Origin: Mesorhizobium sp. 65-26
GTDB lineage: Bacteria; Pseudomonadota; Alphaproteobacteria; Rhizobiales; Rhizobiaceae
Length of the DNA: 64,000 nucleotides
Direction of reading: 5' to 3'
NCBI GenBank assembly: GCA_001899205.1
Contig: MKVL01000023.1
Location: 1-64,000, forward strand
The translations under genes and the position numbers were made by a program. Each line of letters opens with the position of its first letter. Position 1 is the first letter of the stretch. This document shows positions 1 to 64,000 of the stretch, in pieces. The notes beneath the pieces are model-generated. The model saw only the letters and a program-made list of their open reading frames with translations. It had not been told where the DNA came from and ran no database searches.

Positions 1-26
1 GCTCGGAGCCGGAGCTCGCGCGCCCT

Positions 27-1916
27 TCAGCCGCGCGGCATGCCCATGGGCCGGATGTGGCGCTTCTGCGCGGCGATGCGGAAGATCGCGTTGGGCGCGC
101 CATAGCCCTTGTAGCCGCGCCGCTCGACGATTTCGAAGAAGAAGCCCTCGCCGTAGATCGGGCTGTAGAGCTGGAAATACTCGCCGCTGTCGTCTCGGTC
201 ATAGAGGACGTTGGCCCTGCGCAGCCGCTCGGCGAATTCGGGGTCAAGACCGAAGCGGGCTTCGATGTCGTCATAGTAGTTGCGGAAGATCTCCAGCGGC
301 GTGAAGCCATTGCCGGCCAATGCCGCGGCGGTCGCGAAGATGTCGTCGGTCGAGAACGCCAGATGCTGGATGCTCGAGCCGAAGCTCTCGGCGATGAAAT
401 GGCCGGCAAGCGTGCGATGGTTCTCGGCGCCATTCAGCGTGACCCGGAACGTGCCTTCGGCATTCTCCACCACCTGGCTTCGCACGATGCCGCCGGGGTC
501 GACGATATCGACCATCGGCGTCTTGCGGACATCGAACAACGTCGTGTGGAAGAGGATGGTCGTCAAGAGATCGTCATAGCGCACCGTCTGGGCAATGTGG
601 TCGAAATGCCTGAGCCCGGCATCGATCCGCTCCGGCTCCGGCGCAATACCGACGAAGTCGATGTCCCAGAGCCGCGACAGCGCCTCGCTGCCGTCGAGCA
701 GGTAGCAGACCCCGCCGCCGGGTTCGCGGATGGCCGGGATCGTCACCTCTCCCGGGCCTGGAGCCTGTTCGAAACGCTCGGCGCCGAGCGCGACGGCGCG
801 CTCGACCGTGCCGTTGGCATCGTCCACCGTCAGCCCGAAGGCATAGGCCGAGGTCCCGTGCACATGATAGGCGGTGCTGGCAAAGCCGTGTTTTTCCGCG
901 TTGACGATGAGCCTGATGTCGCCCTGCTGATAAAGGTCGACATCCTTGGTCCTGTGGCGGGCGACCTTCGCGAAGCCAAGCTGGCCGAGCATAACGGCAA
1001 GCTCATCCTGTTTGCCGCCGGAGGTCGAGAACTCGACGAACGCGATGCCCTTGACCGCGCTGCGATCGGGCAAAACCGGCGCCGACAGCGCGACGTCGGG
1101 CTCGGCGCGCTTGACGCGATCGGCGAGGTAGAGCAGCGAGCGCTTGCCGTCGACCGCGATGGAGCGGGTGGAACCGCCGCGGAACTGGTCGTTGAATATC
1201 TCCAGGGACAGATAGCCGTCATAGCCGGTCGCGGCCACCGCGCGGGTGAAGTCGGTGACGGGCAGGTCACCCTCCCCCGGCATGTTGCGATAATGGCGGC
1301 TCCAGTAGAGCAGGTCCATGTCGATCAGCGGCGCGTCGGCGAGCTGGACAAGGAAGATGCGGTCCTTCGGAATCGAGCGGATCGAATTGGTGTCGAGGCG
1401 GCGCGCGAGCGTGTGGAAACTGTCGAGGATCAGGCCGACATTGGCATGGTCGGCCCGGCGCACGATCTCCCAGGCATCGCGATGGTCGTTGATATGGCGG
1501 CCCCAGGCGAGCGCCTCGTAGCCGACGCGCAGGCCACGCCTGGCGGCACGCTCACCGAGCTCACGGAAATCGGCCGCCGCGCGATCGATGCCGCCGAGCG
1601 CGATCGGCGAGACGTTGGAGCAGACGAGCACCAGGTCGGCACCGAGTTCCTGCATGACGTCGAACTTGCGTTCGGCGCGGTCGAAGGTGCGGCCACGATA
1701 GGGCTCCGGCATGCCCTCGAAATCGCGAAACGGCTGGAACAGTGAGATTTCCAGCCCGTGGTCGCGAACGATGCGCCCGACCTCAGCGGGGCTCTTGTCG
1801 AAGACGAGCAGGTCGTTCTCGAAGATCTCGACGCCGTCGAAGCCGGCCGCCGCGATCGCCGCCAGCTTCTGGCCGAGATCGCCGCTCACCGTCACGGTTG
1901 CGATCGATGTCTTCAT
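27..1916 (-). CDS. quiC: 3-dehydroshikimate dehydratase fused to HPPD-like domain (QuiC type)
   Basis: This 629-aa protein should convert 3-dehydroshikimate to protocatechuate, the last step of quinate/shikimate catabolism before ring cleavage. Residues 1 to about 270 look like a sugar-phosphate isomerase/AP-endonuclease TIM barrel, with candidate metal ligands in YEALAWG, LDSFHTL and SLEIFND. From about residue 285 there are two VOC repeats like 4-hydroxyphenylpyruvate dioxygenase; the second keeps an H-H-E iron-site pattern (FDHIAQ, QHLAFS, FFEIVERRG). This two-domain layout is known from pseudomonad QuiC1. It is the last gene of the minus-strand operon, 21 bp after aroQ. The dehydratase activity is the likely function; what the dioxygenase-like half does is unclear. 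Confidence 0.85.
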   Translation of the reverse strand: MKTSIATVTVSGDLGQKLAAIAAAGFDGVEIFENDLLVFDKSPAEVGRIVRDHGLEISLFQPFRDFEGMPEPYRGRTFDRAERKFDVMQELGADLVLVCSNVSPIALGGIDRAAADFRELGERAARRGLRVGYEALAWGRHINDHRDAWEIVRRADHANVGLILDSFHTLARRLDTNSIRSIPKDRIFLVQLADAPLIDMDLLYWSRHYRNMPGEGDLPVTDFTRAVAATGYDGYLSLEIFNDQFRGGSTRSIAVDGKRSLLYLADRVKRAEPDVALSAPVLPDRSAVKGIAFVEFSTSGGKQDELAVMLGQLGFAKVARHRTKDVDLYQQGDIRLIVNAEKHGFASTAYHVHGTSAYAFGLTVDDANGTVERAVALGAERFEQAPGPGEVTIPAIREPGGGVCYLLDGSEALSRLWDIDFVGIAPEPERIDAGLRHFDHIAQTVRYDDLLTTILFHTTLFDVRKTPMVDIVDPGGIVRSQVVENAEGTFRVTLNGAENHRTLAGHFIAESFGSSIQHLAFSTDDIFATAAALAGNGFTPLEIFRNYYDDIEARFGLDPEFAERLRRANVLYDRDDSGEYFQLYSPIYGEGFFFEIVERRGYKGYGAPNAIFRIAAQKRHIRPMGMPRG

Positions 1917-1937
1917 CGTTCCTGCCTCGCGGTCGGC

Positions 1938-2390
1938 CTATTTGCCGTCCGTACCGGCGGCAAGCAGCGAACCGACACGGCGCAGCGCAAGCTGGTAGCC
2001 CTCCGTGCCGCAGCCGACGATCACGCCGTCAGCCCGCAGCGACACATAGGAATGGTGGCGGAAGCTCTCGCGCTTGTGGATGTTGGAGATGTGGACCTCG
2101 ATGACCGGCCCTTCGAAGGCATTGAGCGCGTCGAGGATGGCCAGCGACGTATGGGTGAAGGCACCAGCGTTGATGATGATGGCCGAGCCGATATCGCGCG
2201 CCTCGTGGATCCAGTCGATCAGCTCATATTCGCGGTTGCTCTGCAGGAAACGGACCTGCAGCCCGAGCCTGGCGGCAAGCTCGTGGCATTCGCGCTCGAC
2301 GTCGGCCAGCGTTTGGTGGCCGTAGATCTGCGGCTGCCGCTTGCCGAGAAGATTGAGGTTGGGGCCGTTGAGAACATAGACCGGATGCAT
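1938..2390 (-). CDS. aroQ: Type II 3-dehydroquinate dehydratase
   Basis: A 150-aa type II dehydroquinase that interconverts 3-dehydroquinate and 3-dehydroshikimate in the cytoplasm. Family landmarks are present: [15 protein letters not shown] with the catalytic Arg and Tyr, [10 protein letters not shown], and [14 protein letters not shown] with the active-site His. The ATG at 2390 was chosen because an AAGGAGGA ribosome site sits just upstream and because the protein then begins at the usual [11 protein letters not shown]; the longer open frame to 2708 has no family match. Between a class III aminotransferase and quiC, in a TRAP-transporter operon, it is probably the catabolic enzyme rather than the only biosynthetic one. 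Confidence 0.9.
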
Positions 2391-2457
2391 CGGATCCTCC
2401 TTTTCAGACGCCTGTCGAATGTCCCCGGTCATGGCCGGAGCCACGGCACCGGCTCGA

Positions 2458-3717
2458 TCAATCCCGCCGGCTGTTTGTCGCCATGCGCCCGGCCGCCTGG
2501 CGAAACGCGCCGGCGCACAGGTCGAGCGCTTCCCGGTCGTGGCTGGCCGAGAGGTAGTAGCGGCCATAGGTGGTGGCCATCGACATGACCCCTGCCCGCC
2601 GCAGCTCCAGGTGAAGGTCGACGGTGAAGACCGGATCGACGATTGCCGCCGCCTCCTTGTAATTGGCGGGGGCCCGCGGGCCACGCCACAGCGTGAACAC
2701 GGTGCCATAGCCGCTGGTGCAGGTTTCGATGCCCTGCTCGGCGAAGCCCTTGACGACGTCCGCGCGCAGCGTCTCGCCGCGCGCGGCGATCGCCGCGTAG
2801 TCGACCTTGTCGACCAGCGCCATAGACGACTTCACGGCAGCGCAGGCGACCGGGTTTCCATTGTAGGTGCCGGCGCGGTTGACGCGCTGATCCTCGAAGG
2901 CCGCCATGACCTCGGGCGTGCCTATGAGCGCGGCGACGGCGATGCCGTTGCCGATCGCCTTGCCCACCGTCGCCAGGTCTGGCCTGACGCCGAGATGGTG
3001 GCTGGCGAGGCCCGGATGCAGGCGAAAGCCCATCAGCACCTCGTCCATGATGACGATGGCGCCGTGGCGCCGCGCGACCGCAGCGACATGGGCGAGATAG
3101 CCTTCGGCGGCCAGGATGCATCCGGCATTGGCCATCATCGGCTCGAGGATCACCGCCGCTATGTCGTCGCACTCGTTGAACATGAGGTCGACGTCGCCGA
3201 AATCGTTGAAGCGCAGCAGCATCGTCTCGTTCTTGACCGGACGCGCGTTGGTCCGCATCTCCGCTTCGCGCGAGCCGGCATTGCCGAACGCCACGTCGTC
3301 GAACCAGCCATCATAGCCGGCGGCCATCTTGGCGATCCGGCCGCGCCCGGTAACGGCTCGCGCCAGCCGGCAGGCGAGATGCACGGCCTCGCTGCCGGAA
3401 TTGACGAAGATCACCTTGCTGAGGTCGCCGGTATGGGCGGCAAGGCTTGCCGCCGCCTCTTCCTCGAGCGCGTGGGCATAGGCGGGCATGGAGCCGCGCT
3501 CCAGCGCCGCCTTGGTGGCCTCGATCACTTCCGGCGCGGAATGGCCGAGGAAGGTCGCGCCGAAGCCCAGCGCGGTGTCGACATAGCGCCGGCCGTGATC
3601 GTCCCAGACATACGGGCCCTGTGCCCGCTGGACGAGGAAACGCCGTCCGTCGAGATCGGGCACGGCGCGGCCGCCGCTGGAAATCCCACAAACTACATGC
3701 TGCATGTCACACCCCAA
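2458..3717 (-). CDS. Class III PLP aminotransferase, glutamate-1-semialdehyde aminomutase-like
   Basis: This 419-aa PLP enzyme resembles glutamate-1-semialdehyde 2,1-aminomutase and other class III transaminases. Visible motifs are [12 protein letters not shown] (phosphate binding), [11 protein letters not shown] (the DEV cofactor site), TVGKAIGNG with the Schiff-base Lys, and [12 protein letters not shown]. The start overlaps the dctM stop by 11 bp, so the genes are probably translationally coupled. A haem role is unlikely here because the neighbours are a TRAP carboxylate transporter and quinate/shikimate enzymes; an amino or keto compound of that pathway is a more natural substrate, but this is inference. 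Met5 is an alternative start. Confidence 0.8.
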
Positions 3718-4993
3718 GGAGCCTGGGCAACCATTCGGTAAGGCCCGGGAAGGCCACCAGCGCCGCCACGCAGATGACGCTGGCGATCCAGTACGGTACC
3801 AGCCAGACGGAGACCGACCACATGTCGAGCTTCGCCACGTTGCAGACGACGAAGATGTTCGTGCCGATCGGCGGCGTGAACAGCCCGATGCCCAGCGTCA
3901 TGGTGAAGACGATGCCGGTCTGGTACGGCGTCATGCCCGCCGACAAGGCGATCGGAACCAGGATCGGCGCCAGGATGATCAGCGCCGGCCCGAGATCGAG
4001 CCAAAAGCCGACGATCTTGAGCAGCAGGAGCACCAGGATGATCGTGACGATCGGCGAGGTGTCGAGGCCCGTTATCCAGGCGGCGGCATTCGCCGGCACC
4101 TGCTCGACCGTCAGGATCCAGCCGAACGGGGTGGCGAGCGCCATGATCATCATGATCACGCCCGTGGTCGCCACCGCCGACGAGGCGGCGGCGTAGAGCG
4201 AACGCAGCGGCAGCTCCCGGTAGACCAGGATGCCGGCCAGGAACGAGTAGACCACGGCGAGCGCGGAGGCCTCCGTGGCGGTCGCGATACCGCCTATGAT
4301 CGAGCCCAGCACCAAGAGCGGCATCAGCAGCGCCGGCAGCGCGCCGACCGCGTCGCGGCCGATCTCGCCCCAGCTCGCCGGATCCTCGTTGCGCGGGAAG
4401 CCGTGGCGCTTGGCCACGACGTAGGAAGTGATCATGAAGATCGCCGCGATGAACGCGCCGGGCACCAGCGCCGCGACCAGAAGCCCGCCGATCGACGTGT
4501 TGGTCAGCACGCCGTAAAGGATCAGGATGACGCTCTGCGGCCCGATGATGCCCAGCGTGCCGGCAGCGGCGGTCACCGCGGCCGCGAAGGCCTTGGGATA
4601 GCCGCGCTGGGCCATTGCCGGGATCATGATCGAGCCCACGGCGCCGGTGTCGGCGGTGGCCGAACCGCTGATGCCGCCATAGACCAGCGCCGTCGCCACG
4701 TTGACCAGGCCGAGGCCGCCGGTGATGCGCCCGAATATATGCTCGGCAACGCGCATGATGCGCCTGGTGAGGCCGCCGCGGTTCATCAGTTCGCCGGCGA
4801 ACAGGAACAGCGGAATGGCGGCGAGCGTGATGGCGTCGGCGCCACGGATGGTCTGCTGCGCGAACCACGCCGCCGGCAGGTTGAGATGGCCCAGATAGAT
4901 GGCAAGCAGGCTCGCCACGCCCATGCACCAGGCGATCGGCACGCCGATGAGGAGCAGTATGGAGAAGCTGACGAGAAGGATCGCGATGGTCAT
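3707..4993 (-). CDS. dctM: TRAP transporter large permease, DctM
   Basis: A 428-aa, very hydrophobic inner-membrane protein of the TRAP DctM family, the ion-coupled channel subunit that imports organic acids delivered by the periplasmic protein. It begins MTIAILLVSFSILLLIGVPI and has roughly 12 membrane segments with typical DctM motifs (LFAGELMNRGG, GAVGSIMIPAMAQRGY, FTPPIGTNIFV). The ATG at 4993 overlaps the dctQ stop as ATGA. The longer frame upstream to 5353 is rejected because it would lie inside dctQ. Confidence 0.92.
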   Translation of the reverse strand: MTIAILLVSFSILLLIGVPIAWCMGVASLLAIYLGHLNLPAAWFAQQTIRGADAITLAAIPLFLFAGELMNRGGLTRRIMRVAEHIFGRITGGLGLVNVATALVYGGISGSATADTGAVGSIMIPAMAQRGYPKAFAAAVTAAAGTLGIIGPQSVILILYGVLTNTSIGGLLVAALVPGAFIAAIFMITSYVVAKRHGFPRNEDPASWGEIGRDAVGALPALLMPLLVLGSIIGGIATATEASALAVVYSFLAGILVYRELPLRSLYAAASSAVATTGVIMMIMALATPFGWILTVEQVPANAAAWITGLDTSPIVTIILVLLLLKIVGFWLDLGPALIILAPILVPIALSAGMTPYQTGIVFTMTLGIGLFTPPIGTNIFVVCNVAKLDMWSVSVWLVPYWIASVICVAALVAFPGLTEWLPRLLGV

Positions 4994-5502
4994 TGCCGCG
5001 CCTCCGCCTCGACCTGGCCCCGGCCCAACATGCGCCAGGCGCGGGAGATGGCGATGGCAACCGCCGAGACGCCGAGAATGATGACGGTGACGGTGATGAC
5101 GCCGGTCGGCAGGCGCAGCACCGAGGTCGGCACCATCCAGGAGCGCTGCCAGACCGCGATGCCACTGACCAGGAAGGCGATGCCCATGACAAGCAGCGCA
5201 AGGATCGCGACCGCGTCGAAGATGGCCTTCAGCCTGGGAGGCGAGGCTTGGTTGAGCGCCTCGAAGGCGACGTTCTCGCCCCGCATCTCGGCATTGATGA
5301 GACCGATGAAGGTGATCCAGATGAAGGCGATGCCGGCGACCTCGAACGACCATTCGACGCCGCCGAACTCGAAGAAGCGGGCGATGACACCGAGCAAGGT
5401 CGAGCCGAACATCACCAGGAAGGCGATGACGCCGACGAACTCGAAGACGCGCGCCAAGCCCCCCCGCCTGGCGGGAGGGGGTGTTTCGGTAAGGGAGTCC
5501 AT
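4990..5502 (-). CDS. dctQ: TRAP transporter small permease, DctQ
   Basis: A 170-aa membrane protein with four predicted hydrophobic segments, the small DctQ subunit that pairs with DctM. A family hallmark is WITFIGLINAEMRGENVAFEAL in the middle, split across the second and third helices. The start MDSLTETPP at 5502 fits the family length better than the frame extension to 5565, which would run into the end of dctP. It lies 11 bp after dctP and overlaps dctM by 4 bp, completing a three-gene P-Q-M set. Confidence 0.9.
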   Translation of the reverse strand: MDSLTETPPPARRGGLARVFEFVGVIAFLVMFGSTLLGVIARFFEFGGVEWSFEVAGIAFIWITFIGLINAEMRGENVAFEALNQASPPRLKAIFDAVAILALLVMGIAFLVSGIAVWQRSWMVPTSVLRLPTGVITVTVIILGVSAVAIAISRAWRMLGRGQVEAEARQ

Positions 5503-5513
5503 CGGGATCCGCC

Positions 5514-6506
5514 TCAGTTGGCCGACGCGGCTTTCTGGACCGTCGAGACGAGGTCCGCGCCCCATTCCTTCGAGAACTGGTCGTAGACCGGCTTCACGAG
5601 GTCGACGAACGGAGCGGTGTCGACCTTGGTCACGGTCACGCCCTTGGTTTCAAGCGCCTTCTGCGTGTCCTCATAGGCCTTGCTCAGCTCGCCACGATAC
5701 CAGTTCACGGTGTCGCCCGCCGCCTTCTGCACGGCGGCCTGCTCGTCGGGCGTCAGCGCGTCGAAACGATCCTTGTTCATGAACCACCAGTTGGCGGTCC
5801 AGATGTAGTTGGAGATCGAAAGGTGCTTGGCCACCTCGTACCATTTGGAATCGTAGTAGTCGCGCATCTCCGGCTCGACCGCCGCCACGACATGCGACTG
5901 CAAAGCCGTGTAGACCTGGCCGAAGGGGATGGACTCGGCCAGCGCGCCAAGCTGCTTCATGGTCGACAGGATGACCGGGTTCGGCGGCGTCCGGATCTTC
6001 ACGCCGGCAAGGTCGGCCGGCTTCTCGATCGGCTTGTTGGTGGCGAACTGGCGGAAGCCCGAATCGAGCGCGCCGAGCATCAGATAGCCGCGATCGGTCC
6101 CGAAATGCTGGATCTTCCGGCCTTCCTCGCTGTCGAGGAACTTGTGCACATTGTCGGCGTCCTTGAACAGGAACGGCAGCGACAGGACGTTGAGGCGCGG
6201 ATCGATCGCGTCCACCGCGCCGCCCAGGCCGATGTCGATCGCGCCAGCGCCAACGCCATCGGCGATCGGGCCTTCATCGCCCAGCTGGCCGTTCGGGAAG
6301 ATCTGCACGACGACCGATCCCTTGGTCTGCTCCTTGACCTCGGCGGCGAATTTCTCGACCGCCTTGTTGATCAGGCTGTCCGGAGAGGATGCATGCGCCA
6401 GCCGCAGCGTGGTCTCGGCCAGGGCGGAGCCGGCAAAGATGCAGGCGGCCGCAACGCCCCCCAACAGGGCGGCTACGACGTTGAATTTGCTCGTTTTCCG
6501 CAACAT
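5514..6506 (-). CDS. dctP: TRAP transporter substrate-binding protein, DctP
   Basis: A 330-aa periplasmic solute receptor. Residues 1-30 are a Sec signal peptide with a likely cleavage after SALA. The mature protein carries DctP-family signatures: the start ETTLRLAHASSPDSL, PNGQLGDEGP, the Arg that clamps the ligand carboxylate in GVKIRTPPNPV, and PFGQVYTALQ. It is the first gene of the operon and is followed by dctQ, dctM, an aminotransferase, aroQ and quiC, so its ligand is probably a quinate-, shikimate- or related hydroxy-acid. The start at 6506 was chosen for the signal peptide; upstream codons to 6953 run antisense through the lysR gene. Confidence 0.92.
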   Translation of the reverse strand: MLRKTSKFNVVAALLGGVAAACIFAGSALAETTLRLAHASSPDSLINKAVEKFAAEVKEQTKGSVVVQIFPNGQLGDEGPIADGVGAGAIDIGLGGAVDAIDPRLNVLSLPFLFKDADNVHKFLDSEEGRKIQHFGTDRGYLMLGALDSGFRQFATNKPIEKPADLAGVKIRTPPNPVILSTMKQLGALAESIPFGQVYTALQSHVVAAVEPEMRDYYDSKWYEVAKHLSISNYIWTANWWFMNKDRFDALTPDEQAAVQKAAGDTVNWYRGELSKAYEDTQKALETKGVTVTKVDTAPFVDLVKPVYDQFSKEWGADLVSTVQKAASAN

Positions 6507-6585
6507 GGGTTCCCCTTTTTTCGATTGCGTGTTTTTACGAGCCGCAACAATAGCTATAAGGTTGGGGCGGAAAATGAGAGATTTC

Positions 6586-6599
6586 TTATTCTTGCATAA
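6586..6599. promoter_or_regulatory. Candidate LysR-type operator between dctP and lysR
   Basis: The divergent gap of 154 bp contains the dyad TTAT-N6-ATAA, close to the T-N11-A pattern of LysR-family operators. A TATAGCTATTG sequence read on the minus strand at about 6548-6558 could supply a -10 box for dctP. Position and symmetry support a control site for both directions, but the dyad is short and AT-rich and could be chance. Confidence 0.35.
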
Positions 6600-6660
6600 A
6601 GGCTGCTGATCCCTGCCTCTTCGGCGGGACAAGAGGCCGTTGCCTGGAGCGGAAAGCGAA

Positions 6661-7569
6661 ATGCGGAACCTCGACAGCGATGCGTTGGCGGCCTTTCTCG
6701 CGGTCGCGGAAACCGGAAGCTTCACCATGGCGGCCGAGAGGCTCGGCCGCACCCAGGCCGCCGTCAGCATGGCGATCGCCAAATGGGAAGAGAAGCTCGA
6801 CGTGCGCCTGTTCGACAGGGCGCATCGCCGCGTCTCGCTGACGCCGATGGGGCAAAGGCTGCTCGAATACGCCCGCAGGATCCGCGCCATAGAGGACGAG
6901 GCGCTCGCCGTGCTTTTGGAAGGCCGCAACGAGAGCCGGGTGCGGCTCGGCATGCCGGACGACTATCTCGTGCTGTTCGGAACCGCGCTGATCGAACGTT
7001 TCGTGCCGCAATACCCCCGGGTCAACCTCGACCTGCAATACGACTTCTCGCATCGGCTGGAGCACATGGTCGAAAGCCGCGAACTCGACATCGCCATCAT
7101 CACGCAGAGTGCGGCGGAACCGAAGGGCGAAGTGATCCGCATCGAAAAGCAGGTCTGGTGTTCGGCCCCGCATCGCCGGCCTGAGACCGCGAGTTGCCTG
7201 CAGCTGGCGTTGTTTCCGGATGGCTGCAGGGCCCGGCCGCATATCCTGTCGGCCCTCGATCGCGCCGATCGGCGCTGGCGGGTCGTCTATTCCTCGACCG
7301 ACATCGCCGGAATCCGGCTGGCTGTCGCGTCGGGCGAGATGCTGACGGTGCTTCCCGAATGCGCGGTGCCGTCGGACTGGCGGCGGCTCGGCCCGAACGA
7401 GGGCATGCCGGAGCTTCCGGACCTGCGCCTGGCGATGATCCTGCCGCAGCAGCCGCGCCTGCCGGTGCGCCAGCTCGCCGCTTTCCTGAGGACGGAGTTC
7501 CAGCGCCTGTTGCCGCGCACCGGGGCCGACTTGCTACCGGTCGACCAGGCCGCCGGCGAAGTGGCCTGA
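6661..7569 (+). CDS. LysR-family regulator, probable control of the TRAP/quinate operon
   Basis: A 302-aa LysR regulator. Residues 1-60 form the winged helix-turn-helix (SFTMAAERLGRTQAAVSMAI), followed by the co-inducer domain. The ATG at 6661 gives the usual LysR beginning MRNLDSDALAAFLAVAETGS; an in-frame TTG at 6640 would only add seven residues. It is divergent from dctP, so the natural hypothesis is that it activates the TRAP-quiC operon in response to a pathway intermediate. The C-terminal domain looks slightly compressed around residues 165-190, but total length is normal. Confidence 0.88.
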   Translation: MRNLDSDALAAFLAVAETGSFTMAAERLGRTQAAVSMAIAKWEEKLDVRLFDRAHRRVSLTPMGQRLLEYARRIRAIEDEALAVLLEGRNESRVRLGMPDDYLVLFGTALIERFVPQYPRVNLDLQYDFSHRLEHMVESRELDIAIITQSAAEPKGEVIRIEKQVWCSAPHRRPETASCLQLALFPDGCRARPHILSALDRADRRWRVVYSSTDIAGIRLAVASGEMLTVLPECAVPSDWRRLGPNEGMPELPDLRLAMILPQQPRLPVRQLAAFLRTEFQRLLPRTGADLLPVDQAAGEVA

Positions 7570-7625
7570 TCTGGCTTCGGCCGCATCGGGGCGAGGCAAA
7601 TGCCCGCTCGACAAGACCGTGCAAC

Positions 7626-7991
7626 TCATTGTGCCGCCGTCGCCGCCAGGATCAATCCGCCGAGGACGGCGACATTGATGGCGAAGGCGGAGCGCATCCC
7701 TTGCCTTTCCGCACCGCCATATCGCCAGAAATCGAGGGCCATCACGCTGGCCGCGATCGTGAAGGCGCCTAGCGCCGTCGCGGCCCAGGGACGCGCGATA
7801 CCGGCTGCAAGGCAGGCGCCGGCGATGATCTCCAACGCCGAACCGGTGGCAAGCAGTGGCGCCGGCGCCGGAAAGCCGCGCGCGGCCAACTGCGCCACGA
7901 CCTCCCTGAACCGCAGGAAATGCTCGGCGCCGGCCCAGACGAACACGCTGCCGAGAAGCAGGAAGCCAAGCGATTGGAGAAGCGCCAGCAC
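7626..7991 (-). CDS. DoxX-family membrane protein
   Basis: A 121-aa protein with four hydrophobic segments and the DoxX-like pattern GSVFVWAGAEHFLRF near the N-terminus. DoxX proteins are small integral membrane proteins linked to quinone or thiol redox functions; no exact role can be read here. The GTG at 7991 is preferred because a GAGG site lies 8 bp before it and it starts just after the VOC gene stop; the ATG at 8036 would overlap that gene by 35 bp. It is the last gene of the AraC-VOC-DoxX unit. Confidence 0.72.
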   Translation of the reverse strand: MLALLQSLGFLLLGSVFVWAGAEHFLRFREVVAQLAARGFPAPAPLLATGSALEIIAGACLAAGIARPWAATALGAFTIAASVMALDFWRYGGAERQGMRSAFAINVAVLGGLILAATAAQ

Positions 7992-8001
7992 AACCGGAGC
8001 C

Positions 8002-8352
8002 TCACGCGGCCGTCCACACCGCCAGCTCATACCCATCCGGGTCCTCGAAGTGGAACCGGCGGCCGCCGGGAAATTCGAGTGCCTGCCTGACGATCCGCGC
8101 GCCGGCTTGCTCGACCCGCTTCCGCGTCTGCTCGAGATCGTCGGCGTAGAGGATGACGAGCGGGCCGCCGGGTCGCACCGGGCCGATGGTGAACCCGCCG
8201 GTCAGGCGTCCGTCGGTGAATTCGCAGTAGCTCGGCCCATAGTCCGTGAACGTCCAGCCGAACGCCTTGCCGTAGAAGGCGCGCGAGCGCCCTATGTCGC
8301 TGACGTTGAATTCGATGTTGTCGATCTGCCGATCGTTGCCGGTCGCGCCCAT
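8002..8352 (-). CDS. VOC-fold (glyoxalase/bleomycin-resistance) protein
   Basis: A 116-aa single-domain VOC protein with one beta-alpha-beta-beta-beta repeat pair: IDNIEFNVSDIGRSRAFYGKAFGW at the front and FHFEDPDGYELAVW at the end, including the usual C-terminal Glu metal ligand. Substrate is not predictable; members include lyases, dioxygenase-like enzymes and antibiotic-binding proteins. It sits 78 bp downstream of an AraC regulator and just ahead of the DoxX gene on the same strand. Confidence 0.82.
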   Translation of the reverse strand: MGATGNDRQIDNIEFNVSDIGRSRAFYGKAFGWTFTDYGPSYCEFTDGRLTGGFTIGPVRPGGPLVILYADDLEQTRKRVEQAGARIVRQALEFPGGRRFHFEDPDGYELAVWTAA

Positions 8353-8430
8353 GCGGCGTTCCTTTCATGTTGGAATGTCTGTCGCGAACATGCGCCGGGG
8401 AGCGCGAACGGTCTTGAACAAAACGGCCAG

Positions 8431-9219
8431 TCAGGACGAAAGCTGGCGAACGAACTCGCTCGCTGTCATGCCGCTCAGCGCGTGGATTTCGCGACTGAGA
8501 TGGGCCTGGTCGGCATAGCCCGTCGCATAGGCCAGCGCGGCCAGCCCGGCATTGTCCTTGCGCCGCGCCGCCGAGAGCACCTTCTGGAAGCGCAGGATAC
8601 GATCGAGCGTCTTCGGGCCGTAGCCGAACAGATGATGGCAGCGCCGGCGCAGCGTCCTTTCGCTGAGCTCCAGGCTGCGCCTGAGCCGCATAAGTCCCGC
8701 CCCCTCCGCGCCCGCCGTGCCTTGCAGCGTCTCGAACATCGCGGCGCCTTCGCGATCCGGCGCCTCAATCGAAGCCGCCATCCGAGCCAGCATCCGCTGC
8801 AACAAGACGGCCTGTTCCCCGATGCCCGCCGTCTCGGCCAGTTGGTCGGCCATCTCGACAGCCCTGCGGCCCCAGATGTCGGGCAGCCCGACCGCGCTGC
8901 CGACGATCTCGTCCAGCGGCAGGCCGAGCCACCGCGCGGCCGCGCCAGGTCGGAAACGCAAGCCGAGAACCGTCGTGCCTGGACGAAGATCCGGATGGGC
9001 GGCCGTGACGTCGGGACCGACCACGGCAAGGCCGCCCTCATGCCAGAGAAGGTCGACGCAGCCATCGGGGACCACGGCGATCGTCGCGGTGTGATCTTCG
9101 GGAATGCGATGCGTCCATACGCACAGGAAATGCGCGCCGAGCGGTGCGGCCGGCGCCGCTTCGGCGTAGCGCCCGACCCTGCTGGCGAGAACCGTTTCTG
9201 CCTTACGCTCCAGGCTCAT
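8431..9219 (-). CDS. AraC-family transcriptional regulator
   Basis: A 262-aa regulator. The N-terminal half (about 1-150) is the sensor type seen in AraC proteins with a conserved PDGCVDLLW motif, and the C-terminal 100 residues form the double helix-turn-helix, with SERTLRRRCHHLFGYGPKTL in the first unit and ATGYADQAHLSREIHALSG in the second. It leads a probable unit with the VOC and DoxX genes and lies 13 bp after the stop of the hotdog-TetR gene, so some read-through from that gene is possible. Effector unknown. Confidence 0.85.
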   Translation of the reverse strand: MSLERKAETVLASRVGRYAEAAPAAPLGAHFLCVWTHRIPEDHTATIAVVPDGCVDLLWHEGGLAVVGPDVTAAHPDLRPGTTVLGLRFRPGAAARWLGLPLDEIVGSAVGLPDIWGRRAVEMADQLAETAGIGEQAVLLQRMLARMAASIEAPDREGAAMFETLQGTAGAEGAGLMRLRRSLELSERTLRRRCHHLFGYGPKTLDRILRFQKVLSAARRKDNAGLAALAYATGYADQAHLSREIHALSGMTASEFVRQLSS

Positions 9220-9232
9220 GTCGCTGCCCGGG

Positions 9233-10276
9233 CTACGATGATCTCAGGCTGCGGATGACGAGTTCAAATATTTCGTCGCGAAACATCTGCTGGCCGAATT
9301 TTCCCACGGCAAATTGGCGCAACGACCACATATCGCAGGCAGCTTCGATGAAATTGGCCGCGATCTCCGGTTCAACCGGCCTGAATTCGCCGGCTTCCGT
9401 TCCCTCCGACACCAGTTCGGCGATCTGGAACAGCAGCTTGCGATAGTCTTCCAGAACACGCGCCCTCGCCTCGCGCGACAGAGATTTGAACTCGCGGTTC
9501 AGAACGCCGACGCTGTGGCGAAAGCGGTCGCCCTTGTCTATCAGCGAGGCGATGGTGGCGCGAAGCTTCTCCGTTGCCGTGTGACAGTCGACCGTTGCTT
9601 CCGCCACGTCGGTGCGCACCCTGGCCATCGTCCAATAATAGACCAGTTCCAGCATCTCGTCCTTGCTCGCCACGTACTGATACATGGTGGGCACGTGCAT
9701 GCCTGCGGTATCGGCGATCTCGCGCATGGTCGCCTTGCCAAATCCCTTGCGCGCGATCACTTCGGAGGCCGCCGCCGCGATCTGCTCACGGCGCTTGTCG
9801 GCAGTCGTCGCCGGCTCGATTTCGCGGGCCTCGGCGCCCGAGCCCCGTGAGTGGCCTGTTTCCTCGCCGCCGTTCGGCCTTTCGCCCGGATCTGCGGCAG
9901 GCGACTCGGAGGCAGCAATGCCGCAACTTACCGAAATCTCCGAAACCCGCTTGCCGCCTTCATCTTGAATCGTCACCCGCCAATTGGCTGTCGTCTCGGT
10001 CGCGTGCAACAGGACCGCTTCTCCCTGCAGGGTACCAACCGGCTCACGGACAAAAATCCTCGCATGGCAGTCGGTTTCCTCAACCGCCTGGGAGGACGCC
10101 AGCGCGAGCATGGTTCCCGTTCTGGCGAGTTGAACGGCGAAGCCGGTCAGAATCCCCAACAGCGAACCGCCCGAACCGCTCATCGTGGCGGTGAAGAGAC
10201 CCACGACCTTGTCCGGGCTCGCCGACGCGATCGTAAGGTCCCGCGTCTGGCTGGGAGCCGGTCCTGACTGCCTCAT
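9233..10276 (-). CDS. Hotdog-like domain fused to TetR-family DNA-binding domain
   Basis: A 347-aa protein with an unusual layout. Residues about 15-118 resemble a PaaI-type hotdog fold (a GG turn, a long helix, then FVREPVGTLQGEAVLLHATE and WRVTIQDEGGKRVSEISVS). Residues 119-158 are a charged, disordered linker. Residues 160-210 are a clear TetR helix-turn-helix (KATMREIADTAGMHVPTMYQ) with an all-helical ligand domain to 347. The start at 10276 has a GGGGGAG ribosome site; the upstream Met at 10363 lacks one. It is divergent from an acyl-CoA operon that contains its own PaaI thioesterase, suggesting acyl-CoA sensing by the hotdog part. The hotdog assignment comes from pattern only. Confidence 0.78.
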   Translation of the reverse strand: MRQSGPAPSQTRDLTIASASPDKVVGLFTATMSGSGGSLLGILTGFAVQLARTGTMLALASSQAVEETDCHARIFVREPVGTLQGEAVLLHATETTANWRVTIQDEGGKRVSEISVSCGIAASESPAADPGERPNGGEETGHSRGSGAEAREIEPATTADKRREQIAAAASEVIARKGFGKATMREIADTAGMHVPTMYQYVASKDEMLELVYYWTMARVRTDVAEATVDCHTATEKLRATIASLIDKGDRFRHSVGVLNREFKSLSREARARVLEDYRKLLFQIAELVSEGTEAGEFRPVEPEIAANFIEAACDMWSLRQFAVGKFGQQMFRDEIFELVIRSLRSS

Positions 10277-10374
10277 ATTTTCTCCCCCGACTGGCTCGGC
10301 GCAACGCTGTCCTAAAATATTTGAAAAAAAGGGCAAGCCAATCGCTTGACTAAAAACCGTCATTCAAGCTTCAT

Positions 10375-10390
10375 TACTGAACGCTCAGTA
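10375..10390. promoter_or_regulatory. Perfect palindrome, probable TetR operator
   Basis: TACTGA-ACGC-TCAGTA is a perfect 16-bp inverted repeat in the 157-bp gap between the hotdog-TetR gene and the ABC operon. TetR-family operators are commonly palindromes of this length. A CTTGAC hexamer at 10345-10350 could be the -35 box for the rightward operon; binding here would then block initiation, or leader transcription, ahead of the start at 10434. Confidence 0.6.
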
Positions 10391-10433
10391 GCCTCGTAAA
10401 TCAACCAACTTTTTCGTGTGACGGAGATTGGCA

Positions 10434-11675
10434 ATGTCGTGGAGAATAGAACGGCTCGGAGGGTGGGCCGCCGTGTCCGCCATCGCTTTCGTGGTATCGG
10501 GACATGGCGCTAGCGCGGAGTCGCTTGACCTGAAGATCGGCGCGCTGCTTGAAGCATCCGGCCCCTTGTCCGAAATCGGGCCGCCGGCCGAAAAGGCTAC
10601 CAACCTGGCCGCTGAAGTCGCCAACAAGGCTGCCAAGGATGCAGGCGCGACCATCAAGGTGGGTGTCGTCACCGCCGACGCGCAGGGAGATCCGCAGGCT
10701 GCCCTTTCGGCGGCGCGCACCCTTGTCGACAAGGGTGCCTCCTGCATTCTGGGACCGGGCACCACGCCGGAATCGATCTCCGTGCTCAATGGCATAACCA
10801 TGCAGCGCAAGATCACGCTCTGGCCGCTCGCATCCAGCACCAGGCTGCGCACCGTCAAGGACGACGGCACGATCTACCGCACCGTGGCCGCCGACGATCT
10901 CCAGTCGAAAGCGCTGGTGCAGGCAATCGAAAATCACGTCGGCAAGGGCAAGTCCGTCGCGATCGTGTTCCGCAACGAGCCCTACGGCGATGCCCTCTCG
11001 AAGAGCTTCACCACGGATTGGAAAGCAACCGGCGGTACGATTACGACGACCGTGTCGTTCGATCCCCAGCAGCAGAGCTTCGATTCCGAGGCCGGCCAGG
11101 TCGTGGCTGACAATCCCGATGCCTATGTGGTCATCGACTATCCGGAAACCTACGCCAAGTTCGGCGCAGCGCTGGTGCGGACCGGAAAGTTCGATGCAAA
11201 GAAGGTCTTCGTGGCGGATGCGTTGTCCTTCGCCAATGTTCCGGAGAACATCCCGGCAGAAGCGCTCGAGGGAGCCTATGGCGTCGCCGGCGGCTCGCCG
11301 ACCGGCACCGAAACCTACAAGCTGTTCAACAAGTTGTGGGATGAGGCAGGCGGCGTGGCCAACGCTTCCTATACCGCCAACACCTTCGATGCCGGCATCC
11401 TTTGCTTCCTCGCGGCCGTGCAGGCGGGTTCGACCGAGCCCGGCGCCATCCGCGACAAGATACGCTCGGTCACGCAGGACGGAGCGCCACAATTCACCAT
11501 CGCAAACCTTTCCGAGGCCGTGAAAGCGGCAGAGACTGGCAAGCCCATCGACTATGTCGGCGTCTCAGGCCTGTTCCGGTTCAAGGACAATGGCGACCCG
11601 TCGACCAGCCTCTACGACGTCTTCCAGTATAAGGGCGGCAAGCAGGTCAAGGTCGAACAGGTGAACGTGAAGTAA
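10434..11675 (+). CDS. Liv-type ABC transporter substrate-binding protein
   Basis: A 413-aa periplasmic binding protein of the branched-chain amino acid/amide type (Peripla_BP_6). It has a signal peptide with cleavage near GASA, then DLKIGALLEASGPLSEIGPP, the ligand-pocket region LVDKGASCILGPGTTPES, and a C-terminal QYKGGKQVKVEQV. The ATG at 10434 has ACGGAG 7 bp upstream and is preferred over the in-frame TTG at 10428. It opens the nine-gene operon; given the downstream CoA ligase and thioesterase, the ligand is more likely an aromatic or aliphatic carboxylate than an amino acid. Confidence 0.9.
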   Translation: MSWRIERLGGWAAVSAIAFVVSGHGASAESLDLKIGALLEASGPLSEIGPPAEKATNLAAEVANKAAKDAGATIKVGVVTADAQGDPQAALSAARTLVDKGASCILGPGTTPESISVLNGITMQRKITLWPLASSTRLRTVKDDGTIYRTVAADDLQSKALVQAIENHVGKGKSVAIVFRNEPYGDALSKSFTTDWKATGGTITTTVSFDPQQQSFDSEAGQVVADNPDAYVVIDYPETYAKFGAALVRTGKFDAKKVFVADALSFANVPENIPAEALEGAYGVAGGSPTGTETYKLFNKLWDEAGGVANASYTANTFDAGILCFLAAVQAGSTEPGAIRDKIRSVTQDGAPQFTIANLSEAVKAAETGKPIDYVGVSGLFRFKDNGDPSTSLYDVFQYKGGKQVKVEQVNVK

Positions 11676-12694
11676 TGTCGGCAACGCCCACTGTACGAGC
11701 CTCGGCGGCGGAAGATGATGCTTCCGCCGTCCGTTCCCGCCTGGCGAGCCCATCACGGCTGACCGTTCTGGTTGCCGTGATGGCTGTCGTGTTTTGCCTG
11801 CTGGCCGCACTCTTCGGGCTGGTCCCAACGGCGCAGGCAACGATCAACGGTTTCGTGGCCGGCAGCTATACCGGGCTTGGCGCGATCGGGCTCACGCTCG
11901 TGCTGGGAATTCTCAAACTGGTGAACTTCGCGCATGGCGACCTGCTTGTCGCCGGCGCCTATTTCACCATCCTCTTCGCCTGGCTTGGGCTGCCCCTGCC
12001 GCTTGCCATGCTCGGCGCGATGGTTGCGACGGCGGCACTCGCCCTCGTGACGGAAAAAATCGTCTGGCAACCTCTGCGGCAGGCCAAGGCCGGCACCCTG
12101 CAACTCTTTCTGTCCGCCATCGGGCTCGGACTTGTCATCCGTTTCTCGGTCCAGTTCTTCGCCGGCAGCCAGGTCCGGACGCTCGGCGCGAATGTGGTGG
12201 ATTCGATTGCGCTCGGCCCGCTTCGTCTCGGCACGTTGCAGGCTGTGGCGTTGCTGGTCGGCCTGGCGGCGATGCTCCTGGTGGGACTGGCTCTGCGTTT
12301 CACCGGCATCGGCAAGGAAATGCGCGCCTTTGCCGACAACCGCGCCCTGGCTGAAGTATCGGGCATCGACACCCAGCATGTCATCAACATGACCTGGATC
12401 GTTTCAGGCTTTCTGGCCGGGCTTGCTGGCATCCTCTATGCGACCGCCATCGGCAGCTTCAATCCCAATTTCGGCCTGACGCTGCTGCTCAGCCTGTTCG
12501 CGGCCACGGTCCTCGGCGGCATTGGCAATGCCTATGGCGCGCTAGTCGGCGGACTGGTCATCGGCCTTTCGCAGGAATGGTCGACCCTGATGTTCAACGC
12601 GCGCTGGAAACCCGCTGTCGGATTCGCGTTGCTCATCCTGATGCTGCTGTTCATGCCGCAAGGCATCTTCGGTCGAAAGAAGCGCGGATCATGA
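11675..12694 (+). CDS. livH: ABC transporter permease, LivH type
   Basis: A 339-aa inner-membrane permease of the LivH family. After a roughly 45-residue Ala/Ser-rich extension and first helix, it shows the LivH core GLGAIGLTLVLGILKLVNFAHGD and the C-terminal AATVLGGIGNAYGALVGGL. About eight to nine membrane helices are apparent. Its ATG overlaps the stop of the binding protein (TAATG) and its stop overlaps livM (ATGA), so the genes are translationally coupled. The N-terminal extension is longer than in classical LivH. Confidence 0.9.
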   Translation: MSATPTVRASAAEDDASAVRSRLASPSRLTVLVAVMAVVFCLLAALFGLVPTAQATINGFVAGSYTGLGAIGLTLVLGILKLVNFAHGDLLVAGAYFTILFAWLGLPLPLAMLGAMVATAALALVTEKIVWQPLRQAKAGTLQLFLSAIGLGLVIRFSVQFFAGSQVRTLGANVVDSIALGPLRLGTLQAVALLVGLAAMLLVGLALRFTGIGKEMRAFADNRALAEVSGIDTQHVINMTWIVSGFLAGLAGILYATAIGSFNPNFGLTLLLSLFAATVLGGIGNAYGALVGGLVIGLSQEWSTLMFNARWKPAVGFALLILMLLFMPQGIFGRKKRGS

Positions 12695-13617
12695 GCGTCG
12701 ATTTCTGGATCAATGTCGGCGTTCTCGCCGGCATCTACGGCATTTTCACGCTCGGGCTGCAGCTCAACGCCGGCTTCACCGGATTGCTCAACTTCGGTCA
12801 GGCTGGCTTCATGGCAATCGGCGCCTACAGCATCGGCATCCTCGTCGTCGACCATGGCTGGTCGCTCTGGCTGGCCCTTCCGGCGGCGGTCCTGCTTGCC
12901 TGCCTGGCCAGCGTGGTGGTCGGCATATCCTCGCTTCGGCTGCGCTCCGACCATTTCGCCATTGCCACGATCGCATTTGCCGAGATCGTTCGCTACACGC
13001 TGCAGAACGCCGCTTTCTCCGGCGGCAATCAAGGCATTCTGGGCTTCGACGACGAATGGCGCGCGGCCTCCGGCTGGATGCTCTCGAAGCTCGGCGCGTT
13101 CGGTCTCGGCGGCTATACGCAACTGCCGCTTTTGCTCGTCGTGTGGCTGAGCTTTGTCGCGTTGCTGTTGGCCTTGCAGGGCCTGCAGCGGACCGGCTGG
13201 GGCCGCGTCCTGCGAGCCATCCGCGAGGATGAGGACGCCACCGCCGCACTCGGCAAGAACGTTCTCTCCTACAAGCTGCAGTCGCTCGGCCTTGCCGCGG
13301 CATTGGCGGCGATCGCCGGCTTCTTCGTGGCGCTCAATGTCACCTATCTCTATCCGACCGTCTTCGATCCGACCTTCACCTTCTTCGGCTATGCAATTCT
13401 GGTGCTTGGCGGGTTCGCCAGCTATGGCGGCGTGGCGATCGGCAGCCTTGTGTTCTGGGCCCTGCTGGAAGGCACGAGGCTGATCGATGCATCTCTGTCG
13501 GCGGGACAGCAGGCCTCGCTGCGCTTCATCATCGTCGGCCTGTTTCTGCTTTTGCTCAGCCGCCTCCGGCCACAGGGCCTGCTCGGCAATGTCAACGAGA
13601 TGAAGGTGAGGCCATGA
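12691..13617 (+). CDS. livM: ABC transporter permease, LivM type
   Basis: A 308-aa membrane protein, partner of LivH. It begins MSVDFWINVGVLAGIYGIF and includes LNAGFTGLLNFGQAGFMAIGAY, the SLRLRSDHFAIATIAFAEI segment, and WGRVLRAIREDEDATAALGK, all typical of LivM. The start at 12691 overlaps the livH stop by 4 bp; the longer frame from 12577 is out of place inside livH. It overlaps livG by ATGA. Confidence 0.92.
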   Translation: MSVDFWINVGVLAGIYGIFTLGLQLNAGFTGLLNFGQAGFMAIGAYSIGILVVDHGWSLWLALPAAVLLACLASVVVGISSLRLRSDHFAIATIAFAEIVRYTLQNAAFSGGNQGILGFDDEWRAASGWMLSKLGAFGLGGYTQLPLLLVVWLSFVALLLALQGLQRTGWGRVLRAIREDEDATAALGKNVLSYKLQSLGLAAALAAIAGFFVALNVTYLYPTVFDPTFTFFGYAILVLGGFASYGGVAIGSLVFWALLEGTRLIDASLSAGQQASLRFIIVGLFLLLLSRLRPQGLLGNVNEMKVRP

Positions 13618-14398
13618 CCGCCGAACCGATCCTGGAAGTCGCCAATGCCGTCAAATCCTTTGACGGGTTGACAGCGGTGGCCGGTGCAAGCTTCACCGTG
13701 GAGAAGGGTTCCATCACCGCCTTGATCGGCCCCAACGGGGCCGGCAAGACGACAATGTTCGACTTGCTCAGCGGCTTCGCGAAGCCTGATTCCGGAGCGA
13801 TCCGCTTCGCCGGCCAACCAATCACCGGCAAGGCCCCGCACAGGATCGCGCGGCTTGGCCTTGTGCGCACCTTCCAGTTGACGCGCGTTCTGGCTGGCAT
13901 GTCGGTGATCGACAACATGCTGCTTGCGGCGCCTCGCCAGCCTGGCCAACACCTGTATTCCCTGCTGACGGCGCCGCGCCACGCCAACGCGGCCGAAGAC
14001 AAGGCACGCGACGCGGCCCTGTCCCTGCTCGAAACTTTCGGCCTGCGATCCAAGGCGGCGGACTATGCCGGCGCATTGTCGGGGGGCCAGCGCAAACTCC
14101 TGGAGATAGCGCGGGCGCTGATGACCGAACCCTCGATGGTGCTGCTCGATGAGCCCATGGCCGGGGTCAATCCGACGCTTGGACACACCATTCTCGACCA
14201 CATCGCGTCGCTGCGTCAAAGCAACGGCACGTCGTTCCTGTTCGTCGAGCACGACATGGACGTGGTGATGAACCGTGCCGACCGCATCGTCGTCATGGCG
14301 CAGGGGCGCGTCATCTCCATGGGCACGCCGGAGCAGATCCGTGCCGATGCCGCCGTGATCGAGGCCTATCTCGGCGGCCCGGCCCCGGAGGCGAAGCC

Positions 14399-14402
<4 letters not shown>
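13614..14402 (+). CDS. livG: ABC transporter ATP-binding protein, LivG type
   Basis: A 262-aa ATPase. Walker A is GPNGAGKTT (about residues 37-45), the signature is LSGGQRKLLEIARAL, and Walker B is MVLLDEPMAGVNP. The family-specific RLGLVRTFQLTRVLAGMSVIDNM segment follows Walker A, and the usual LivG C-terminal extension ends IEAYLGG. It works with LivF to energise the LivHM channel. Overlaps of 4 bp on both sides indicate tight coupling. Confidence 0.93.
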
Positions 14403-15116
<714 letters not shown>

Positions 15117-15124
<8 letters not shown>

Positions 15125-15536
15125 TGCGCCGATAGGCGACTTCGATACGTTGGACGCGATGGTGCGCGACTGTCCGTTCCACCGCTGGCTGGGCGTATCG
15201 CTGAAATCAATGTCCGGGGACAGCGTCGAGATCCTGCTGCCCTGGCGCGAGGAGTTCGTTTCGGATCCCGAGGTCCGCTACACACACGGCGGCATTCTCG
15301 CCGCGCTCATCGATCTTGCCGCCGACTACGCGATCGCCGCCCGGATCGGGCGCGGCGTTCCGACCGTCGACATGCGCGTGGACTATCACCGTGCCGCCCT
15401 GCCCGGGCCGCTGGTCGCGCGGGCCAGCGTCATCAAGCTCGGCGGCACGCTGGCGACCGCCGAAGCGCATGTTTTCGACGAAAACGACAAACTCGTCGCA
15501 AGCGGACGCGGCGTCTATCTCACGCTGACCCGTTGA
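15117..15536 (+). CDS. PaaI-type hotdog thioesterase
   Basis: A 139-aa single hotdog domain of the PaaI/YdiI type, which hydrolyses acyl- or aryl-CoA thioesters. The key region is RYTHGGILAALIDLAADYA, with the HGG turn before the central helix, followed by the strand VDMRVDYHRAALPGPLVARA. The ATG at 15117 has GGAGG upstream and overlaps livF. A probable role is rescue of CoA from trapped thioesters formed by the ligase two genes downstream. The regulator at the other end of the locus carries a similar-looking fold. Confidence 0.88.
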
Positions 15537-15557
15537 GACGAACCGAAAGGACACGAC

Positions 15558-16184
15558 ATGGGCGTCGAACTCGACCACATCCTCTGGGCCTCACCGGATC
15601 TCGATATCGGGTCCTCCCTGATCGGCAAGCTCACTGGCGTCGAACCAACCCGGGGCGGTTCGCATCAGGGGTTCGGGACGCGCAACAGCTTGCTCGGGCT
15701 CGGCAACATCTATCTGGAAATCATCTCGCCGGATCCCGCCCAATCGCTGGAGGGCAATCGTGGCGGCCAGATTGCCGCACTGGCCAGGCCAGGTCTCGCC
15801 ACCTTTGCCGTCCGCACCACCGATCTTGGTGCCTATGCGGCGGCGGCGAAACGGGCCGGCGTGGGCACGACAGGACCGGTGGAGATGGGACGCACACGCC
15901 CGGACGGCGTGCGTCTCGATTGGGCTTGCCTCTATGTGACGCATCCTGTCTTCGGCGAGATCATTCCTTTCGCCATCGACTGGAAAGCATCGCCGCATCC
16001 GTCGGCGACAACGCCCGACGGCGGCAGGCTGAAGGAATTCACGGTCCTTCATCCGCGAGCCGAAGAACTCGCCGGCATCTATCGTGAGATGGGCATCGAC
16101 ATCCCCGTGCGGATCGCCGCCACGCCGGGTTTCCTCGCGGTTCTCGACACGCCGCGCGGAGAGCTCGTCCTCACCTCGCCCTGA
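15558..16184 (+). CDS. VOC/glyoxalase-like domain protein
   Basis: A 208-aa protein with a glyoxalase-like fold: VELDHILWASPDLD at the N-terminus, GLGNIYLEIISPDPAQS, and an ending GFLAVLDTPRGELVLTS. It resembles the larger glyoxalase-like domain proteins (PF13468 type) rather than the short VOC enzymes. No catalytic assignment is possible. It is 21 bp after the thioesterase gene with AAAGGA in the gap, so it belongs to the operon and may act on a pathway intermediate. Confidence 0.78.
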   Translation: MGVELDHILWASPDLDIGSSLIGKLTGVEPTRGGSHQGFGTRNSLLGLGNIYLEIISPDPAQSLEGNRGGQIAALARPGLATFAVRTTDLGAYAAAAKRAGVGTTGPVEMGRTRPDGVRLDWACLYVTHPVFGEIIPFAIDWKASPHPSATTPDGGRLKEFTVLHPRAEELAGIYREMGIDIPVRIAATPGFLAVLDTPRGELVLTSP

Positions 16185-16220
16185 TCGCGCTTGAACTCCA
16201 TCTCGAAAGAGCGTTTCGCA

Positions 16221-17789
16221 ATGCCAATCACCGCCGAAAATCCCCGCTGGAACAATCTGGGCTACTGGAACCACGACGCCGCCAGCCTCTACCCCGACAA
16301 CATCGCCATCATCGACCTTGCGCGAGAAAAGCCCCGCAATGTGCTCTACCGCGAACTGGAAGACCGTCTCGACCGCGTGGCGCGTCTGCTGATCGACAGC
16401 GGCCTGAGATCAGGCGACCGGTTGGCGCTTTCCGTCAGCAATCGTTTTGAATTCGTCGAGATTTTCTTCGGCGCCATGCGCGCCGGCATCGTGCCGGTTC
16501 CACTCAACACCAAGCTCGGCACGGAAACGCTAGAATACATCATGCGCGATGCCGGCTGCGTCGGCGCGGTGGTGGAGGATGCGGCCAACCCGCATGTCGC
16601 GGCACTGGCCGACCGGATCGGCTGCAAGGTGAAGATCAGCCTGGACGCCGCGAAAGCCGGTTGGCAGGATTACGAGACGACACTCGCCGCGGCCAGGCCC
16701 GGGTTTCAGCCAACGCGGCTGGCCGACGATCATCCCTCTTTCCAGCCCTATACGTCAGGTTCGACGGGACGGCCCAAGGGGGTGGTTCTGACCCATGCGG
16801 GCCAGTGCTGGTGGCTTCGCTGCCTGCAGAAATACTGGCCGGGCCTGCCCGAGCACCGGGCGCTCGCAGCCGTTCCGCTTTATCACAAGAATGCCATGGC
16901 GGGCGCGATCAAGCCGTTCCTGAGCTGGGGCGGTTCGGTTGTGCTTTTGCCGAACTTCGAGCCACGGCGCTTCCTGCATACGCTGTCGGATTATCGGTGC
17001 ACGCACGCTGGCGCCGTGCCCGCGGTATTCACCTTGCTTCTGCAGGAGCGCGACCTGATCGATACGCTCGATTTTTCGGCGCTCAAAAGCCTGAAGATCG
17101 GGTCGGCGCCGACACCCAAGGAACTGCTGGACGCGGTCGAGGCGGCTTTCGGCGTCGCCGCGTCCGAAAGCTATGGCCTGACCGAAGGCGGCCCGGTCAT
17201 GATCGGCACGCCGACAGACGGTCGTCCAGTGCCGCACGGCAGTTGCGGTGTCGTCTGGCCCGAAGGCGAGGTGAAGCTCATCGACGCCGATGGCAATGAG
17301 CATCTCTCCTATGGCGAACTCTGGGTGCGCAATCCCGGCGTCACGCCGGGCTACTGGAACCTGCCGGAGGTCAATGCGGTTCGGCTGAAGGATGGCTGGC
17401 TGAGCACGGGCGACGTGTTCTCACGCGACGACGACGGCTTCTTCTATTTCCGCGGCCGCACCGACGACATGTTCAACTCGGGTGGCGAGAACGTCTATCC
17501 GCTCGAAGTGGAGAACATGCTTCTGCGCAATCCCGCTGTCGCCGAAGCATCCGTGGTGCCCATAGCCCACCGCATCAAGGGCGAAGTCCCCGTTGCGATG
17601 GTGGTCAAGGCGAAAGGCCGGGACGTCACGGAAGAAGAACTCAAGCAGTTCTGCCTGTCGGTCGGGCCTGCCTATGCCCACCCGCGCCGCATCGTCTTCG
17701 TCGAGGAACTGCCGCTCAACGGACCAGGCAAGATTGATCGCAAGGTCGTGCAACGGCTGATGCGGGAGCGCTTCGGCACGGTGGGTTGA
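16221..17789 (+). CDS. Acyl-CoA ligase (ANL superfamily)
   Basis: A 522-aa adenylate-forming enzyme that should activate a carboxylic acid to its CoA thioester with ATP. Core motifs are YTSGSTGRPKGVV (P-loop), ESYGLTEGG, the hinge region STGDVFSRDDDGFFYFRGR, and GPGKIDRK with the catalytic Lys near the C-terminus. The ATG at 16221 is used; a TTG at 16191 is in frame but lacks a ribosome site. The set of transporter, ligase, thioesterase and oxidoreductase suggests degradation of an imported aromatic, cyclic or fatty acid. Confidence 0.9.
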   Translation: MPITAENPRWNNLGYWNHDAASLYPDNIAIIDLAREKPRNVLYRELEDRLDRVARLLIDSGLRSGDRLALSVSNRFEFVEIFFGAMRAGIVPVPLNTKLGTETLEYIMRDAGCVGAVVEDAANPHVAALADRIGCKVKISLDAAKAGWQDYETTLAAARPGFQPTRLADDHPSFQPYTSGSTGRPKGVVLTHAGQCWWLRCLQKYWPGLPEHRALAAVPLYHKNAMAGAIKPFLSWGGSVVLLPNFEPRRFLHTLSDYRCTHAGAVPAVFTLLLQERDLIDTLDFSALKSLKIGSAPTPKELLDAVEAAFGVAASESYGLTEGGPVMIGTPTDGRPVPHGSCGVVWPEGEVKLIDADGNEHLSYGELWVRNPGVTPGYWNLPEVNAVRLKDGWLSTGDVFSRDDDGFFYFRGRTDDMFNSGGENVYPLEVENMLLRNPAVAEASVVPIAHRIKGEVPVAMVVKAKGRDVTEEELKQFCLSVGPAYAHPRRIVFVEELPLNGPGKIDRKVVQRLMRERFGTVG

Positions 17790-17892
17790 CGCCTGTCGAC
17801 ACAAGACCGCGCTGCGCCTGATCCAGGGCGAAGCGCTCCGAGCCCGGCCACGTGATGCGGCCAAATGAAATCAATGGAGATTGGAGTTTCCC

Positions 17893-18906
17893 ATGCGCGC
17901 CGTCGTAACCTATCAACATGGTGGTCTGGATCAGATGATCTACGAGCCCGCCTACCGCGATCCGGTCCCCGGCCCGGGAGATGTGATCTTGCGGGTGCGC
18001 GCCTGCACGCTCAACTATCATGATGTCTTCACCCGAAAGGGCATGCCCGGCATCAAGATCCCGATGCCGCTGATCATGGGCATCGATGTCGCCGGCGAGG
18101 TGGTGGAGACCGGTGCCGACGTCGTCGGCATTTCCGTGGGTCAACGCGTTCTCGTCGATCCGATCGACCGCGTCGATGGCGGGCTGCTCGGAGAGACCTT
18201 TGACGGTGGCCTTGCCGAACTGGTTCGCGTCCCCGCGCATATGATCGTGCCGCTCCCCGACGATGTCAGCTTCGCGCAGGCGGCGGCCCTGCCGGTGGCC
18301 TATGGGACGGCCTATCGAATGATGATGACGCGCGGCAAGATCCAGCCGGGCGAGAAGGTCCTGATCCTCGGCGCCTCAGGCGGCGTCGGAACCTGTTGCG
18401 TCCAACTGGCCAAGCAGGCGGGCGCGACCGTGATCGCCTGCGCCTCGAGTGACGACAAGCTTGAGCGTCTGAAGGAACTCGGTGCCGACTACGGCATCAA
18501 CTACGCCACGGAGGACTGGGTGGCCGAATGTCGCAAACGTTTCGGCAGGGCCCGCGTCTCGCAAAAGGACGAAGGCGGCATCGATGTCGTGGTCAACTTC
18601 ACCGGTGGCGATACCTGGGTGCCGTCGCTGCGCGTCATGCGTCGGGACGGCAGGCTTCTGACCTGCGGCGCCACGGCGGGTTACGATCCGCATGAAGATC
18701 TGCGCCTCATCTGGACGTTCGAACTGAACATCGTCGGTTCGAACGGCTGGTCTCGCGACGACGTTCTGGCGCTTCTCGATCTGGTCAAGACCGGCAAGCT
18801 AGAACCGGCTCTCCATCCTGAGCGGTTCTCTGTCGAGAACGCCGCCAATGCCATGCGCCTGCTCGACGAGAGGCGGGTTTACGGCAAGGTCGTCATCGAA
18901 CCATGA
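17893..18906 (+). CDS. MDR-superfamily oxidoreductase (quinone oxidoreductase/alcohol dehydrogenase-like)
   Basis: A 337-aa NAD(P)-dependent medium-chain reductase. It starts MRAVVTYQHGG, has the substrate-domain pieces CTLNYHDVFTRKG and PLIMGIDVAGEV, and the Rossmann motif ILGASGGVGTCCVQLAK. No four-Cys structural zinc loop is visible, which favours the quinone-reductase/enoyl-reductase branch. ATG at 17893 follows GGAG; a TTG at 17881 is possible. It follows the ligase after 103 bp and is the last gene of the operon; the next gene is on the other strand. Confidence 0.85.
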   Translation: MRAVVTYQHGGLDQMIYEPAYRDPVPGPGDVILRVRACTLNYHDVFTRKGMPGIKIPMPLIMGIDVAGEVVETGADVVGISVGQRVLVDPIDRVDGGLLGETFDGGLAELVRVPAHMIVPLPDDVSFAQAAALPVAYGTAYRMMMTRGKIQPGEKVLILGASGGVGTCCVQLAKQAGATVIACASSDDKLERLKELGADYGINYATEDWVAECRKRFGRARVSQKDEGGIDVVVNFTGGDTWVPSLRVMRRDGRLLTCGATAGYDPHEDLRLIWTFELNIVGSNGWSRDDVLALLDLVKTGKLEPALHPERFSVENAANAMRLLDERRVYGKVVIEP

Positions 18907-18942
18907 GCTGACAAACGACGCGGTTCGCGTAGTCCTGATCAG

Positions 18943-19392
18943 CTACTGCAGCAGGCCCTTGATGATGGCGCTGGCCTTGGCGAAATCCATCTGGCCGGCA
19001 TATTTCTGCTTCAGCGCGGCGATCACCTTGCCCATGTCCTTCTGGCTCGCCGCGCCCGTCGCGGCGATCGCCTCGCGCGCGGCGGCGGTTATCGCGGCGT
19101 CGTCGAGTTGCGTGGGCAGGAAATCGCGGATGATCTCCATCTCGCCGCGTTCCTGCGCGGCAAGTTCTGGCCGCTTGCCGTCCTCGAACGCCTTGGCGGA
19201 CTCCTCGCGCTGCTTCACCATCTTGGCCATGATCTGCAGGATTTCGTCATCCGCAGCGGGCGGCTTGCCCGCGCCACGGTTGACGATGTCGCGGTCGTGG
19301 ATGGCGGCCTGGATCAGCCTCAGCGTCGGCAGGCGATGCTTGTCCTGCGCCTTCATCGCGCTCTTCAGGGCTTCGGCGATCTTCTCGCGCAT
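18943..19392 (-). CDS. yqeY: GatB/YqeY domain protein
   Basis: A 149-aa YqeY-family protein, related to the tail domain of the amidotransferase subunit GatB that contacts tRNA; the free-standing protein has no proven job. Characteristic parts are MREKIAEALKSAMKAQDK at the start, EIIRDFLPTQLDD in the middle and ASQKDMGKVIAALKQKYAGQ near the end. Start 19392 has GAGGAGA 6 bp upstream. It is divergent from carA, an arrangement I recall from other alphaproteobacteria. Confidence 0.88.
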   Translation of the reverse strand: MREKIAEALKSAMKAQDKHRLPTLRLIQAAIHDRDIVNRGAGKPPAADDEILQIMAKMVKQREESAKAFEDGKRPELAAQERGEMEIIRDFLPTQLDDAAITAAAREAIAATGAASQKDMGKVIAALKQKYAGQMDFAKASAIIKGLLQ

Positions 19393-19802
19393 TTCTTTCT
19401 CCTCAGCATTTTGCAGCCAGATGGAACATCTGGCGTCGCACAAATGCGGCTAATCAAACGGCGCGTTTCCGGAAAGAACGATGTCGGTTTCCGGAATCGC
19501 GAAAAGAGGTCGGCACCCGACCTTTCGGTGAAATGTGCCGCCGCTTCGGCTCGCGGCGGACAATAGCTTTCCCCGGCCCGCAAGGCAAACCCCCGCAAGC
19601 CACTGGAATTGCTGCATGAAATAAATCGGCATCACTCATGGACGGCATCATTGACCGTTTTGGCCGCTTCCCCTATTTACTCGGTTCTGCATGAGACAAT
19701 GAATTGACGCGTGGAGGCTCGGAAGATAGCCGCTGCGTGTCGTTTGCTGCGCCGAACGGTTCGTGGATCGTTAGAGCGGCGCGGCCTGACAGGAGCGCCG
19801 CC
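19393..19802. other. Divergent intergenic region yqeY-carA
   Basis: This 410-bp gap has no convincing gene; short frames on both strands lack ribosome sites. It holds an 8-bp perfect hairpin GCCAGATG-GAA-CATCTGGC at 19416-19434, a 21-bp motif at 19433-19453 that recurs almost exactly at 62005-62025, and the probable carA promoter at 19650-19678. Confidence 0.6.
19650..19678 (+). promoter_or_regulatory. Probable carA promoter
   Basis: ATTGAC at 19650-19655 and CTATTT at 19673-19678 are separated by 17 bp, matching the rhizobial sigma-70 pattern CTTGAC-N17-CTATAT at nine of twelve or more positions. It predicts a leader of about 115 nt before the carA start at 19803. Confidence 0.5.
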
Positions 19803-21029
19803 ATGGCAAGCACGACCGCCCCCTGGACCCTCGAGAAGCCGACCGCCCTTCTGGTGCTGGCCGACGGCACGGTCATCCAGGGCCGAGGACTGGGCGCCAC
19901 GGGATCGGCGGTCGCCGAGGTTTGCTTCAACACCGCGCTCACCGGCTACGAGGAAATCCTCACTGATCCGTCCTATGCCGGCCAGATCGTCACCTTCACC
20001 TTCCCCCACATCGGCAATGTCGGCACCAATGACGAGGACATCGAGGACCTGACGCCGCTGGCGCGCGCCGGCGCCGTCGGGGCGGTCTTCAAGGCCGACG
20101 TCACCAACCCGTCGAACTACCGCGCCGCCGGCCATCTCGACCAGTGGCTGAAGAAGCGCGGCATCGTCGCCCTTTCGGGCATCGACACCCGCGCCCTCAC
20201 CGCCCTGATCCGCGAGAAGGGCATGCCCAATGCCGTCATCGCGCACGCTCCCGACGGCGTGTTCGATATTGACGACCTGAAGCGCCGCGCCGCCGCGTGG
20301 TCCGGCCTGATCGGTCTCGACCTCGCCAAGGACGTCACATCCGGCCAGTCCTCGGTGTGGAGCGAAACCCCCTGGGCCTGGCGGGAAGGATTTGGCGAGC
20401 AGGCCCACCCGGTCATGCATGTCGTTGCCGTCGACTATGGCGTGAAGCGCAACATCCTGCGCCTTCTCGCCGGCCTCGGCGCCAAGGTCACCGTGGTGCC
20501 GGCCACCACCGGCGCCGAAGAGATCCTTGCCATGCAGCCCGACGGCATCTTCCTGTCCAACGGCCCGGGCGACCCGGAAGCCACTGGCATCTACGCCGTT
20601 CCGGTCATCCAGGATCTGTTGAAGACCGAAATCCCGATCTTCGGCATCTGCCTCGGCCACCAGATGCTGGCGCTTGCCGTCGGCGGCAGGACCGCCAAGA
20701 TGCATCAGGGCCACCACGGCGCCAACCATCCGGTGAAGGATCACACCACCGGCAAGGTCGAGATCGTGTCGATGAACCATGGCTTTGCGGTCGACGCCGA
20801 CTCGCTGCCCGAAGGTGTCGAGGAAACACACGTCTCGCTGTTCGACGGCTCGAACTGCGGCATCGCGCTCACCGGCCGTCCGGTCTTCTCGGTCCAGCAC
20901 CACCCGGAAGCCTCGCCGGGTCCGCAGGATTCGCACTATCTGTTCCGCCGCTTCATCAACCTGATCCGCGAGAAGCGCGGCGAGCCTGCCCTGCCCGAGC
21001 GCGTCGGAGCCGAAGCCGAGATCGCCTGA
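19803..21029 (+). CDS. carA: Carbamoyl-phosphate synthase small (glutaminase) subunit
   Basis: A 408-aa glutamine amidotransferase subunit that supplies ammonia to CarB for arginine and pyrimidine synthesis. The N-terminal CPSase domain contains FNTALTGYEEILTDPSYAGQ; the C-terminal class I glutaminase has FGICLGHQ with the nucleophile Cys and FSVQHHPEASPGP with the catalytic His-Glu. ATG 19803 follows AGGAG and gives the normal family length; the frame extends upstream to 19704 without support. The partner carB lies about 17.4 kb downstream on the same strand. Confidence 0.96.
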   Translation: MASTTAPWTLEKPTALLVLADGTVIQGRGLGATGSAVAEVCFNTALTGYEEILTDPSYAGQIVTFTFPHIGNVGTNDEDIEDLTPLARAGAVGAVFKADVTNPSNYRAAGHLDQWLKKRGIVALSGIDTRALTALIREKGMPNAVIAHAPDGVFDIDDLKRRAAAWSGLIGLDLAKDVTSGQSSVWSETPWAWREGFGEQAHPVMHVVAVDYGVKRNILRLLAGLGAKVTVVPATTGAEEILAMQPDGIFLSNGPGDPEATGIYAVPVIQDLLKTEIPIFGICLGHQMLALAVGGRTAKMHQGHHGANHPVKDHTTGKVEIVSMNHGFAVDADSLPEGVEETHVSLFDGSNCGIALTGRPVFSVQHHPEASPGPQDSHYLFRRFINLIREKRGEPALPERVGAEAEIA

Positions 21030-21126
21030 CCCCGCGCCGGCGTCCCAACCCTGGCCCCGGTCTCATCCCCGGGGCTTGGGAGGATTGGCGACACCCGACC
21101 TCACGGCTCGCCCGAAATGAGCCGCC

Positions 21127-22395
21127 TCAGGCCGGATCCGTGACAGGTTCCGGTGCATGGATGCGCTCGACCTCCTTCGGCGTCGGCCTGGCCACCCTGG
21201 TGACGAACACGATGAGCGCCAAGGCGAGGAAGAATCCGCCGAGCAGGTAAGGCGCACCGCCAAACGTTACCGGCGCGCTCGGCCCGGTGAACCAGGAGAA
21301 GATCGTGGTGTAGAGCAGCGGCGTGATGATCGACGTGATCGAGAAGATCGAGGTCATCGCGCCCTGCAACTCGCCCTGCGCCGACGGCGGCACCTTGGCG
21401 GCGGCAAGGCTCCTCAGCGGCGGATCGGCCAGTGCCTCGAGGCAACCGGCCACGATCACCGCGTAGACCATCCAGCCCTGCGTCGCGAAGGCATAGCCGA
21501 AGGCACTGAGCGCGGTGAAGGTCAGGCCGATCGCCGCCGTCTTCCATTCGCCGATCCTGGGGATGATGCGCGGCAGCACCGTCGCCATGACGATCGCCCC
21601 GCACAGGCCGAAGGCGCCGAGCGAGAAGCCGATCTGCTGCTCGCTCCAGCCATAGCGGTAGTTGGAAACGAACGACCACACGGCCGGATACATCATGTGG
21701 CCGAGCGTCATCAGGAAGAAAGTGAGCCCGATCCAGCCGATGCCGGGATAGTTGCGCATCTGCAGCAGCGTTCCGACCGGGTTGGCGCGCTTCCACTCGA
21801 AGCGGCGCCGATGTTTCTGGGCGAGCGTTTCCGGCAGGAAAAACATCGCGATCAGGAAATTCACGAAGGCGAGCCCGGCGGCGAAAAAGAATGGCACACG
21901 CGGCCCGAACGTGCCGAGCAACCCGCCGAGCACCGGCCCGATGACGAAACCGACACCGAAGGCGATGCCGAGCAGCCCGAAATTCTTGGCGCGGTTCTCA
22001 TCGTTGGAGATGTCGGCGATGAAGGCCGAGGTCGTCGAATAGCTGGCACCGGAAATGCCGGCCAGCACCCGCCCGATGAACAGCATCGGAAAGGACCAGG
22101 CGATGGCGCAGATCAAATTGTCGATGGAAAAGGTGAGCACCGAGGCGAGCAGCACCGGCCGCCGCCCGAAGCGATCGCTCAGGCCACCGATGATCGGCGC
22201 GAAGAAGAACTGCATGACCGCGTAGACGAAGAACAGCCAGCCGCCCTCGATCGCCGCCTCGCTGATGCCGACGCCGGTCAATTCCCTGAGATAGGCCGGC
22301 AGCACCGGCATGATGATGCCGAAGCCGATGATGTCGAGCAGCAGCGTGGTGAAGACGAGCGCGAGGCCCCGCCTGGCGGTCTTGGGGTCGATCAT
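21127..22395 (-). CDS. TetA-like MFS drug efflux transporter
   Basis: A 422-aa, 12-helix major facilitator of the DHA1/TCR type. The first loop carries GGLSDRFGRRPVLLAS (motif A), preceded by IGFGIIMPVLPAYLREL as in tetracycline exporters, and motif C appears as GFVIGPVLGGLLG. It would export hydrophobic drugs or metabolites by proton antiport. No regulator is adjacent and no operon partner is obvious; carA and the ypfJ-like gene on either side are unrelated. Actual substrate unknown. Confidence 0.87.
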   Translation of the reverse strand: MIDPKTARRGLALVFTTLLLDIIGFGIIMPVLPAYLRELTGVGISEAAIEGGWLFFVYAVMQFFFAPIIGGLSDRFGRRPVLLASVLTFSIDNLICAIAWSFPMLFIGRVLAGISGASYSTTSAFIADISNDENRAKNFGLLGIAFGVGFVIGPVLGGLLGTFGPRVPFFFAAGLAFVNFLIAMFFLPETLAQKHRRRFEWKRANPVGTLLQMRNYPGIGWIGLTFFLMTLGHMMYPAVWSFVSNYRYGWSEQQIGFSLGAFGLCGAIVMATVLPRIIPRIGEWKTAAIGLTFTALSAFGYAFATQGWMVYAVIVAGCLEALADPPLRSLAAAKVPPSAQGELQGAMTSIFSITSIITPLLYTTIFSWFTGPSAPVTFGGAPYLLGGFFLALALIVFVTRVARPTPKEVERIHAPEPVTDPA

Positions 22396-22709
22396 GATGC
22401 CATCAAGCTCCCGGGCGGTTCAGCGTTCGATTGATCGCCGCCCCTCCCCAAATATCTGCTTTGCGCGAATTCCAGGGAAGCCAGCCGGGCCTTTCCTGGA
22501 ATTTCCTCCGGCCCGCCCGTGCTTGCCCTGCGAAAGCCGCATCGGACCTTCGCAGGGCATCAGCACATCCGGCACGATCGCGCCGTGCCGTTCAACCGCT
22601 CCAGCGCGGACGGAGCGTCGTTATAGACGAAGTGTTCGCACGGAACAATCAGAGAACATCCCGGATATTCTCATCCTGACATCAACTGACGCCAGGTCGG
22701 GGATCAGCC
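22396..22709. repeat. Intergenic region with two perfect inverted repeats
   Basis: No gene is seen in these 314 bp. Two hairpins stand out: a 9-bp stem AATTCCAGG (22468-22476) with CCTGGAATT (22495-22503), and an 11-bp stem TGCCCTGCGAA (22524-22534) with TTCGCAGGGCA (22549-22559). Neither has a T-run typical of a terminator, so they may be remnants of an intergenic repeat element or mRNA 3'/5' end structures. Confidence 0.5.
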
Positions 22710-23645
22710 TCAGATCGGATTGTTGAACGTATCGCAGTCCGAAATCTTGCCGCTCTTGTAGCCGCGCGCCAGCCAGGTCTGGCGCTGCTGCGAGGTGCCG
22801 TGGTTGAAGCTTTCCGGCACGACATAGCCCTGCATCTTCTTCTGCAGCGTATCGTCGCCGATCTGCTTGGCCGCGTTGAGCGCGCTTTCGATGTCGCCCT
22901 GCTCGAGGATGCCCTTCTGCGCCGTATAGTGCGCCCAGACGCCGGCGAAACAGTCGGCCTGCAACTCGACCTTTACCGACATCTTGTTAGCGTCCACCTC
23001 GCTCATGCCCTGTCGCATCTGGTTGAACTTGGGCAGGATGCCGGTGAGGTTCTGGACATGGTGGCCGACCTCATGCGCGATGACATAGGCGCGGGCGAAT
23101 TCGCCCGAAGCCCCGAACTGCTGCTGCAACTGCTGGAAGAAGGCCATGTCGAGATAGACCTTGTGGTCGCCCGGGCAATAGAACGGCCCGGCCGCAGCCG
23201 TGGCGAAGCCGCAGGCCGAGCGGATCTGCCCGGTGAACAGCACCAGCTTCGGGTCCTCATAGGTCATCCCATTGGCCTTGAAGATACCGGTCCAGGTATC
23301 CTCGGTTTCGGCCAATACGGTGGCGACGAACTGCTTCATCTCATCGTTGGCCCCTGACGAGGCGGGAGCGCTGTTCTGCGAACTGTCGGAAACGACCTGC
23401 CCGGCGCCGATGTCGCCGCTGCCGGTCAACTGCCCGAAAAGCTGCAGCGGATTGATGCCGAACACACCCCAGCCAATCAGGCAGACGACACCGATGATGA
23501 CGAGGCCCGACAGCGACATGCCGCCGCCGCCCGCATTGCCGCCGATCGGGATGCGGAACTGCCCGCCGCCCTGATCGCCGAGGCCACCACCGCCGCTGCG
23601 GTCGTCCTCGATATTGTCACTCTGACGACGGCCTCTCCAGAGCAT
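22710..23645 (-). CDS. Neutral zinc metallopeptidase, YpfJ family
   Basis: A 311-aa protein of the YpfJ/KPN_02809 family. It has a basic, Gly-rich N-terminus (1-50), one membrane helix at about 55-75 (SGLVIIGVVCLIGWGVFG), and a large outer domain with the zinc-protease motif HEVGHHVQN and a downstream ADCFAGVWAHY that provides a third acidic region. It is likely anchored in the inner membrane with the protease domain in the periplasm. ATG 23645 follows GAGGAG. The physiological substrate is unknown for the whole family. Confidence 0.88.
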   Translation of the reverse strand: MLWRGRRQSDNIEDDRSGGGGLGDQGGGQFRIPIGGNAGGGGMSLSGLVIIGVVCLIGWGVFGINPLQLFGQLTGSGDIGAGQVVSDSSQNSAPASSGANDEMKQFVATVLAETEDTWTGIFKANGMTYEDPKLVLFTGQIRSACGFATAAAGPFYCPGDHKVYLDMAFFQQLQQQFGASGEFARAYVIAHEVGHHVQNLTGILPKFNQMRQGMSEVDANKMSVKVELQADCFAGVWAHYTAQKGILEQGDIESALNAAKQIGDDTLQKKMQGYVVPESFNHGTSQQRQTWLARGYKSGKISDCDTFNNPI

Positions 23646-23905
23646 GGCAACTCCTCGCGCTGCGAAACTTCCGGTTGGACCGGCACACCGGCCGGCCGCA
23701 CACCTCACCCGGTCAACAATTAACGTACTGGTTGCGCCAAGTCACAGCATTTTTGTGGCGCTGACGACGTATCAAGGCCGCCTGCCTGCCATGTCGAAAC
23801 CTTGCCGAACCGCCGCGAATGCCGCTCCCCGATGCGCGCCCGTGTAAACATTCATTAACCATAACCGGAATAAAAGCATTGGCGGATCAAGGGGATATTT
23901 TCCAA

Positions 23906-24808
23906 ATGGCTTTCGCGTCCGGGCGCCTGCTGGCGCATCTGTTGGGTATTGCCGCGCTCGGCGTTCTCGCCGCGGGCTGCACGACGACCAAGCCCGCGAG
24001 CGATACCGGCGGAGCCAAGCTGGCCCCAAAGCTGGCCTATGCGGAGGAATCGAAGGACAGCGGCGCCAAGGGCTTCCTCGCCCCGCACGCCTTCGGCGCG
24101 CTGGCCGGCCGCACCGTGGTGGTCAACAGCGTCGCCGATCTCAAGCTGCGCAATCACGAAGTGGCGCTGACCTTCGACGACGGCCCGATGCCCGGCCGCA
24201 CCCAGAGCGTGCTGCGCGCCCTCGACAGCGCCGGCGTCAAGGCGACCTTCATGATGGTGGGCGACATGGCCCGCTCCTACCCCGCGATCGTGCGCGAGGT
24301 GGCAGCCAACGGCCACACCATCGGCACCCACACGCAGAGCCATGCCAACCTCGCGCATCTCGACGCGGCGGGCGCGCAAGCGCAGATCGACGGCGGCATC
24401 AAGAGCGTCTCGGCGGCGCTGGCGCCATCGATCCATCGCGTGGCACCGTTCTTCCGCTTCCCCTACCTTTCCTCGACGGCGGCGCTCAGGCGCCAGCTTG
24501 CGTCGAGAGGCATCGTCGTCATCGACGCCGACATCGATTCCAAGGATTACTTCCAGTCGACGCCCGACCAAGTGCGCCAGCGCACGCTGGCCCGCATCGA
24601 GCAGCGCGGTTCGGGCATCATCCTCATGCACGATATCCACCCGCGCACCGCGCAGATGCTGCCACGGTTGCTCGCCGACCTGCAGTCGCGCGGCTACAAG
24701 GTGGTACGGCTGGTGCCCGGCCATTCCGGCGGCGACATGCTGGTGGCGTCGCTGTCGCACCGCACGGTGACCTCGACCAGGCAGACCGCGCTGTTCGAAG
24801 GCCGGTAA
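23906..24808 (+). CDS. Polysaccharide deacetylase lipoprotein
   Basis: A 300-aa carbohydrate esterase family 4 protein. The N-terminus is a lipoprotein signal with lipobox LAAGC (Cys about residue 23). NodB-domain motifs are all present: TFDDGP (general base and metal Asp), HTQSH (metal His pair), RFPYLSS, DADIDSKDY and ILMHDIHPRT. It should remove acetyl groups from peptidoglycan or an exported glycan in the periplasm. ATG 23906 is used because the signal peptide begins there; the upstream frame to 23819 has no features. Confidence 0.88.
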   Translation: MAFASGRLLAHLLGIAALGVLAAGCTTTKPASDTGGAKLAPKLAYAEESKDSGAKGFLAPHAFGALAGRTVVVNSVADLKLRNHEVALTFDDGPMPGRTQSVLRALDSAGVKATFMMVGDMARSYPAIVREVAANGHTIGTHTQSHANLAHLDAAGAQAQIDGGIKSVSAALAPSIHRVAPFFRFPYLSSTAALRRQLASRGIVVIDADIDSKDYFQSTPDQVRQRTLARIEQRGSGIILMHDIHPRTAQMLPRLLADLQSRGYKVVRLVPGHSGGDMLVASLSHRTVTSTRQTALFEGR

Positions 24809-24843
24809 GTCCTGCGAGCACATCGGATCACGACGCCCTTGGG

Positions 24844-25032
24844 CTAGCCTCGCTGCTTGGCGCCGGCGCTCTTGCCGTCGGAACTCTTCGAGCGCTCCTC
24901 GAAACGGGCCGCGCCCTTCTTCAGGGGATGGCCCGTTTCGGCCTCCGTCCTGCGCTCTTCCTTCGTGGTGGCCTGTTTCAATCCGCGTGCGGACTGCTTG
25001 CCTTTCGCGCTCGGTGCCTGTTCGACGCCCAT
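24844..25032 (-). CDS. Small basic protein of unknown function
   Basis: A 62-aa, Lys/Arg/Ala-rich hydrophilic protein beginning MGVEQAPSAKGKQ, with KEERRTEAETGHPLKKGAARFE in the middle. It has no hydrophobic segment and looks disordered. A good GGGAGG ribosome site lies 5 bp before the ATG at 25032 (a second ATG is directly upstream at 25035), which makes it a likely real gene. I do not recognise a characterised family. It lies between the deacetylase and mntR, 36 bp after the deacetylase stop in convergent orientation. Confidence 0.65.
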   Translation of the reverse strand: MGVEQAPSAKGKQSARGLKQATTKEERRTEAETGHPLKKGAARFEERSKSSDGKSAGAKQRG

Positions 25033-25136
25033 CATATCCTCCCTGCAACGGCCAGCGCATGAGGCGAGGCCTCGCGCCACAACGCCCGGCACCGCAGGGG
25101 GTTCCAGCCCCGATGGCCGTCGGCAGGGATCGCGCC

Positions 25137-25589
25137 TCAGCGCGGCGTCATCGCCCGGCGAAAGGCCTCCAGCGTCTCGGCGCTGACATGATGCTCGATA
25201 CCCTCGGCGTCGATGCGCGCCGTTTCGGCGCTGACGCCGAGCGAGCGCAGGAAGGCTTCGACGGTCTGGTGACGGATGCGGCTTTCCTCGGCGACCTTGC
25301 GGCCGGCTTCCGTCAGGAACACGCCGCGATAGGGCTTCCTCGACACCAGCCCGTCCGCGCATAGCCTGGTCAGCATCTTGGCGACCGTCGGCTGCGCGAC
25401 GCCGAGCCGCGCCGCGATATCCACCTGGCGCGCCTCGTTGCCATCCTCGATCAGGTCGGCGATCAGCTCGACATAGTCCTCGACCAAAGCGCCGCGCCGC
25501 GCCTCGCGCATCTGGCGAAACCCTTCCGAATGGGCCTCGGCATCAGGCAGAGGTTCCTGGCGTGAAACTGCTCTTTTGTTTGCCGCCAA
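25137..25589 (-). CDS. mntR: Manganese-responsive repressor MntR
   Basis: A DtxR-family regulator of about 150 aa, close in layout to E. coli Mnt[26 protein letters not shown], the helix-turn-helix [24 protein letters not shown], and metal-site residues in [22 protein letters not shown] and [10 protein letters not shown]. With Mn(II) it should repress the divergent mntH. The start is uncertain: a TTG at 25589 has a strong GGGGGAGG 8 bp upstream and gives the family length, whereas the ATG at 25790 would add 67 residues unlike MntR. Confidence 0.88.
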
Positions 25590-25869
25590 TATGCGCACCT
25601 CCCCCACGGATTCGATGGCCGGCAACCATAGCACGTTCCGGCGTCCCACTTCAGGAATTCGCGCCGCCAAGTCAGCCGCCGCGCGCGCCTCGGGGATCGG
25701 AACACCGTCAAGCGTCTCTTTCCCGTTCGTTTTCGATTCCGAAGCACGCCCACGAGCTCGACATCCCTGCCGAGCCGGCGACGAAATCACGATACCGGCC
25801 GTTTATGTGCATTCCGCGGACAGTGCAACCAGCGAAGCCTGGTCGCCTCACGACAAAGCAATGACAATG

Positions 25870-25893
25870 AAATATAGCCTATTGCATAATGTT
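25870..25893. promoter_or_regulatory. Candidate MntR operator
   Basis: AAATATAGC at 25870-25878 is followed, after a short AT-rich gap, by GCATAATGTT, an imperfect dyad resembling the enterobacterial MntR box (AACATAGC...GCTATGTT). It abuts the -35 box of the likely mntH promoter, the position expected for repression. Confidence 0.45.
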
Positions 25894-25919
25894 GAGCCAC
25901 GGGATAGTTTGAGCTAGTT
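25891..25919 (+). promoter_or_regulatory. Probable mntH promoter
   Basis: GTTGAG (25891-25896), 17 bp, then CTAGTT (25914-25919) fit the rhizobial CTTGAC-N17-CTATAT pattern. The start codon of mntH at 25947 lies only about 20 bp past the expected transcription start, so the leader is short. Confidence 0.45.
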
Positions 25920-25946
25920 TAGAAGCGTTCCAGGAAGTCCCCCTTC

Positions 25947-27314
25947 ATGTCCGATACCGAAGTCACGGCCGCGCCACGACCCGCATGGAGCTTCGCCAGG
26001 CCCGAGGATGGCGACCAGCCAAGCCTGCGCGAGGTCAACGCCACCATCGCCGTGCCCACTTCGGGCTCCTGGTTTCGTCGGCTGCTTGCCTTCATGGGGC
26101 CGGGCTACATGGTTTCGGTCGGCTACATGGACCCGGGCAACTGGGCGACCGACCTCGCCGGCGGTGCGCAGTTCGGCTACACGCTGCTTTTCGTCATCAT
26201 GCTTTCCAACCTGATGGCGATCCTGCTACAGGCGCTCTCGGCGCGCCTCGGGATCGCCACCGGGCGCGACCTCGCCCAGGCCTGCCGCGCCTATTATCCC
26301 CGGCCGGTGAACTACGCTTTGTGGGTGGCCTGCGAACTCGCCATCATCGCCTGCGATCTCGCCGAGGTGATCGGCACGGCGATCGCCCTGCAACTCCTGT
26401 TCGGCATTCCGCTTATCGGCGGCGCCATCATCACCGCGCTCGACGCCTTCCTGGTGCTGCTGCTGATGAACAAGGGCTTCCGCTACATCGAGGCCTTCGT
26501 CATCGCGCTGCTGGTCATCATCTTCAGCTGCTTCGCCATCCAGATCTTCGTCGCCGCGCCGCCCGCGGGCACGATCCTGCATTCCATGTTCGTGCCCTCG
26601 CCGGAGATCGTCACCAATCCGGCAATGCTCTACATCGCCATAGGCATCATCGGCGCGACGGTCATGCCGCACAATCTCTACCTGCATTCCTCGATCGTGC
26701 AGACGCGCGCCTATGAGCGGAACGATGCCGGCAAGCGCGAGGCGATCAAATGGGCAACGGCGGACTCCACCATCGCCCTGATGCTGGCGCTGTTCGTCAA
26801 CGCCGCCATCCTGATCGTCGCGGCGGTCGCCTTTCACGAGACCGGTCACCAGGACGTGGCCGAGATCGACCAGGCCTTCCGGCTGCTGTCGCCGCTGCTC
26901 GGCCTCGGCATCGCCTCCGTCCTGTTCGCCGTGGCGCTGCTGGCATCGGGCCTGAACTCGACGGTGACGGCGACACTTGCCGGCCAGATCATCATGGAAG
27001 GCTTCCTGCGCCTGCGCATTCCCAACTGGGCGCGGCGGCTGCTGACGCGCGGCCTTGCCATCATCCCCGTGGTCGTCGTCACCGCGCTCTATGGCGAGAA
27101 GGGAACCGGCGAGCTGCTCGTGTTCAGCCAGGTCGTGCTGTCGATGCAACTGCCCTTCGCCGTGATCCCGCTGGTGCAGTTCGTCTCGGACCGCAAGAAG
27201 ATGGGCAGCTTCGCCATCCCGCGCGGCGTTGCCGCGCTGGCATGGGTGGTCGCGGCCATCATCCTGGTGCTCAATTTCAAGCTGCTCTACGACACGATCG
27301 TCGGTTTCGGCTGA
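25947..27314 (+). CDS. mntH: Nramp-type divalent metal transporter MntH
   Basis: A 455-aa Nramp protein that imports Mn(II) with protons. The metal-binding helix 1 has the DPGN motif ([17 protein letters not shown]) and helix 6 has the MPHN motif ([14 protein letters not shown]). About 11-12 membrane segments. The soluble N-terminus of about 45 residues is longer than in E. coli MntH. Start 25947 follows AGGAAG. Divergent from mntR with an operator-like dyad between, so it is expected to be induced by manganese shortage. Confidence 0.94.
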
Positions 27315-27382
27315 GCCTTCGCCGGCACCCGCGCCCTTGCCTACGCGACATCGCGGGCGCTCCGTCCTATCTTGTCCGCACG

Positions 27383-28207
27383 ATGAGCAAGCTGGAAGAC
27401 GCCCGCAGGCTCTATGCCCGCCTGATGGCCGCTCAGGCGGACGCAGCCGACCCTCGGCTGGAAGAGATCTTCGCCACCGTGCCGCGCGAGGCTTTCCTGG
27501 GACCGGGGCCATGGACCATTATCGCCGGCCGGGGCAAGACCACGACGCCGAGCGCCGACCCGGTCCACATCTACCAGAATGTCCTGGTGGCGCTCGACGA
27601 TGGCAAGGGCATCAACAATGGCGAGCCTTTCCTGCACGCCATGTGGATCGGCAAGGCGGCACCCGTGCCGGGCGAAACGGTGACCCATGTCGGGGCCGGC
27701 ACGGGCTACTACACCGCGCTGCTCTCCATGCTGGTGCTGCCTGGCGGCACGGTGACGGCCTTCGAGCTGGAGCCCGCCCTCGCCACCAGGGCGAAGGAAA
27801 ACCTCGCCCCCTACAGCAATGTGACCGTCATCACCGGCGACGCGGTCGCCATGCCGCTGCCGGCTTCCGACATCATCTACGTCAACGCATCGGTCGCCGC
27901 CCCACCGGTGTCCTGGCTAGGCGCGCTGAGGCCCGGCGGCCGCCTGATCTTCCCCTGGCGCCCGGCCGAACCGGTCGCCCTGGCCGTGATGGTGACGCGC
28001 ACCGAAAGAGGTCTCGTCTGCGATCCCTTCATGCGGTCGTGGTTCATCGCCTGCGCCGGAGCCTCCATAGCCAGTTCCCCGGCGAAGATCCCGACCTATG
28101 CCCAGGCCATACGCAGCCGCTCCGTCTGGCTGAGGCAGGACCGGCGGCCGGATCGTACCGCCACCGCCATCCTCGGCGATGTCTGGTTTTCGTCGCGGCC
28201 GCCTTGA
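27383..28207 (+). CDS. PIMT-like SAM-dependent methyltransferase
   Basis: A 274-aa methyltransferase of the protein-L-isoaspartate O-methyltransferase type. The SAM motif I is VTHVGAGTGYYTALLS, with an acidic ending of strand 2 in TAFELEPALATRAKENL; the N-terminal PREAFLGPG resembles the PIMT segment before the SAM fold. The C-terminal 90 residues differ from true Pcm, so it may act on another substrate. ATG 27383 starts MSKLEDARRLYARLM. It is 68 bp after mntH on the same strand and might be co-transcribed. Confidence 0.75.
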   Translation: MSKLEDARRLYARLMAAQADAADPRLEEIFATVPREAFLGPGPWTIIAGRGKTTTPSADPVHIYQNVLVALDDGKGINNGEPFLHAMWIGKAAPVPGETVTHVGAGTGYYTALLSMLVLPGGTVTAFELEPALATRAKENLAPYSNVTVITGDAVAMPLPASDIIYVNASVAAPPVSWLGALRPGGRLIFPWRPAEPVALAVMVTRTERGLVCDPFMRSWFIACAGASIASSPAKIPTYAQAIRSRSVWLRQDRRPDRTATAILGDVWFSSRPP

Positions 28208-28235
28208 GCCGTGCAGACGACGGGAAGATCCGCCC

Positions 28236-29114
28236 TCAGGCCGCCTGCCGATGGCGTGACAGACCCTCGCGGATCTGCGCGGCGAATGCCTGCGCGGCCG
28301 GAGCGATGGCATGTCTCGGCAGATGCAGGTTGACCGAGAAGTTCGGCAGCGCGGGAAGACCGGCATCGAATGACAATATGTCGAGATCGCCGGGCACGGT
28401 CGAGGCGAGCCAGGTGGTGACGGCAAGATCGGAGCGCACCGTCGCGGTCGTCGCATCGATGTTGCCGTTCTCGAACACCGTGCGCCAGTCGAGCCCGTGC
28501 CCGGAGAGCGCCTGCAGGACCGCCGGCCGGAAGGCGCAGGTGTCGGCGACCATCGACACCGGCAAGGGCCGTTTCGAACGCGCCGAGCCGCCTTTGGCGC
28601 CGACCCAGACGAGGCGATCCACCAGCATGCATTCGCCGACCGAGGGTCCGACCTGCTCCTCGATGACGGCAAGGTCGATCGTGCCGGCCGCCAGCGCTTC
28701 CGCCAGCTCCGGCGAAGAGGCGCAGACCAGCGAAATCTCCACCTGCGGATAGGCCTCGGCATAGGCCTTCAGCACCGGCTGAAGCAATGTGCCGACGAGA
28801 TCGTAGGGCACTCCGAGCCGCACCTGTCCCGCGACGATCCCGCCGCCGATCTCCGCCAGGATCTCGTCGTTCAAACGCAGGAGATGCCTTGCCCGGTCGA
28901 GCAGCCGCTCGCCGGATCGTGTCAGCCTCAGCCCGCGCCGGTCGCGCTCGAACAGGCGCTTGCCGAGCACATCCTCCAGCCGCCGGATCTGCTGGCTGAC
29001 CGCGCCCTGCGTCAGGTTGAGGGCATTGGCCGCGCCGGTCATGCTGGCCTTCTCGGCCGCCGTGACGAAGGTGCGGATGAGCGACGTGTCGAGATTGCGG
29101 ATCATGGCTATCAT
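28236..29114 (-). CDS. LysR-family regulator, probable control of the LysE exporter
   Basis: A 292-aa LysR regulator with the helix-turn-helix SMTGAANALNLTQGAVSQQI at about residues 22-41. ATG 29114 is chosen for its AGGGA site; Met4 at 29105 is also possible. It is divergent from a LysE-family exporter with only 88 bp between the starts. This mirrors the lysG-lysE and argP-argO pairs, where the regulator senses the exported amino acid, so the same logic is inferred here. Confidence 0.87.
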   Translation of the reverse strand: MIAMIRNLDTSLIRTFVTAAEKASMTGAANALNLTQGAVSQQIRRLEDVLGKRLFERDRRGLRLTRSGERLLDRARHLLRLNDEILAEIGGGIVAGQVRLGVPYDLVGTLLQPVLKAYAEAYPQVEISLVCASSPELAEALAAGTIDLAVIEEQVGPSVGECMLVDRLVWVGAKGGSARSKRPLPVSMVADTCAFRPAVLQALSGHGLDWRTVFENGNIDATTATVRSDLAVTTWLASTVPGDLDILSFDAGLPALPNFSVNLHLPRHAIAPAAQAFAAQIREGLSRHRQAA

Positions 29115-29202
29115 TATATTCCCTAATGCTAGCCATATCAAACATTGCATTTACTGATACCTGGCCTTGCCTACGATGGTGTCCGTCGCAAAGGGACACC
29201 GC

Positions 29203-29802
29203 ATGCTCCAGCCCGTCATCCCGCTCGTCCTGTTCGCCTTCGTGGCCACCGCGACGCCCGGCATCGCCACGACGCTGTCGACGGCCTCCGGCGCGCAATT
29301 CGGCTTTCGACGCTCGGTGCCGCTGATGGTGGGCAGCGCCGCCGGCCTCGCCACCGTGACGGGCGCGGCGGCGGCCGGGCTGGCCGGACTGCTTCTCGCC
29401 CTGCCCTCGCTGCAACTGGCGATGAAGGTGGCGGGCTCGCTCTACCTCGTCTGGCTGGCGGTCCGGATCGGCCGCGCCGGGCCGCCCAATCTCGACGTAG
29501 CCATGGCGAAGCCGAACAGCTTCCTTGGCGGCGCCGGCATTCAGTGGATGAATCCCAAGGCCTGGGCTATGGGGCTGGGCGCGGCCGCTTCCTTCGCGGT
29601 CCTCGCCGATGGACCGGCGCGGCTGGCGCTGCTGCTCGGCACCACCTTCGGCCTTACCGCCGCCTTCTCCCTGTCGCTTTGGTGCATCGCCGGCATGCTG
29701 CTGGCCAGGTTGCTGAAGACCGAACGGCAATGGCGGATCCTCAACATCGTGCTGGGTCTCGTGCTCGCCGCCTCGATCGTCCCGATGTGGCGGCCGGTGT
29801 GA
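29203..29802 (+). CDS. LysE/RhtB-family amino acid exporter
   Basis: A 199-aa membrane protein with five to six helices. It starts MLQPVIPLVLFAFVATATPGIATT, containing the family TPG motif, and has FLGGAGIQWMNPKAWAMGLG, the usual NPK loop. Start 29203 is preceded by AAGGGA 6 bp upstream. Substrates in the family are basic, neutral or hydrophobic amino acids and derivatives; which one cannot be read here. Regulated presumably by the divergent LysR protein. Confidence 0.87.
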   Translation: MLQPVIPLVLFAFVATATPGIATTLSTASGAQFGFRRSVPLMVGSAAGLATVTGAAAAGLAGLLLALPSLQLAMKVAGSLYLVWLAVRIGRAGPPNLDVAMAKPNSFLGGAGIQWMNPKAWAMGLGAAASFAVLADGPARLALLLGTTFGLTAAFSLSLWCIAGMLLARLLKTERQWRILNIVLGLVLAASIVPMWRPV

Positions 29803-29824
29803 GCACCAGCCGCCACGGCGCGGT

Positions 29825-30619
29825 TCACGCCGAATAGCGGGCCGCCGGCCTGTCGGCGTGCAGGCTGCCATAGAAGGCCTGGCGGGCGCCGAGGAAAGTG
29901 TCGAGCTTCGCTGCATCGGCAAGCGCCGGCGCGGTGACGGCCTCGCCCCTGGCAAGACCGACCAGCGCCGCGTCGACAAGATCGTCGGCGGTCATCACGA
30001 TCTCCTTGGGAAGGCTGTCGATGTCGCTGCCCGCGCGTTCCCAGAAATCGGTTCGTGTCGCCCCGGGCAGGACGACCTGCGCCGTTACTCCGGTGCCTTC
30101 CACCTCGCGCCGCAAGGCCTCCGTGAAATTGACCACATAAGCCTTGGTGCCGCTGTAGATGCCGCCGAACGACGTATCGAAGGCGAGCACGGAAGCGATG
30201 TTGACGATGGCGCCTCGGCCGCGCGCCACGAACCCCGGCAGCACCGCGCGGGTCAATCGCGTCAAGGCGATGACATTGACCTTGATCATGCGCTCGGCGA
30301 TGTCGGGATCGGCCGTCGCCACCACCTGCGCGCCGCCGAGGCCGGCGTTGTTGACCAGCAGCGTCACGCTGTCGTCCGCCGATATCGCCTGTTCGACCCG
30401 GCGCAGATCGCCATCGTCGGCAAGATCGGCGCTGATCACGCTTACGTTGCGGCTGTAGGCGTAGCGCAGCCTTTCGGCCAAGTCCTCCAGCCGGTCGGCG
30501 CGTCGCGCAACCAGCACCAGATCGTAGCCCTGCCCGGCAAGCCGGTCGGCATAGACCGCGCCGATACCGGACGACGCGCCTGTAACGACCGCGGTACCCC
30601 TGTTGTCCTTCGTGCTCAT
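29825..30619 (-). CDS. Short-chain dehydrogenase/reductase
   Basis: A 264-aa classical SDR. Cofactor motif TGASSGIG near residue 14, NNAG at about 90, the catalytic Ser in NIASVLAF and the Tyr-Lys pair in YSGTK. An Arg pair in VARRADRLEDLAERL suggests NADP(H) preference. The real start is ATG 30619; the frame further upstream to 30877 overlaps the divergent MarR gene. Control by that MarR protein through the paired palindromes at 30701-30741 is likely. Confidence 0.88.
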   Translation of the reverse strand: MSTKDNRGTAVVTGASSGIGAVYADRLAGQGYDLVLVARRADRLEDLAERLRYAYSRNVSVISADLADDGDLRRVEQAISADDSVTLLVNNAGLGGAQVVATADPDIAERMIKVNVIALTRLTRAVLPGFVARGRGAIVNIASVLAFDTSFGGIYSGTKAYVVNFTEALRREVEGTGVTAQVVLPGATRTDFWERAGSDIDSLPKEIVMTADDLVDAALVGLARGEAVTAPALADAAKLDTFLGARQAFYGSLHADRPAARYSA

Positions 30620-30700
30620 TGTCCTGTTCCTTTTTTCGCCGCACGGGTCGGCCGGGCAGGTTCGCCCTTGCCCGCTGCCGCAAGCCGTCGCACAATTAAT

Positions 30701-30741
30701 GGCATATGCCACTATCTGGAAGTGGGCATATGCCACTATCT
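30701..30741. promoter_or_regulatory. Tandem 17-bp operator repeats between SDR and MarR genes
   Basis: GGCATATGCCACTATCT occurs twice, at 30701-30717 and 30725-30741, spaced 24 bp start to start. Each copy contains the perfect palindrome GGCATATGCC. Two identical palindromes in a MarR divergent gap are a strong operator candidate. Confidence 0.7.
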
Positions 30742-30809
30742 TGTCAACGGGCGCCTGGAGAATTATTTCCGGAGCAGCGCGTGTATATTCGCCCGCCGAG
30801 GAGCAACTC

Positions 30810-31274
30810 ATGCCGCAGCCCGCCCTTCCCGGCCTCACCCTCTGCAACAACGCCATGCTGCGCCGCGCGACACGCAAGCTCGGCCAGTTCTATGACGACG
30901 TGCTGGCCCCTTCCGGTTTGAAGGCCACGCAGCAAGGCCTGCTCTACCAGATCCATATTGGCGGCGAGCCGACCATGGGCGCCGTGGCGGCGGCGCTGGT
31001 CATGGATCTATCGGCGCTCGGACACACGCTGAAACCACTGATCCGAGACGGTTATGTCGAGACCTTCGCCGACCCCGACGACCGGCGCGCCAGGCGCGTT
31101 CGGTTGACGAGCCGTGGCGAGATCAAGCTCGAGGAGGTCATGAAATTGTGGGCTGTCGCCCAGCAGCGTTTCGAGGCGATCGTTGGCAAGGAACAGGCTG
31201 CCAGCCTGCGCGCGATGCTGGATGAAGTCGCGGCGCTGGATCTTGAAACGCCTGCGGCCGCTCCCCCGGACTGA
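30810..31274 (+). CDS. MarR-family regulator
   Basis: A 154-aa winged-helix protein. The recognition region is PTMGAVAAALVMDLSALGHTL followed by the wing ETFADPDDRRARRVRLTSRG, the signature DxRxxRxxLT of MarR proteins. ATG 30810 follows GAGGAG. Divergent from the SDR gene, it probably represses both genes and is released by an electrophile or aromatic ligand. One Cys in LTLCNNAM near the N-terminus could serve as a redox switch, which is speculative. Confidence 0.88.
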   Translation: MPQPALPGLTLCNNAMLRRATRKLGQFYDDVLAPSGLKATQQGLLYQIHIGGEPTMGAVAAALVMDLSALGHTLKPLIRDGYVETFADPDDRRARRVRLTSRGEIKLEEVMKLWAVAQQRFEAIVGKEQAASLRAMLDEVAALDLETPAAAPPD

Positions 31275-31306
31275 GGAAGCGGCCGCCTGTCCTACTGCGA
31301 GGCATA

Positions 31307-32485
31307 TTATTCCGCCGGCATGGCCACCGGGCGCGCGAACATGCGCCCGGCCAGCACGACGCCGAGGCCGACGATCGGGAAGGCGGCGGCGATCAGGCCG
31401 AGGTCGGCCGGCGCGCCGAAGCGAAGCACCTCGCCGCCGACCACGGCGCCCGCCGCCACGCCGAGGTAGAGCGCCGAGGCGTTGAGCGACAGGACGATCG
31501 GGGCCGCGTCCGGCGCCAGCTTGATGATGCGGCTGGCCTGCGCCGGCGGGAACGCCCAGCCAACGATGCCCCACGGCACCATCATAGCCATCAATGCCGG
31601 GCCGGCGAAATGGCGCGGCAGGAAGGCCGGTATGACCGACAGCAGCACCAGCATGGCCGCGCTCAGCCCCAGCGACCAGCAGACGGTGCGGGTGGCACCG
31701 AAGCGGTCCGCGGCCTGTCCACCGGCGATGTTGCCGATCACGGCGCCGACGCCGAAGGCGAGCAGCATGCCGGGCAGCGCGATCTCGACGAGCCCGGCGC
31801 CCTGGATGGCGAGCGGCGCGACATAGGCAAAGACGGTGAAGGCGCCGGTGAGCGCAAGCAGCGTGGTGGCGAGGATCGGCATCACGCCGGGGCGAAGCGC
31901 GGCCGCCAGCCGTGCCCCGAGCGGCAACCGGGTGCCGACAAGGCCGCGCGGCAGACGCCACCACAAGATAGAGCCGGCGAGCGCGCCAAGCCCGGCAATG
32001 GCGAAGAAGGTGCCACGCCAGCCGGCGAAGGCCGCGACCAAGGCGCCCAGCGGCGCGCCGACGGCCACCGCCACGGTGGTGCCGCCGACGACGACGGCAA
32101 TCGCCCTAGCGCGGTGATGGTCGTCGACCAGCGCGACCGCTGTGCCCTGGGCCGTGGCGGCGAACAGGCCGGACGACAACGCCATGACGATGCGCGCGAT
32201 CAGAAGCACTTCGAAGGAGGAACTGAACGCCGCCACGAGGTTGCCGAGCACGAAGAAGGCCAGCGTCCACAGGATGACGCGGCGCCTGTCCCACTCGCCT
32301 GTCAGCGTCGCCAGGACCGGCGTTCCCACCGCATAGGCGAGCGCGAAGGCGGTGATCAGCGAACCGGCGAGCGGGATCGAGATGCCGGCATCCGCCGCGA
32401 TGTCCGGGAGCAGGCTGGAAATGACGAAACCCTCGGTCGAGATGGTGAACGAGCCGAGCGCGAGCCAGAAGAGGCGCTTGTCCAT
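31307..32485 (-). CDS. MFS transporter, AraJ-like DHA1 efflux family
   Basis: A 392-aa, 12-helix major facilitator beginning MDKRLFWLALGSFTISTEGFVISSLLPDIAADAG split over helix 1, with TLTGEWDRRRVILWTLAFF as motif A and AVAVGAPLGALVAAFAGWRG as motif C. This resembles sugar/drug effluxers of the AraJ-CmlA branch. The start at 32485 is clear; the longer frame to 33403 runs antisense through other genes. The ArsR gene is divergent with a palindrome between, suggesting ligand-induced export. Confidence 0.87.
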   Translation of the reverse strand: MDKRLFWLALGSFTISTEGFVISSLLPDIAADAGISIPLAGSLITAFALAYAVGTPVLATLTGEWDRRRVILWTLAFFVLGNLVAAFSSSFEVLLIARIVMALSSGLFAATAQGTAVALVDDHHRARAIAVVVGGTTVAVAVGAPLGALVAAFAGWRGTFFAIAGLGALAGSILWWRLPRGLVGTRLPLGARLAAALRPGVMPILATTLLALTGAFTVFAYVAPLAIQGAGLVEIALPGMLLAFGVGAVIGNIAGGQAADRFGATRTVCWSLGLSAAMLVLLSVIPAFLPRHFAGPALMAMMVPWGIVGWAFPPAQASRIIKLAPDAAPIVLSLNASALYLGVAAGAVVGGEVLRFGAPADLGLIAAAFPIVGLGVVLAGRMFARPVAMPAE

Positions 32486-32499
32486 GGGGGGTGTCCTTA

Positions 32500-32517
32500 G
32501 TTCAAAAGTTATTGAAC
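32500..32517. promoter_or_regulatory. Perfect palindrome, probable ArsR operator
   Basis: GTTCAA-AAGTTA-TTGAAC is a perfect 18-bp dyad 15 bp upstream of the MFS start codon. Position at the promoter or leader of the pump gene and the divergent ArsR gene make it a likely repressor site. Confidence 0.62.
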
Positions 32518-32689
32518 AATTGGACATAAAGGGCCATGATGTCAATGAAGCGCTGGCAGAATAGCTGCAACCTGCTGACAGCCCTGTGTCAGCACGAGGC
32601 AAAAAAGAGCCGCCCGGCAAGCGCCGCCGCCGCGGCAAAAAGGGAGGAGATGCGTTGAAATCAGCCCAGACTACGCCTAGTTTCCGGCC

Positions 32690-33049
32690 ATGACACTGCC
32701 TCATCCCACCGCCGACCAGATCAGCCTTCCGATCGTGCTGGGCGTGCTCGGCGATCCGACCCGTCTCGCCATCGTGCGCTATCTCGCGAGCAAGGAAGGC
32801 GTGCCGATGAACTGCAGCAAGTTCCTCGACCTGACCTCGAAGACCAATCTGAGCTATCACCTCGCCAAGCTGCGCGAAGCCGGCGTCACCCGGGCGGAAG
32901 TGGTCGGCACCAGCCGGCTGATCACGCTGCGCCGCGACGATCTCGATCGCCGCTTCCCCGGCCTGCTCGACAGTGTGATCGCCGCCGCCGGCGACGATGC
33001 CGCGCTGCCGACCATCGGCGGCCACGACATCGAGGCCGCGGACGCCTGA
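32690..33049 (+). CDS. ArsR-family winged-helix regulator
   Basis: A 119-aa ArsR-type repressor: LPIVLGVLGDPTRLAIVRYLA at the start, and the recognition helix TSKTNLSYHLAKLREAGVTRA. Only one Cys is present (MNCSKF, about residue 42), so the CxC metal site of true arsenic sensors is absent and a non-metal ligand is likely. It stands 205 bp from the divergent MFS gene. Confidence 0.85.
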   Translation: MTLPHPTADQISLPIVLGVLGDPTRLAIVRYLASKEGVPMNCSKFLDLTSKTNLSYHLAKLREAGVTRAEVVGTSRLITLRRDDLDRRFPGLLDSVIAAAGDDAALPTIGGHDIEAADA

Positions 33050-33096
33050 GAGCGTCTTTCTTTCCTGGAGGATCCCGCCGTACGGCGAGACGCGGC

Positions 33097-34149
33097 TCAC
33101 ATGCTGCGCGGCGCCGCTTGCGTGTCGACGCTGACGATGACGGACATGCCGGGCGAAAGCAGGCTGGAAAGCTGTTGGCCGCCATCGATCTCGATGCGTA
33201 CCGGAATGCGCTGCGCCACCTTGGTGAAGTTGCCGCTCGAATTGTCGGCCTTGATGACGGCGAATTCGGAACCGGCCGCAGGCGAGAAGCGCGCGATGTG
33301 GCCGGTGAGCTCGGCGCGGCTCAGCGCATCGACGCTGAAATGCACCGGCTGGCCGACCTTCATGGCGGCGACCTGCGTCTCCTTGAAATTGGCGATCACC
33401 CATTTGCGGTCGGGTACGAGGCTGGTGAGTTGCGTGCCGGCCGCCACATAGGCGCCGAGCGAGGCGCCGACTGTGCCCAGAGTGCCGTCCTCTGGCGCCA
33501 CGATGCGCGTGTTGTCGAGGTCGATCTCGGCCAATCGCACCGCCGCCTGCGCCTGGCCGACATCGGCCTGCAATGACTGGCGGCTGACCAGCGTCTGCGC
33601 CAGCGCCTGCTTCGCCACTTCGAGCTTGGCCTCGGCCTCGCGCATCGCCGCATCCGCTTGGGCGACGGCGTTGCGTGAAACGTCGACGTCGCTCTGTGCC
33701 GAAAATCCCTTGGCGATCAGCGTCTCGCCGCGCTTCAGCGTCGACCGTGCCAGATCGTCCGCAGCCTTGGCGCTCGCCACGCCCGCCTCGGCGAGCGTGA
33801 TCTGGGCACGGCTGGTGGCTTCCGACTGGTCGGAGGCCGACAGCGCCGCGTTCTTGGAAGCGAGTGTCGCGCGCGCCTGCTCCAGCTTCTGCGTGTAGCT
33901 GCGGTCGTCGATGCGCAGGATGAGGTCACCCTTCTTGACCGTCGCGTAGTCGGTGACGGGGATTTCCGCCACATAGCCGGCGACCTGCGGGCTGAGCACG
34001 GTGACGTTGCCGCGCACATAGGCGTTGTCGGTCTGCTCGACGCTGGTCTCGAAGGGCGGCAGCTTCCAGGCAAAAAGCACGATGAGCACGCCGGCCACGC
34101 CGGCGGCGAGCACCAGCCATGTGGAAAGGGAATTGAGGATCTTGGACAT
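33097..34149 (-). CDS. emrA: EmrA/HlyD-type membrane fusion protein
   Basis: A 350-aa periplasmic adaptor. One N-terminal membrane helix (residues 9-30), a biotinyl-lipoyl half QTDNAYVRGNVTVLSPQVAGYVAE, a long coiled-coil hairpin (about 95-205, rich in Ala, Gln, Glu), and the returning lipoyl half DNTRIVAPEDGTLGTVGASLG. It links EmrB to an outer-membrane channel for drug export. It is 12 bp after emrB, the last gene of the marR-emrB-emrA unit. Confidence 0.9.
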   Translation of the reverse strand: MSKILNSLSTWLVLAAGVAGVLIVLFAWKLPPFETSVEQTDNAYVRGNVTVLSPQVAGYVAEIPVTDYATVKKGDLILRIDDRSYTQKLEQARATLASKNAALSASDQSEATSRAQITLAEAGVASAKAADDLARSTLKRGETLIAKGFSAQSDVDVSRNAVAQADAAMREAEAKLEVAKQALAQTLVSRQSLQADVGQAQAAVRLAEIDLDNTRIVAPEDGTLGTVGASLGAYVAAGTQLTSLVPDRKWVIANFKETQVAAMKVGQPVHFSVDALSRAELTGHIARFSPAAGSEFAVIKADNSSGNFTKVAQRIPVRIEIDGGQQLSSLLSPGMSVIVSVDTQAAPRSM

Positions 34150-34161
34150 GGTCGTGACTTT

Positions 34162-35946
34162 TCAAGCGGGAATGGGGTTGAGAACGGTGCCGAGGCGGCG
34201 CCAGGCCATCTGTGCAAGCAGCACTGCAACCGCGAAGGCGGATGCGGCGGAAATGACCAGGAACGCATCGGAATAGGCGCGCGCATAGGCTTCCTGCGCC
34301 GCTTGCTGCGCCAGCAGTGCCACGCCTTCAGCCTGCCGCAGCACGGGATCGGTCAGCACCTTCGCATAGGCGCCGCCCAACTGGGCGACCCGCTGGGCGA
34401 CGGCGGGATTGGTCATCGCCAGATGCTCGACGATCCCGGCCGAATGGAACTTCTCGCGGATGATGACGAAGGTGCCGAACACGGCCGAGCCGATCAGGCC
34501 GCCAATGCTCTGGGTGAACAGGAAGATGACGAGGAAGCTGAGAATGTAGTTCATGCCCTTCTTGAGGGCGTTGACGAAGCCCATGGCCATGGCCGGCGCC
34601 AGGAACAGCGCGCTGGCGAGCGCGATCAGCGCCTGGCTGACATACATCTGCTCGGGCCGCGTCAGCGTGGTGAGCCGCGAATCCATGTAGGCGCCAACTG
34701 CCAGCAGCGTCAGCGCCACCACGTGGATGGCCGGCTCGCGGCCGGGCTTCATGACGGCCGCGCAGGCAGCGCCGCCGGCGATCGTTGCGGCGAGGATGAC
34801 CGCGTAGAGACCCGACTGCTGGTCGTTGAGCAGGCCGGCCTGCTGGAAGAAGCCGCTGATGCCGCTCGACTGCTCGGTCATCAGCATGCGGAACAGCATC
34901 AGCACGCCGGCGAAATGCGCGACTTCCGGCGACAGCAGCCACTTGATGTCGAGCAGCGGATATTTGCGGTTGAGCTCGATCACCGCGACGATGACGAGGC
35001 TGACGATGGACACGACCAGCAGCCAGCCGAGCCACGGCGCCTCCAGCCACCAGTAGTAGCGGCCCATGGAAAGCACCACGGCGAGCGTGCCGAAGCCGAC
35101 GGCAAGGAACAGGTAGCTCACCACATCCATGAAGCCGAGCACCTTGACCTTGGGCGGCGAGTTGAGCGGCAGCGCGTAGATCAGCGCCAGGCTGATCAGC
35201 GCCAGCCCGACCTCCATCAGGTAGATCGGCTGCCAGCCGCCAAGGTCGAGCAATGCCGGTGAGATCAGCCGGGCGATCGGCGCGCCGAGCCCGACATTGA
35301 CCATGGCCAGCGGCATGCCGATGGTCATCTTCCGCTCGGGTGGGAAGCACTCGAGGATATAGAGGAAGCTCAGCGTCGACATCGGCGCGGCGGCGATGCC
35401 GGCGAAGAAGCGTGCGATGACGGCCGTGCCGAGATCGTGCGTGAACAGGTGCAGGCCATTGACGACGATGAAGACGACGATGGCGAGTTCGGCAAAGTGG
35501 CGCAGCCCGTATTGCGCCCTGATCTTCACCAGCAGCAGCGACAGGCTGACATTGGGCGCCATATAGGCCGCCGTCAGCCACAGCGCCTCGTTGGTGGTCG
35601 CCGAGAACTCGCCGGACACCTGGGAAAGGTTCGCGTTGACGAAATTCAGCCCCAGCCCGTAGGTGACGGCGATCATCACCGAGGTCGCGGCATAGCAGAG
35701 CGCGATGAAGGGATGACGCGGCACGTAAGGGGCCGGCGCCGGCAGCGAGGGTGGCGGCTCCGATGGCGCATGCCAGGGCCGGGGCCGGCGGGTGGGCGCG
35801 GCGGTCTCCCGAGCCGGCTCGATCTGGATTTCGGCGTCGGCCGCAAGGACCAGCGGCTCGGCGGCGCGGTTGTCGTTATCGCTGGCCGCAAGCGCGGTGG
35901 CTTGGTCATGCCGTCTCCCGGAATCGCTCTTGCCCGGCCTGCTCAT
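34162..35946 (-). CDS. emrB: EmrB/QacA-family MFS efflux pump
   Basis: A 594-aa, 14-helix DHA2 transporter. It carries an unusually long cytoplasmic N-terminus of about 78 residues, rich in Pro, Ala and Arg, before the first helix (HPFIALCYAATSVMIAV). The membrane part has QVSGEFSATTNEALWLTAAYM and a long set of helices ending near PIPA. No TolC-type gene is adjacent. Its start overlaps the marR stop as ATGA, so regulator and pump are coupled. Confidence 0.88.
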   Translation of the reverse strand: MSRPGKSDSGRRHDQATALAASDNDNRAAEPLVLAADAEIQIEPARETAAPTRRPRPWHAPSEPPPSLPAPAPYVPRHPFIALCYAATSVMIAVTYGLGLNFVNANLSQVSGEFSATTNEALWLTAAYMAPNVSLSLLLVKIRAQYGLRHFAELAIVVFIVVNGLHLFTHDLGTAVIARFFAGIAAAPMSTLSFLYILECFPPERKMTIGMPLAMVNVGLGAPIARLISPALLDLGGWQPIYLMEVGLALISLALIYALPLNSPPKVKVLGFMDVVSYLFLAVGFGTLAVVLSMGRYYWWLEAPWLGWLLVVSIVSLVIVAVIELNRKYPLLDIKWLLSPEVAHFAGVLMLFRMLMTEQSSGISGFFQQAGLLNDQQSGLYAVILAATIAGGAACAAVMKPGREPAIHVVALTLLAVGAYMDSRLTTLTRPEQMYVSQALIALASALFLAPAMAMGFVNALKKGMNYILSFLVIFLFTQSIGGLIGSAVFGTFVIIREKFHSAGIVEHLAMTNPAVAQRVAQLGGAYAKVLTDPVLRQAEGVALLAQQAAQEAYARAYSDAFLVISAASAFAVAVLLAQMAWRRLGTVLNPIPA

Positions 35947-36425
35947 GGCTGTTTCGCCAGTGCCGGTTCGCAGGACCGTTGCGACGCGGTCTCGATGTTG
36001 CGCGCCATCCGGCGCAGCATGCCTTGCGTGGATTGAAGCTCCTGCGCGGGGATGTCGGAGAGAACTTCCCGCCCGACCTCGCCCGCCATCCGGTCGATGA
36101 CCCCGGCCAGCGCCTCGCCGGCCTCGGTCAGCACAACCTGTTTGGCGCGGCGGTCGCCCTCGACCTCGTGCCGCTCGATCAGGCCCTGTGCCTCCAGCCC
36201 GTCGATGAGCCGCACCAGCGTCGCCGTCTCGATCTCCAGTTCGACGGCAAGTTCCTTCTGGTTGGCCGCCTCGCCGCGCTGGACGCGCAGCAGCGTGCGG
36301 GCCCGCGCCAGCGTCAGCCCCTTCTCCCGCACCCTGGCATCGAAAAGGGTGCGGATCTTGCGGCTGACATTGGCCATGTCATCCAGCACATCGAAGCGCT
36401 GCTGTTTTCTGGGTGCGGACATCAT
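35943..36425 (-). CDS. MarR-family regulator of the emr operon
   Basis: A 160-aa winged-helix regulator, first gene of the emrBA operon. HTH: ANQKELAVELEIETATLVRLIDGLEAQG; wing: EVEGDRRAKQVVLTEAGE. Two adjacent ATG codons at 36425 and 36422 and an upstream TTG are possible starts; none has a strong ribosome site. An imperfect dyad GTATATAG (36432-36439) / CTATTTATAC (36463-36472) just upstream may be its autoregulatory site. Likely EmrR-like, released by the pump's substrates. Confidence 0.87.
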   Translation of the reverse strand: MMSAPRKQQRFDVLDDMANVSRKIRTLFDARVREKGLTLARARTLLRVQRGEAANQKELAVELEIETATLVRLIDGLEAQGLIERHEVEGDRRAKQVVLTEAGEALAGVIDRMAGEVGREVLSDIPAQELQSTQGMLRRMARNIETASQRSCEPALAKQP

Positions 36426-36801
36426 AAGCAAGTATATAGATAGGAGCCTAATTAATTGCAGACTATTTATACCCGCTCGCGGAAAAAATCAAGAAACCAT
36501 CCGCAATGCCGCTCTGGCGCGGCCCCGGCGGAGACGCCGGATATGGAGCAGGCTGCGGTGAATGCCGCGTCCGAAAGGCAGCTCGGCCCATGACGAAATC
36601 CGAAAAAGTCGAAGCAACTTCAGATACTTATCGAACCATCGCGGAGCTTCCCGCCTGTGCGCCCCGCCCATGAAGCTCCCGCGCCGGCGCATTTTTCAGG
36701 GTGACATGGCGCCCCGCCGTCCCCTATAAACCGGCGTGGCGCGCGCCGGCGCTTTCCGTGTCCGGCCGCGCCTTTGCTGATTTGACCGCCACGGCCAGGT
36801 G
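36426..36801. other. Intergenic region marR-SH3 gene
   Basis: About 375 bp without a supported gene; short frames lack ribosome sites. It contains the AT-rich dyad next to marR (36432-36472) and a likely rightward promoter at 36701-36729. Confidence 0.55.
36701..36729 (+). promoter_or_regulatory. Probable promoter of the SH3-domain gene
   Basis: GTGACA (36701-36706), 17 bp, CTATAA (36724-36729). The -10 box is close to the rhizobial consensus and the start codon follows 73 bp later. Confidence 0.45.
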
Positions 36802-38070
36802 ATGAGGCGCACGGTTACGCTCCAGACGATGCTCCACGCGCTGATCGCCGCTCCGGTGCTTCCGGCGGCTATGCTGTCGCTGGCGGCTATGCTGCCTCTG
36901 GCAGCCACGCTGCCTCTGCCGGCGGCTGCCGAGGAGGCGCAGCCGGTGATCTCCATCGTCACCGGGCTTGCGCCGGACGACCTGCTCAACGTGCGAGCCG
37001 CCGCCTCGGCGATCGGCAAGACCGAGACCCGCCTGGCCGCCGGCGCCAGCGTCAGGAACCTCGGCTGCAACGACTTCAACGGCTACAAATGGTGCAAGGT
37101 CGAGGCCGACAATCCCAAGGCAACGGGCTGGGCCCCGGCGCGCTACCTCCTACCGCTCAACCCGGCGCCCGTACCGGACACTGAAATCGCCACCCAGACA
37201 CCCCCGGCGACCGACGCAGCGGCCAGCGACGGCAAGCCGGGCGAAAACAACGCCGGCGAGCCGCCGGCCGCCGGCGCCACGCAAGCGAATGCCAGCCCGT
37301 CAGGCGACACCAAGCCGGCCGGCGATGACGGCGCGCCACCCGTCAGGGCCAACGCCGCTCCCGCGCCCGAGGCGAAGGCGGATGCCAACCCCGCGCCCGC
37401 GGCCGTAGACAAGCCCGATTCTTCCGCTTCGGCCGATGCCGCGCCCAAGCCGGCCCCGGCGCACGACCTCGCGGCACGGCTTGGCGGCACGGACGGCGCG
37501 CAGCCATGGACGCCGAAATCCCCCGCCGAGATCGGCCGCGCCGCCATGCAGGACGCCTATGGGCTGGCCTTCGCGGCGCAGGAGAACCAGGCCGTGCAGT
37601 CAACGCAGGATCAGCCGGCCACGGACAAGCCGCAGCAGGACGCGATGGCCGAGCCGGCCGACGCGACCGACGCCGGCTCCTCGGCCGGAGGCATTCCAGT
37701 CCCAACGCCCCGCCCCGCGCGCCAGGGCGACGCCGCCGCGCCGACGCTCGATCCGCAGACTGTCGCCCGCGTCGATCCTTCGCCGGGCCGCGCGCCCGAC
37801 GCGACGGCCGAAATCCCCTGCGCGCGCTATCTCGGCCAGCCGATGGCGCGCTGCCAGGCAAGCGTGCAGCGCAACGGCACCGGAAAATCCGACGTGACCG
37901 TGACCTGGCCCGACGGCGGCACCCGCGTCATCTCCTTCTACGACGGCCAGCCCGCCGGATCGAACTCGCGCAGCGACTTCCGCTTCACCCGCGAGGGCAA
38001 CCTCAACATGATCCGCGTCGGCGCCGCCGAGCGCTTCGAGATCACCGACGCGATCGCCTTCGGGGACTAG
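36802..38070 (+). CDS. Secreted SH3-domain protein with Ala/Pro-rich linker
   Basis: A 422-aa exported protein. Residues 1-44 are a signal peptide with repeated LAAMLPLAA-type units. A bacterial SH3-like domain follows (about 50-118: LLNVRAAASAIGKTETRL, NGYKWCKVE, GWAPARYLLPL). Residues 120-330 are an Ala/Pro/Asp-rich, probably disordered linker. The C-terminal 90 residues form a second compact part with two Cys (PCARYLGQPMARCQ) and WPDGGTRVISFYDG. It may bind peptidoglycan or periplasmic partners. ATG 36802 is preceded by an in-frame GTG at 36799. Confidence 0.82.
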   Translation: MRRTVTLQTMLHALIAAPVLPAAMLSLAAMLPLAATLPLPAAAEEAQPVISIVTGLAPDDLLNVRAAASAIGKTETRLAAGASVRNLGCNDFNGYKWCKVEADNPKATGWAPARYLLPLNPAPVPDTEIATQTPPATDAAASDGKPGENNAGEPPAAGATQANASPSGDTKPAGDDGAPPVRANAAPAPEAKADANPAPAAVDKPDSSASADAAPKPAPAHDLAARLGGTDGAQPWTPKSPAEIGRAAMQDAYGLAFAAQENQAVQSTQDQPATDKPQQDAMAEPADATDAGSSAGGIPVPTPRPARQGDAAAPTLDPQTVARVDPSPGRAPDATAEIPCARYLGQPMARCQASVQRNGTGKSDVTVTWPDGGTRVISFYDGQPAGSNSRSDFRFTREGNLNMIRVGAAERFEITDAIAFGD

Positions 38071-38173
38071 CTACCGGCACCTTCTAGCCGTGAAGTGCCG
38101 GGGAGAAGGAAGTGCTTAAACCTCGCCGTGTCTTCTGGAACGCCGGTGAGTGACGAAACCTTCGACGCAGCGT

Positions 38174-38224
38174 CTCTCCCGTCGCCATGCGGGGAGAAAT
38201 GCCCGGCAGGGCAATGAGGGGCGG
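38174..38224. repeat. Intergenic palindromic repeat, family A, copy 1
   Basis: The stretch contains GCGGGGAGAAATGCCCGGCAG and ends ATGAGGGGCGG. The core GGGGAGAA...GCCGGCAG...GATGAGG is shared with 41931-41980 and, in part, 48193-48227. It resembles the short palindromic elements scattered between rhizobial genes. Confidence 0.6.
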
Positions 38225-38297
38225 TGTCGACGCCCGGCAATACGCTCGGAGCGAATGCCTCTTCCCTGCATAGCCGGCACAACCCCGCATTTTCGGG

Positions 38298-38326
38298 GTT
38301 ACATCGGGCGGAACTCTTCCCTATAA
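38298..38326 (+). promoter_or_regulatory. Probable carB promoter with overlapping hairpin
   Basis: GTTACA (38298-38303), 17 bp, CTATAA (38321-38326). A perfect 7-bp inverted repeat AACCCCG-CATTTT-CGGGGTT at 38281-38300 touches the -35 box and could be a regulator site. Confidence 0.45.
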
Positions 38327-38360
38327 GGCCCTCCTAGCCTGATACCAGAATCGCAAGCGC

Positions 38361-38394
38361 AACCGGCCGGGTCCTCCCCCCGTCCCGGTTTTTT
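38361..38394 (+). terminator. Terminator-like hairpin in the carB leader
   Basis: AACCGG (38361-38366) pairs with CCGGTT (38385-38390), followed by a run of six T. It lies downstream of the likely promoter and 33 bp before the carB start, the layout of a transcription attenuator. It could also be the 3' end of transcription arriving from the SH3 gene. Confidence 0.5.
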
Positions 38395-38427
38395 GTGCAA
38401 GCCGCTCGTCGAACGGAATTCTAAGAC

Positions 38428-41919
<3,492 letters not shown>

Positions 41920-41930
41920 GCGATTTGCTC

Positions 41931-41980
41931 CCTTCTCCCCGTTCAACGGGGAGAAGGTGCCGGCAGGCGGATGAGGCGTG
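41931..41980. repeat. Intergenic palindromic repeat, family A, copy 2
   Basis: CCTTCTCCCCGTT-C-AACGGGGAGAAGG (41931-41957) is a perfect 13-bp stem with a single-base centre, followed by the tail TGCCGGCAGGCGGATGAGG. This is the best-preserved copy in the window. It fills the gap between the convergent carB and the binding-protein gene and may end transcription from both. Confidence 0.7.
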
Positions 41981-42100
41981 GCGTCGCTCAAATTCATCAG
42001 GGTACCGATTTCATCGGCTCCAACGAGAAACCACTGTTCGCCCTCGTCCAAATATACATCATGACGTCAGGCTCACGCCGGTCACCTTTGGCGTCGAACG

Positions 42101-43153
42101 TCAGGTCCCCAGCACAGTCGAAATGGGCTTGCCTGACCGTATGGCGGCGGCGACGGCCCTTGGCGCTTGCGTCCCAGCCATTTCTATCCCCCTGGCGATC
42201 ACCTGGACAGCGGCATAGGACTTCAACGTATAAGGTCCAGGATCAAAACTCTGGGCGCGGAATCGCGCGACAACGTCCGCCGCGGCTGGATTGGAACGGT
42301 CATCAGGTGAAAACACGATCAGGGTGTTTTCGATCGCCGATCCAGCCTGGGCGACGAAATCCTTGACGTTGACCATGGCCCCATCACCCGACATGAACTG
42401 CGGGTGCAGACCTGCCTCGTTCGTTTGACGAATAAGCGGCCCTAACTGAGCCCCGAGCCCCGCGAAGAAGACGACATCGATCTTGGCGGCTTTCATCTTG
42501 CTGATAAGAGCGGCAAAATCGGTTTGATCATATCTGATCTTGGTGGCCAGTTTTTCCGGATGCCTCTTTGCTCGCAGTGCCGCCCTGGCCTTGTTCGCCA
42601 GGCCCTCGCCATAAGGCGTACCATCACTGACGACAGCCAGACTTCTCGCCGAAAAATGGCTCGCCATATATTCACCGGCAAACGTCCCCTGTACGTCGTC
42701 TCGCCCAACGGTCCGAGCGACATTCCAGAGTTTGAATTCGGTGAACGCGGGGTTTGTCGTTGCCGGGCTGACCAGCAAGGTGTTGCTCTTGGCGTAGATG
42801 TTCGACGCGGGAATAGAAGCGCCCGAATTGTAGTGACCTACGACGAAGCGAACTCTGTCCCGGGCAAATGCCCTGGCCATGGCGATGGCGGTGGAAGGAT
42901 CACCATGATCGTCCAAGGCCATGAGTTCTATCTTACATCCTCCTATGCCGCCTTTCGCGTTGATGTCGTCTGCTGCGAGTTGAGCACCTCGGCGCATTTC
43001 CTCACCGTAAACAGTCCAATCTCCCGTCATGGGGCCCGCGACGGCCATTGGGATATCCGGGCATCCCGCGGCCATCGGCTGGGTGGCCGATGCCGCCAAG
43101 GCCAAGAGACCGAAAAACAAAAGCGACAAAAGCCTAGACGATGCAGCCGGCAT
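42101..43153 (-). CDS. Orphan Liv-type substrate-binding protein, C-terminus frameshifted
   Basis: A 350-aa periplasmic binding protein of the branched-chain amino acid type: signal peptide with cleavage near MAAG, then IPMAVAGPMTGDWTVYGEEM, GVGHYNSG-like VVGHYNSGASIPAS, and VVSDGTPYGEGLA. The frame stops abruptly after SGKPISTVLGT. One extra G in the GGGG run at about 42106-42109 would restore DLTFDAKGDRREPDVMMYIW and run to a stop at 41997, the usual ending of this family. It is therefore either a true frameshift or a sequencing error. No permease or ATPase is nearby. Base composition is visibly less GC-rich than the flanking genes. Confidence 0.78.
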   Translation of the reverse strand: MPAASSRLLSLLFFGLLALAASATQPMAAGCPDIPMAVAGPMTGDWTVYGEEMRRGAQLAADDINAKGGIGGCKIELMALDDHGDPSTAIAMARAFARDRVRFVVGHYNSGASIPASNIYAKSNTLLVSPATTNPAFTEFKLWNVARTVGRDDVQGTFAGEYMASHFSARSLAVVSDGTPYGEGLANKARAALRAKRHPEKLATKIRYDQTDFAALISKMKAAKIDVVFFAGLGAQLGPLIRQTNEAGLHPQFMSGDGAMVNVKDFVAQAGSAIENTLIVFSPDDRSNPAAADVVARFRAQSFDPGPYTLKSYAAVQVIARGIEMAGTQAPRAVAAAIRSGKPISTVLGT

Positions 43154-43245
43154 TTCCCCATCCCCCCGAAAAGCACTTTCAAAGAAAGTGCATGGAGCTT
43201 TTTGTAGTGTCGAAGTCTACGCCGACGCAGGTTTCTGTAGTGTCC

Positions 43246-43638
43246 TCACGCCACCGCCTGGCACTCGATCTCGATGTCGAACTCCATCGGCCAAGAGGCC
43301 ACCGGCACGAAGGTGCGGGCCGGCGGGTCGACCGGGAAGTATTTCGCATAAACCCGGTTGATGGCGGCGTAGAAGCCGGAATTGGCGGCGTAGACGCGAA
43401 CCATCACCACCTTTTCGAGTGACGAGCCGGCCGCTTCCAGCAGATGCTTTACAGCCTTCAGCGAGGCTTCCGTCTGCGCCTCGATGTCGCCGCGCACCAT
43501 CTGGCCGGTCTCCATGTCGATCGGCGGCGTTCCCGAGATGAAGACGAAGCCGTTGGCCTTCACCGCGGGCGAGCACGGCACGCCGAGCGACCGCGTCTTG
43601 GCCGACATCACCGGCACGTCGACGATTTCCTTTTCCAT
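43246..43638 (-). CDS. RidA-family protein
   Basis: A 130-aa YjgF/YER057c/UK114 protein, the family that hydrolyses reactive enamine/imine intermediates made by PLP enzymes. Typical parts: FVFISGTPPIDMETGQMV, DIEAQTEASLKAVKHLLEAAGSS, and MVRVYAANSGFYAAIN with the Arg that binds the substrate carboxylate. The ending EFDIEIECQAVA replaces the usual VEIEAIA. ATG 43638 follows GGGGAGG. It is 92 bp downstream of the orphan binding-protein start on the same strand. Confidence 0.88.
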   Translation of the reverse strand: MEKEIVDVPVMSAKTRSLGVPCSPAVKANGFVFISGTPPIDMETGQMVRGDIEAQTEASLKAVKHLLEAAGSSLEKVVMVRVYAANSGFYAAINRVYAKYFPVDPPARTFVPVASWPMEFDIEIECQAVA

Positions 43639-43742
43639 GGCGATCCTCCCCTTGTTTTCCCGGGAGCTTATCGCGGTGCCGGCGGAACGCCAGTGGCGAT
43701 GGATGGTCCAGAGGCCATCGCGCCGGTAATCGCGTGGGGCGC

Positions 43743-43890
43743 CCCCCTCTCCGTCCGCTTCGCGGACACCTCTCCCCCATTCCATGGGGGCGAGGAAACG
43801 CCAATCGCCAAGGTGGCTGCCTTCATAAGCTTGGGTTCCTCGCCCCCGCAAAGTGGGGGAGAGGTGTCCGCGCAGCGGACGGAGAGGGGG
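43743..43890. repeat. 148-bp inverted repeat, family B
   Basis: The left arm (43743-43800) contains CTCTCCGTCCGCTTCGCGG and CACCTCTCCCCC; the right arm (43833-43890) is nearly its reverse complement. About 32 bp separate the arms. Each arm has its own smaller hairpin (CCCCCATTCCATGGGGG in the left). No frame is conserved through it. A partial third copy is at 44611-44660. Confidence 0.75.
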
Positions 43891-44007
43891 ACGGCGACAT
43901 GCTGAAGGGAACGACCCTGCCCCGCCGCCGCAAACCGGAGGCATCGCGCCCGGCCCGGAATTGATCTAATGCATGTCGCCCGCAATGCGGCGAAAGGATG
44001 CCACTCG

Positions 44008-44349
44008 ATGCACGACCACGGCGACGAAATCGACCTGCGCTGCCCGCAAGTGGTGGCCGACAATGCCGCCAAGGGATTGAGGCTGCGCGGCAGGTTCCGG
44101 CGCGGCGGGACGGAGATCGGCGTTGCCCGCGCCACCGAGCTGATGCACCGCGACAAGCTCGCGCCCTCCACCATCCGCCGCATGGTCAGTTATTTCGCCC
44201 GCCACGAGGTCGACAAGCGCGGCAGGAACTACGGCAACGAGGAAAACCCCTCGGCCGGCTACATCGCCTGGCTGCTGTGGGGTGGCGACGAGGGCCGCGC
44301 CTGGGCGCTGGAGATGAAGAAGAAGGTCGGCAACGCGCCCGACATCTGA
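44008..44349 (+). CDS. Small protein with a domain also seen in phage proteins
   Basis: A 113-aa soluble protein. From about residue 20 it follows a pattern I recall from larger phage and prophage proteins: AAKGLRLRGRFRRGGTEIGV, then LAPSTIRRMVSYFARHEVDK, then SAGYIAWLLWGGDEGRAW. The function of that domain is not established, as far as I know. ATG 44008 has AAAGGA 10 bp upstream; ATG 43969 would add 13 residues without a ribosome site. It stands alone between repeat families B and C. No other phage gene is nearby. Confidence 0.72.
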   Translation: MHDHGDEIDLRCPQVVADNAAKGLRLRGRFRRGGTEIGVARATELMHRDKLAPSTIRRMVSYFARHEVDKRGRNYGNEENPSAGYIAWLLWGGDEGRAWALEMKKKVGNAPDI

Positions 44350-44383
44350 TTCCGCGATTTGGCAGGCAGTCAGCGCGACAGGT

Positions 44384-44522
44384 ACCCCCACCCTGACCCT
44401 CCCCACAAGGGGGAGGGAACGCTGCCGCGCGCCCATCTCCCAACGCCGAGACGTCGCCAGTTTGCGAAGATCGGCACCTACGGGAATCCCCTCCCCCTTG
44501 TGGGGAGGGTTAGGGTGGGGGT
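44384..44522. repeat. 139-bp inverted repeat, family C
   Basis: Left arm 44384-44418 (ACCCCCACCCTGACCCTCCC then CACAAGGGGGAGGGA) and right arm 44487-44522, its near-exact reverse complement. Each arm holds a CTCCCC-CACAAG-type hairpin. The two arms flank about 68 bp of unrelated sequence. Confidence 0.7.
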
Positions 44523-44610
44523 CTGCGCCATTCGAGCTTGTGGCCACGGCCATATGCAATAGCCCTGCCCCGTCAGGAGAGGAAAGAAGCAAGGTCCAAC
44601 AAGCTTGCGC

Positions 44611-44660
44611 CCTTCCTCCCCCTTGTTCGGGGAAGAGGTGTCCGCGCTGCGGGCGGAGCG
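44611..44660. repeat. Partial copy of repeat family B
   Basis: CCCCCTTGTTCGGGGAAGAGG followed by TGTCCGCGCTGCGGGCGGAG matches the right arm of the element at 43743-43890 (GGGGGAGAGGTGTCCGCG, AGCGGACGGAG) with substitutions. It sits between repeat C and the GNAT gene. Confidence 0.55.
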
Positions 44661-44702
44661 TGGGTCGTAGCTCGTCGACGATTGCAGCTCGGCAGCGACC
44701 GC

Positions 44703-45203
44703 CTACCCCGCCCAGTCGACCTCGACCATGCCCAGCCGCTCGTAAAGCCGCACGGCGGCGGCGTTCCGTGCGGTGCTGGTCTTCAGGTCGACATGGGCGG
44801 CGCCCCGGTCGCGGAAGACGAGGAAGGCGTGCCGCATCAGCGCCTCGCCGATGCCGTGCCGCCTCGATCCCGGATGAACGGCAAGGTCCTTGACGAAGCC
44901 GGACGCCCAGCAGAGCGCCGCTCCGGCCAGCAGCCCCTTTTCGTCGATGACCAGGAAACAGAGATCGGGGTCGAACTCGGCGTCGTCGGCGATGCGCGGC
45001 CACCATGCGTCGAACGGGTCTGGGCCATCCTCCTCGAACGCCTCGCCGAGCAGCGCGTGCAGCGCCTGCGCGTCGGTGTGGGTGAAGCAGCGCATCAGGA
45101 AGCCTTCCGGCCAGTGCGGCGCGACAAGCGTATCGTCGAGAAGCTTGCGCAGCCGTATCTCGTCGGGCGCGGGCGGACGTGGCGAGGCGCCGGGCATGCT
45201 CAT
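44703..45203 (-). CDS. GNAT-family N-acetyltransferase
   Basis: A 166-aa acetyltransferase. The core is VKDLAVHPGSRRHGIGEALMRHAF, containing the acetyl-CoA pyrophosphate loop RRHGIG, followed by HVDLKTSTARNAAAVRLYERLGMVEVD, the standard GNAT ending. The first 45 residues are an extra N-terminal stretch. Substrate unknown; family members acetylate small amines, antibiotics or protein N-termini. A second Met (residue 3) is an alternative start. Confidence 0.85.
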   Translation of the reverse strand: MSMPGASPRPPAPDEIRLRKLLDDTLVAPHWPEGFLMRCFTHTDAQALHALLGEAFEEDGPDPFDAWWPRIADDAEFDPDLCFLVIDEKGLLAGAALCWASGFVKDLAVHPGSRRHGIGEALMRHAFLVFRDRGAAHVDLKTSTARNAAAVRLYERLGMVEVDWAG

Positions 45204-45337
45204 CGCGCGCGTGTCCTAAAAACGAGGCGGGACATGGCATCGGGAAGCGTCGCCACGGGGCCGGCGACGCGCCTCAGATTCCTCTTTCCATGCATGTCGT
45301 CGTCCCCAAAACGCGGCGCAGTTTTGGGCGTACCATG

Positions 45338-46222
45338 TCAGGCGTCAGGCTGCACCCGGCGGCGTCCACGGTCATGGCCGAGGCCCGTGGCCTCCAGCAA
45401 GCCCTTGCGCTTGGCGTCGTAATAGTAGCCGGTCTGGTAGAGCTGGTCGGCGCGCTTGGCGTTGCCGCCGGAAACCAGCCAGGCGCCGCGCAGGTACTTG
45501 ACCGCGTATTTCAGGTTGGTCTCGGCGTCGAACAGGCCTTTGGGCGGACCGTCATAGCCCATGCCGCGCGCGGTCGCGTGCTTGATCTGCATCAGCCCCC
45601 AATGGCCGTTGTTGTAGGCGCGCGGGTTGAAGGTGCTCTCGCGGTTGACGACATGGCGCACCAGATCGATGGGCACCTGATAGACGGCCGCGTATTTGCC
45701 GATCAGCCGGTCGATCTCGGCACGCGTGCCGGTGACAGGGCCTTCGTCGGGCGCGACCGGGAACTGGATCGTGGCGGCGGGATTCTGCGGCACGATATAG
45801 GCAGCCTGCTGCACGGCGGGCATCACGGCCGGATGCGTCGCGACGACCATGGCGTTCTCGGCGCCGGCCATCTTGGCATTGCCCGTCTCGCCCGGCATGG
45901 CCGGCGCCGGCAGCATGGCGACGGCCGGCTGGGCGTGCGCCGCGATGGCGCCGACCGGCGTGGACGAGTTCGCCATTGGCGTCGACCCGGCAAAGGCATT
46001 GCTCGGCTCGACCGGCAGTTCGGCGGTCTGAACAGGCGTGAGCCCGGACGGCTCGGGCAGCACAGAAACGGTCTCGGGCAGCGGTACGGTGAAACCGGCA
46101 TCGTTGCCAGCGACGGTCGCCGTTTCGGCAACCGACGTCACCGGCTTGACCTGCGAGGCCGTGGTGCAGCCACTGATGGCGGCCGCGCCCATGATAATGC
46201 CGAGCACGACAAGTTTCGGCAT
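45338..46222 (-). CDS. Lytic transglycosylase lipoprotein (SLT domain)
   Basis: A 294-aa lipoprotein that should cleave peptidoglycan glycan strands. Signal with lipobox AISGC (Cys near residue 19), an Ala/Pro-rich linker to about 170, then a family 1 SLT domain: HVVNRESTFNPRAYNNGHWGLMQIKHATARG, split here by the catalytic Glu in NRES, and NLKYAVKYLRGAW. ATG 46222 gives a compact lipoprotein signal; a TTG at 46261 would add 13 residues. The gene is divergent from ogt. Confidence 0.86.
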   Translation of the reverse strand: MPKLVVLGIIMGAAAISGCTTASQVKPVTSVAETATVAGNDAGFTVPLPETVSVLPEPSGLTPVQTAELPVEPSNAFAGSTPMANSSTPVGAIAAHAQPAVAMLPAPAMPGETGNAKMAGAENAMVVATHPAVMPAVQQAAYIVPQNPAATIQFPVAPDEGPVTGTRAEIDRLIGKYAAVYQVPIDLVRHVVNRESTFNPRAYNNGHWGLMQIKHATARGMGYDGPPKGLFDAETNLKYAVKYLRGAWLVSGGNAKRADQLYQTGYYYDAKRKGLLEATGLGHDRGRRRVQPDA

Positions 46223-46427
46223 GGCAAGTTTGGGCGCGATGAGATTGCGTTTTGCTGGCAAGCCGCGTCAGTCCAGTTCATCGGATGTTAAAAAATCCCT
46301 TACACCAGCGATTCCCGCCGGGCAATCGGGGCACTCAGGTGGTTTTCGGGTGGCGGGACTCGGGCAAAAATGCCGGATTGTTCCGCATATGTACTGGTTT
46401 TTTGCTGATTTTTCGGAAGGAAACGTC

Positions 46428-47000
46428 ATGGAAACGACCTCCTCGATCACCGCAGGCCACACAGTGTTAGAAACAGTGATCGGTTTCATGGGCATTGCAT
46501 GGAACGAAACCGGCCTGATCCGTCTCTGCCTGCCCGAGCGCAGCCGCGAGGCGGTGGAGCGCAGGCTGCTGCGCCATCCGGGCGTCGTCACCTCGAACGC
46601 CCCGCCGCCGCCCTGGGTGGTGAAGCTGATCAGCTCGATCAAGGCCTATGCCGCCGGCGAGGATGTCGACTTCTCCGACGTGCCGGTGGACCTTTCCGGC
46701 GTCGACGATTTCCGCCTCGATATCTACGACCAGGCGCGCAGGCTCGCCTATGGCGAGACGACCACCTATGGCGAGCTGGCGAAGCGCGCCGGCCATGCCG
46801 GCCTCGCCCGCGAGACGGGCGCCGCGCTCGGCGCCAATCCGGTGCCGCTGGTCATTCCCTGCCACCGTATCCTGGCGGCCGGCGGCAAGATCGGCGGCTT
46901 CTCGGCGCCCGGCGGCTCGGTCACCAAGGAGAAGATGCTGGCCATGGAAGGCGTCCGCGTCGGCCCGCCGCCGCCGGCGCAGGTGTCCTTCGGCTTCTGA
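46428..47000 (+). CDS. ogt: Methylated-DNA--protein-cysteine methyltransferase
   Basis: A 190-aa suicide repair protein that removes alkyl groups from O6-alkylguanine. The C-terminal domain has GETTTYGELAKRAGHAGLARE and the acceptor motif IPCHRILAAGGKIGGFSAPGG with the active Cys. The N-terminal 90 residues are the Ogt-type ribonuclease-like domain; the Ada DNA-binding part is absent. ATG 46428 is preceded by GGAAGGA. A long AT-rich stretch upstream (46381-46421) may hold the promoter. Confidence 0.92.
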   Translation: METTSSITAGHTVLETVIGFMGIAWNETGLIRLCLPERSREAVERRLLRHPGVVTSNAPPPPWVVKLISSIKAYAAGEDVDFSDVPVDLSGVDDFRLDIYDQARRLAYGETTTYGELAKRAGHAGLARETGAALGANPVPLVIPCHRILAAGGKIGGFSAPGGSVTKEKMLAMEGVRVGPPPPAQVSFGF

Positions 47001-47058
47001 GGCCTGGTTGAAGCGCGTCGGGGGCGGCGCGCCTCAACCCGGCGGGGAAACCCCGGCG

Positions 47059-47388
47059 TCAGATGTGATGCGGGAAACGGCGCCGGAAACGGCGATCATT
47101 GTCCGGCCGCTTGCAGACATAGACCGCGCAGGACTTGTTGTCGGCGCTCGGCACATAGGCGCGCGAACGCACCTCGCCCATGGTGCAGAAGCGATCATCG
47201 CGCACATAGCGGTCATAGAGCGGCAGGCCCGGAACGCGCGTCGACTTATAGCGCAGGATCACCGCGCCCTCGCGCGCGATCGTCGACTGCACCCTGCCGC
47301 AGCTCATGCGGGTCGGGTCGTAGCGCGAAACCGCCTGCGCCTCGGCGGCCACCAGCACCAGGCAGGCGGCAAGCAGAATGGTCTTCAT
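47059..47388 (-). CDS. Small secreted protein of unknown function
   Basis: A 109-aa protein with a signal peptide (MKTILLAACLVLVAAEAQA) and a basic mature part containing four Cys (RMSCGRVQ, DRFCTMGE, KSCAVYVCKR), probably two disulphides in the periplasm, and a His/Arg-rich tail. I do not recognise a named family, though such short four-Cys proteins are frequent in rhizobia. ATG 47388 fits the signal peptide; the frame continues to 47508 without support. Confidence 0.72.
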   Translation of the reverse strand: MKTILLAACLVLVAAEAQAVSRYDPTRMSCGRVQSTIAREGAVILRYKSTRVPGLPLYDRYVRDDRFCTMGEVRSRAYVPSADNKSCAVYVCKRPDNDRRFRRRFPHHI

Positions 47389-47572
47389 TGTCCTCTCCCA
47401 AGCCACGGCATGGCGCCGAAAAACGCGAAGCGGTGTTCGGACGGCACCATGCCCATCTCTTGCATTTCGAGCCTCCCGACGATCCTCCCACGGGCGGACC
47501 GTCGCCATAGGACGGTTTCACGCGATTGGGGCGGCCTTTGGGCGCTTCATGCCAGCGCTGTTGTCGCCCAGT

Positions 47573-47601
47573 CTTGTTTTTAGCGCAAAACCAAACTATA
47601 T
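47573..47601 (+). promoter_or_regulatory. Probable cspA promoter
   Basis: CTTGTT (47573-47578), 17 bp, CTATAT (47596-47601): the -10 box is a perfect match to the rhizobial consensus. It predicts an untranslated leader of about 130 nt before 47738, as is usual for cold-shock genes. Confidence 0.6.
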
Positions 47602-47737
47602 GCGTTGCATTGATATTTCGGCCGATCGATCCGGGCCTCGCGATCTTCGCGTTTGCTGACGTCTATCTCCAAAATCTCGATGCACACCGGCTGGACTTCG
47701 GTTCGGTCAAAACAAAGCAATGCGAAGGACTATCTGA

Positions 47738-47950
47738 ATGGCAACTGGAACGGTCAAGTGGTTCAATGCCACCAAGGGCTATGGCTTCATCCAGCCCGAC
47801 AATGGCGGCGCGGACGTTTTCGTCCACATCTCGGCCGTCGAGCGTGCTGGCATGACCACCCTGGTCGAAGGCCAGAAGATCAACTTCGAGATCGAGCAGG
47901 ACCGCCGCACCGGCAAGTCGTCCGCTGGATCTCTGAGCAAGGCAGCCTGA
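47738..47950 (+). CDS. cspA: Cold-shock protein, CspA family
   Basis: A 70-aa cold-shock domain protein that binds single-stranded RNA and DNA. RNP1 is KGYGFIQP and RNP2 is VFVHISAV; it begins [22 protein letters not shown] lies 10 bp before the start. The long leader is consistent with temperature-dependent mRNA folding, though this was not tested. Confidence 0.95.
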
Positions 47951-48116
47951 TTTGGCGCAAGGCGCGCGCCGGGCAACAGCCCGGGGCGCGCGGCAAGTCA
48001 CGGATGTACTGACGGTCGCGCGAGAAGCGCGCCGGAGCGGAAGGACCCGACAAGCCGAAGCGGCGGATTGCCGCCGGCCCGGCCCCAACGCTCCCGGTCA
48101 GGCTACCGAGAATAGG

Positions 48117-48142
48117 AAGGCGGGCTTAGTCCCGCCTTTTTG
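48117..48142 (+). terminator. Rho-independent terminator downstream of cspA
   Basis: AAGGCGGG-CTTAGT-CCCGCCTT followed by TTT forms an 8-bp stem and U tract. It lies 167 bp beyond the cspA stop; another GC-rich hairpin (GCGCGCCGGG...CCCGGGGCGCGC, about 47964-47993) is in the intervening 3' region. Confidence 0.75.
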
Positions 48143-48192
48143 TTTGCCCGGATTCCTGTGGGCCCGGATTCTGGCAAAACCGGCCAAGCCGA

Positions 48193-48227
48193 CCTTCTCC
48201 CTGTTTCCCCACGGGGAGAAATGCCTC
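48193..48227. repeat. Intergenic palindromic repeat, family A, partial copy 3
   Basis: CCTTCTCCCTGTTTCCCCAC followed by GGGGAGAAATGCC matches the stem of the element at 41931-41980 but is imperfect, and the GATGAGG tail is missing. Confidence 0.5.
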
Positions 48228-48249
48228 AACCGGCTCAGTCCGGAAGATT

Positions 48250-48858
48250 TCACCCCACCCATTCGATCGGCACGTGCCCGGGATCCTTCTCGACGCGGCC
48301 CAGCCATTCCGCCACGGCCGGATAGGCATCCAGCTGGAAGCCGCCCGTCTCGGCGCTATGGGTGTAGGCGTAGAGCGCGATGTCGGCGACGCTGAAGCCC
48401 TTGCCGGCGAAGAAGGCGTTGGCCTCGAGATGCCGGTTCATGACGCCGAGCGCCTTGTTGCCGCGCTCCAGTGTCAGCGCCAGCCGTTCCGGCGTGGCGT
48501 CCTTGGCCCGTTCCGGGAAGGTGAGGAGCGCCTTGCGCACGGCAATGTAGGGCTCATGGCTGTACTGTTCGAAGAACAACCACTGATAGGCCAGCGCGCG
48601 CTCGTACCTGTCGGCGGGCAGGAAGCGGGTGCCCTCGGCGAGGTAGAGCAGGATGGCGTTGGATTCCGCGATGCGCCGGCCGTCGTCGAGCTCCAGCAGC
48701 GGCACCATGGCGTTGGGGTTCTTGGCGACGAAATCGGCCTTTCGCGTCTCGCCCGTATGCGAGCTCACCTCGACCAGGGTGAAAGGAATGCCGAGCTTGG
48801 CCATCAGCAGGCGCGGCTTGTAGCAATTGCCGCTATCGATCATGTCATAGAGTATCAT
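48250..48858 (-). CDS. Glutathione S-transferase family protein
   Basis: A 202-aa GST. The thioredoxin-like N-terminal domain begins MILYDMIDSGNCYKPRLLMAKLG and has the gamma-glutamyl binding ESNAILLYLAEG; the helical C-terminal domain has FSVADIALYAYTH, the N-capping box of GSTs. The Ser/Asn-Cys at residues 9-12 could be the thiol-activating position. The substrate is not predictable. Solitary gene, opposite in direction to cspA. Confidence 0.88.
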   Translation of the reverse strand: MILYDMIDSGNCYKPRLLMAKLGIPFTLVEVSSHTGETRKADFVAKNPNAMVPLLELDDGRRIAESNAILLYLAEGTRFLPADRYERALAYQWLFFEQYSHEPYIAVRKALLTFPERAKDATPERLALTLERGNKALGVMNRHLEANAFFAGKGFSVADIALYAYTHSAETGGFQLDAYPAVAEWLGRVEKDPGHVPIEWVG

Positions 48859-48998
48859 GGGCCCTCACTTGTCCCGCGCGACGATCGACCGGTGCATGCA
48901 GCCCAAAGCGCGCGGTGGCTTCAGGCAGGCGGCATCCACGCCGAAGGCTCTACCGCGCGGCGCCCGGGCTCATCCAGTGATTTGTTTTGGCGCAACCA

Positions 48999-49859
48999 TC
49001 AGCGCCGCTGATGCAACGGCACGACCTTGCTGTCCCTGCCCAGCAGCGCGTCGACGGACAGCGGTTCCTCGTCGAAGAAGGTGCCGGCAAGCGCCGGCCT
49101 GGCGAGCAGGAAGCCCTGGAGCAGGTCGACCCCGCCTTCCAGCGCCACGCGCAGATGACCGGGCTGCTCGATGCCCTCGACCAGCACCTTGGCGCCACGG
49201 TCATGCAGCGACGAGACGAGCGGCCGGAAGAACCGCTCGGCGGCGGCATGGCGGCAGAATTCGGCGAACCACGCACCGTCGATCTTGACGATGTCAGGCC
49301 GCAGCAGGCCGACGCGCTCCTCCGTGGAATGGCCGGTGCCGAAATCGTCGATGGCGATGCGGATGCCGTCGCGCCGCATCTCGCGCACCAGCCTGGACAG
49401 CAGGGCGTCGTCGGCCGCCTGCTCGGTGACCTCGCAGACCAGCATGCCCGGATGAAGGTCGAAATCGGCCAGGTGGCGCGTCATCAGCCTGATCTCGGCC
49501 AGCGCCCGCCCCGGATGATCGTTGACCAGCGGATTGTAGTTGAAGAACAGGTCGAGCCCGTCGACGCCGATATTGCCGAAATTCCTGAGATGCAGCATCC
49601 GGCACATGGTCTCGACATAGAGCCTGTCCGGCGTCGGCACACCGTCGAAGAAGGTTCTTGGCGCGCACGCGCGCCCGGCACGGTGCGGCTCGATCAGGCC
49701 CTCGACGGCAACCGCCGCCAGCTGGCCATCGCGCGGCGCGAAGATCGGCTGGTAGGCGCTGCGCAGCCGGAAAGGCTCGTAGACGCCGTAGGCAATGCCC
49801 ACTTCGTCGACGAAGATCGCCGCGTCGACGTCGCGGCGCCGTTCCTTTGGCGGGCTCAT
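48999..49859 (-). CDS. EAL-domain protein, probable c-di-GMP phosphodiesterase (second of pair)
   Basis: A 286-aa stand-alone EAL domain. Catalytic signature residues can be traced: AVEGLIEP (EGL in place of EAL), FFNYNP, CEVTEQ, IDDFGTGHST, VKIDGAWF, VEGIEQ and QGFLLARP. All metal- and c-di-GMP-binding acidic residues seem kept, so activity is plausible. Its ATG overlaps the stop of a sister EAL gene (49856-50743) as ATGA. No sensor or membrane domain is present. Confidence 0.87.
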   Translation of the reverse strand: MSPPKERRRDVDAAIFVDEVGIAYGVYEPFRLRSAYQPIFAPRDGQLAAVAVEGLIEPHRAGRACAPRTFFDGVPTPDRLYVETMCRMLHLRNFGNIGVDGLDLFFNYNPLVNDHPGRALAEIRLMTRHLADFDLHPGMLVCEVTEQAADDALLSRLVREMRRDGIRIAIDDFGTGHSTEERVGLLRPDIVKIDGAWFAEFCRHAAAERFFRPLVSSLHDRGAKVLVEGIEQPGHLRVALEGGVDLLQGFLLARPALAGTFFDEEPLSVDALLGRDSKVVPLHQRR

Positions 49860-50743
49860 GGCGTCACTCTGCGCCCGAAAGCCTTGGCCGGTCGCGCGGG
49901 CTGGTGCGCCGGCGCGGCGGCGGGCTTCGACTCCACCGCGGGCTCCGGCTTGTCCTTGCCGAAGACATGGAAGCTGGTGGGCGCGAGCTCCGGTCGCGCC
50001 AGCACGTAGCCCTGCACCATCGAGGCGCCCGACTTCTCCGCGAGCTCGAGCTGCCAGCCCTCCTCGAGACCTTCGAACACCGTGCGGATACCCTGGTCCT
50101 CGAAGCTCGCCACCATGGTCCTCAGCAGCGCGAAACCGGCGCCGGATTCCATGAGCTGCGTGATCCAGTTGGCGTCGAATTTGACGATATCGGGTTGCAG
50201 TTCCTTGATGCGGCCGATGTCGGAATCGTCGGAGCCATAGTCGTCGACAGCGATGCGGAAGCCGTTGCCGCGCAGGGCCGCGACGAAATTGAACAGCGTC
50301 TCGCGCGAGGTCGAGCGCTGCTCTGTCACCTCGCACACGACGCGGCGCGGATCGATGCCCGCCTCGTGCAGCACCAGCCGCGTCTCGCGCAGGGCGTTTT
50401 CGGCGACTGTTCGCTCGGTGAAGACGGAAGGGTCGAAATTGATGAAGATCGAAGGCTCCCTGGGCAGGCAGGCGCCGGCATTGAGCAGGTGCAGCGTGCG
50501 GGTCAACGCCTCGACATGCAGCCGATCGGAAACGGGGCATGTGCTGAAGAAGGTCATCGGCGATACAGGCTCGCCATCGCGGAACGGCCGGATCAGCCCC
50601 TCGAAGGCGGCGACCGACAGCTTGCCCTCGTTGAACGCGAAGATCGGCTGGAAGGCGCTCTGCAACGTATAGATGCCCCACACCCCCGAGGTGGTGCCGT
50701 CGTCATGACGGATGATATGGGCAAGTCCGATGCTGCGCGACAA
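49856..50743 (-). CDS. EAL-domain protein, probable c-di-GMP phosphodiesterase (first of pair)
   Basis: A 295-aa EAL domain paralogous to its downstream neighbour. Motifs: AAFEGLIRPF, FINFDPS, CEVTEQ, VDDYGSDDSD (DDYG instead of DDFG), VKFDANW, FEGLEE and QGYVLARP. An Ala/Pro/Lys-rich tail of about 30 residues follows. No transmembrane or GGDEF part. The pair probably arose by duplication and is made from one mRNA. Confidence 0.87.
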   Translation of the reverse strand: MSRSIGLAHIIRHDDGTTSGVWGIYTLQSAFQPIFAFNEGKLSVAAFEGLIRPFRDGEPVSPMTFFSTCPVSDRLHVEALTRTLHLLNAGACLPREPSIFINFDPSVFTERTVAENALRETRLVLHEAGIDPRRVVCEVTEQRSTSRETLFNFVAALRGNGFRIAVDDYGSDDSDIGRIKELQPDIVKFDANWITQLMESGAGFALLRTMVASFEDQGIRTVFEGLEEGWQLELAEKSGASMVQGYVLARPELAPTSFHVFGKDKPEPAVESKPAAAPAHQPARPAKAFGRRVTP

Positions 50744-52301
<1,558 letters not shown>

Positions 52302-52330
52302 GCGGCCCGGCCCTCCGGTCCAGACAAGCA

Positions 52331-52358
52331 AAACCCGGCCCTCGCGGCCGGGTTTTTC
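52331..52358 (+). terminator. Rho-independent terminator after aatA
   Basis: AAACCCGGCC-CTCGC-GGCCGGGTTT with further T residues: a 10-bp stem and U tract 30 bp after the stop. It probably also serves the convergent MFS gene. Confidence 0.9.
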
Positions 52359-52389
52359 TTTGGGAGGGAGCCCGAGGGCCTGTCTTGAT

Positions 52390-53898
52390 CTAGCCGGCCT
52401 GGCGCGCCGTGCGCGCCTCGGCCGGCACCAGCACCGCGAGCAGCAGTGCCGCGGTGAGCAGCGCGACGATTGCCGCCGTCAGCGTGGCGGCATGGAAGCC
52501 GCTGGCATAGGCCTCGGTGAACAGCCTGCGCAAGCCCTCCTCGCCGAGTGCGCCGCTGGCGGAGAAATCATGCTGGAAGACCGCCGCGCGGGCGACCGCC
52601 TCGGGATTGGCAACCCCGGCATCGGCGAGACGGCCCGTCAGCAGGCTGGTCGCGCGCATGCTCATCAGCGCGCCGAGCAAAGCGATGCCGATGGCGGTGC
52701 CGCTCTGGCGTGTGGCATTGATGACGGCCGAGACCATGCCCGAGCGTTCGCGCGGGGCGTAGGACATCGCCGCCGTATTGCTGCTGGGCACCGCCAGCGC
52801 GTTGCCGAAGCCCCCCAGGGCAAACAACAGACCGATGGCCAGATAGGGCGTCGTTGGACCCGCCCAGCACATGCCGAGCATGGAGACGCCGAAGGCGGCA
52901 TAGCCCGCCGTCATCACCGTCGTCAGGCCATAGCGCGCGCCGAGCCGGCCGACCAGCGGCGAAACCAGCATCTGCAGGACGAAGATCGGCGCCATGCGCA
53001 GGCCGGTCTGCGTCGGCGACCAGCCCTGCGCCTGCTGCAGGAACATCGAAAAGAGGAAGACGCTGCTGTAGGAGGCAAGGCCGAGGCTGAAGGAGGCGAC
53101 GTTGGCGACTGCGAAACGCACGTCGCGGAACAGGCTGAGCGGCAGCATCGGCTTCGGCGTGCGCATCTCGAAGACGAGGAATGCTATGAGCCCGACGACG
53201 CCGAGGATCAGTGTCGTCAGGGTCCAGCGGTCGCCCCAGCCGTGTTCGCCCGCCGAGATCAGCCCGAAGGTCAGCGCGCCCAGCCACACGATGCTGAGGG
53301 CAAGGCCGACGAGGTCGAGATGCGCGTGCTCGGGATGCGATGTCTCGTTGATCGAGAATGCGCCGAGCACGAGCGTCGCCAGCCCGATCGGCAGGTTGAT
53401 CAGGAAAATGCTCTGCCAGCCCGCCATCTCCACCAGTATGCCGCCGATGATCGGGCCGACCAGCAGCGAGACGCCGGCGAAGGACGCCCAGCCGCCGATG
53501 ACGCCGGCGCGCTCGCGGGCATCCGGGAAAGCCTGCGTGAGGATCGACAGCGCGCCCGGAATAAGCAGCGCCCCAGCAATGCCCTGCACCACCCGCCCGG
53601 CGAGCAGCACCGGCAGATTGGGCGCGAAGGCGCAGATCGCCGAGCCCAGCACGAAGATGCCGACCCCGGCCAGCCAGGAACGCTTGCGGCCATAGCGGTC
53701 GCCGATCAGGCCGGCGGACAGCATGAAGGCCGACAGGCACAGCGTGTAGGCGTCGACCACCCATTGCAGGCCGCCGAAATCGATGCGCAGCGCCTTCTGC
53801 ATGGCCGGCAGCGCGACATTGACGATGCTGACGTCGAGCAACGCGACGAACGTGCCGAGATAGACAGCGGCGACGAGGGGTAGGCGACGTTTGGGCAT
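52390..53898 (-). CDS. EmrB/QacA-type MFS drug efflux transporter
   Basis: A 502-aa, 14-helix DHA2 transporter: YLGTFVALLDVSIVNVALP (motif D1), LSAGLIGDRYGRKRSWLAG (motif A), GVSLLVGPIIGGILVEMAGW (motif C). No membrane fusion partner is adjacent, so it likely exports drugs into the periplasm. ATG 53898 is used; a GTG at 53904 is two codons upstream. A TetR gene is divergent and a TetR-like palindrome sits just before this gene. Confidence 0.88.
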   Translation of the reverse strand: MPKRRLPLVAAVYLGTFVALLDVSIVNVALPAMQKALRIDFGGLQWVVDAYTLCLSAFMLSAGLIGDRYGRKRSWLAGVGIFVLGSAICAFAPNLPVLLAGRVVQGIAGALLIPGALSILTQAFPDARERAGVIGGWASFAGVSLLVGPIIGGILVEMAGWQSIFLINLPIGLATLVLGAFSINETSHPEHAHLDLVGLALSIVWLGALTFGLISAGEHGWGDRWTLTTLILGVVGLIAFLVFEMRTPKPMLPLSLFRDVRFAVANVASFSLGLASYSSVFLFSMFLQQAQGWSPTQTGLRMAPIFVLQMLVSPLVGRLGARYGLTTVMTAGYAAFGVSMLGMCWAGPTTPYLAIGLLFALGGFGNALAVPSSNTAAMSYAPRERSGMVSAVINATRQSGTAIGIALLGALMSMRATSLLTGRLADAGVANPEAVARAAVFQHDFSASGALGEEGLRRLFTEAYASGFHAATLTAAIVALLTAALLLAVLVPAEARTARQAG

Positions 53899-53939
53899 CA
53901 GCACACCAAAAACATGATTATTGAACTCATCTATATGAA

Positions 53940-53956
53940 TGACCGACGGTCAGTCA
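53940..53956. promoter_or_regulatory. Probable TetR operator
   Basis: TGACCG-A-CGGTCA (53940-53952), extended by GTCA to 53956, reads TGACTGACCGTCGGTCA on the other strand, a typical TetR-family dyad. It is 42 bp upstream of the MFS start. Confidence 0.6.
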
Positions 53957-54028
53957 ATTGATGTAAGTGATTTTGGAATCATTATAAAAGTCTTGTGGAA
54001 CGCGCCAGAAGCAGCATAGTGCATAACA

Positions 54029-54670
54029 ATGCGCCAGGGTGATGACCATGCGCGGACGCGCAATCCTGTGACCATCAGGAAGAACGCGCCGAGACCGCGG
54101 ACCAAGCCGGCCGAGACGCGCCGGGACGAGCTGCTTGCGGCCGCCACCGCGCTGTTCGTCGCCAAGGGCGTGGGGCCGACGACGATCGACGAGATCGCCG
54201 CGCGAGCCGATGTCGCCAAGGGCACGGTCTATATCTACTTCCCCTCGAAGGACGATCTGGTCGCGGCGCTGCGCGAGCGTTTCGTGGCCGGTTTTCGTGC
54301 TCGCATCCGCGCGGCGATCGAGGCGCGGCCGGCGGCGGACTGGACGGGCCGGCTGGAAGGCTGCGTCCGCGCCGGCATTGACGCCTATCTCGATGACCAC
54401 CCCCTGCACGACGTCGTCTTCCACGACCATCGCCCCGACCAGCGGCGCATGAAGAGCGACAATCCCGTGCTCGCCGACATTGCGGGCCTGCTCGAGTCCG
54501 GCGCGCGCGCCGGCGCCTGGACGGTCGACGATCCAGACCTCGCCGCCATCGTGCTCTTCCAGGGCATGCATGGCGCGGTCGACAAGGCGATCGACGAAGG
54601 TGTTCGCGACGGCGCCGAGCTGGCCGGCAAGCTCTCGGCGCTTTTTCTTGGGATGCTGCGGGCGCGGTAG
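54029..54670 (+). CDS. TetR-family regulator of the divergent MFS pump
   Basis: A TetR protein of up to 213 aa. The DNA-binding part is RRDELLAAATALFVAKGVGPT and IDEIAARADVAKGTVYIYFPSKDDL; the rest is the helical ligand domain. The exact start is unsettled: ATG 54029 gives a 30-residue basic leader, while GTG 54068 would shorten it by 13; neither has a clear ribosome site. Divergent arrangement with the QacA-like pump and the palindrome at 53940 point to a classic repressor-pump pair. Confidence 0.86.
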   Translation: MRQGDDHARTRNPVTIRKNAPRPRTKPAETRRDELLAAATALFVAKGVGPTTIDEIAARADVAKGTVYIYFPSKDDLVAALRERFVAGFRARIRAAIEARPAADWTGRLEGCVRAGIDAYLDDHPLHDVVFHDHRPDQRRMKSDNPVLADIAGLLESGARAGAWTVDDPDLAAIVLFQGMHGAVDKAIDEGVRDGAELAGKLSALFLGMLRAR

Positions 54671-54826
54671 CGCGGCCATGCGCGGGTCGGGCGAAGCCAG
54701 CGCGGTCCTTAACCATGACCGGGCAAGCCTCGCGGGGGCCGGCGCGAAACGCCGCCGGCCGGGATTGCCTCAATGGCTTTTTAACGCCTGCCAACCTAGT
54801 GCTCCGGTAGCCTCCGGGAGCACACG

Positions 54827-56353
54827 ATGAGCATACTGGCGACGATCAAGGATCACAGCGGCAGGATCTATCGCGGCATCCAGTCGCTGCTTTTGCTCGC
54901 CATCGGCGCGACGGCGATGGGCGCCCTCGGCATATCGAGGAACCCCTCTTCCGGCGGCGCCTTTGCGATCTCGATCGTGGCGACCGCGCTCGCGCTCATG
55001 GCGCTGATGTATATGCGCAGCAACATCGTCCAGCGCCTGCGCTCGGCCGCTGCCGCCGAGGCCGAGAAACATCATCTTCTCGTGCGCGATGCGGTGACCG
55101 GCGCGATGACACGCCGCTACTTCCTGGAGACGCTCGGCGAAGGCCTCGGCACCTTGCGCAGCCGGCGCGACGCCGCGCTGCTGCTCATCGACCTCGACCA
55201 CTTCAAGCAGCTCAACGACACGTTCGGACACCAGTTCGGCGATCTCGCGCTCGCCCATCTGGTGCGTGTCGCCGGCCAGGTCTTCGCCAAGGCCACGGTC
55301 GGCCGTCTCGGCGGCGACGAATTCGGCGTCATCGTCCCGCACGCCAACCTCGCCGTCATCAACCGGCAGGTCCAGCAACTGCTCAACGCCATGCGCACCG
55401 GCAAGCTGCACGAGGGCAAGGTCATCCCGCTCTCCGTGTCGGTCGGCGTGGCCCTGGCCCCCATCCACGCATCGACCGCCTCGGATCTCATGCTGCTCGC
55501 CGACCTGGCGCTCTACGAAAGCAAGGCGGCCGGACGCGGCAAGGCGACGGTCTTCGACGAAGAGATGCTGTCGGACAAGCGCTACCGCAGGCTTGTCGAA
55601 CGGGAATTGCGCGCCGCTATCTATCTCGGCGAGCTCGAACTCCACTACCAGCCGATCGTCGACACCGACGGCGCGGTCCGCGCGTTCGAAGGGCTGGTGC
55701 GCTGGCGCCATCCGGTGCGCGGCCTGATCTCGCCGGCCGAATTCATCCCCATCGCCGAGCGCTCGACATTGATCGACATGCTCGGCGAATGGGTGTTCCG
55801 GCGCGCCTGCGCCGACGTCGGACATCTGGGCCGGCGCATCGGCTTCAACGTCTCGGGCGAGCAGTTGAAACGCGACGAGATCGTCTCGATGTGCGAGCGC
55901 GTGCTGCGCGAGACCGGCTGCTCGGCCACGCAGTTCGTCATCGAGATAACCGAGACGGTGGCGACGGCCGCGACACCCGAAATCCTCGGGCGCTTGGAGG
56001 CCCTGCGCGGCCTCGGCTTCCACATCGCGCTCGACGATTTCGGCACCGGCCACTGCGGCTTCAACTATCTGAAGACCCTGCCCGTCGACAGCGTCAAGAT
56101 CGACCGCTCCTACGTCAGCAGCCTCATCAACGACCGCGTCGCGCAGATCTTCGTCTCGGCGCTGGCGCAGATCGCCGGCATCCAGGACATCACCATCGTC
56201 GCCGAAGGCGTCGAGACGGAGGAAGAATTCACCCTAGCCAGGGCCGCCGGCTGCCGCCGCTTCCAGGGCTATCTCTTCGGCCGGCCGGTGCCGCTGGAAG
56301 AGATCGGCGCCTCGGCGCGGGCGTCGTCCGTCCCGCGGCTGCTGACTGCCTGA
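54827..56353 (+). CDS. Membrane-anchored GGDEF-EAL protein
   Basis: A 508-aa c-di-GMP enzyme. Two membrane helices (about residues 18-36 and 44-63), a GGDEF domain (about 85-240; GRLGGDEFGVIV intact) and an EAL domain (about 255-495; AFEGLVRW, FNVSGEQL, IEITET, LDDFGTGH, VKIDRSY, VAEGVET, QGYLFGRP). Both catalytic sites look complete. The sequence before GGDEF (AKATVGRL) lacks the RxxD inhibitory site. No periplasmic sensor of useful size exists between the helices. GGAGCAC precedes the start. Confidence 0.92.
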   Translation: MSILATIKDHSGRIYRGIQSLLLLAIGATAMGALGISRNPSSGGAFAISIVATALALMALMYMRSNIVQRLRSAAAAEAEKHHLLVRDAVTGAMTRRYFLETLGEGLGTLRSRRDAALLLIDLDHFKQLNDTFGHQFGDLALAHLVRVAGQVFAKATVGRLGGDEFGVIVPHANLAVINRQVQQLLNAMRTGKLHEGKVIPLSVSVGVALAPIHASTASDLMLLADLALYESKAAGRGKATVFDEEMLSDKRYRRLVERELRAAIYLGELELHYQPIVDTDGAVRAFEGLVRWRHPVRGLISPAEFIPIAERSTLIDMLGEWVFRRACADVGHLGRRIGFNVSGEQLKRDEIVSMCERVLRETGCSATQFVIEITETVATAATPEILGRLEALRGLGFHIALDDFGTGHCGFNYLKTLPVDSVKIDRSYVSSLINDRVAQIFVSALAQIAGIQDITIVAEGVETEEEFTLARAAGCRRFQGYLFGRPVPLEEIGASARASSVPRLLTA

Positions 56354-56553
56354 GCGCGCGCACCCAGCCCCCTTCCCTATTTTTCTTGCCCTGCCGGCAA
56401 ACAAGTGGGACGATGCTTTCAGGCAGGCTGTGTCAGCCCGTCCGCGACGGTCGAACAGGCCGGCCGCCGCTCACCGAAGAGTGCGATCGGACGCAAAGCC
56501 GTTTCCACTTTTGCTGATCGCGCTCCAGGGAAACGCCTGAGTGGAGGTCAGTC

Positions 56554-58605
56554 ATGGGTAATCGCGCCGGAGGACGACGCACGGGACCGAAATGCATTGC
56601 CATAGTCGGTCCCTTCGCAAGCGGTAAGACCACACTTCTCGAAGCCATATTGGCCCGCACCGGTGCCATCCCCCGCCAGAACCCGGTTTCCTCGGGCAAC
56701 ACCGTTTCAGACCATTCGCCGGAGGCGCGCGCCCACGCCATGAGCGTCGAGGCGAACGTTGCCACTACGGATTTCATGGGCGAGCAATTCACTTTCATCG
56801 ATTGCCCCGGCTCGATCGAATTCGCCTTCGAGGCCGAGCCGGTCCTGGCCGCCTGCGATATCGCCGTCGTGGTCGCCGAGGCCGATGAGAAGAAGATCCC
56901 CGCGCTGCAGCTCATCATGCGCAAGCTCGACGATCTCGGCGTGCCGCGCATCCTTTTCCTCAACAAGGTCGACAAGGCGATATCGGGCGTGCGCGACACG
57001 CTGAAGATGCTGCAGCCGACCAGCGCCGTGCCGTTGCTGCTGCGCCAGATACCGCTGCGCAAGGACGGCGTCGTCATCGGCTCGATCGATCTCGCGCTGG
57101 AGCGCGCCTACATCTACCGCGAATACGCCGAGAGCGAGGTCGCCGAGATCCCTGGCGACGACAAGGCGCGCGAACTCGAGGCGCGCTTCTCCATGCTGGA
57201 GACCCTGGCCGACCATGACGATGAGCTGATGGAGCAGTTGCTGGAGGAGGTCGAGCCGCCCAAGGACGCGATCTTCGACGATCTCGCCGCTGACCTGCGC
57301 GGCGGCGCCGTGACGCCAGTACTGATCGGCACGGCGGAGAAAGGCAACGGTGTGCTGCGGCTGCTCAAGACCATCCGCCATGACGCTCCCGACATCGACG
57401 CCACCCGCAAGCGCCTCGGCGTGCCGGATGGCGGCGCCGCCGTCGTCCAGGTGATGAAGACCATCCACACGCCGCATGGCGGCAAGCTGTCGGTCTCGCG
57501 CATCCTGTCAGGCCAGGTCGCGGACGGCTCGGAACTATGGCTCCCCGGTGGTGAGATAGCGAAAGTCTCGGGCATCTACCGCCTGCTCGGCAAGGACCAG
57601 GCCAAGCTGACCGCCGCCAGGATCGGCGACACGGTGGCGCTCGGCAAGCTCGATGCCGTAAGGACCGGCCAGACGCTGACCTCCGCCAAGGGCGGCATCA
57701 AGCCGCTGGTCGCATTCGAGCCGCCGCAACCGGTCTTCGCCTTCGCGTTGCGGCCGAAGGAGCGCAAGGACGACGTCAAGATGTCGGCAGCCATCCAGCG
57801 GCTCGCCGAGGAGGACCCCTCGCTCAGTCTCAGCCACAACCAGGACTCCGCCGAAACGGTTCTGTCGGGCCATGGCGAGATGCATCTGCGCGTGGTCCGC
57901 GAAAGGCTGGAGGGCAAGAACCAGATCGCCGTCGAAGGGCATCCGCCCGCCGTTCCCTATCGCGAGACGATCCGCAAATCGGTTCAGCAGCGCGGTCGCC
58001 ACAAGAAGCAATCCGGCGGCCACGGGCAGTTCGGCGACGTCGTCGTCGAGATCAAGCCACTGCCCCGCGGTTCAGGCTTCCAGTTCTCCGACACCATCAC
58101 CGGCGGCGTGGTGCCGAAGACCTACATCCAGTCGGTCGAGACGGGCATACGCGACTACCTGAAGTCCGGTCCGCTCGGCTTCCCGGTCGTCGACGTCGCC
58201 GTCAACCTCTCGGACGGCTCCTACCATGCGGTGGATTCCTCCGACATGGCTTTCCAGATGGCGGCGAAGCTGGCGATGAAGGAAGGCATGGCGGCCTGTT
58301 CGCCCGTGCTGCTCGAACCGGTCATGAAGGTCGAGATCGTGACACCCTCGGACGCGACGTCGAGGATCATCGCGCTCATCCCGCAGCGGCGCGGCCAGAT
58401 CCTGGGTTACGACGCGCGGCCCGACTGGCCGGGCTGGGACATCGTCGAGGCGACCATGCCGCAGGCCGAAATCGGCGACCTGATCATCGAGTTGCGCTCG
58501 GCCACGGCCGGCGTCGCCAGCTACCGCGCCAGCTTCGACCATATGGCCGAACTGACTGGGCGACTGGCCGAGGAAGCGATGAACGCGAACGGCAAGGCCG
58601 CCTGA
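56554..58605 (+). CDS. Elongation factor G paralogue (EF-G-like GTPase)
   Basis: A 683-aa translational GTPase of the divergent EF-G-like class. G1 is GPFASGKTT, G3 is DCPGS, G4 is NKVD; domain II begins near residue 300, and domains III-V follow with QRRGRHKKQSGGHGQFGDVVVEI and PQRRGQILGYDARP. Canonical EF-G has GHVDHGKTT-like G1 with His and DTPGH at G3; here G3 ends in Ser, which would affect the catalytic His. A separate main fusA should exist elsewhere. Start 56554 follows GGAGG. Function uncertain: ribosome recycling or a stress role. Confidence 0.85.
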   Translation: MGNRAGGRRTGPKCIAIVGPFASGKTTLLEAILARTGAIPRQNPVSSGNTVSDHSPEARAHAMSVEANVATTDFMGEQFTFIDCPGSIEFAFEAEPVLAACDIAVVVAEADEKKIPALQLIMRKLDDLGVPRILFLNKVDKAISGVRDTLKMLQPTSAVPLLLRQIPLRKDGVVIGSIDLALERAYIYREYAESEVAEIPGDDKARELEARFSMLETLADHDDELMEQLLEEVEPPKDAIFDDLAADLRGGAVTPVLIGTAEKGNGVLRLLKTIRHDAPDIDATRKRLGVPDGGAAVVQVMKTIHTPHGGKLSVSRILSGQVADGSELWLPGGEIAKVSGIYRLLGKDQAKLTAARIGDTVALGKLDAVRTGQTLTSAKGGIKPLVAFEPPQPVFAFALRPKERKDDVKMSAAIQRLAEEDPSLSLSHNQDSAETVLSGHGEMHLRVVRERLEGKNQIAVEGHPPAVPYRETIRKSVQQRGRHKKQSGGHGQFGDVVVEIKPLPRGSGFQFSDTITGGVVPKTYIQSVETGIRDYLKSGPLGFPVVDVAVNLSDGSYHAVDSSDMAFQMAAKLAMKEGMAACSPVLLEPVMKVEIVTPSDATSRIIALIPQRRGQILGYDARPDWPGWDIVEATMPQAEIGDLIIELRSATAGVASYRASFDHMAELTGRLAEEAMNANGKAA

Positions 58606-58643
58606 CTGGGGCTGCCCCTCGCGATGAAAAGCTGAAATGCGAA

Positions 58644-58671
58644 AACGGCGCCCGGTGATCCGGACGCCGTT
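58644..58671 (+). terminator. Hairpin downstream of the EF-G-like gene
   Basis: AACGGCG-C-CCGG-TGAT-CCGG-A-CGCCGTT forms an 11-bp interrupted stem 38 bp after the stop. The following bases are only mildly T-rich, so termination efficiency is uncertain. Confidence 0.55.
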
Positions 58672-58940
58672 CTGATTTGCGGACCGTTCTCCTGGGAGGC
58701 GAAACGGCTGGTCCGCCGCATCATGACCGGAACGTTGCTTCGGCCCAAAAAGGTTCGGACGCGGTAGCCGCCTGAGCCCGGTTCTTCCGAGTGATGCCCC
58801 CATCTCCCGGACGAACCACACCGCGTCCTATGAAACGCTTAGCAGCACCAGAGCGCATGCGGCATGTTACCCGAGGTTACATGTCACTGTTACGTGGCAA
58901 TCCGGATCGATTTTCGTTGGGCCCGGCTGATCGCGGGCAA

Positions 58941-59055
58941 CAAAAAAGCCGGATCAACGAAGATCCGGCTGAGTTTGAATGGAAGTGCCGATTAAGGCTA
59001 ACCTCCAGAGGGGAACACTCGAGGGCGCTAATGGGAGGAGAACGCGCCCAAGAGA
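58941..59055 (-). ncRNA. Candidate trans-acting sRNA with anti-Shine-Dalgarno loop (alpha-r14/NfeR1-like)
   Basis: In a 700-bp stretch without genes the minus strand carries a complete small-RNA layout. A -10-like AGATAT (59069-59064) follows CTTGTT (59092-59087) by 17 bp, so transcription should start near 59055. The RNA would first form a hairpin GGGCGC/GCGCCC (59049-59044 with 59028-59023) whose loop exposes CUCCUCCC, then a CCUC-UGGAGG region, and end in a strong terminator AGCCGGAUC-UUCGUU-GAUCCGGCU plus six U (58970-58942). About 115 nt with three hairpins and a CUCCUCCC loop is what I recall for the rhizobial alpha-r14 (NfeR1) sRNAs. Confidence 0.62.
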
Positions 59056-59323
59056 TGATCTATATATCTGCTCTTCATGCCCAAGAAACAAGCATCTATT
59101 TTGCAACGCACGCATGCAAAAACATGCAGGCTGTGGTCTAACGCGCTTCCGTACCCCATAGGACCAGCGAAAAATCTCGAAATGAAGCGCCATGGAAGGC
59201 CGTTTGAAGAGTTCGACCTTCGTTTTCGAATGGTTTTTCGCGCAAAATGACGAAAACCCGGCAATGATCCGCCAATAGGCAGCTTTCGTCCATTATTACG
59301 GCAGCAAGCCAAGGAATGTGCAA

Positions 59324-59821
59324 ATGCGACGGTTTTCGGCAATTGCCGGCAGCGCTGCCTTCTTTGTCGCCGCGCCCTGCGTTGTCGCCGGGCTGGTGCC
59401 CTGGCTGCTCACCGGCGGCTGGGCCGCGCCTGCTTCGGCGCTGCCCAGCATCACCCCGCTGTGCTGGCTGGCGATCGCCGGCGCCCTGGTCGTTCTTCTG
59501 GAAGCCTTCGCGCGTTTCGCGCTCGATGGGCTGGGCACCCCGGCCCCGATAGCGCCGACGCGGAAGCTCGTCATCCGCGGCACCTACCGCCATGTCCGCA
59601 ACCCGATGTATCTTGCGGTGCTGGTGCTGATCTTCGCCCAGGCCCTGCTGTTCTCGAGCTGGGCTGTCGCCATTTACGGCCTGGTAGCGGGCGCCACCAT
59701 GGCTTCGTTCGTCAGGCTCCACGAGGAGCCCACCCTCTCCGGCCGTTACGGCGCCGAGTACGAAACCTATCGGCGCGCGGTGCCGGGCTGGCTACCCAGG
59801 CTCACGCCGTGGAAAGGATAG
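59324..59821 (+). CDS. Isoprenylcysteine carboxylmethyltransferase-like membrane protein
   Basis: A 165-aa protein with four hydrophobic helices and the ICMT/PEMT-type ending: TYRHVRNPMYLAVLVLIFAQA, then ALLFSS, and LHEEPTLSGRYGAEYETYRRAVPGWLP with the conserved EE and Arg. Members methylate lipids or prenylated substrates with SAM; the bacterial versions are mostly unassigned. ATG 59324 has AAGGAA 7 bp upstream and is preferred over GTG 59318. Confidence 0.84.
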   Translation: MRRFSAIAGSAAFFVAAPCVVAGLVPWLLTGGWAAPASALPSITPLCWLAIAGALVVLLEAFARFALDGLGTPAPIAPTRKLVIRGTYRHVRNPMYLAVLVLIFAQALLFSSWAVAIYGLVAGATMASFVRLHEEPTLSGRYGAEYETYRRAVPGWLPRLTPWKG

Positions 59822-59833
59822 GGGTGGCGCAGG

Positions 59834-60730
59834 TCAGTAAGACCAGCTTCTGGCCTTGGCGATGATGAAATCGCGGAAGACGTGCAGCTTGGCCTGGTTC
59901 TTCATCGCGTCCGGATAGGCGAAATAGGTGTCGAAGGATGGCACTTCCGTTTCCGGCAGAAGCTGCACCAGCCCCGAATCCTTGCTGATCACATAGTCGG
60001 GCAGCATGGCGATGCCAGCCCCGCCCTGCACCGCGCGCTTGATCGACAATATGTCGTTGATCTGCAGCGTCGGCACGCGCTGTCCACCCTCGAAGTCGCC
60101 GACCGTCTCCAGCCAGTTCAGCTCCGACAGATGCGTCGGCACGGGCACGCCGAAGGTGACGATGCGGTGATTCTTGAGCTCGGAAACCGATGCCGGCTTG
60201 CCGTGCTTCGCCACATAGGACGGCGCGGCGTAGAGGTGGAAATGCACCGTGAACAGGCGACGCTGGATCAGGTCCGGCTGCTGCGGCTGGCGCAGCCGGA
60301 TCGCGCAGTCCGCCTGCCGCATGGTGAGGTCGAGCTCTTCATTGGCCAGGATCAACTGCAGGCTGATCTCCGGGTAGAGCTCGATGAACTCCTGCACGCG
60401 CTCGGTCAGCCAGCCGGCGCCGAGCCCGACCGTCGTCGTTACCCTGAGGACGCCGGACGGCCGGTCCTTGGTCTCGGCCAGGCGCGACTTGATCGTCTCG
60501 AGTTTCATCAGCACGTCATGCGCCGTGCGGAACAGCATCTCGCCCTGCTCGGTCAATACCAGGCCACGGGCATGGCGATGGAACAGCGGCACTCCGACAT
60601 CATGTTCAAGCGCGCTCACCTGCCGCGAGATCGCCGATTGTGAAAGATGCAGTGTCTCGGCGGCGTGGGTAAATGACCCCGCCTCCGCCGCAGCGTGAAA
60701 CACGCGTAGCTTGTCCCAGTCCAACGCCAT
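59834..60730 (-). CDS. lsrB: LysR-family regulator, LsrB-like
   Basis: A 298-aa LysR regulator: helix-turn-helix SFTHAAETLHLSQSAISRQV, co-inducer domain with VTTTVGLGAGWLTERVQEFI. It lies 81 bp downstream of trxB with lrp divergent from trxB, the same arrangement as lsrB next to trxB in Sinorhizobium meliloti, where LsrB controls oxidative-stress and lipopolysaccharide genes and is needed for symbiosis. Only one Cys is present (residue 142, QADCAIRL); as I recall, S. meliloti LsrB uses several redox Cys. The symbol rests on synteny and family. Confidence 0.82.
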   Translation of the reverse strand: MALDWDKLRVFHAAAEAGSFTHAAETLHLSQSAISRQVSALEHDVGVPLFHRHARGLVLTEQGEMLFRTAHDVLMKLETIKSRLAETKDRPSGVLRVTTTVGLGAGWLTERVQEFIELYPEISLQLILANEELDLTMRQADCAIRLRQPQQPDLIQRRLFTVHFHLYAAPSYVAKHGKPASVSELKNHRIVTFGVPVPTHLSELNWLETVGDFEGGQRVPTLQINDILSIKRAVQGGAGIAMLPDYVISKDSGLVQLLPETEVPSFDTYFAYPDAMKNQAKLHVFRDFIIAKARSWSY

Positions 60731-60811
60731 GATTTCCCCTCGTTCTGTCTTTGGCGTCTGAATGAAAAATCAGGCTTTTACACGGCGCATTTAAGCCGTT
60801 TGTGGAGCAAT

Positions 60812-61789
60812 TTACTCCGCCGCTTCGCGATGCAGTTCGATCCCTGCCAGATACTTCTCCGCCTCCAGCGCAGCCATGCAACCCAGCCCTGCCGCGGTGA
60901 CCGCCTGGCGATAGACATCGTCGGTGACGTCGCCGGCGGCAAAGACGCCGGGCACGTCCGTGCGCGTCGAATCCGGCGCCGTCCACAGATAGCCGTTCGG
61001 CTTCTGCTTCAGCTTGCCTACGAACAGTTCCACCGCCGGCGCGTGGCCGATCGCCACGAACACGCCGTCGACCTTGAGCAGCGTCTCCTCGCCGGTCACC
61101 GCATGGCGCAGCTTCAGCCCTTCGACCGAGGGCGGCAGCGGCGCCTGGCCGGGCCGTCCGGTGATCTCGTCGACGATGGTGTCCCATATGACGCGGACAT
61201 TGTCCTTCTTCAGCAGCCGCTCGCGCAGGATGCGCTCGGCGCGGAACTCGCTGCGCCTGTGGATGACCGTGACGCTCTTGGCGAGGTTGGCCAGGTATAG
61301 TGCTTCCTCGACCGCCGAATTGCCACCGCCGACCACGGCGACATCCTTGCCGCGATAGAAGAAGCCGTCGCAGGTGGCGCAGGCGGATACGCCGAAGCCC
61401 ATGAAGGTCTGCTCGCTCGGAATGCCCAGCCACTTCGCCTGCGCGCCGGTGGCGATGATCAGCGCGTCGCCGGTGTAGATCGTGCCGGAATCACCCTTGG
61501 CGCGGAAGGGCCGTACATTGAGGTCGACCTCGACGATAATGTCGTTGATGATGTCGGTGCCGACCTGCTCGGCCTGCTTGAGCATCTCGCCCATCAGCCA
61601 CGGCCCCTGGATCGGCTCGGCGAAACCGGGATAGTTTTCCACATCGGTGGTGATCATCAACTGCCCGCCCTGCTGCAGGCCGGCCACCAGCATCGGTTTC
61701 AGCATGGCGCGCGCGGCATAGATCGCGGCCGTATAGCCGGCCGGCCCGGAGCCGATGATGAGGACTGGCGCGTGCTTGGTCGTCGTCAT
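60812..61789 (-). CDS. trxB: Thioredoxin-disulfide reductase
   Basis: A 325-aa FAD/NADPH enzyme that keeps thioredoxin reduced. FAD site IIGSGPAGYTAAIYAARA, redox pair in VSACATCDGFFYRGKD, NADPH site VVGGGNSAVEEALYLA, and the C-terminal GVFAAGDVTDDVYRQAVTAAG. ATG 61789 begins MTTTKHAPVLII; the frame further up (to 62278) is not protein-like. Probably co-transcribed with the LysR gene downstream, giving a redox-regulator unit. Confidence 0.95.
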   Translation of the reverse strand: MTTTKHAPVLIIGSGPAGYTAAIYAARAMLKPMLVAGLQQGGQLMITTDVENYPGFAEPIQGPWLMGEMLKQAEQVGTDIINDIIVEVDLNVRPFRAKGDSGTIYTGDALIIATGAQAKWLGIPSEQTFMGFGVSACATCDGFFYRGKDVAVVGGGNSAVEEALYLANLAKSVTVIHRRSEFRAERILRERLLKKDNVRVIWDTIVDEITGRPGQAPLPPSVEGLKLRHAVTGEETLLKVDGVFVAIGHAPAVELFVGKLKQKPNGYLWTAPDSTRTDVPGVFAAGDVTDDVYRQAVTAAGLGCMAALEAEKYLAGIELHREAAE

Positions 61790-62120
61790 GAAAAGCCTCT
61801 GTGGGGGAACGCCGGGAAAAGCGCGGCGTGGTATTCCATTCGATATCGCGGCGTAATGTAAGTGCTGCCTACGACGCCAGCAAGGCAACTTGGCGTTCGT
61901 CCCCGGAAAGCTTCGCCATCCGCCGGTTGCGAAAGCGCACGCCGAGGGATTTTTCTTCCTTGCTGCGCCGGCGCAACGATGGATGGCTGCCTCTGGGTCG
62001 CGCTGCGTTGCACAAATGCGGCTAAACCCGACAGGTTCGAGCGGCATGCCAGATTCCGTTTGAACGCTTGCCGCTCTAATGAGAGGGTCACGAAAGATTC
62101 TTGCGCAACGAAAGCCATCC
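61790..62120. other. Divergent intergenic region trxB-lrp
   Basis: 331 bp with no supported gene. It contains a 21-bp motif at 62005-62025 with the core GCACAAATGCGGCTAA, which recurs at 19433-19453 with one mismatch. No clear -35/-10 pair was recognised for either neighbour. Confidence 0.5.
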
Positions 62121-62597
62121 ATGTCCCTCAAAGCAGACCTAGACGCCATCGACTGGAAGATCCTGAAAGAGCTCCAGCGGGACGGACGGATGACCAATGT
62201 CGAGCTATCGAACCGCGTCGGCATTTCGGCGCCTCCCTGCCTGCGGCGCGTCAGGCGCCTGGAAGAGGCCGGCATCATCCGTGGCTATCGCGCCCTGCTC
62301 AATGCGCCGGCGCTCGGTCTCGACGTGGTCGCCTTCTGCCTCGTCGGCCTCCACCACCAGGCCGACGCCGAGCTGAAAACCTTCGCCGAGCGCACGCGCG
62401 GCTGGCCGATCGTGCGCGACGCCTGGATGGTATCGGGCGAATCCGACTTCCTGCTGCACTGCGTGGCCAGCGACCTGGGCACGTTCCAGAGCTTCGTCAT
62501 CGAGGAGCTGACGTCGGCGCCCAATGTCGACACGGTGCGGACAGCGCTGACCATCCGCCGCGTCAAGGACGAGGGGCTGGTGGCGTTTCCAGCCTGA
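62121..62597 (+). CDS. Lrp/AsnC-family regulator
   Basis: A 158-aa feast/famine regulator. DNA-binding region LDAIDWKILKELQRDGRMTN followed by VELSNRVGISAPPCLRRVRRLEEAG, then the RAM (effector) domain from about residue 65. ATG 62121 gives the family start MSLKADLDAID; the frame goes up to 62079. It is divergent from trxB, as in other rhizobia. A true global Lrp or a specific AsnC type cannot be told apart from the sequence alone. Confidence 0.88.
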   Translation: MSLKADLDAIDWKILKELQRDGRMTNVELSNRVGISAPPCLRRVRRLEEAGIIRGYRALLNAPALGLDVVAFCLVGLHHQADAELKTFAERTRGWPIVRDAWMVSGESDFLLHCVASDLGTFQSFVIEELTSAPNVDTVRTALTIRRVKDEGLVAFPA

Positions 62598-62628
62598 CCG
62601 GCTTCTCCGGCGCCGATCCTGGTGACAG

Positions 62629-63270
62629 TCAGAGCGCCTCGACCGCTGCCAGCAGCGCCTCGCGGTCCGCCCGGCCACCGAGCGGCATCACCGTGAAGCC
62701 CGGCTGGTCGCTCGCCGCGCCATCCACCAGGAAACCGAGAGGCAGGCCCGCCCGGCGCCCTGCCTCCATGTCGGCGGGCTTGTCGCCGACGATGATCGAA
62801 CGGGCAAGGTCGATGCCCAGACGCTTCGCAGCTTCCACCAGCATGCCGGGGTTGGGCTTGCGCATCGGATGGTCCGCGATGGCCAGCGGCCCGTCGCCCA
62901 CGTCGTGATAGGCACAGGCCAACACCATGTCCACGAACGCGTCGCGCGCGCGCAAAAGGTCGAGCACCCGACCGTTGACGGCGGCGAATTCGGCCCAGCC
63001 GTAGTAGCCCCGGGCGATTCCGGACTGGTTGGTGACGATGACGACGGGCAGGCCCCGCCTGTTGGCGGCGGCTATCGCCGGCACGATATCCTCCAGCAGA
63101 ACCATCTTTTCAGGGTCGTCCGGATAGCCGGTATCGACATTGATGGTGCCATCGCGGTCGAGGAACAGCGCCGGCCGGCCGGCGGCGAAAACGCGGGCGC
63201 CAACACGTTCGACCCAAAGGCCGGGTTCGGCCAGCGGGTATGCCGCGTGCGCCACCCCTGCTTCAGCCAT
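62629..63270 (-). CDS. gmhB: Heptose bisphosphate phosphatase-like HAD protein (GmhB type)
   Basis: A 213-aa HAD phosphatase that should remove a phosphate from D-glycero-D-manno-heptose 1,7-bisphosphate on the way to ADP- or GDP-heptose. HAD motifs: FLDRDGTIN (nucleophile and acid Asp), VTNQSG, and GDKPADMEAG. Compared with E. coli GmhB (zinc loop CPHH...CDCRKP), this protein has CAYHDVG...DHPMRKP: one Cys remains and the others are replaced. About 30 extra residues precede the first motif. It overlaps gmhA by 8 bp, so the operon role is clear even though the zinc site is degenerate. Confidence 0.86.
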   Translation of the reverse strand: MAEAGVAHAAYPLAEPGLWVERVGARVFAAGRPALFLDRDGTINVDTGYPDDPEKMVLLEDIVPAIAAANRRGLPVVIVTNQSGIARGYYGWAEFAAVNGRVLDLLRARDAFVDMVLACAYHDVGDGPLAIADHPMRKPNPGMLVEAAKRLGIDLARSIIVGDKPADMEAGRRAGLPLGFLVDGAASDQPGFTVMPLGGRADREALLAAVEAL

Positions 63271-63835
63271 TGGCGAGGCGCGTTTCGACCACCTCGCACA
63301 GATAGTGGTAGAGGCACAGGTGCCCCTGCTGGATGATCGGCGTCGAGGTCGACGGCACGTTGAGCAGGATGTCGCACAGCGGCTTCAGCTTGCCGCCACT
63401 GTCGCCGGTCATGCCGACCACCGTCATGTCCATCATGCGCGCCTGCTCGGCGGCGGCCAGGATGCTCGGCGAATTGCCGCTGGTCGAGATCGCCAGCAGC
63501 ACGGCGCCGGGGGCGCCATGCGCCTCGACCTGGCGCGAGAACACCGTGTCGAAACCGTAGTCGTTGCCCCAGGCGGTCAGCACCGCCGCGTTCGCCGGCA
63601 GCGCGATGACGTTGTAGGCCTTGCGCTCTTTCAGGAAGCGGCCGACCAGTTCGCCGGCGATGTGGATGGCATCGCTGGCCGAACCGCCATTGCCGCAGAT
63701 CAGCAGCGCCTTGCCGCTGGACAAGGCCGTGACGATCGCCGTCGCCGCCCGCTCCATCTCGCCGGTCAGGTCGCGCTCGACCATCGCCGAGATCGCCGCC
63801 GCCGAGCGGACCAGATAGTCGTTCAGTTCGGACAT
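63263..63835 (-). CDS. gmhA: Sedoheptulose-7-phosphate isomerase
   Basis: A 190-aa SIS-domain protein converting sedoheptulose 7-phosphate to D-glycero-D-manno-heptose 7-phosphate, the first step of LPS-core heptose synthesis. Characteristic: LLICGNGGSASDAIHIAGEL, LPANAAVLTAWGNDYGFD, VLLAISTSGNSPSIL, and the C-terminal IIQQGHLCLYHYLCEVVE with active-site Glu/His candidates. Start 63835 (MSELNDYL) is chosen for family length; the frame extends to 63904. Confidence 0.93.
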   Translation of the reverse strand: MSELNDYLVRSAAAISAMVERDLTGEMERAATAIVTALSSGKALLICGNGGSASDAIHIAGELVGRFLKERKAYNVIALPANAAVLTAWGNDYGFDTVFSRQVEAHGAPGAVLLAISTSGNSPSILAAAEQARMMDMTVVGMTGDSGGKLKPLCDILLNVPSTSTPIIQQGHLCLYHYLCEVVETRLANG

Positions 63836-63900
63836 CGATGCCTCAATTTCTGTTGCTGCTGGGCCCGGGCCGGACGGCTGCGTCCGACCGGAAACGGGTG

Positions 63901-64000
63901 TCACGAATTGGCCGCGTCCGCCGTTGGCGTCGGCGTGGAGAGCCTTCTGATCGTGCCGGTGGTGCTCTTGCCGGCGACGAGATCGACAAGCACCACGCGT
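63901..64000 (-). CDS. hldE: C-terminal end of a heptose kinase/adenylyltransferase (HldE/RfaE type), partial
   Basis: Only the last 32 codons lie in the window, ending in TGA at 63901-63903. The readable tail RVVLVDLVAGKSTTGTIRRL matches the closing region of HldE/RfaE adenylyltransferases, where a GxSTT motif is followed by a short helix. It precedes gmhA and gmhB on the same strand, so the three genes form a heptose-synthesis operon. The rest of the gene is outside the window. Confidence 0.6.
   Translation of the reverse strand, partial: RVVLVDLVAGKSTTGTIRRLSTPTPTADAANS

Follow-up and report, generated by a model that had tools for sequence, protein, structure and literature searches.

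A predicted hotdog-TetR fusion regulator beside an acyl-CoA ligase cassette in Mesorhizobium sp. 65-26

FapR of the Firmicutes is the nearest precedent for the regulator described here. It joins a helix-turn-helix to a hotdog domain that is related to acyl-CoA thioesterases but not catalytic, and acts as a malonyl-CoA sensor (PMC516016, PMC3536700); SpxR and YtoI, also of the Firmicutes, are DRTGG-CBS-hotdog regulators, the ligand of SpxR being described as unidentified (PMC9888711). The present protein resembles FapR in being a transcription factor with a non-catalytic hotdog and SpxR/YtoI in being a DNA-binding protein with a hotdog domain, and differs from the latter in its DNA-binding and ligand domains. 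In FapR of the Firmicutes a DeoR-like helix-turn-helix lies ahead of the hotdog, whereas here TetR_N follows the hotdog, and the TetR protein behind it is complete, helical ligand domain included; FapR serves lipid synthesis in Gram-positives, whereas the present regulator belongs to Alphaproteobacteria and has an acyl-CoA ligase cassette for a neighbour. No TetR-hotdog fusion was found in the full-text literature searched, a body outside which most subscription papers lie; FapR and SpxR/YtoI were the hotdog regulators encountered there.

YdiI and EntH are stand-alone thioesterases with an HGG...D/E motif. The same is reported for the stand-alone 4HBT-II and PaaI thioesterases, with the PaaI motif given as HGG-x-IF-x-LAD and the 4HBT-II motif as HGGAS-x-ALAE (PMC516016). 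YdiI, EntH, HI1161 and 4HBT-II stand alone and keep the motif, whereas the hotdog considered here is fused and has lost it. The other half of the protein has solved matches in AibR, FadR, KstR2 and FasR, which are TetR regulators of acyl-CoA or steroid metabolism; their matched chains (179-196 residues) are too short for an extra hotdog, whereas the present protein has one.

The DNA analysed (the window) is a stretch of 64,000 nucleotides, in which the following features bear on the regulator:

9233-10276, minus strand: hotdog-TetR fusion regulator, 347 aa (open reading frame, Pfam, AlphaFold2 model, Foldseek)
9917-10237, minus strand: hotdog domain, residues 14-120, HGG-x6-D/E motif lost (model, Foldseek, motif alignment)
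9806-9916, minus strand: charged linker, residues 121-157, pLDDT <50 at 124-154 (model)
9236-9805, minus strand: TetR DNA-binding and ligand domains, residues 158-347 (Pfam, model, Foldseek)
10346-10351, plus strand: TTGACT, a -35-like box conserved in the four LIV-type intergenic regions aligned
10375-10390, no strand assigned: predicted operator TACTGAACGCTCAGTA, palindrome TACTGAACGNTCAGTA (conserved in related loci, single place in own genome)
10434-11675, plus strand: substrate-binding protein, Peripla_BP_6 (Pfam); the frame opens at TTG 10428, with an in-frame ATG at 10434
11675-12694, plus strand: branched-chain amino acid type permease, BPD_transp_2 (Pfam)
12691-13617, plus strand: branched-chain amino acid type permease, BPD_transp_2 (Pfam)
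13614-14402, plus strand: ABC ATPase with BCA_ABC_TP_C tail (Pfam)
14399-15124, plus strand: ABC ATPase (Pfam)
15117-15536, plus strand: separate PaaI-type hotdog thioesterase, HGG...D intact (domain match and motif)
15558-16184, plus strand: Glyoxalase_3 (PF13468) protein (domain match)
16221-17789, plus strand: AMP-forming acyl-CoA ligase (domain match)
17893-18906, plus strand: zinc-type reductase/dehydrogenase (nearest NCBIfam model a PIG3-type quinone oxidoreductase, below cut-off)

The fusion gene is an open frame of 347 codons from the ATG at 10276; an alternative in-frame ATG upstream at 10363 would give 376 aa, and the former is favoured as the start because in two related loci (L033, L041) no start codon of the open frame precedes the ATG aligned with it. 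The protein has the two parts of the TetR family, a helix-turn-helix (TetR_N at residues 165-209, E 1.7e-11, 44.2 bits, cut-off 24) and after it a helical C-terminal domain (TetR_C_24 at residues 232-313, E 3.2e-12, 47.2 bits, cut-off 26.4). Residues 1-159 matched no Pfam hotdog family and gave no 4HBT match; against the NCBIfam model TIGR00369 they gave a weak, sub-threshold match (residues 59-113 to model positions 57-111 of 117, 13.5-15 bits, E 0.02-0.06, cut-off 36.6), so that no curated sequence cut-off of the hotdog superfamily was reached. Within its own genome the N-terminal domain found only itself and one match at E 0.2.

The AlphaFold2 model of the window protein, built from eight homologues (mean pLDDT 79.7, pTM 0.52), shows in its N-terminal half the order E14-20 E23-30 H39-58 E65-74 E81-92 E96-104 E110-120, which is that of a hotdog. 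Ten-residue pLDDT means were 71-93 across residues 11-120, except for 59 at residues 31-40, the motif region, with the model least certain at residues 33-36; confidence is low in the linker at 124-154, and the TetR helices start at 158. In Foldseek searches the two halves matched different solved proteins, thioesterases and TetR regulators respectively. The N-terminal half matched the Arthrobacter 4-hydroxybenzoyl-CoA thioesterase 3r3f/1q4s, a 4HBT-II enzyme (target TM ~0.7), and AziG 5hmb (TM 0.76). The first-ranked matches of the TetR half were AibR with isovaleryl-CoA and B. subtilis FadR, with DarR (c-di-AMP) and HapR scoring nearly as well and KstR2 and FasR at ranks 16 and 39; no solved chain spanned both halves among the 50 matches listed. 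As modelled, the protein begins with a hotdog domain, which a charged and disordered linker joins to a TetR regulator that is complete, as the preliminary description had proposed by eye; neither this model nor the domain order of relatives refutes that description. The hotdog assignment draws on the AlphaFold2 model, the Foldseek matches and those fused relatives that pass sequence cut-offs.

Relatives were sought with 5 candidates scored per genome (order, class and phylum searches), 7 (family) or 14 (genus), so that misses are possible. The family search matched 29 of 297 genomes at 1e-10, four of them (including the own genome) at E 4.4e-49 or better; the other 25 lie at 2.8e-15 or weaker, and their N-termini fall outside the fusion count. 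Five of 397 genomes were listed in the order search, four with the fusion (own, G474, G613, G689) and G683 with TetR-like matches only. The class search listed eight of 385. The protein is fused in own, G1193, G1118 and G927, although the G927 frame is interrupted by a TAA; G935 breaks off where its contig ends, the frames of G1059 and G821 are short, and the long N-domain of G815 is unmatched by any hotdog model. A contig scan yielded seven loci, all of the long architecture, four apparently belonging to genomes that the other searches had found as well. No fused protein besides the own one was found in the 398 genomes of the phylum search, and the plasmid search gave no match at 1e-15. Not counting the window, there are 15 distinct loci (L033-L039, L041, L043, L044, L045, L048, L049, L050, L051), of which 14 are intact and 13 intact with an alignable N-domain (Alphaproteobacteria). 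In L050 (1378-2484, G927) one in-frame TAA falls within the hotdog region, and the frame of L048 from the same genus (G1193) is intact; the stop may mark a pseudogene or a draft error.

How firmly each hotdog is recognised varies. Four of the 15 fused proteins scanned pass the Pfam 4HBT cut-off of 20.6 bits (L038, 31.5; L045, 50.3; L048, 34.1; L049, 41.6) and that of TIGR00369 too; the remaining 11, the window protein included, have no 4HBT match. Sub-threshold hotdog matches only (best E 1.5e-4 to 0.016) were obtained for L033, L041, L043, L044 and the window, and for L034-L037, L039 and L051 neither Pfam nor NCBIfam gave any hotdog match to the N-domain. These missing matches count against the hotdog assignment, as does the hhalign probability of 13% that a profile of four LIV-type domains reached against the cassette PaaI. 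A second model, of L035, has the hotdog strand order; its best 50 Foldseek matches listed were all TetR chains, with no hotdog among them, so that the assignment of L035 is from strand order, and those of L034, L036, L037 and L039 follow from alignment with L035. The L051 N-domain is without any support for a hotdog assignment.

Resemblance to PaaI had also been proposed; the fold is borne out, and the domain is not a copy of the PaaI enzyme of the operon. In the hotdog tree, nine fused domains form one clade (98/98) apart from eight cassette PaaI proteins and three own-genome hotdogs, the tree leaving out the most eroded members (L034-L037, L039, L051) and L050 with its in-frame stop. A Trp common to 14/15 fused and 15/15 stand-alone proteins is missing from 8/8 cassette PaaI proteins. 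A duplicate of the operon PaaI is rejected by the separate clade and the absent Trp. The stand-alone proteins came from the phylum search, in which a profile of eight fused proteins found 15 TetR-less hotdog proteins (frames of 128-202 aa apart from a single one of 299; matches over the hotdog columns at E 8e-26 to 3e-32), none with a TetR gene detected beside it by TetR profile (~1.5 kb each side, less at contig ends). The closest solved sequences to the L045 hotdog are YdiI/EntH/HI1161/4HBT-II-type enzymes, and the window hotdog shares features with the stand-alone YdiI/EntH-like hotdogs; we think that it descended from a stand-alone thioesterase. The TetR and hotdog trees share a general order (L048/L049, L045, L038, then the window group), which would be consistent with one fusion event, though a number of forks are poorly supported (86/59 at the deepest one of the hotdog tree); the label of L052 as hotdog-less in the TetR tree is tentative, since its contig ends there.

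The divergent operon with a PaaI thioesterase and an acyl-CoA ligase, described earlier, is confirmed by the domain matches listed above, and much of it recurs in 15 related stretches (L033-L039 and L055-L062). In 13 of these the regulator has the ligase in its neighbourhood, the exceptions (L059, L061) having contig ends close to the regulator; the Glyoxalase_3 protein occurs in 10, the zinc reductase in 10 and a separate PaaI-type thioesterase in 7, none being detected in the L034, L036 and L037 cassettes, which have the regulator. The transporter type varies: branched-chain in the window (Pfam), L033, L057, L062 and more distantly L038 (similarity); SBP_bac_1 in L035 (Pfam) and L034, L036 and L037 (similarity); SBP_bac_5 in L039; and TRAP in L055 (Pfam) and L056 (58-67% identity). 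In L055 (545-2933) the cassette also encodes a thiolase, an OB_ChsH2_C protein and an enoyl-CoA hydratase, a hint that the cassette acid may follow a beta-oxidation-like route.

The palindrome at 10375-10390, noted in the preliminary description, is real and conserved. At up to 2 mismatches it occurs in 11 of 16 stretches, with a single copy in all but L055, which has two. Every copy immediately precedes either the cassette or the regulator, and this applies to divergent, first and last positions of the regulator alike. Four of these 11 (window, L033, L057, L062) served to define the pattern, leaving seven independent, three of them close relatives; one match was found in 3.2 Mb of Markov control sequence. 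In the others, no site was found within 3 mismatches in L058, L060 and L061, the best site in L056 has 3 mismatches and lies away from the regulator, and the sole site in L059 has 3 mismatches and lies upstream of it. The own genome has no second place at up to 2 mismatches (a reversed control pattern gave 3 + 2 matches), on which ground a wider regulon was rejected. No consensus promoter was found by a promoter scan. Its conservation and placement make the palindrome the likely operator of the window regulator.

Our preferred reading, to which we give a probability of roughly 0.45, is a dedicated local repressor responsive to a CoA thioester, with the inducer read mainly in the TetR pocket and the hotdog a non-catalytic module. 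The regulator probably controls one neighbouring gene set for the use of an acid. Repression from an operator is the usual mode of the TetR family, and the TetR part would bind the palindrome, shut off the divergent transporter/ligase cassette and probably repress its own gene too. The transporter would import the acid and the ligase would convert it to a CoA thioester, the probable inducer. This would be sensed chiefly by the helical pocket of the TetR part, as is the case for AibR and FadR; that these two rank first among the Foldseek matches weakly suggests the helical domain as the likelier reader. The hotdog would add a further dimer interface, a generic CoA-binding site by which the response is tuned, or both; dimerisation is probable for it and CoA binding possible. 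The regulator could offer a CoA-thioester-responsive switch. In favour of this account are the predicted fold and fusion, the lost catalytic residues, the conserved operator-like site, the recurring cassette with its ligase, the shared occurrence of regulator and Glyoxalase_3 marker in the genus, and the constraint on the hotdog (below). Counting against this account, Foldseek order is weak on ligand, with DarR and HapR nearly equal; the excess divergence of hotdog over TetR_C (below) is not uniform among motif-lost pairs; and 5/16 stretches are without the palindrome at up to 2 mismatches.

Between the window and L033, identity is 41% in the hotdog, 21% in the linker, 92% in TetR_N and 72% in TetR_C, and 78-87% in nine cassette proteins; between L033 and L041, a single pair, dN/dS is 0.13, 0.50, 0.01 and 0.04 for the same four regions. 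The ratio of hotdog distance to TetR_C distance is 2.3-3.0 in four window-group pairs, 2.1 in L034/L035, 1.6 in L035/L039, 1.5 in window/L044 and 0.6 in L034/L037; the motif-keeping pair L048/L049 gives 1.5, and deep pairs near saturation 0.7-1.2. From these values the hotdog is judged to be under selection and, in the window group, to drift faster than the rest of the protein. Purifying selection agrees with a second reading, possible if doubtful, in which the dead hotdog would be the main acyl-CoA receptor and release DNA through the linker, the TetR helical domain only dimerising. FapR provides the precedent, having lost catalysis with the fold retained, and the hotdog order is kept in both diverged members modelled (window, L035). 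Because the window and L033 hotdogs are so much less alike than TetR_C and the cassette proteins, however, a conserved specific pocket is disfavoured; five of the eight motif-lost pairs have ratios of 2.1-3.0, and the disordered linker offers no obvious rigid path. The hotdog as a specific sensor is on these comparisons somewhat disfavoured; by analogy with FapR it is still conceivable, and the fast divergence may represent tuning.

The same divergence might be that of a relic, an ancestral thioesterase-regulator fusion decaying until the hotdog here is a tolerated, functionless spacer. Most fused members are without the motif, the window group evolves more quickly, and six N-domains (L034-L037, L039, L051) match no hotdog model any more. 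We consider this quite unlikely: dN/dS is 0.13 for the hotdog in the one pair, all 15 fused proteins cut for the TetR tree keep 120-174 residues ahead of the TetR part, and both proteins modelled still show the hotdog order.

The preferred repressor reading treats the hotdog as non-catalytic, and the motif columns bear on this. The whole HGG...D/E motif is present in 8/8 cassette PaaI proteins, and His and the acid are kept in 15/15 stand-alone proteins, one reading HCG. Among the 15 fused proteins aligned, the motif is whole in L045 (HGG..E) and L049 (HGG..D), and L048 reads YGG..D; L038 keeps His (HEG..G), L035 His and the acid (HPS..E), and the others have no His at this position, the acid column being acidic also in L034-L037, L039 and L051. 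In the window protein the motif is absent: an ungapped reading puts Leu39-Leu40-Gly41...Val48 at its positions, and the gapped alignment has gaps at the first two, with the same Gly and Val. As read from these residues, the window hotdog is dead as an enzyme, and the earlier suggestion that it hydrolyses the pathway acyl-CoA is not supported. A switch reset by hydrolysis of the inducer thioester in the hotdog, for which the motifs of L045, L048 and L049 might speak, is highly improbable here, with Leu39 and Val48 in place of His and the acid and an intact thioesterase in the cassette itself. A related proposal, which we regard as speculative and rather unlikely, is that an acyl-CoA thioesterase was fused to a TetR repressor so that motif-keeping L045, L048 and L049 can sense their inducer and also hydrolyse it, as self-resetting switches, and that in window-like branches the enzyme became purely a binding module; if true, it would mean that hotdog-based transcription sensors arose a second time, independently of FapR. 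Living relatives comprise stand-alone enzyme-like proteins, motif-keeping fusions and motif-lost fusions, motif-keeping L045 having a cassette of the window's kind, and the transition from enzyme to sensor is thereby open to direct test.

That two genes were joined by an assembly or frame error can be practically dismissed and is refuted in our analysis: the regulator was found in just 3/146 genomes of the genus search (the same three as the Glyoxalase_3 marker), yet it lies in one open frame, and the long architecture recurs in 14 other intact loci, 13 of which bear out the proposed domain order with an alignable N-domain.

Directly downstream of the fusion gene lies an AraC-type regulator with DUF6597 (8431-9219, minus strand). 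TRAP-type genes are found nearby in the window at 3704-7569, with a DctP domain in the frame at 5514-6953 (Pfam) and permease genes named by eye, and near them a LysR regulator at 6640-7569. Beside the Halovulum cassette of L039, tandem frames at 2270-3832 and 3972-5534 have equal length (520 aa) and the same visible start, and are perhaps a duplicated mobile element.
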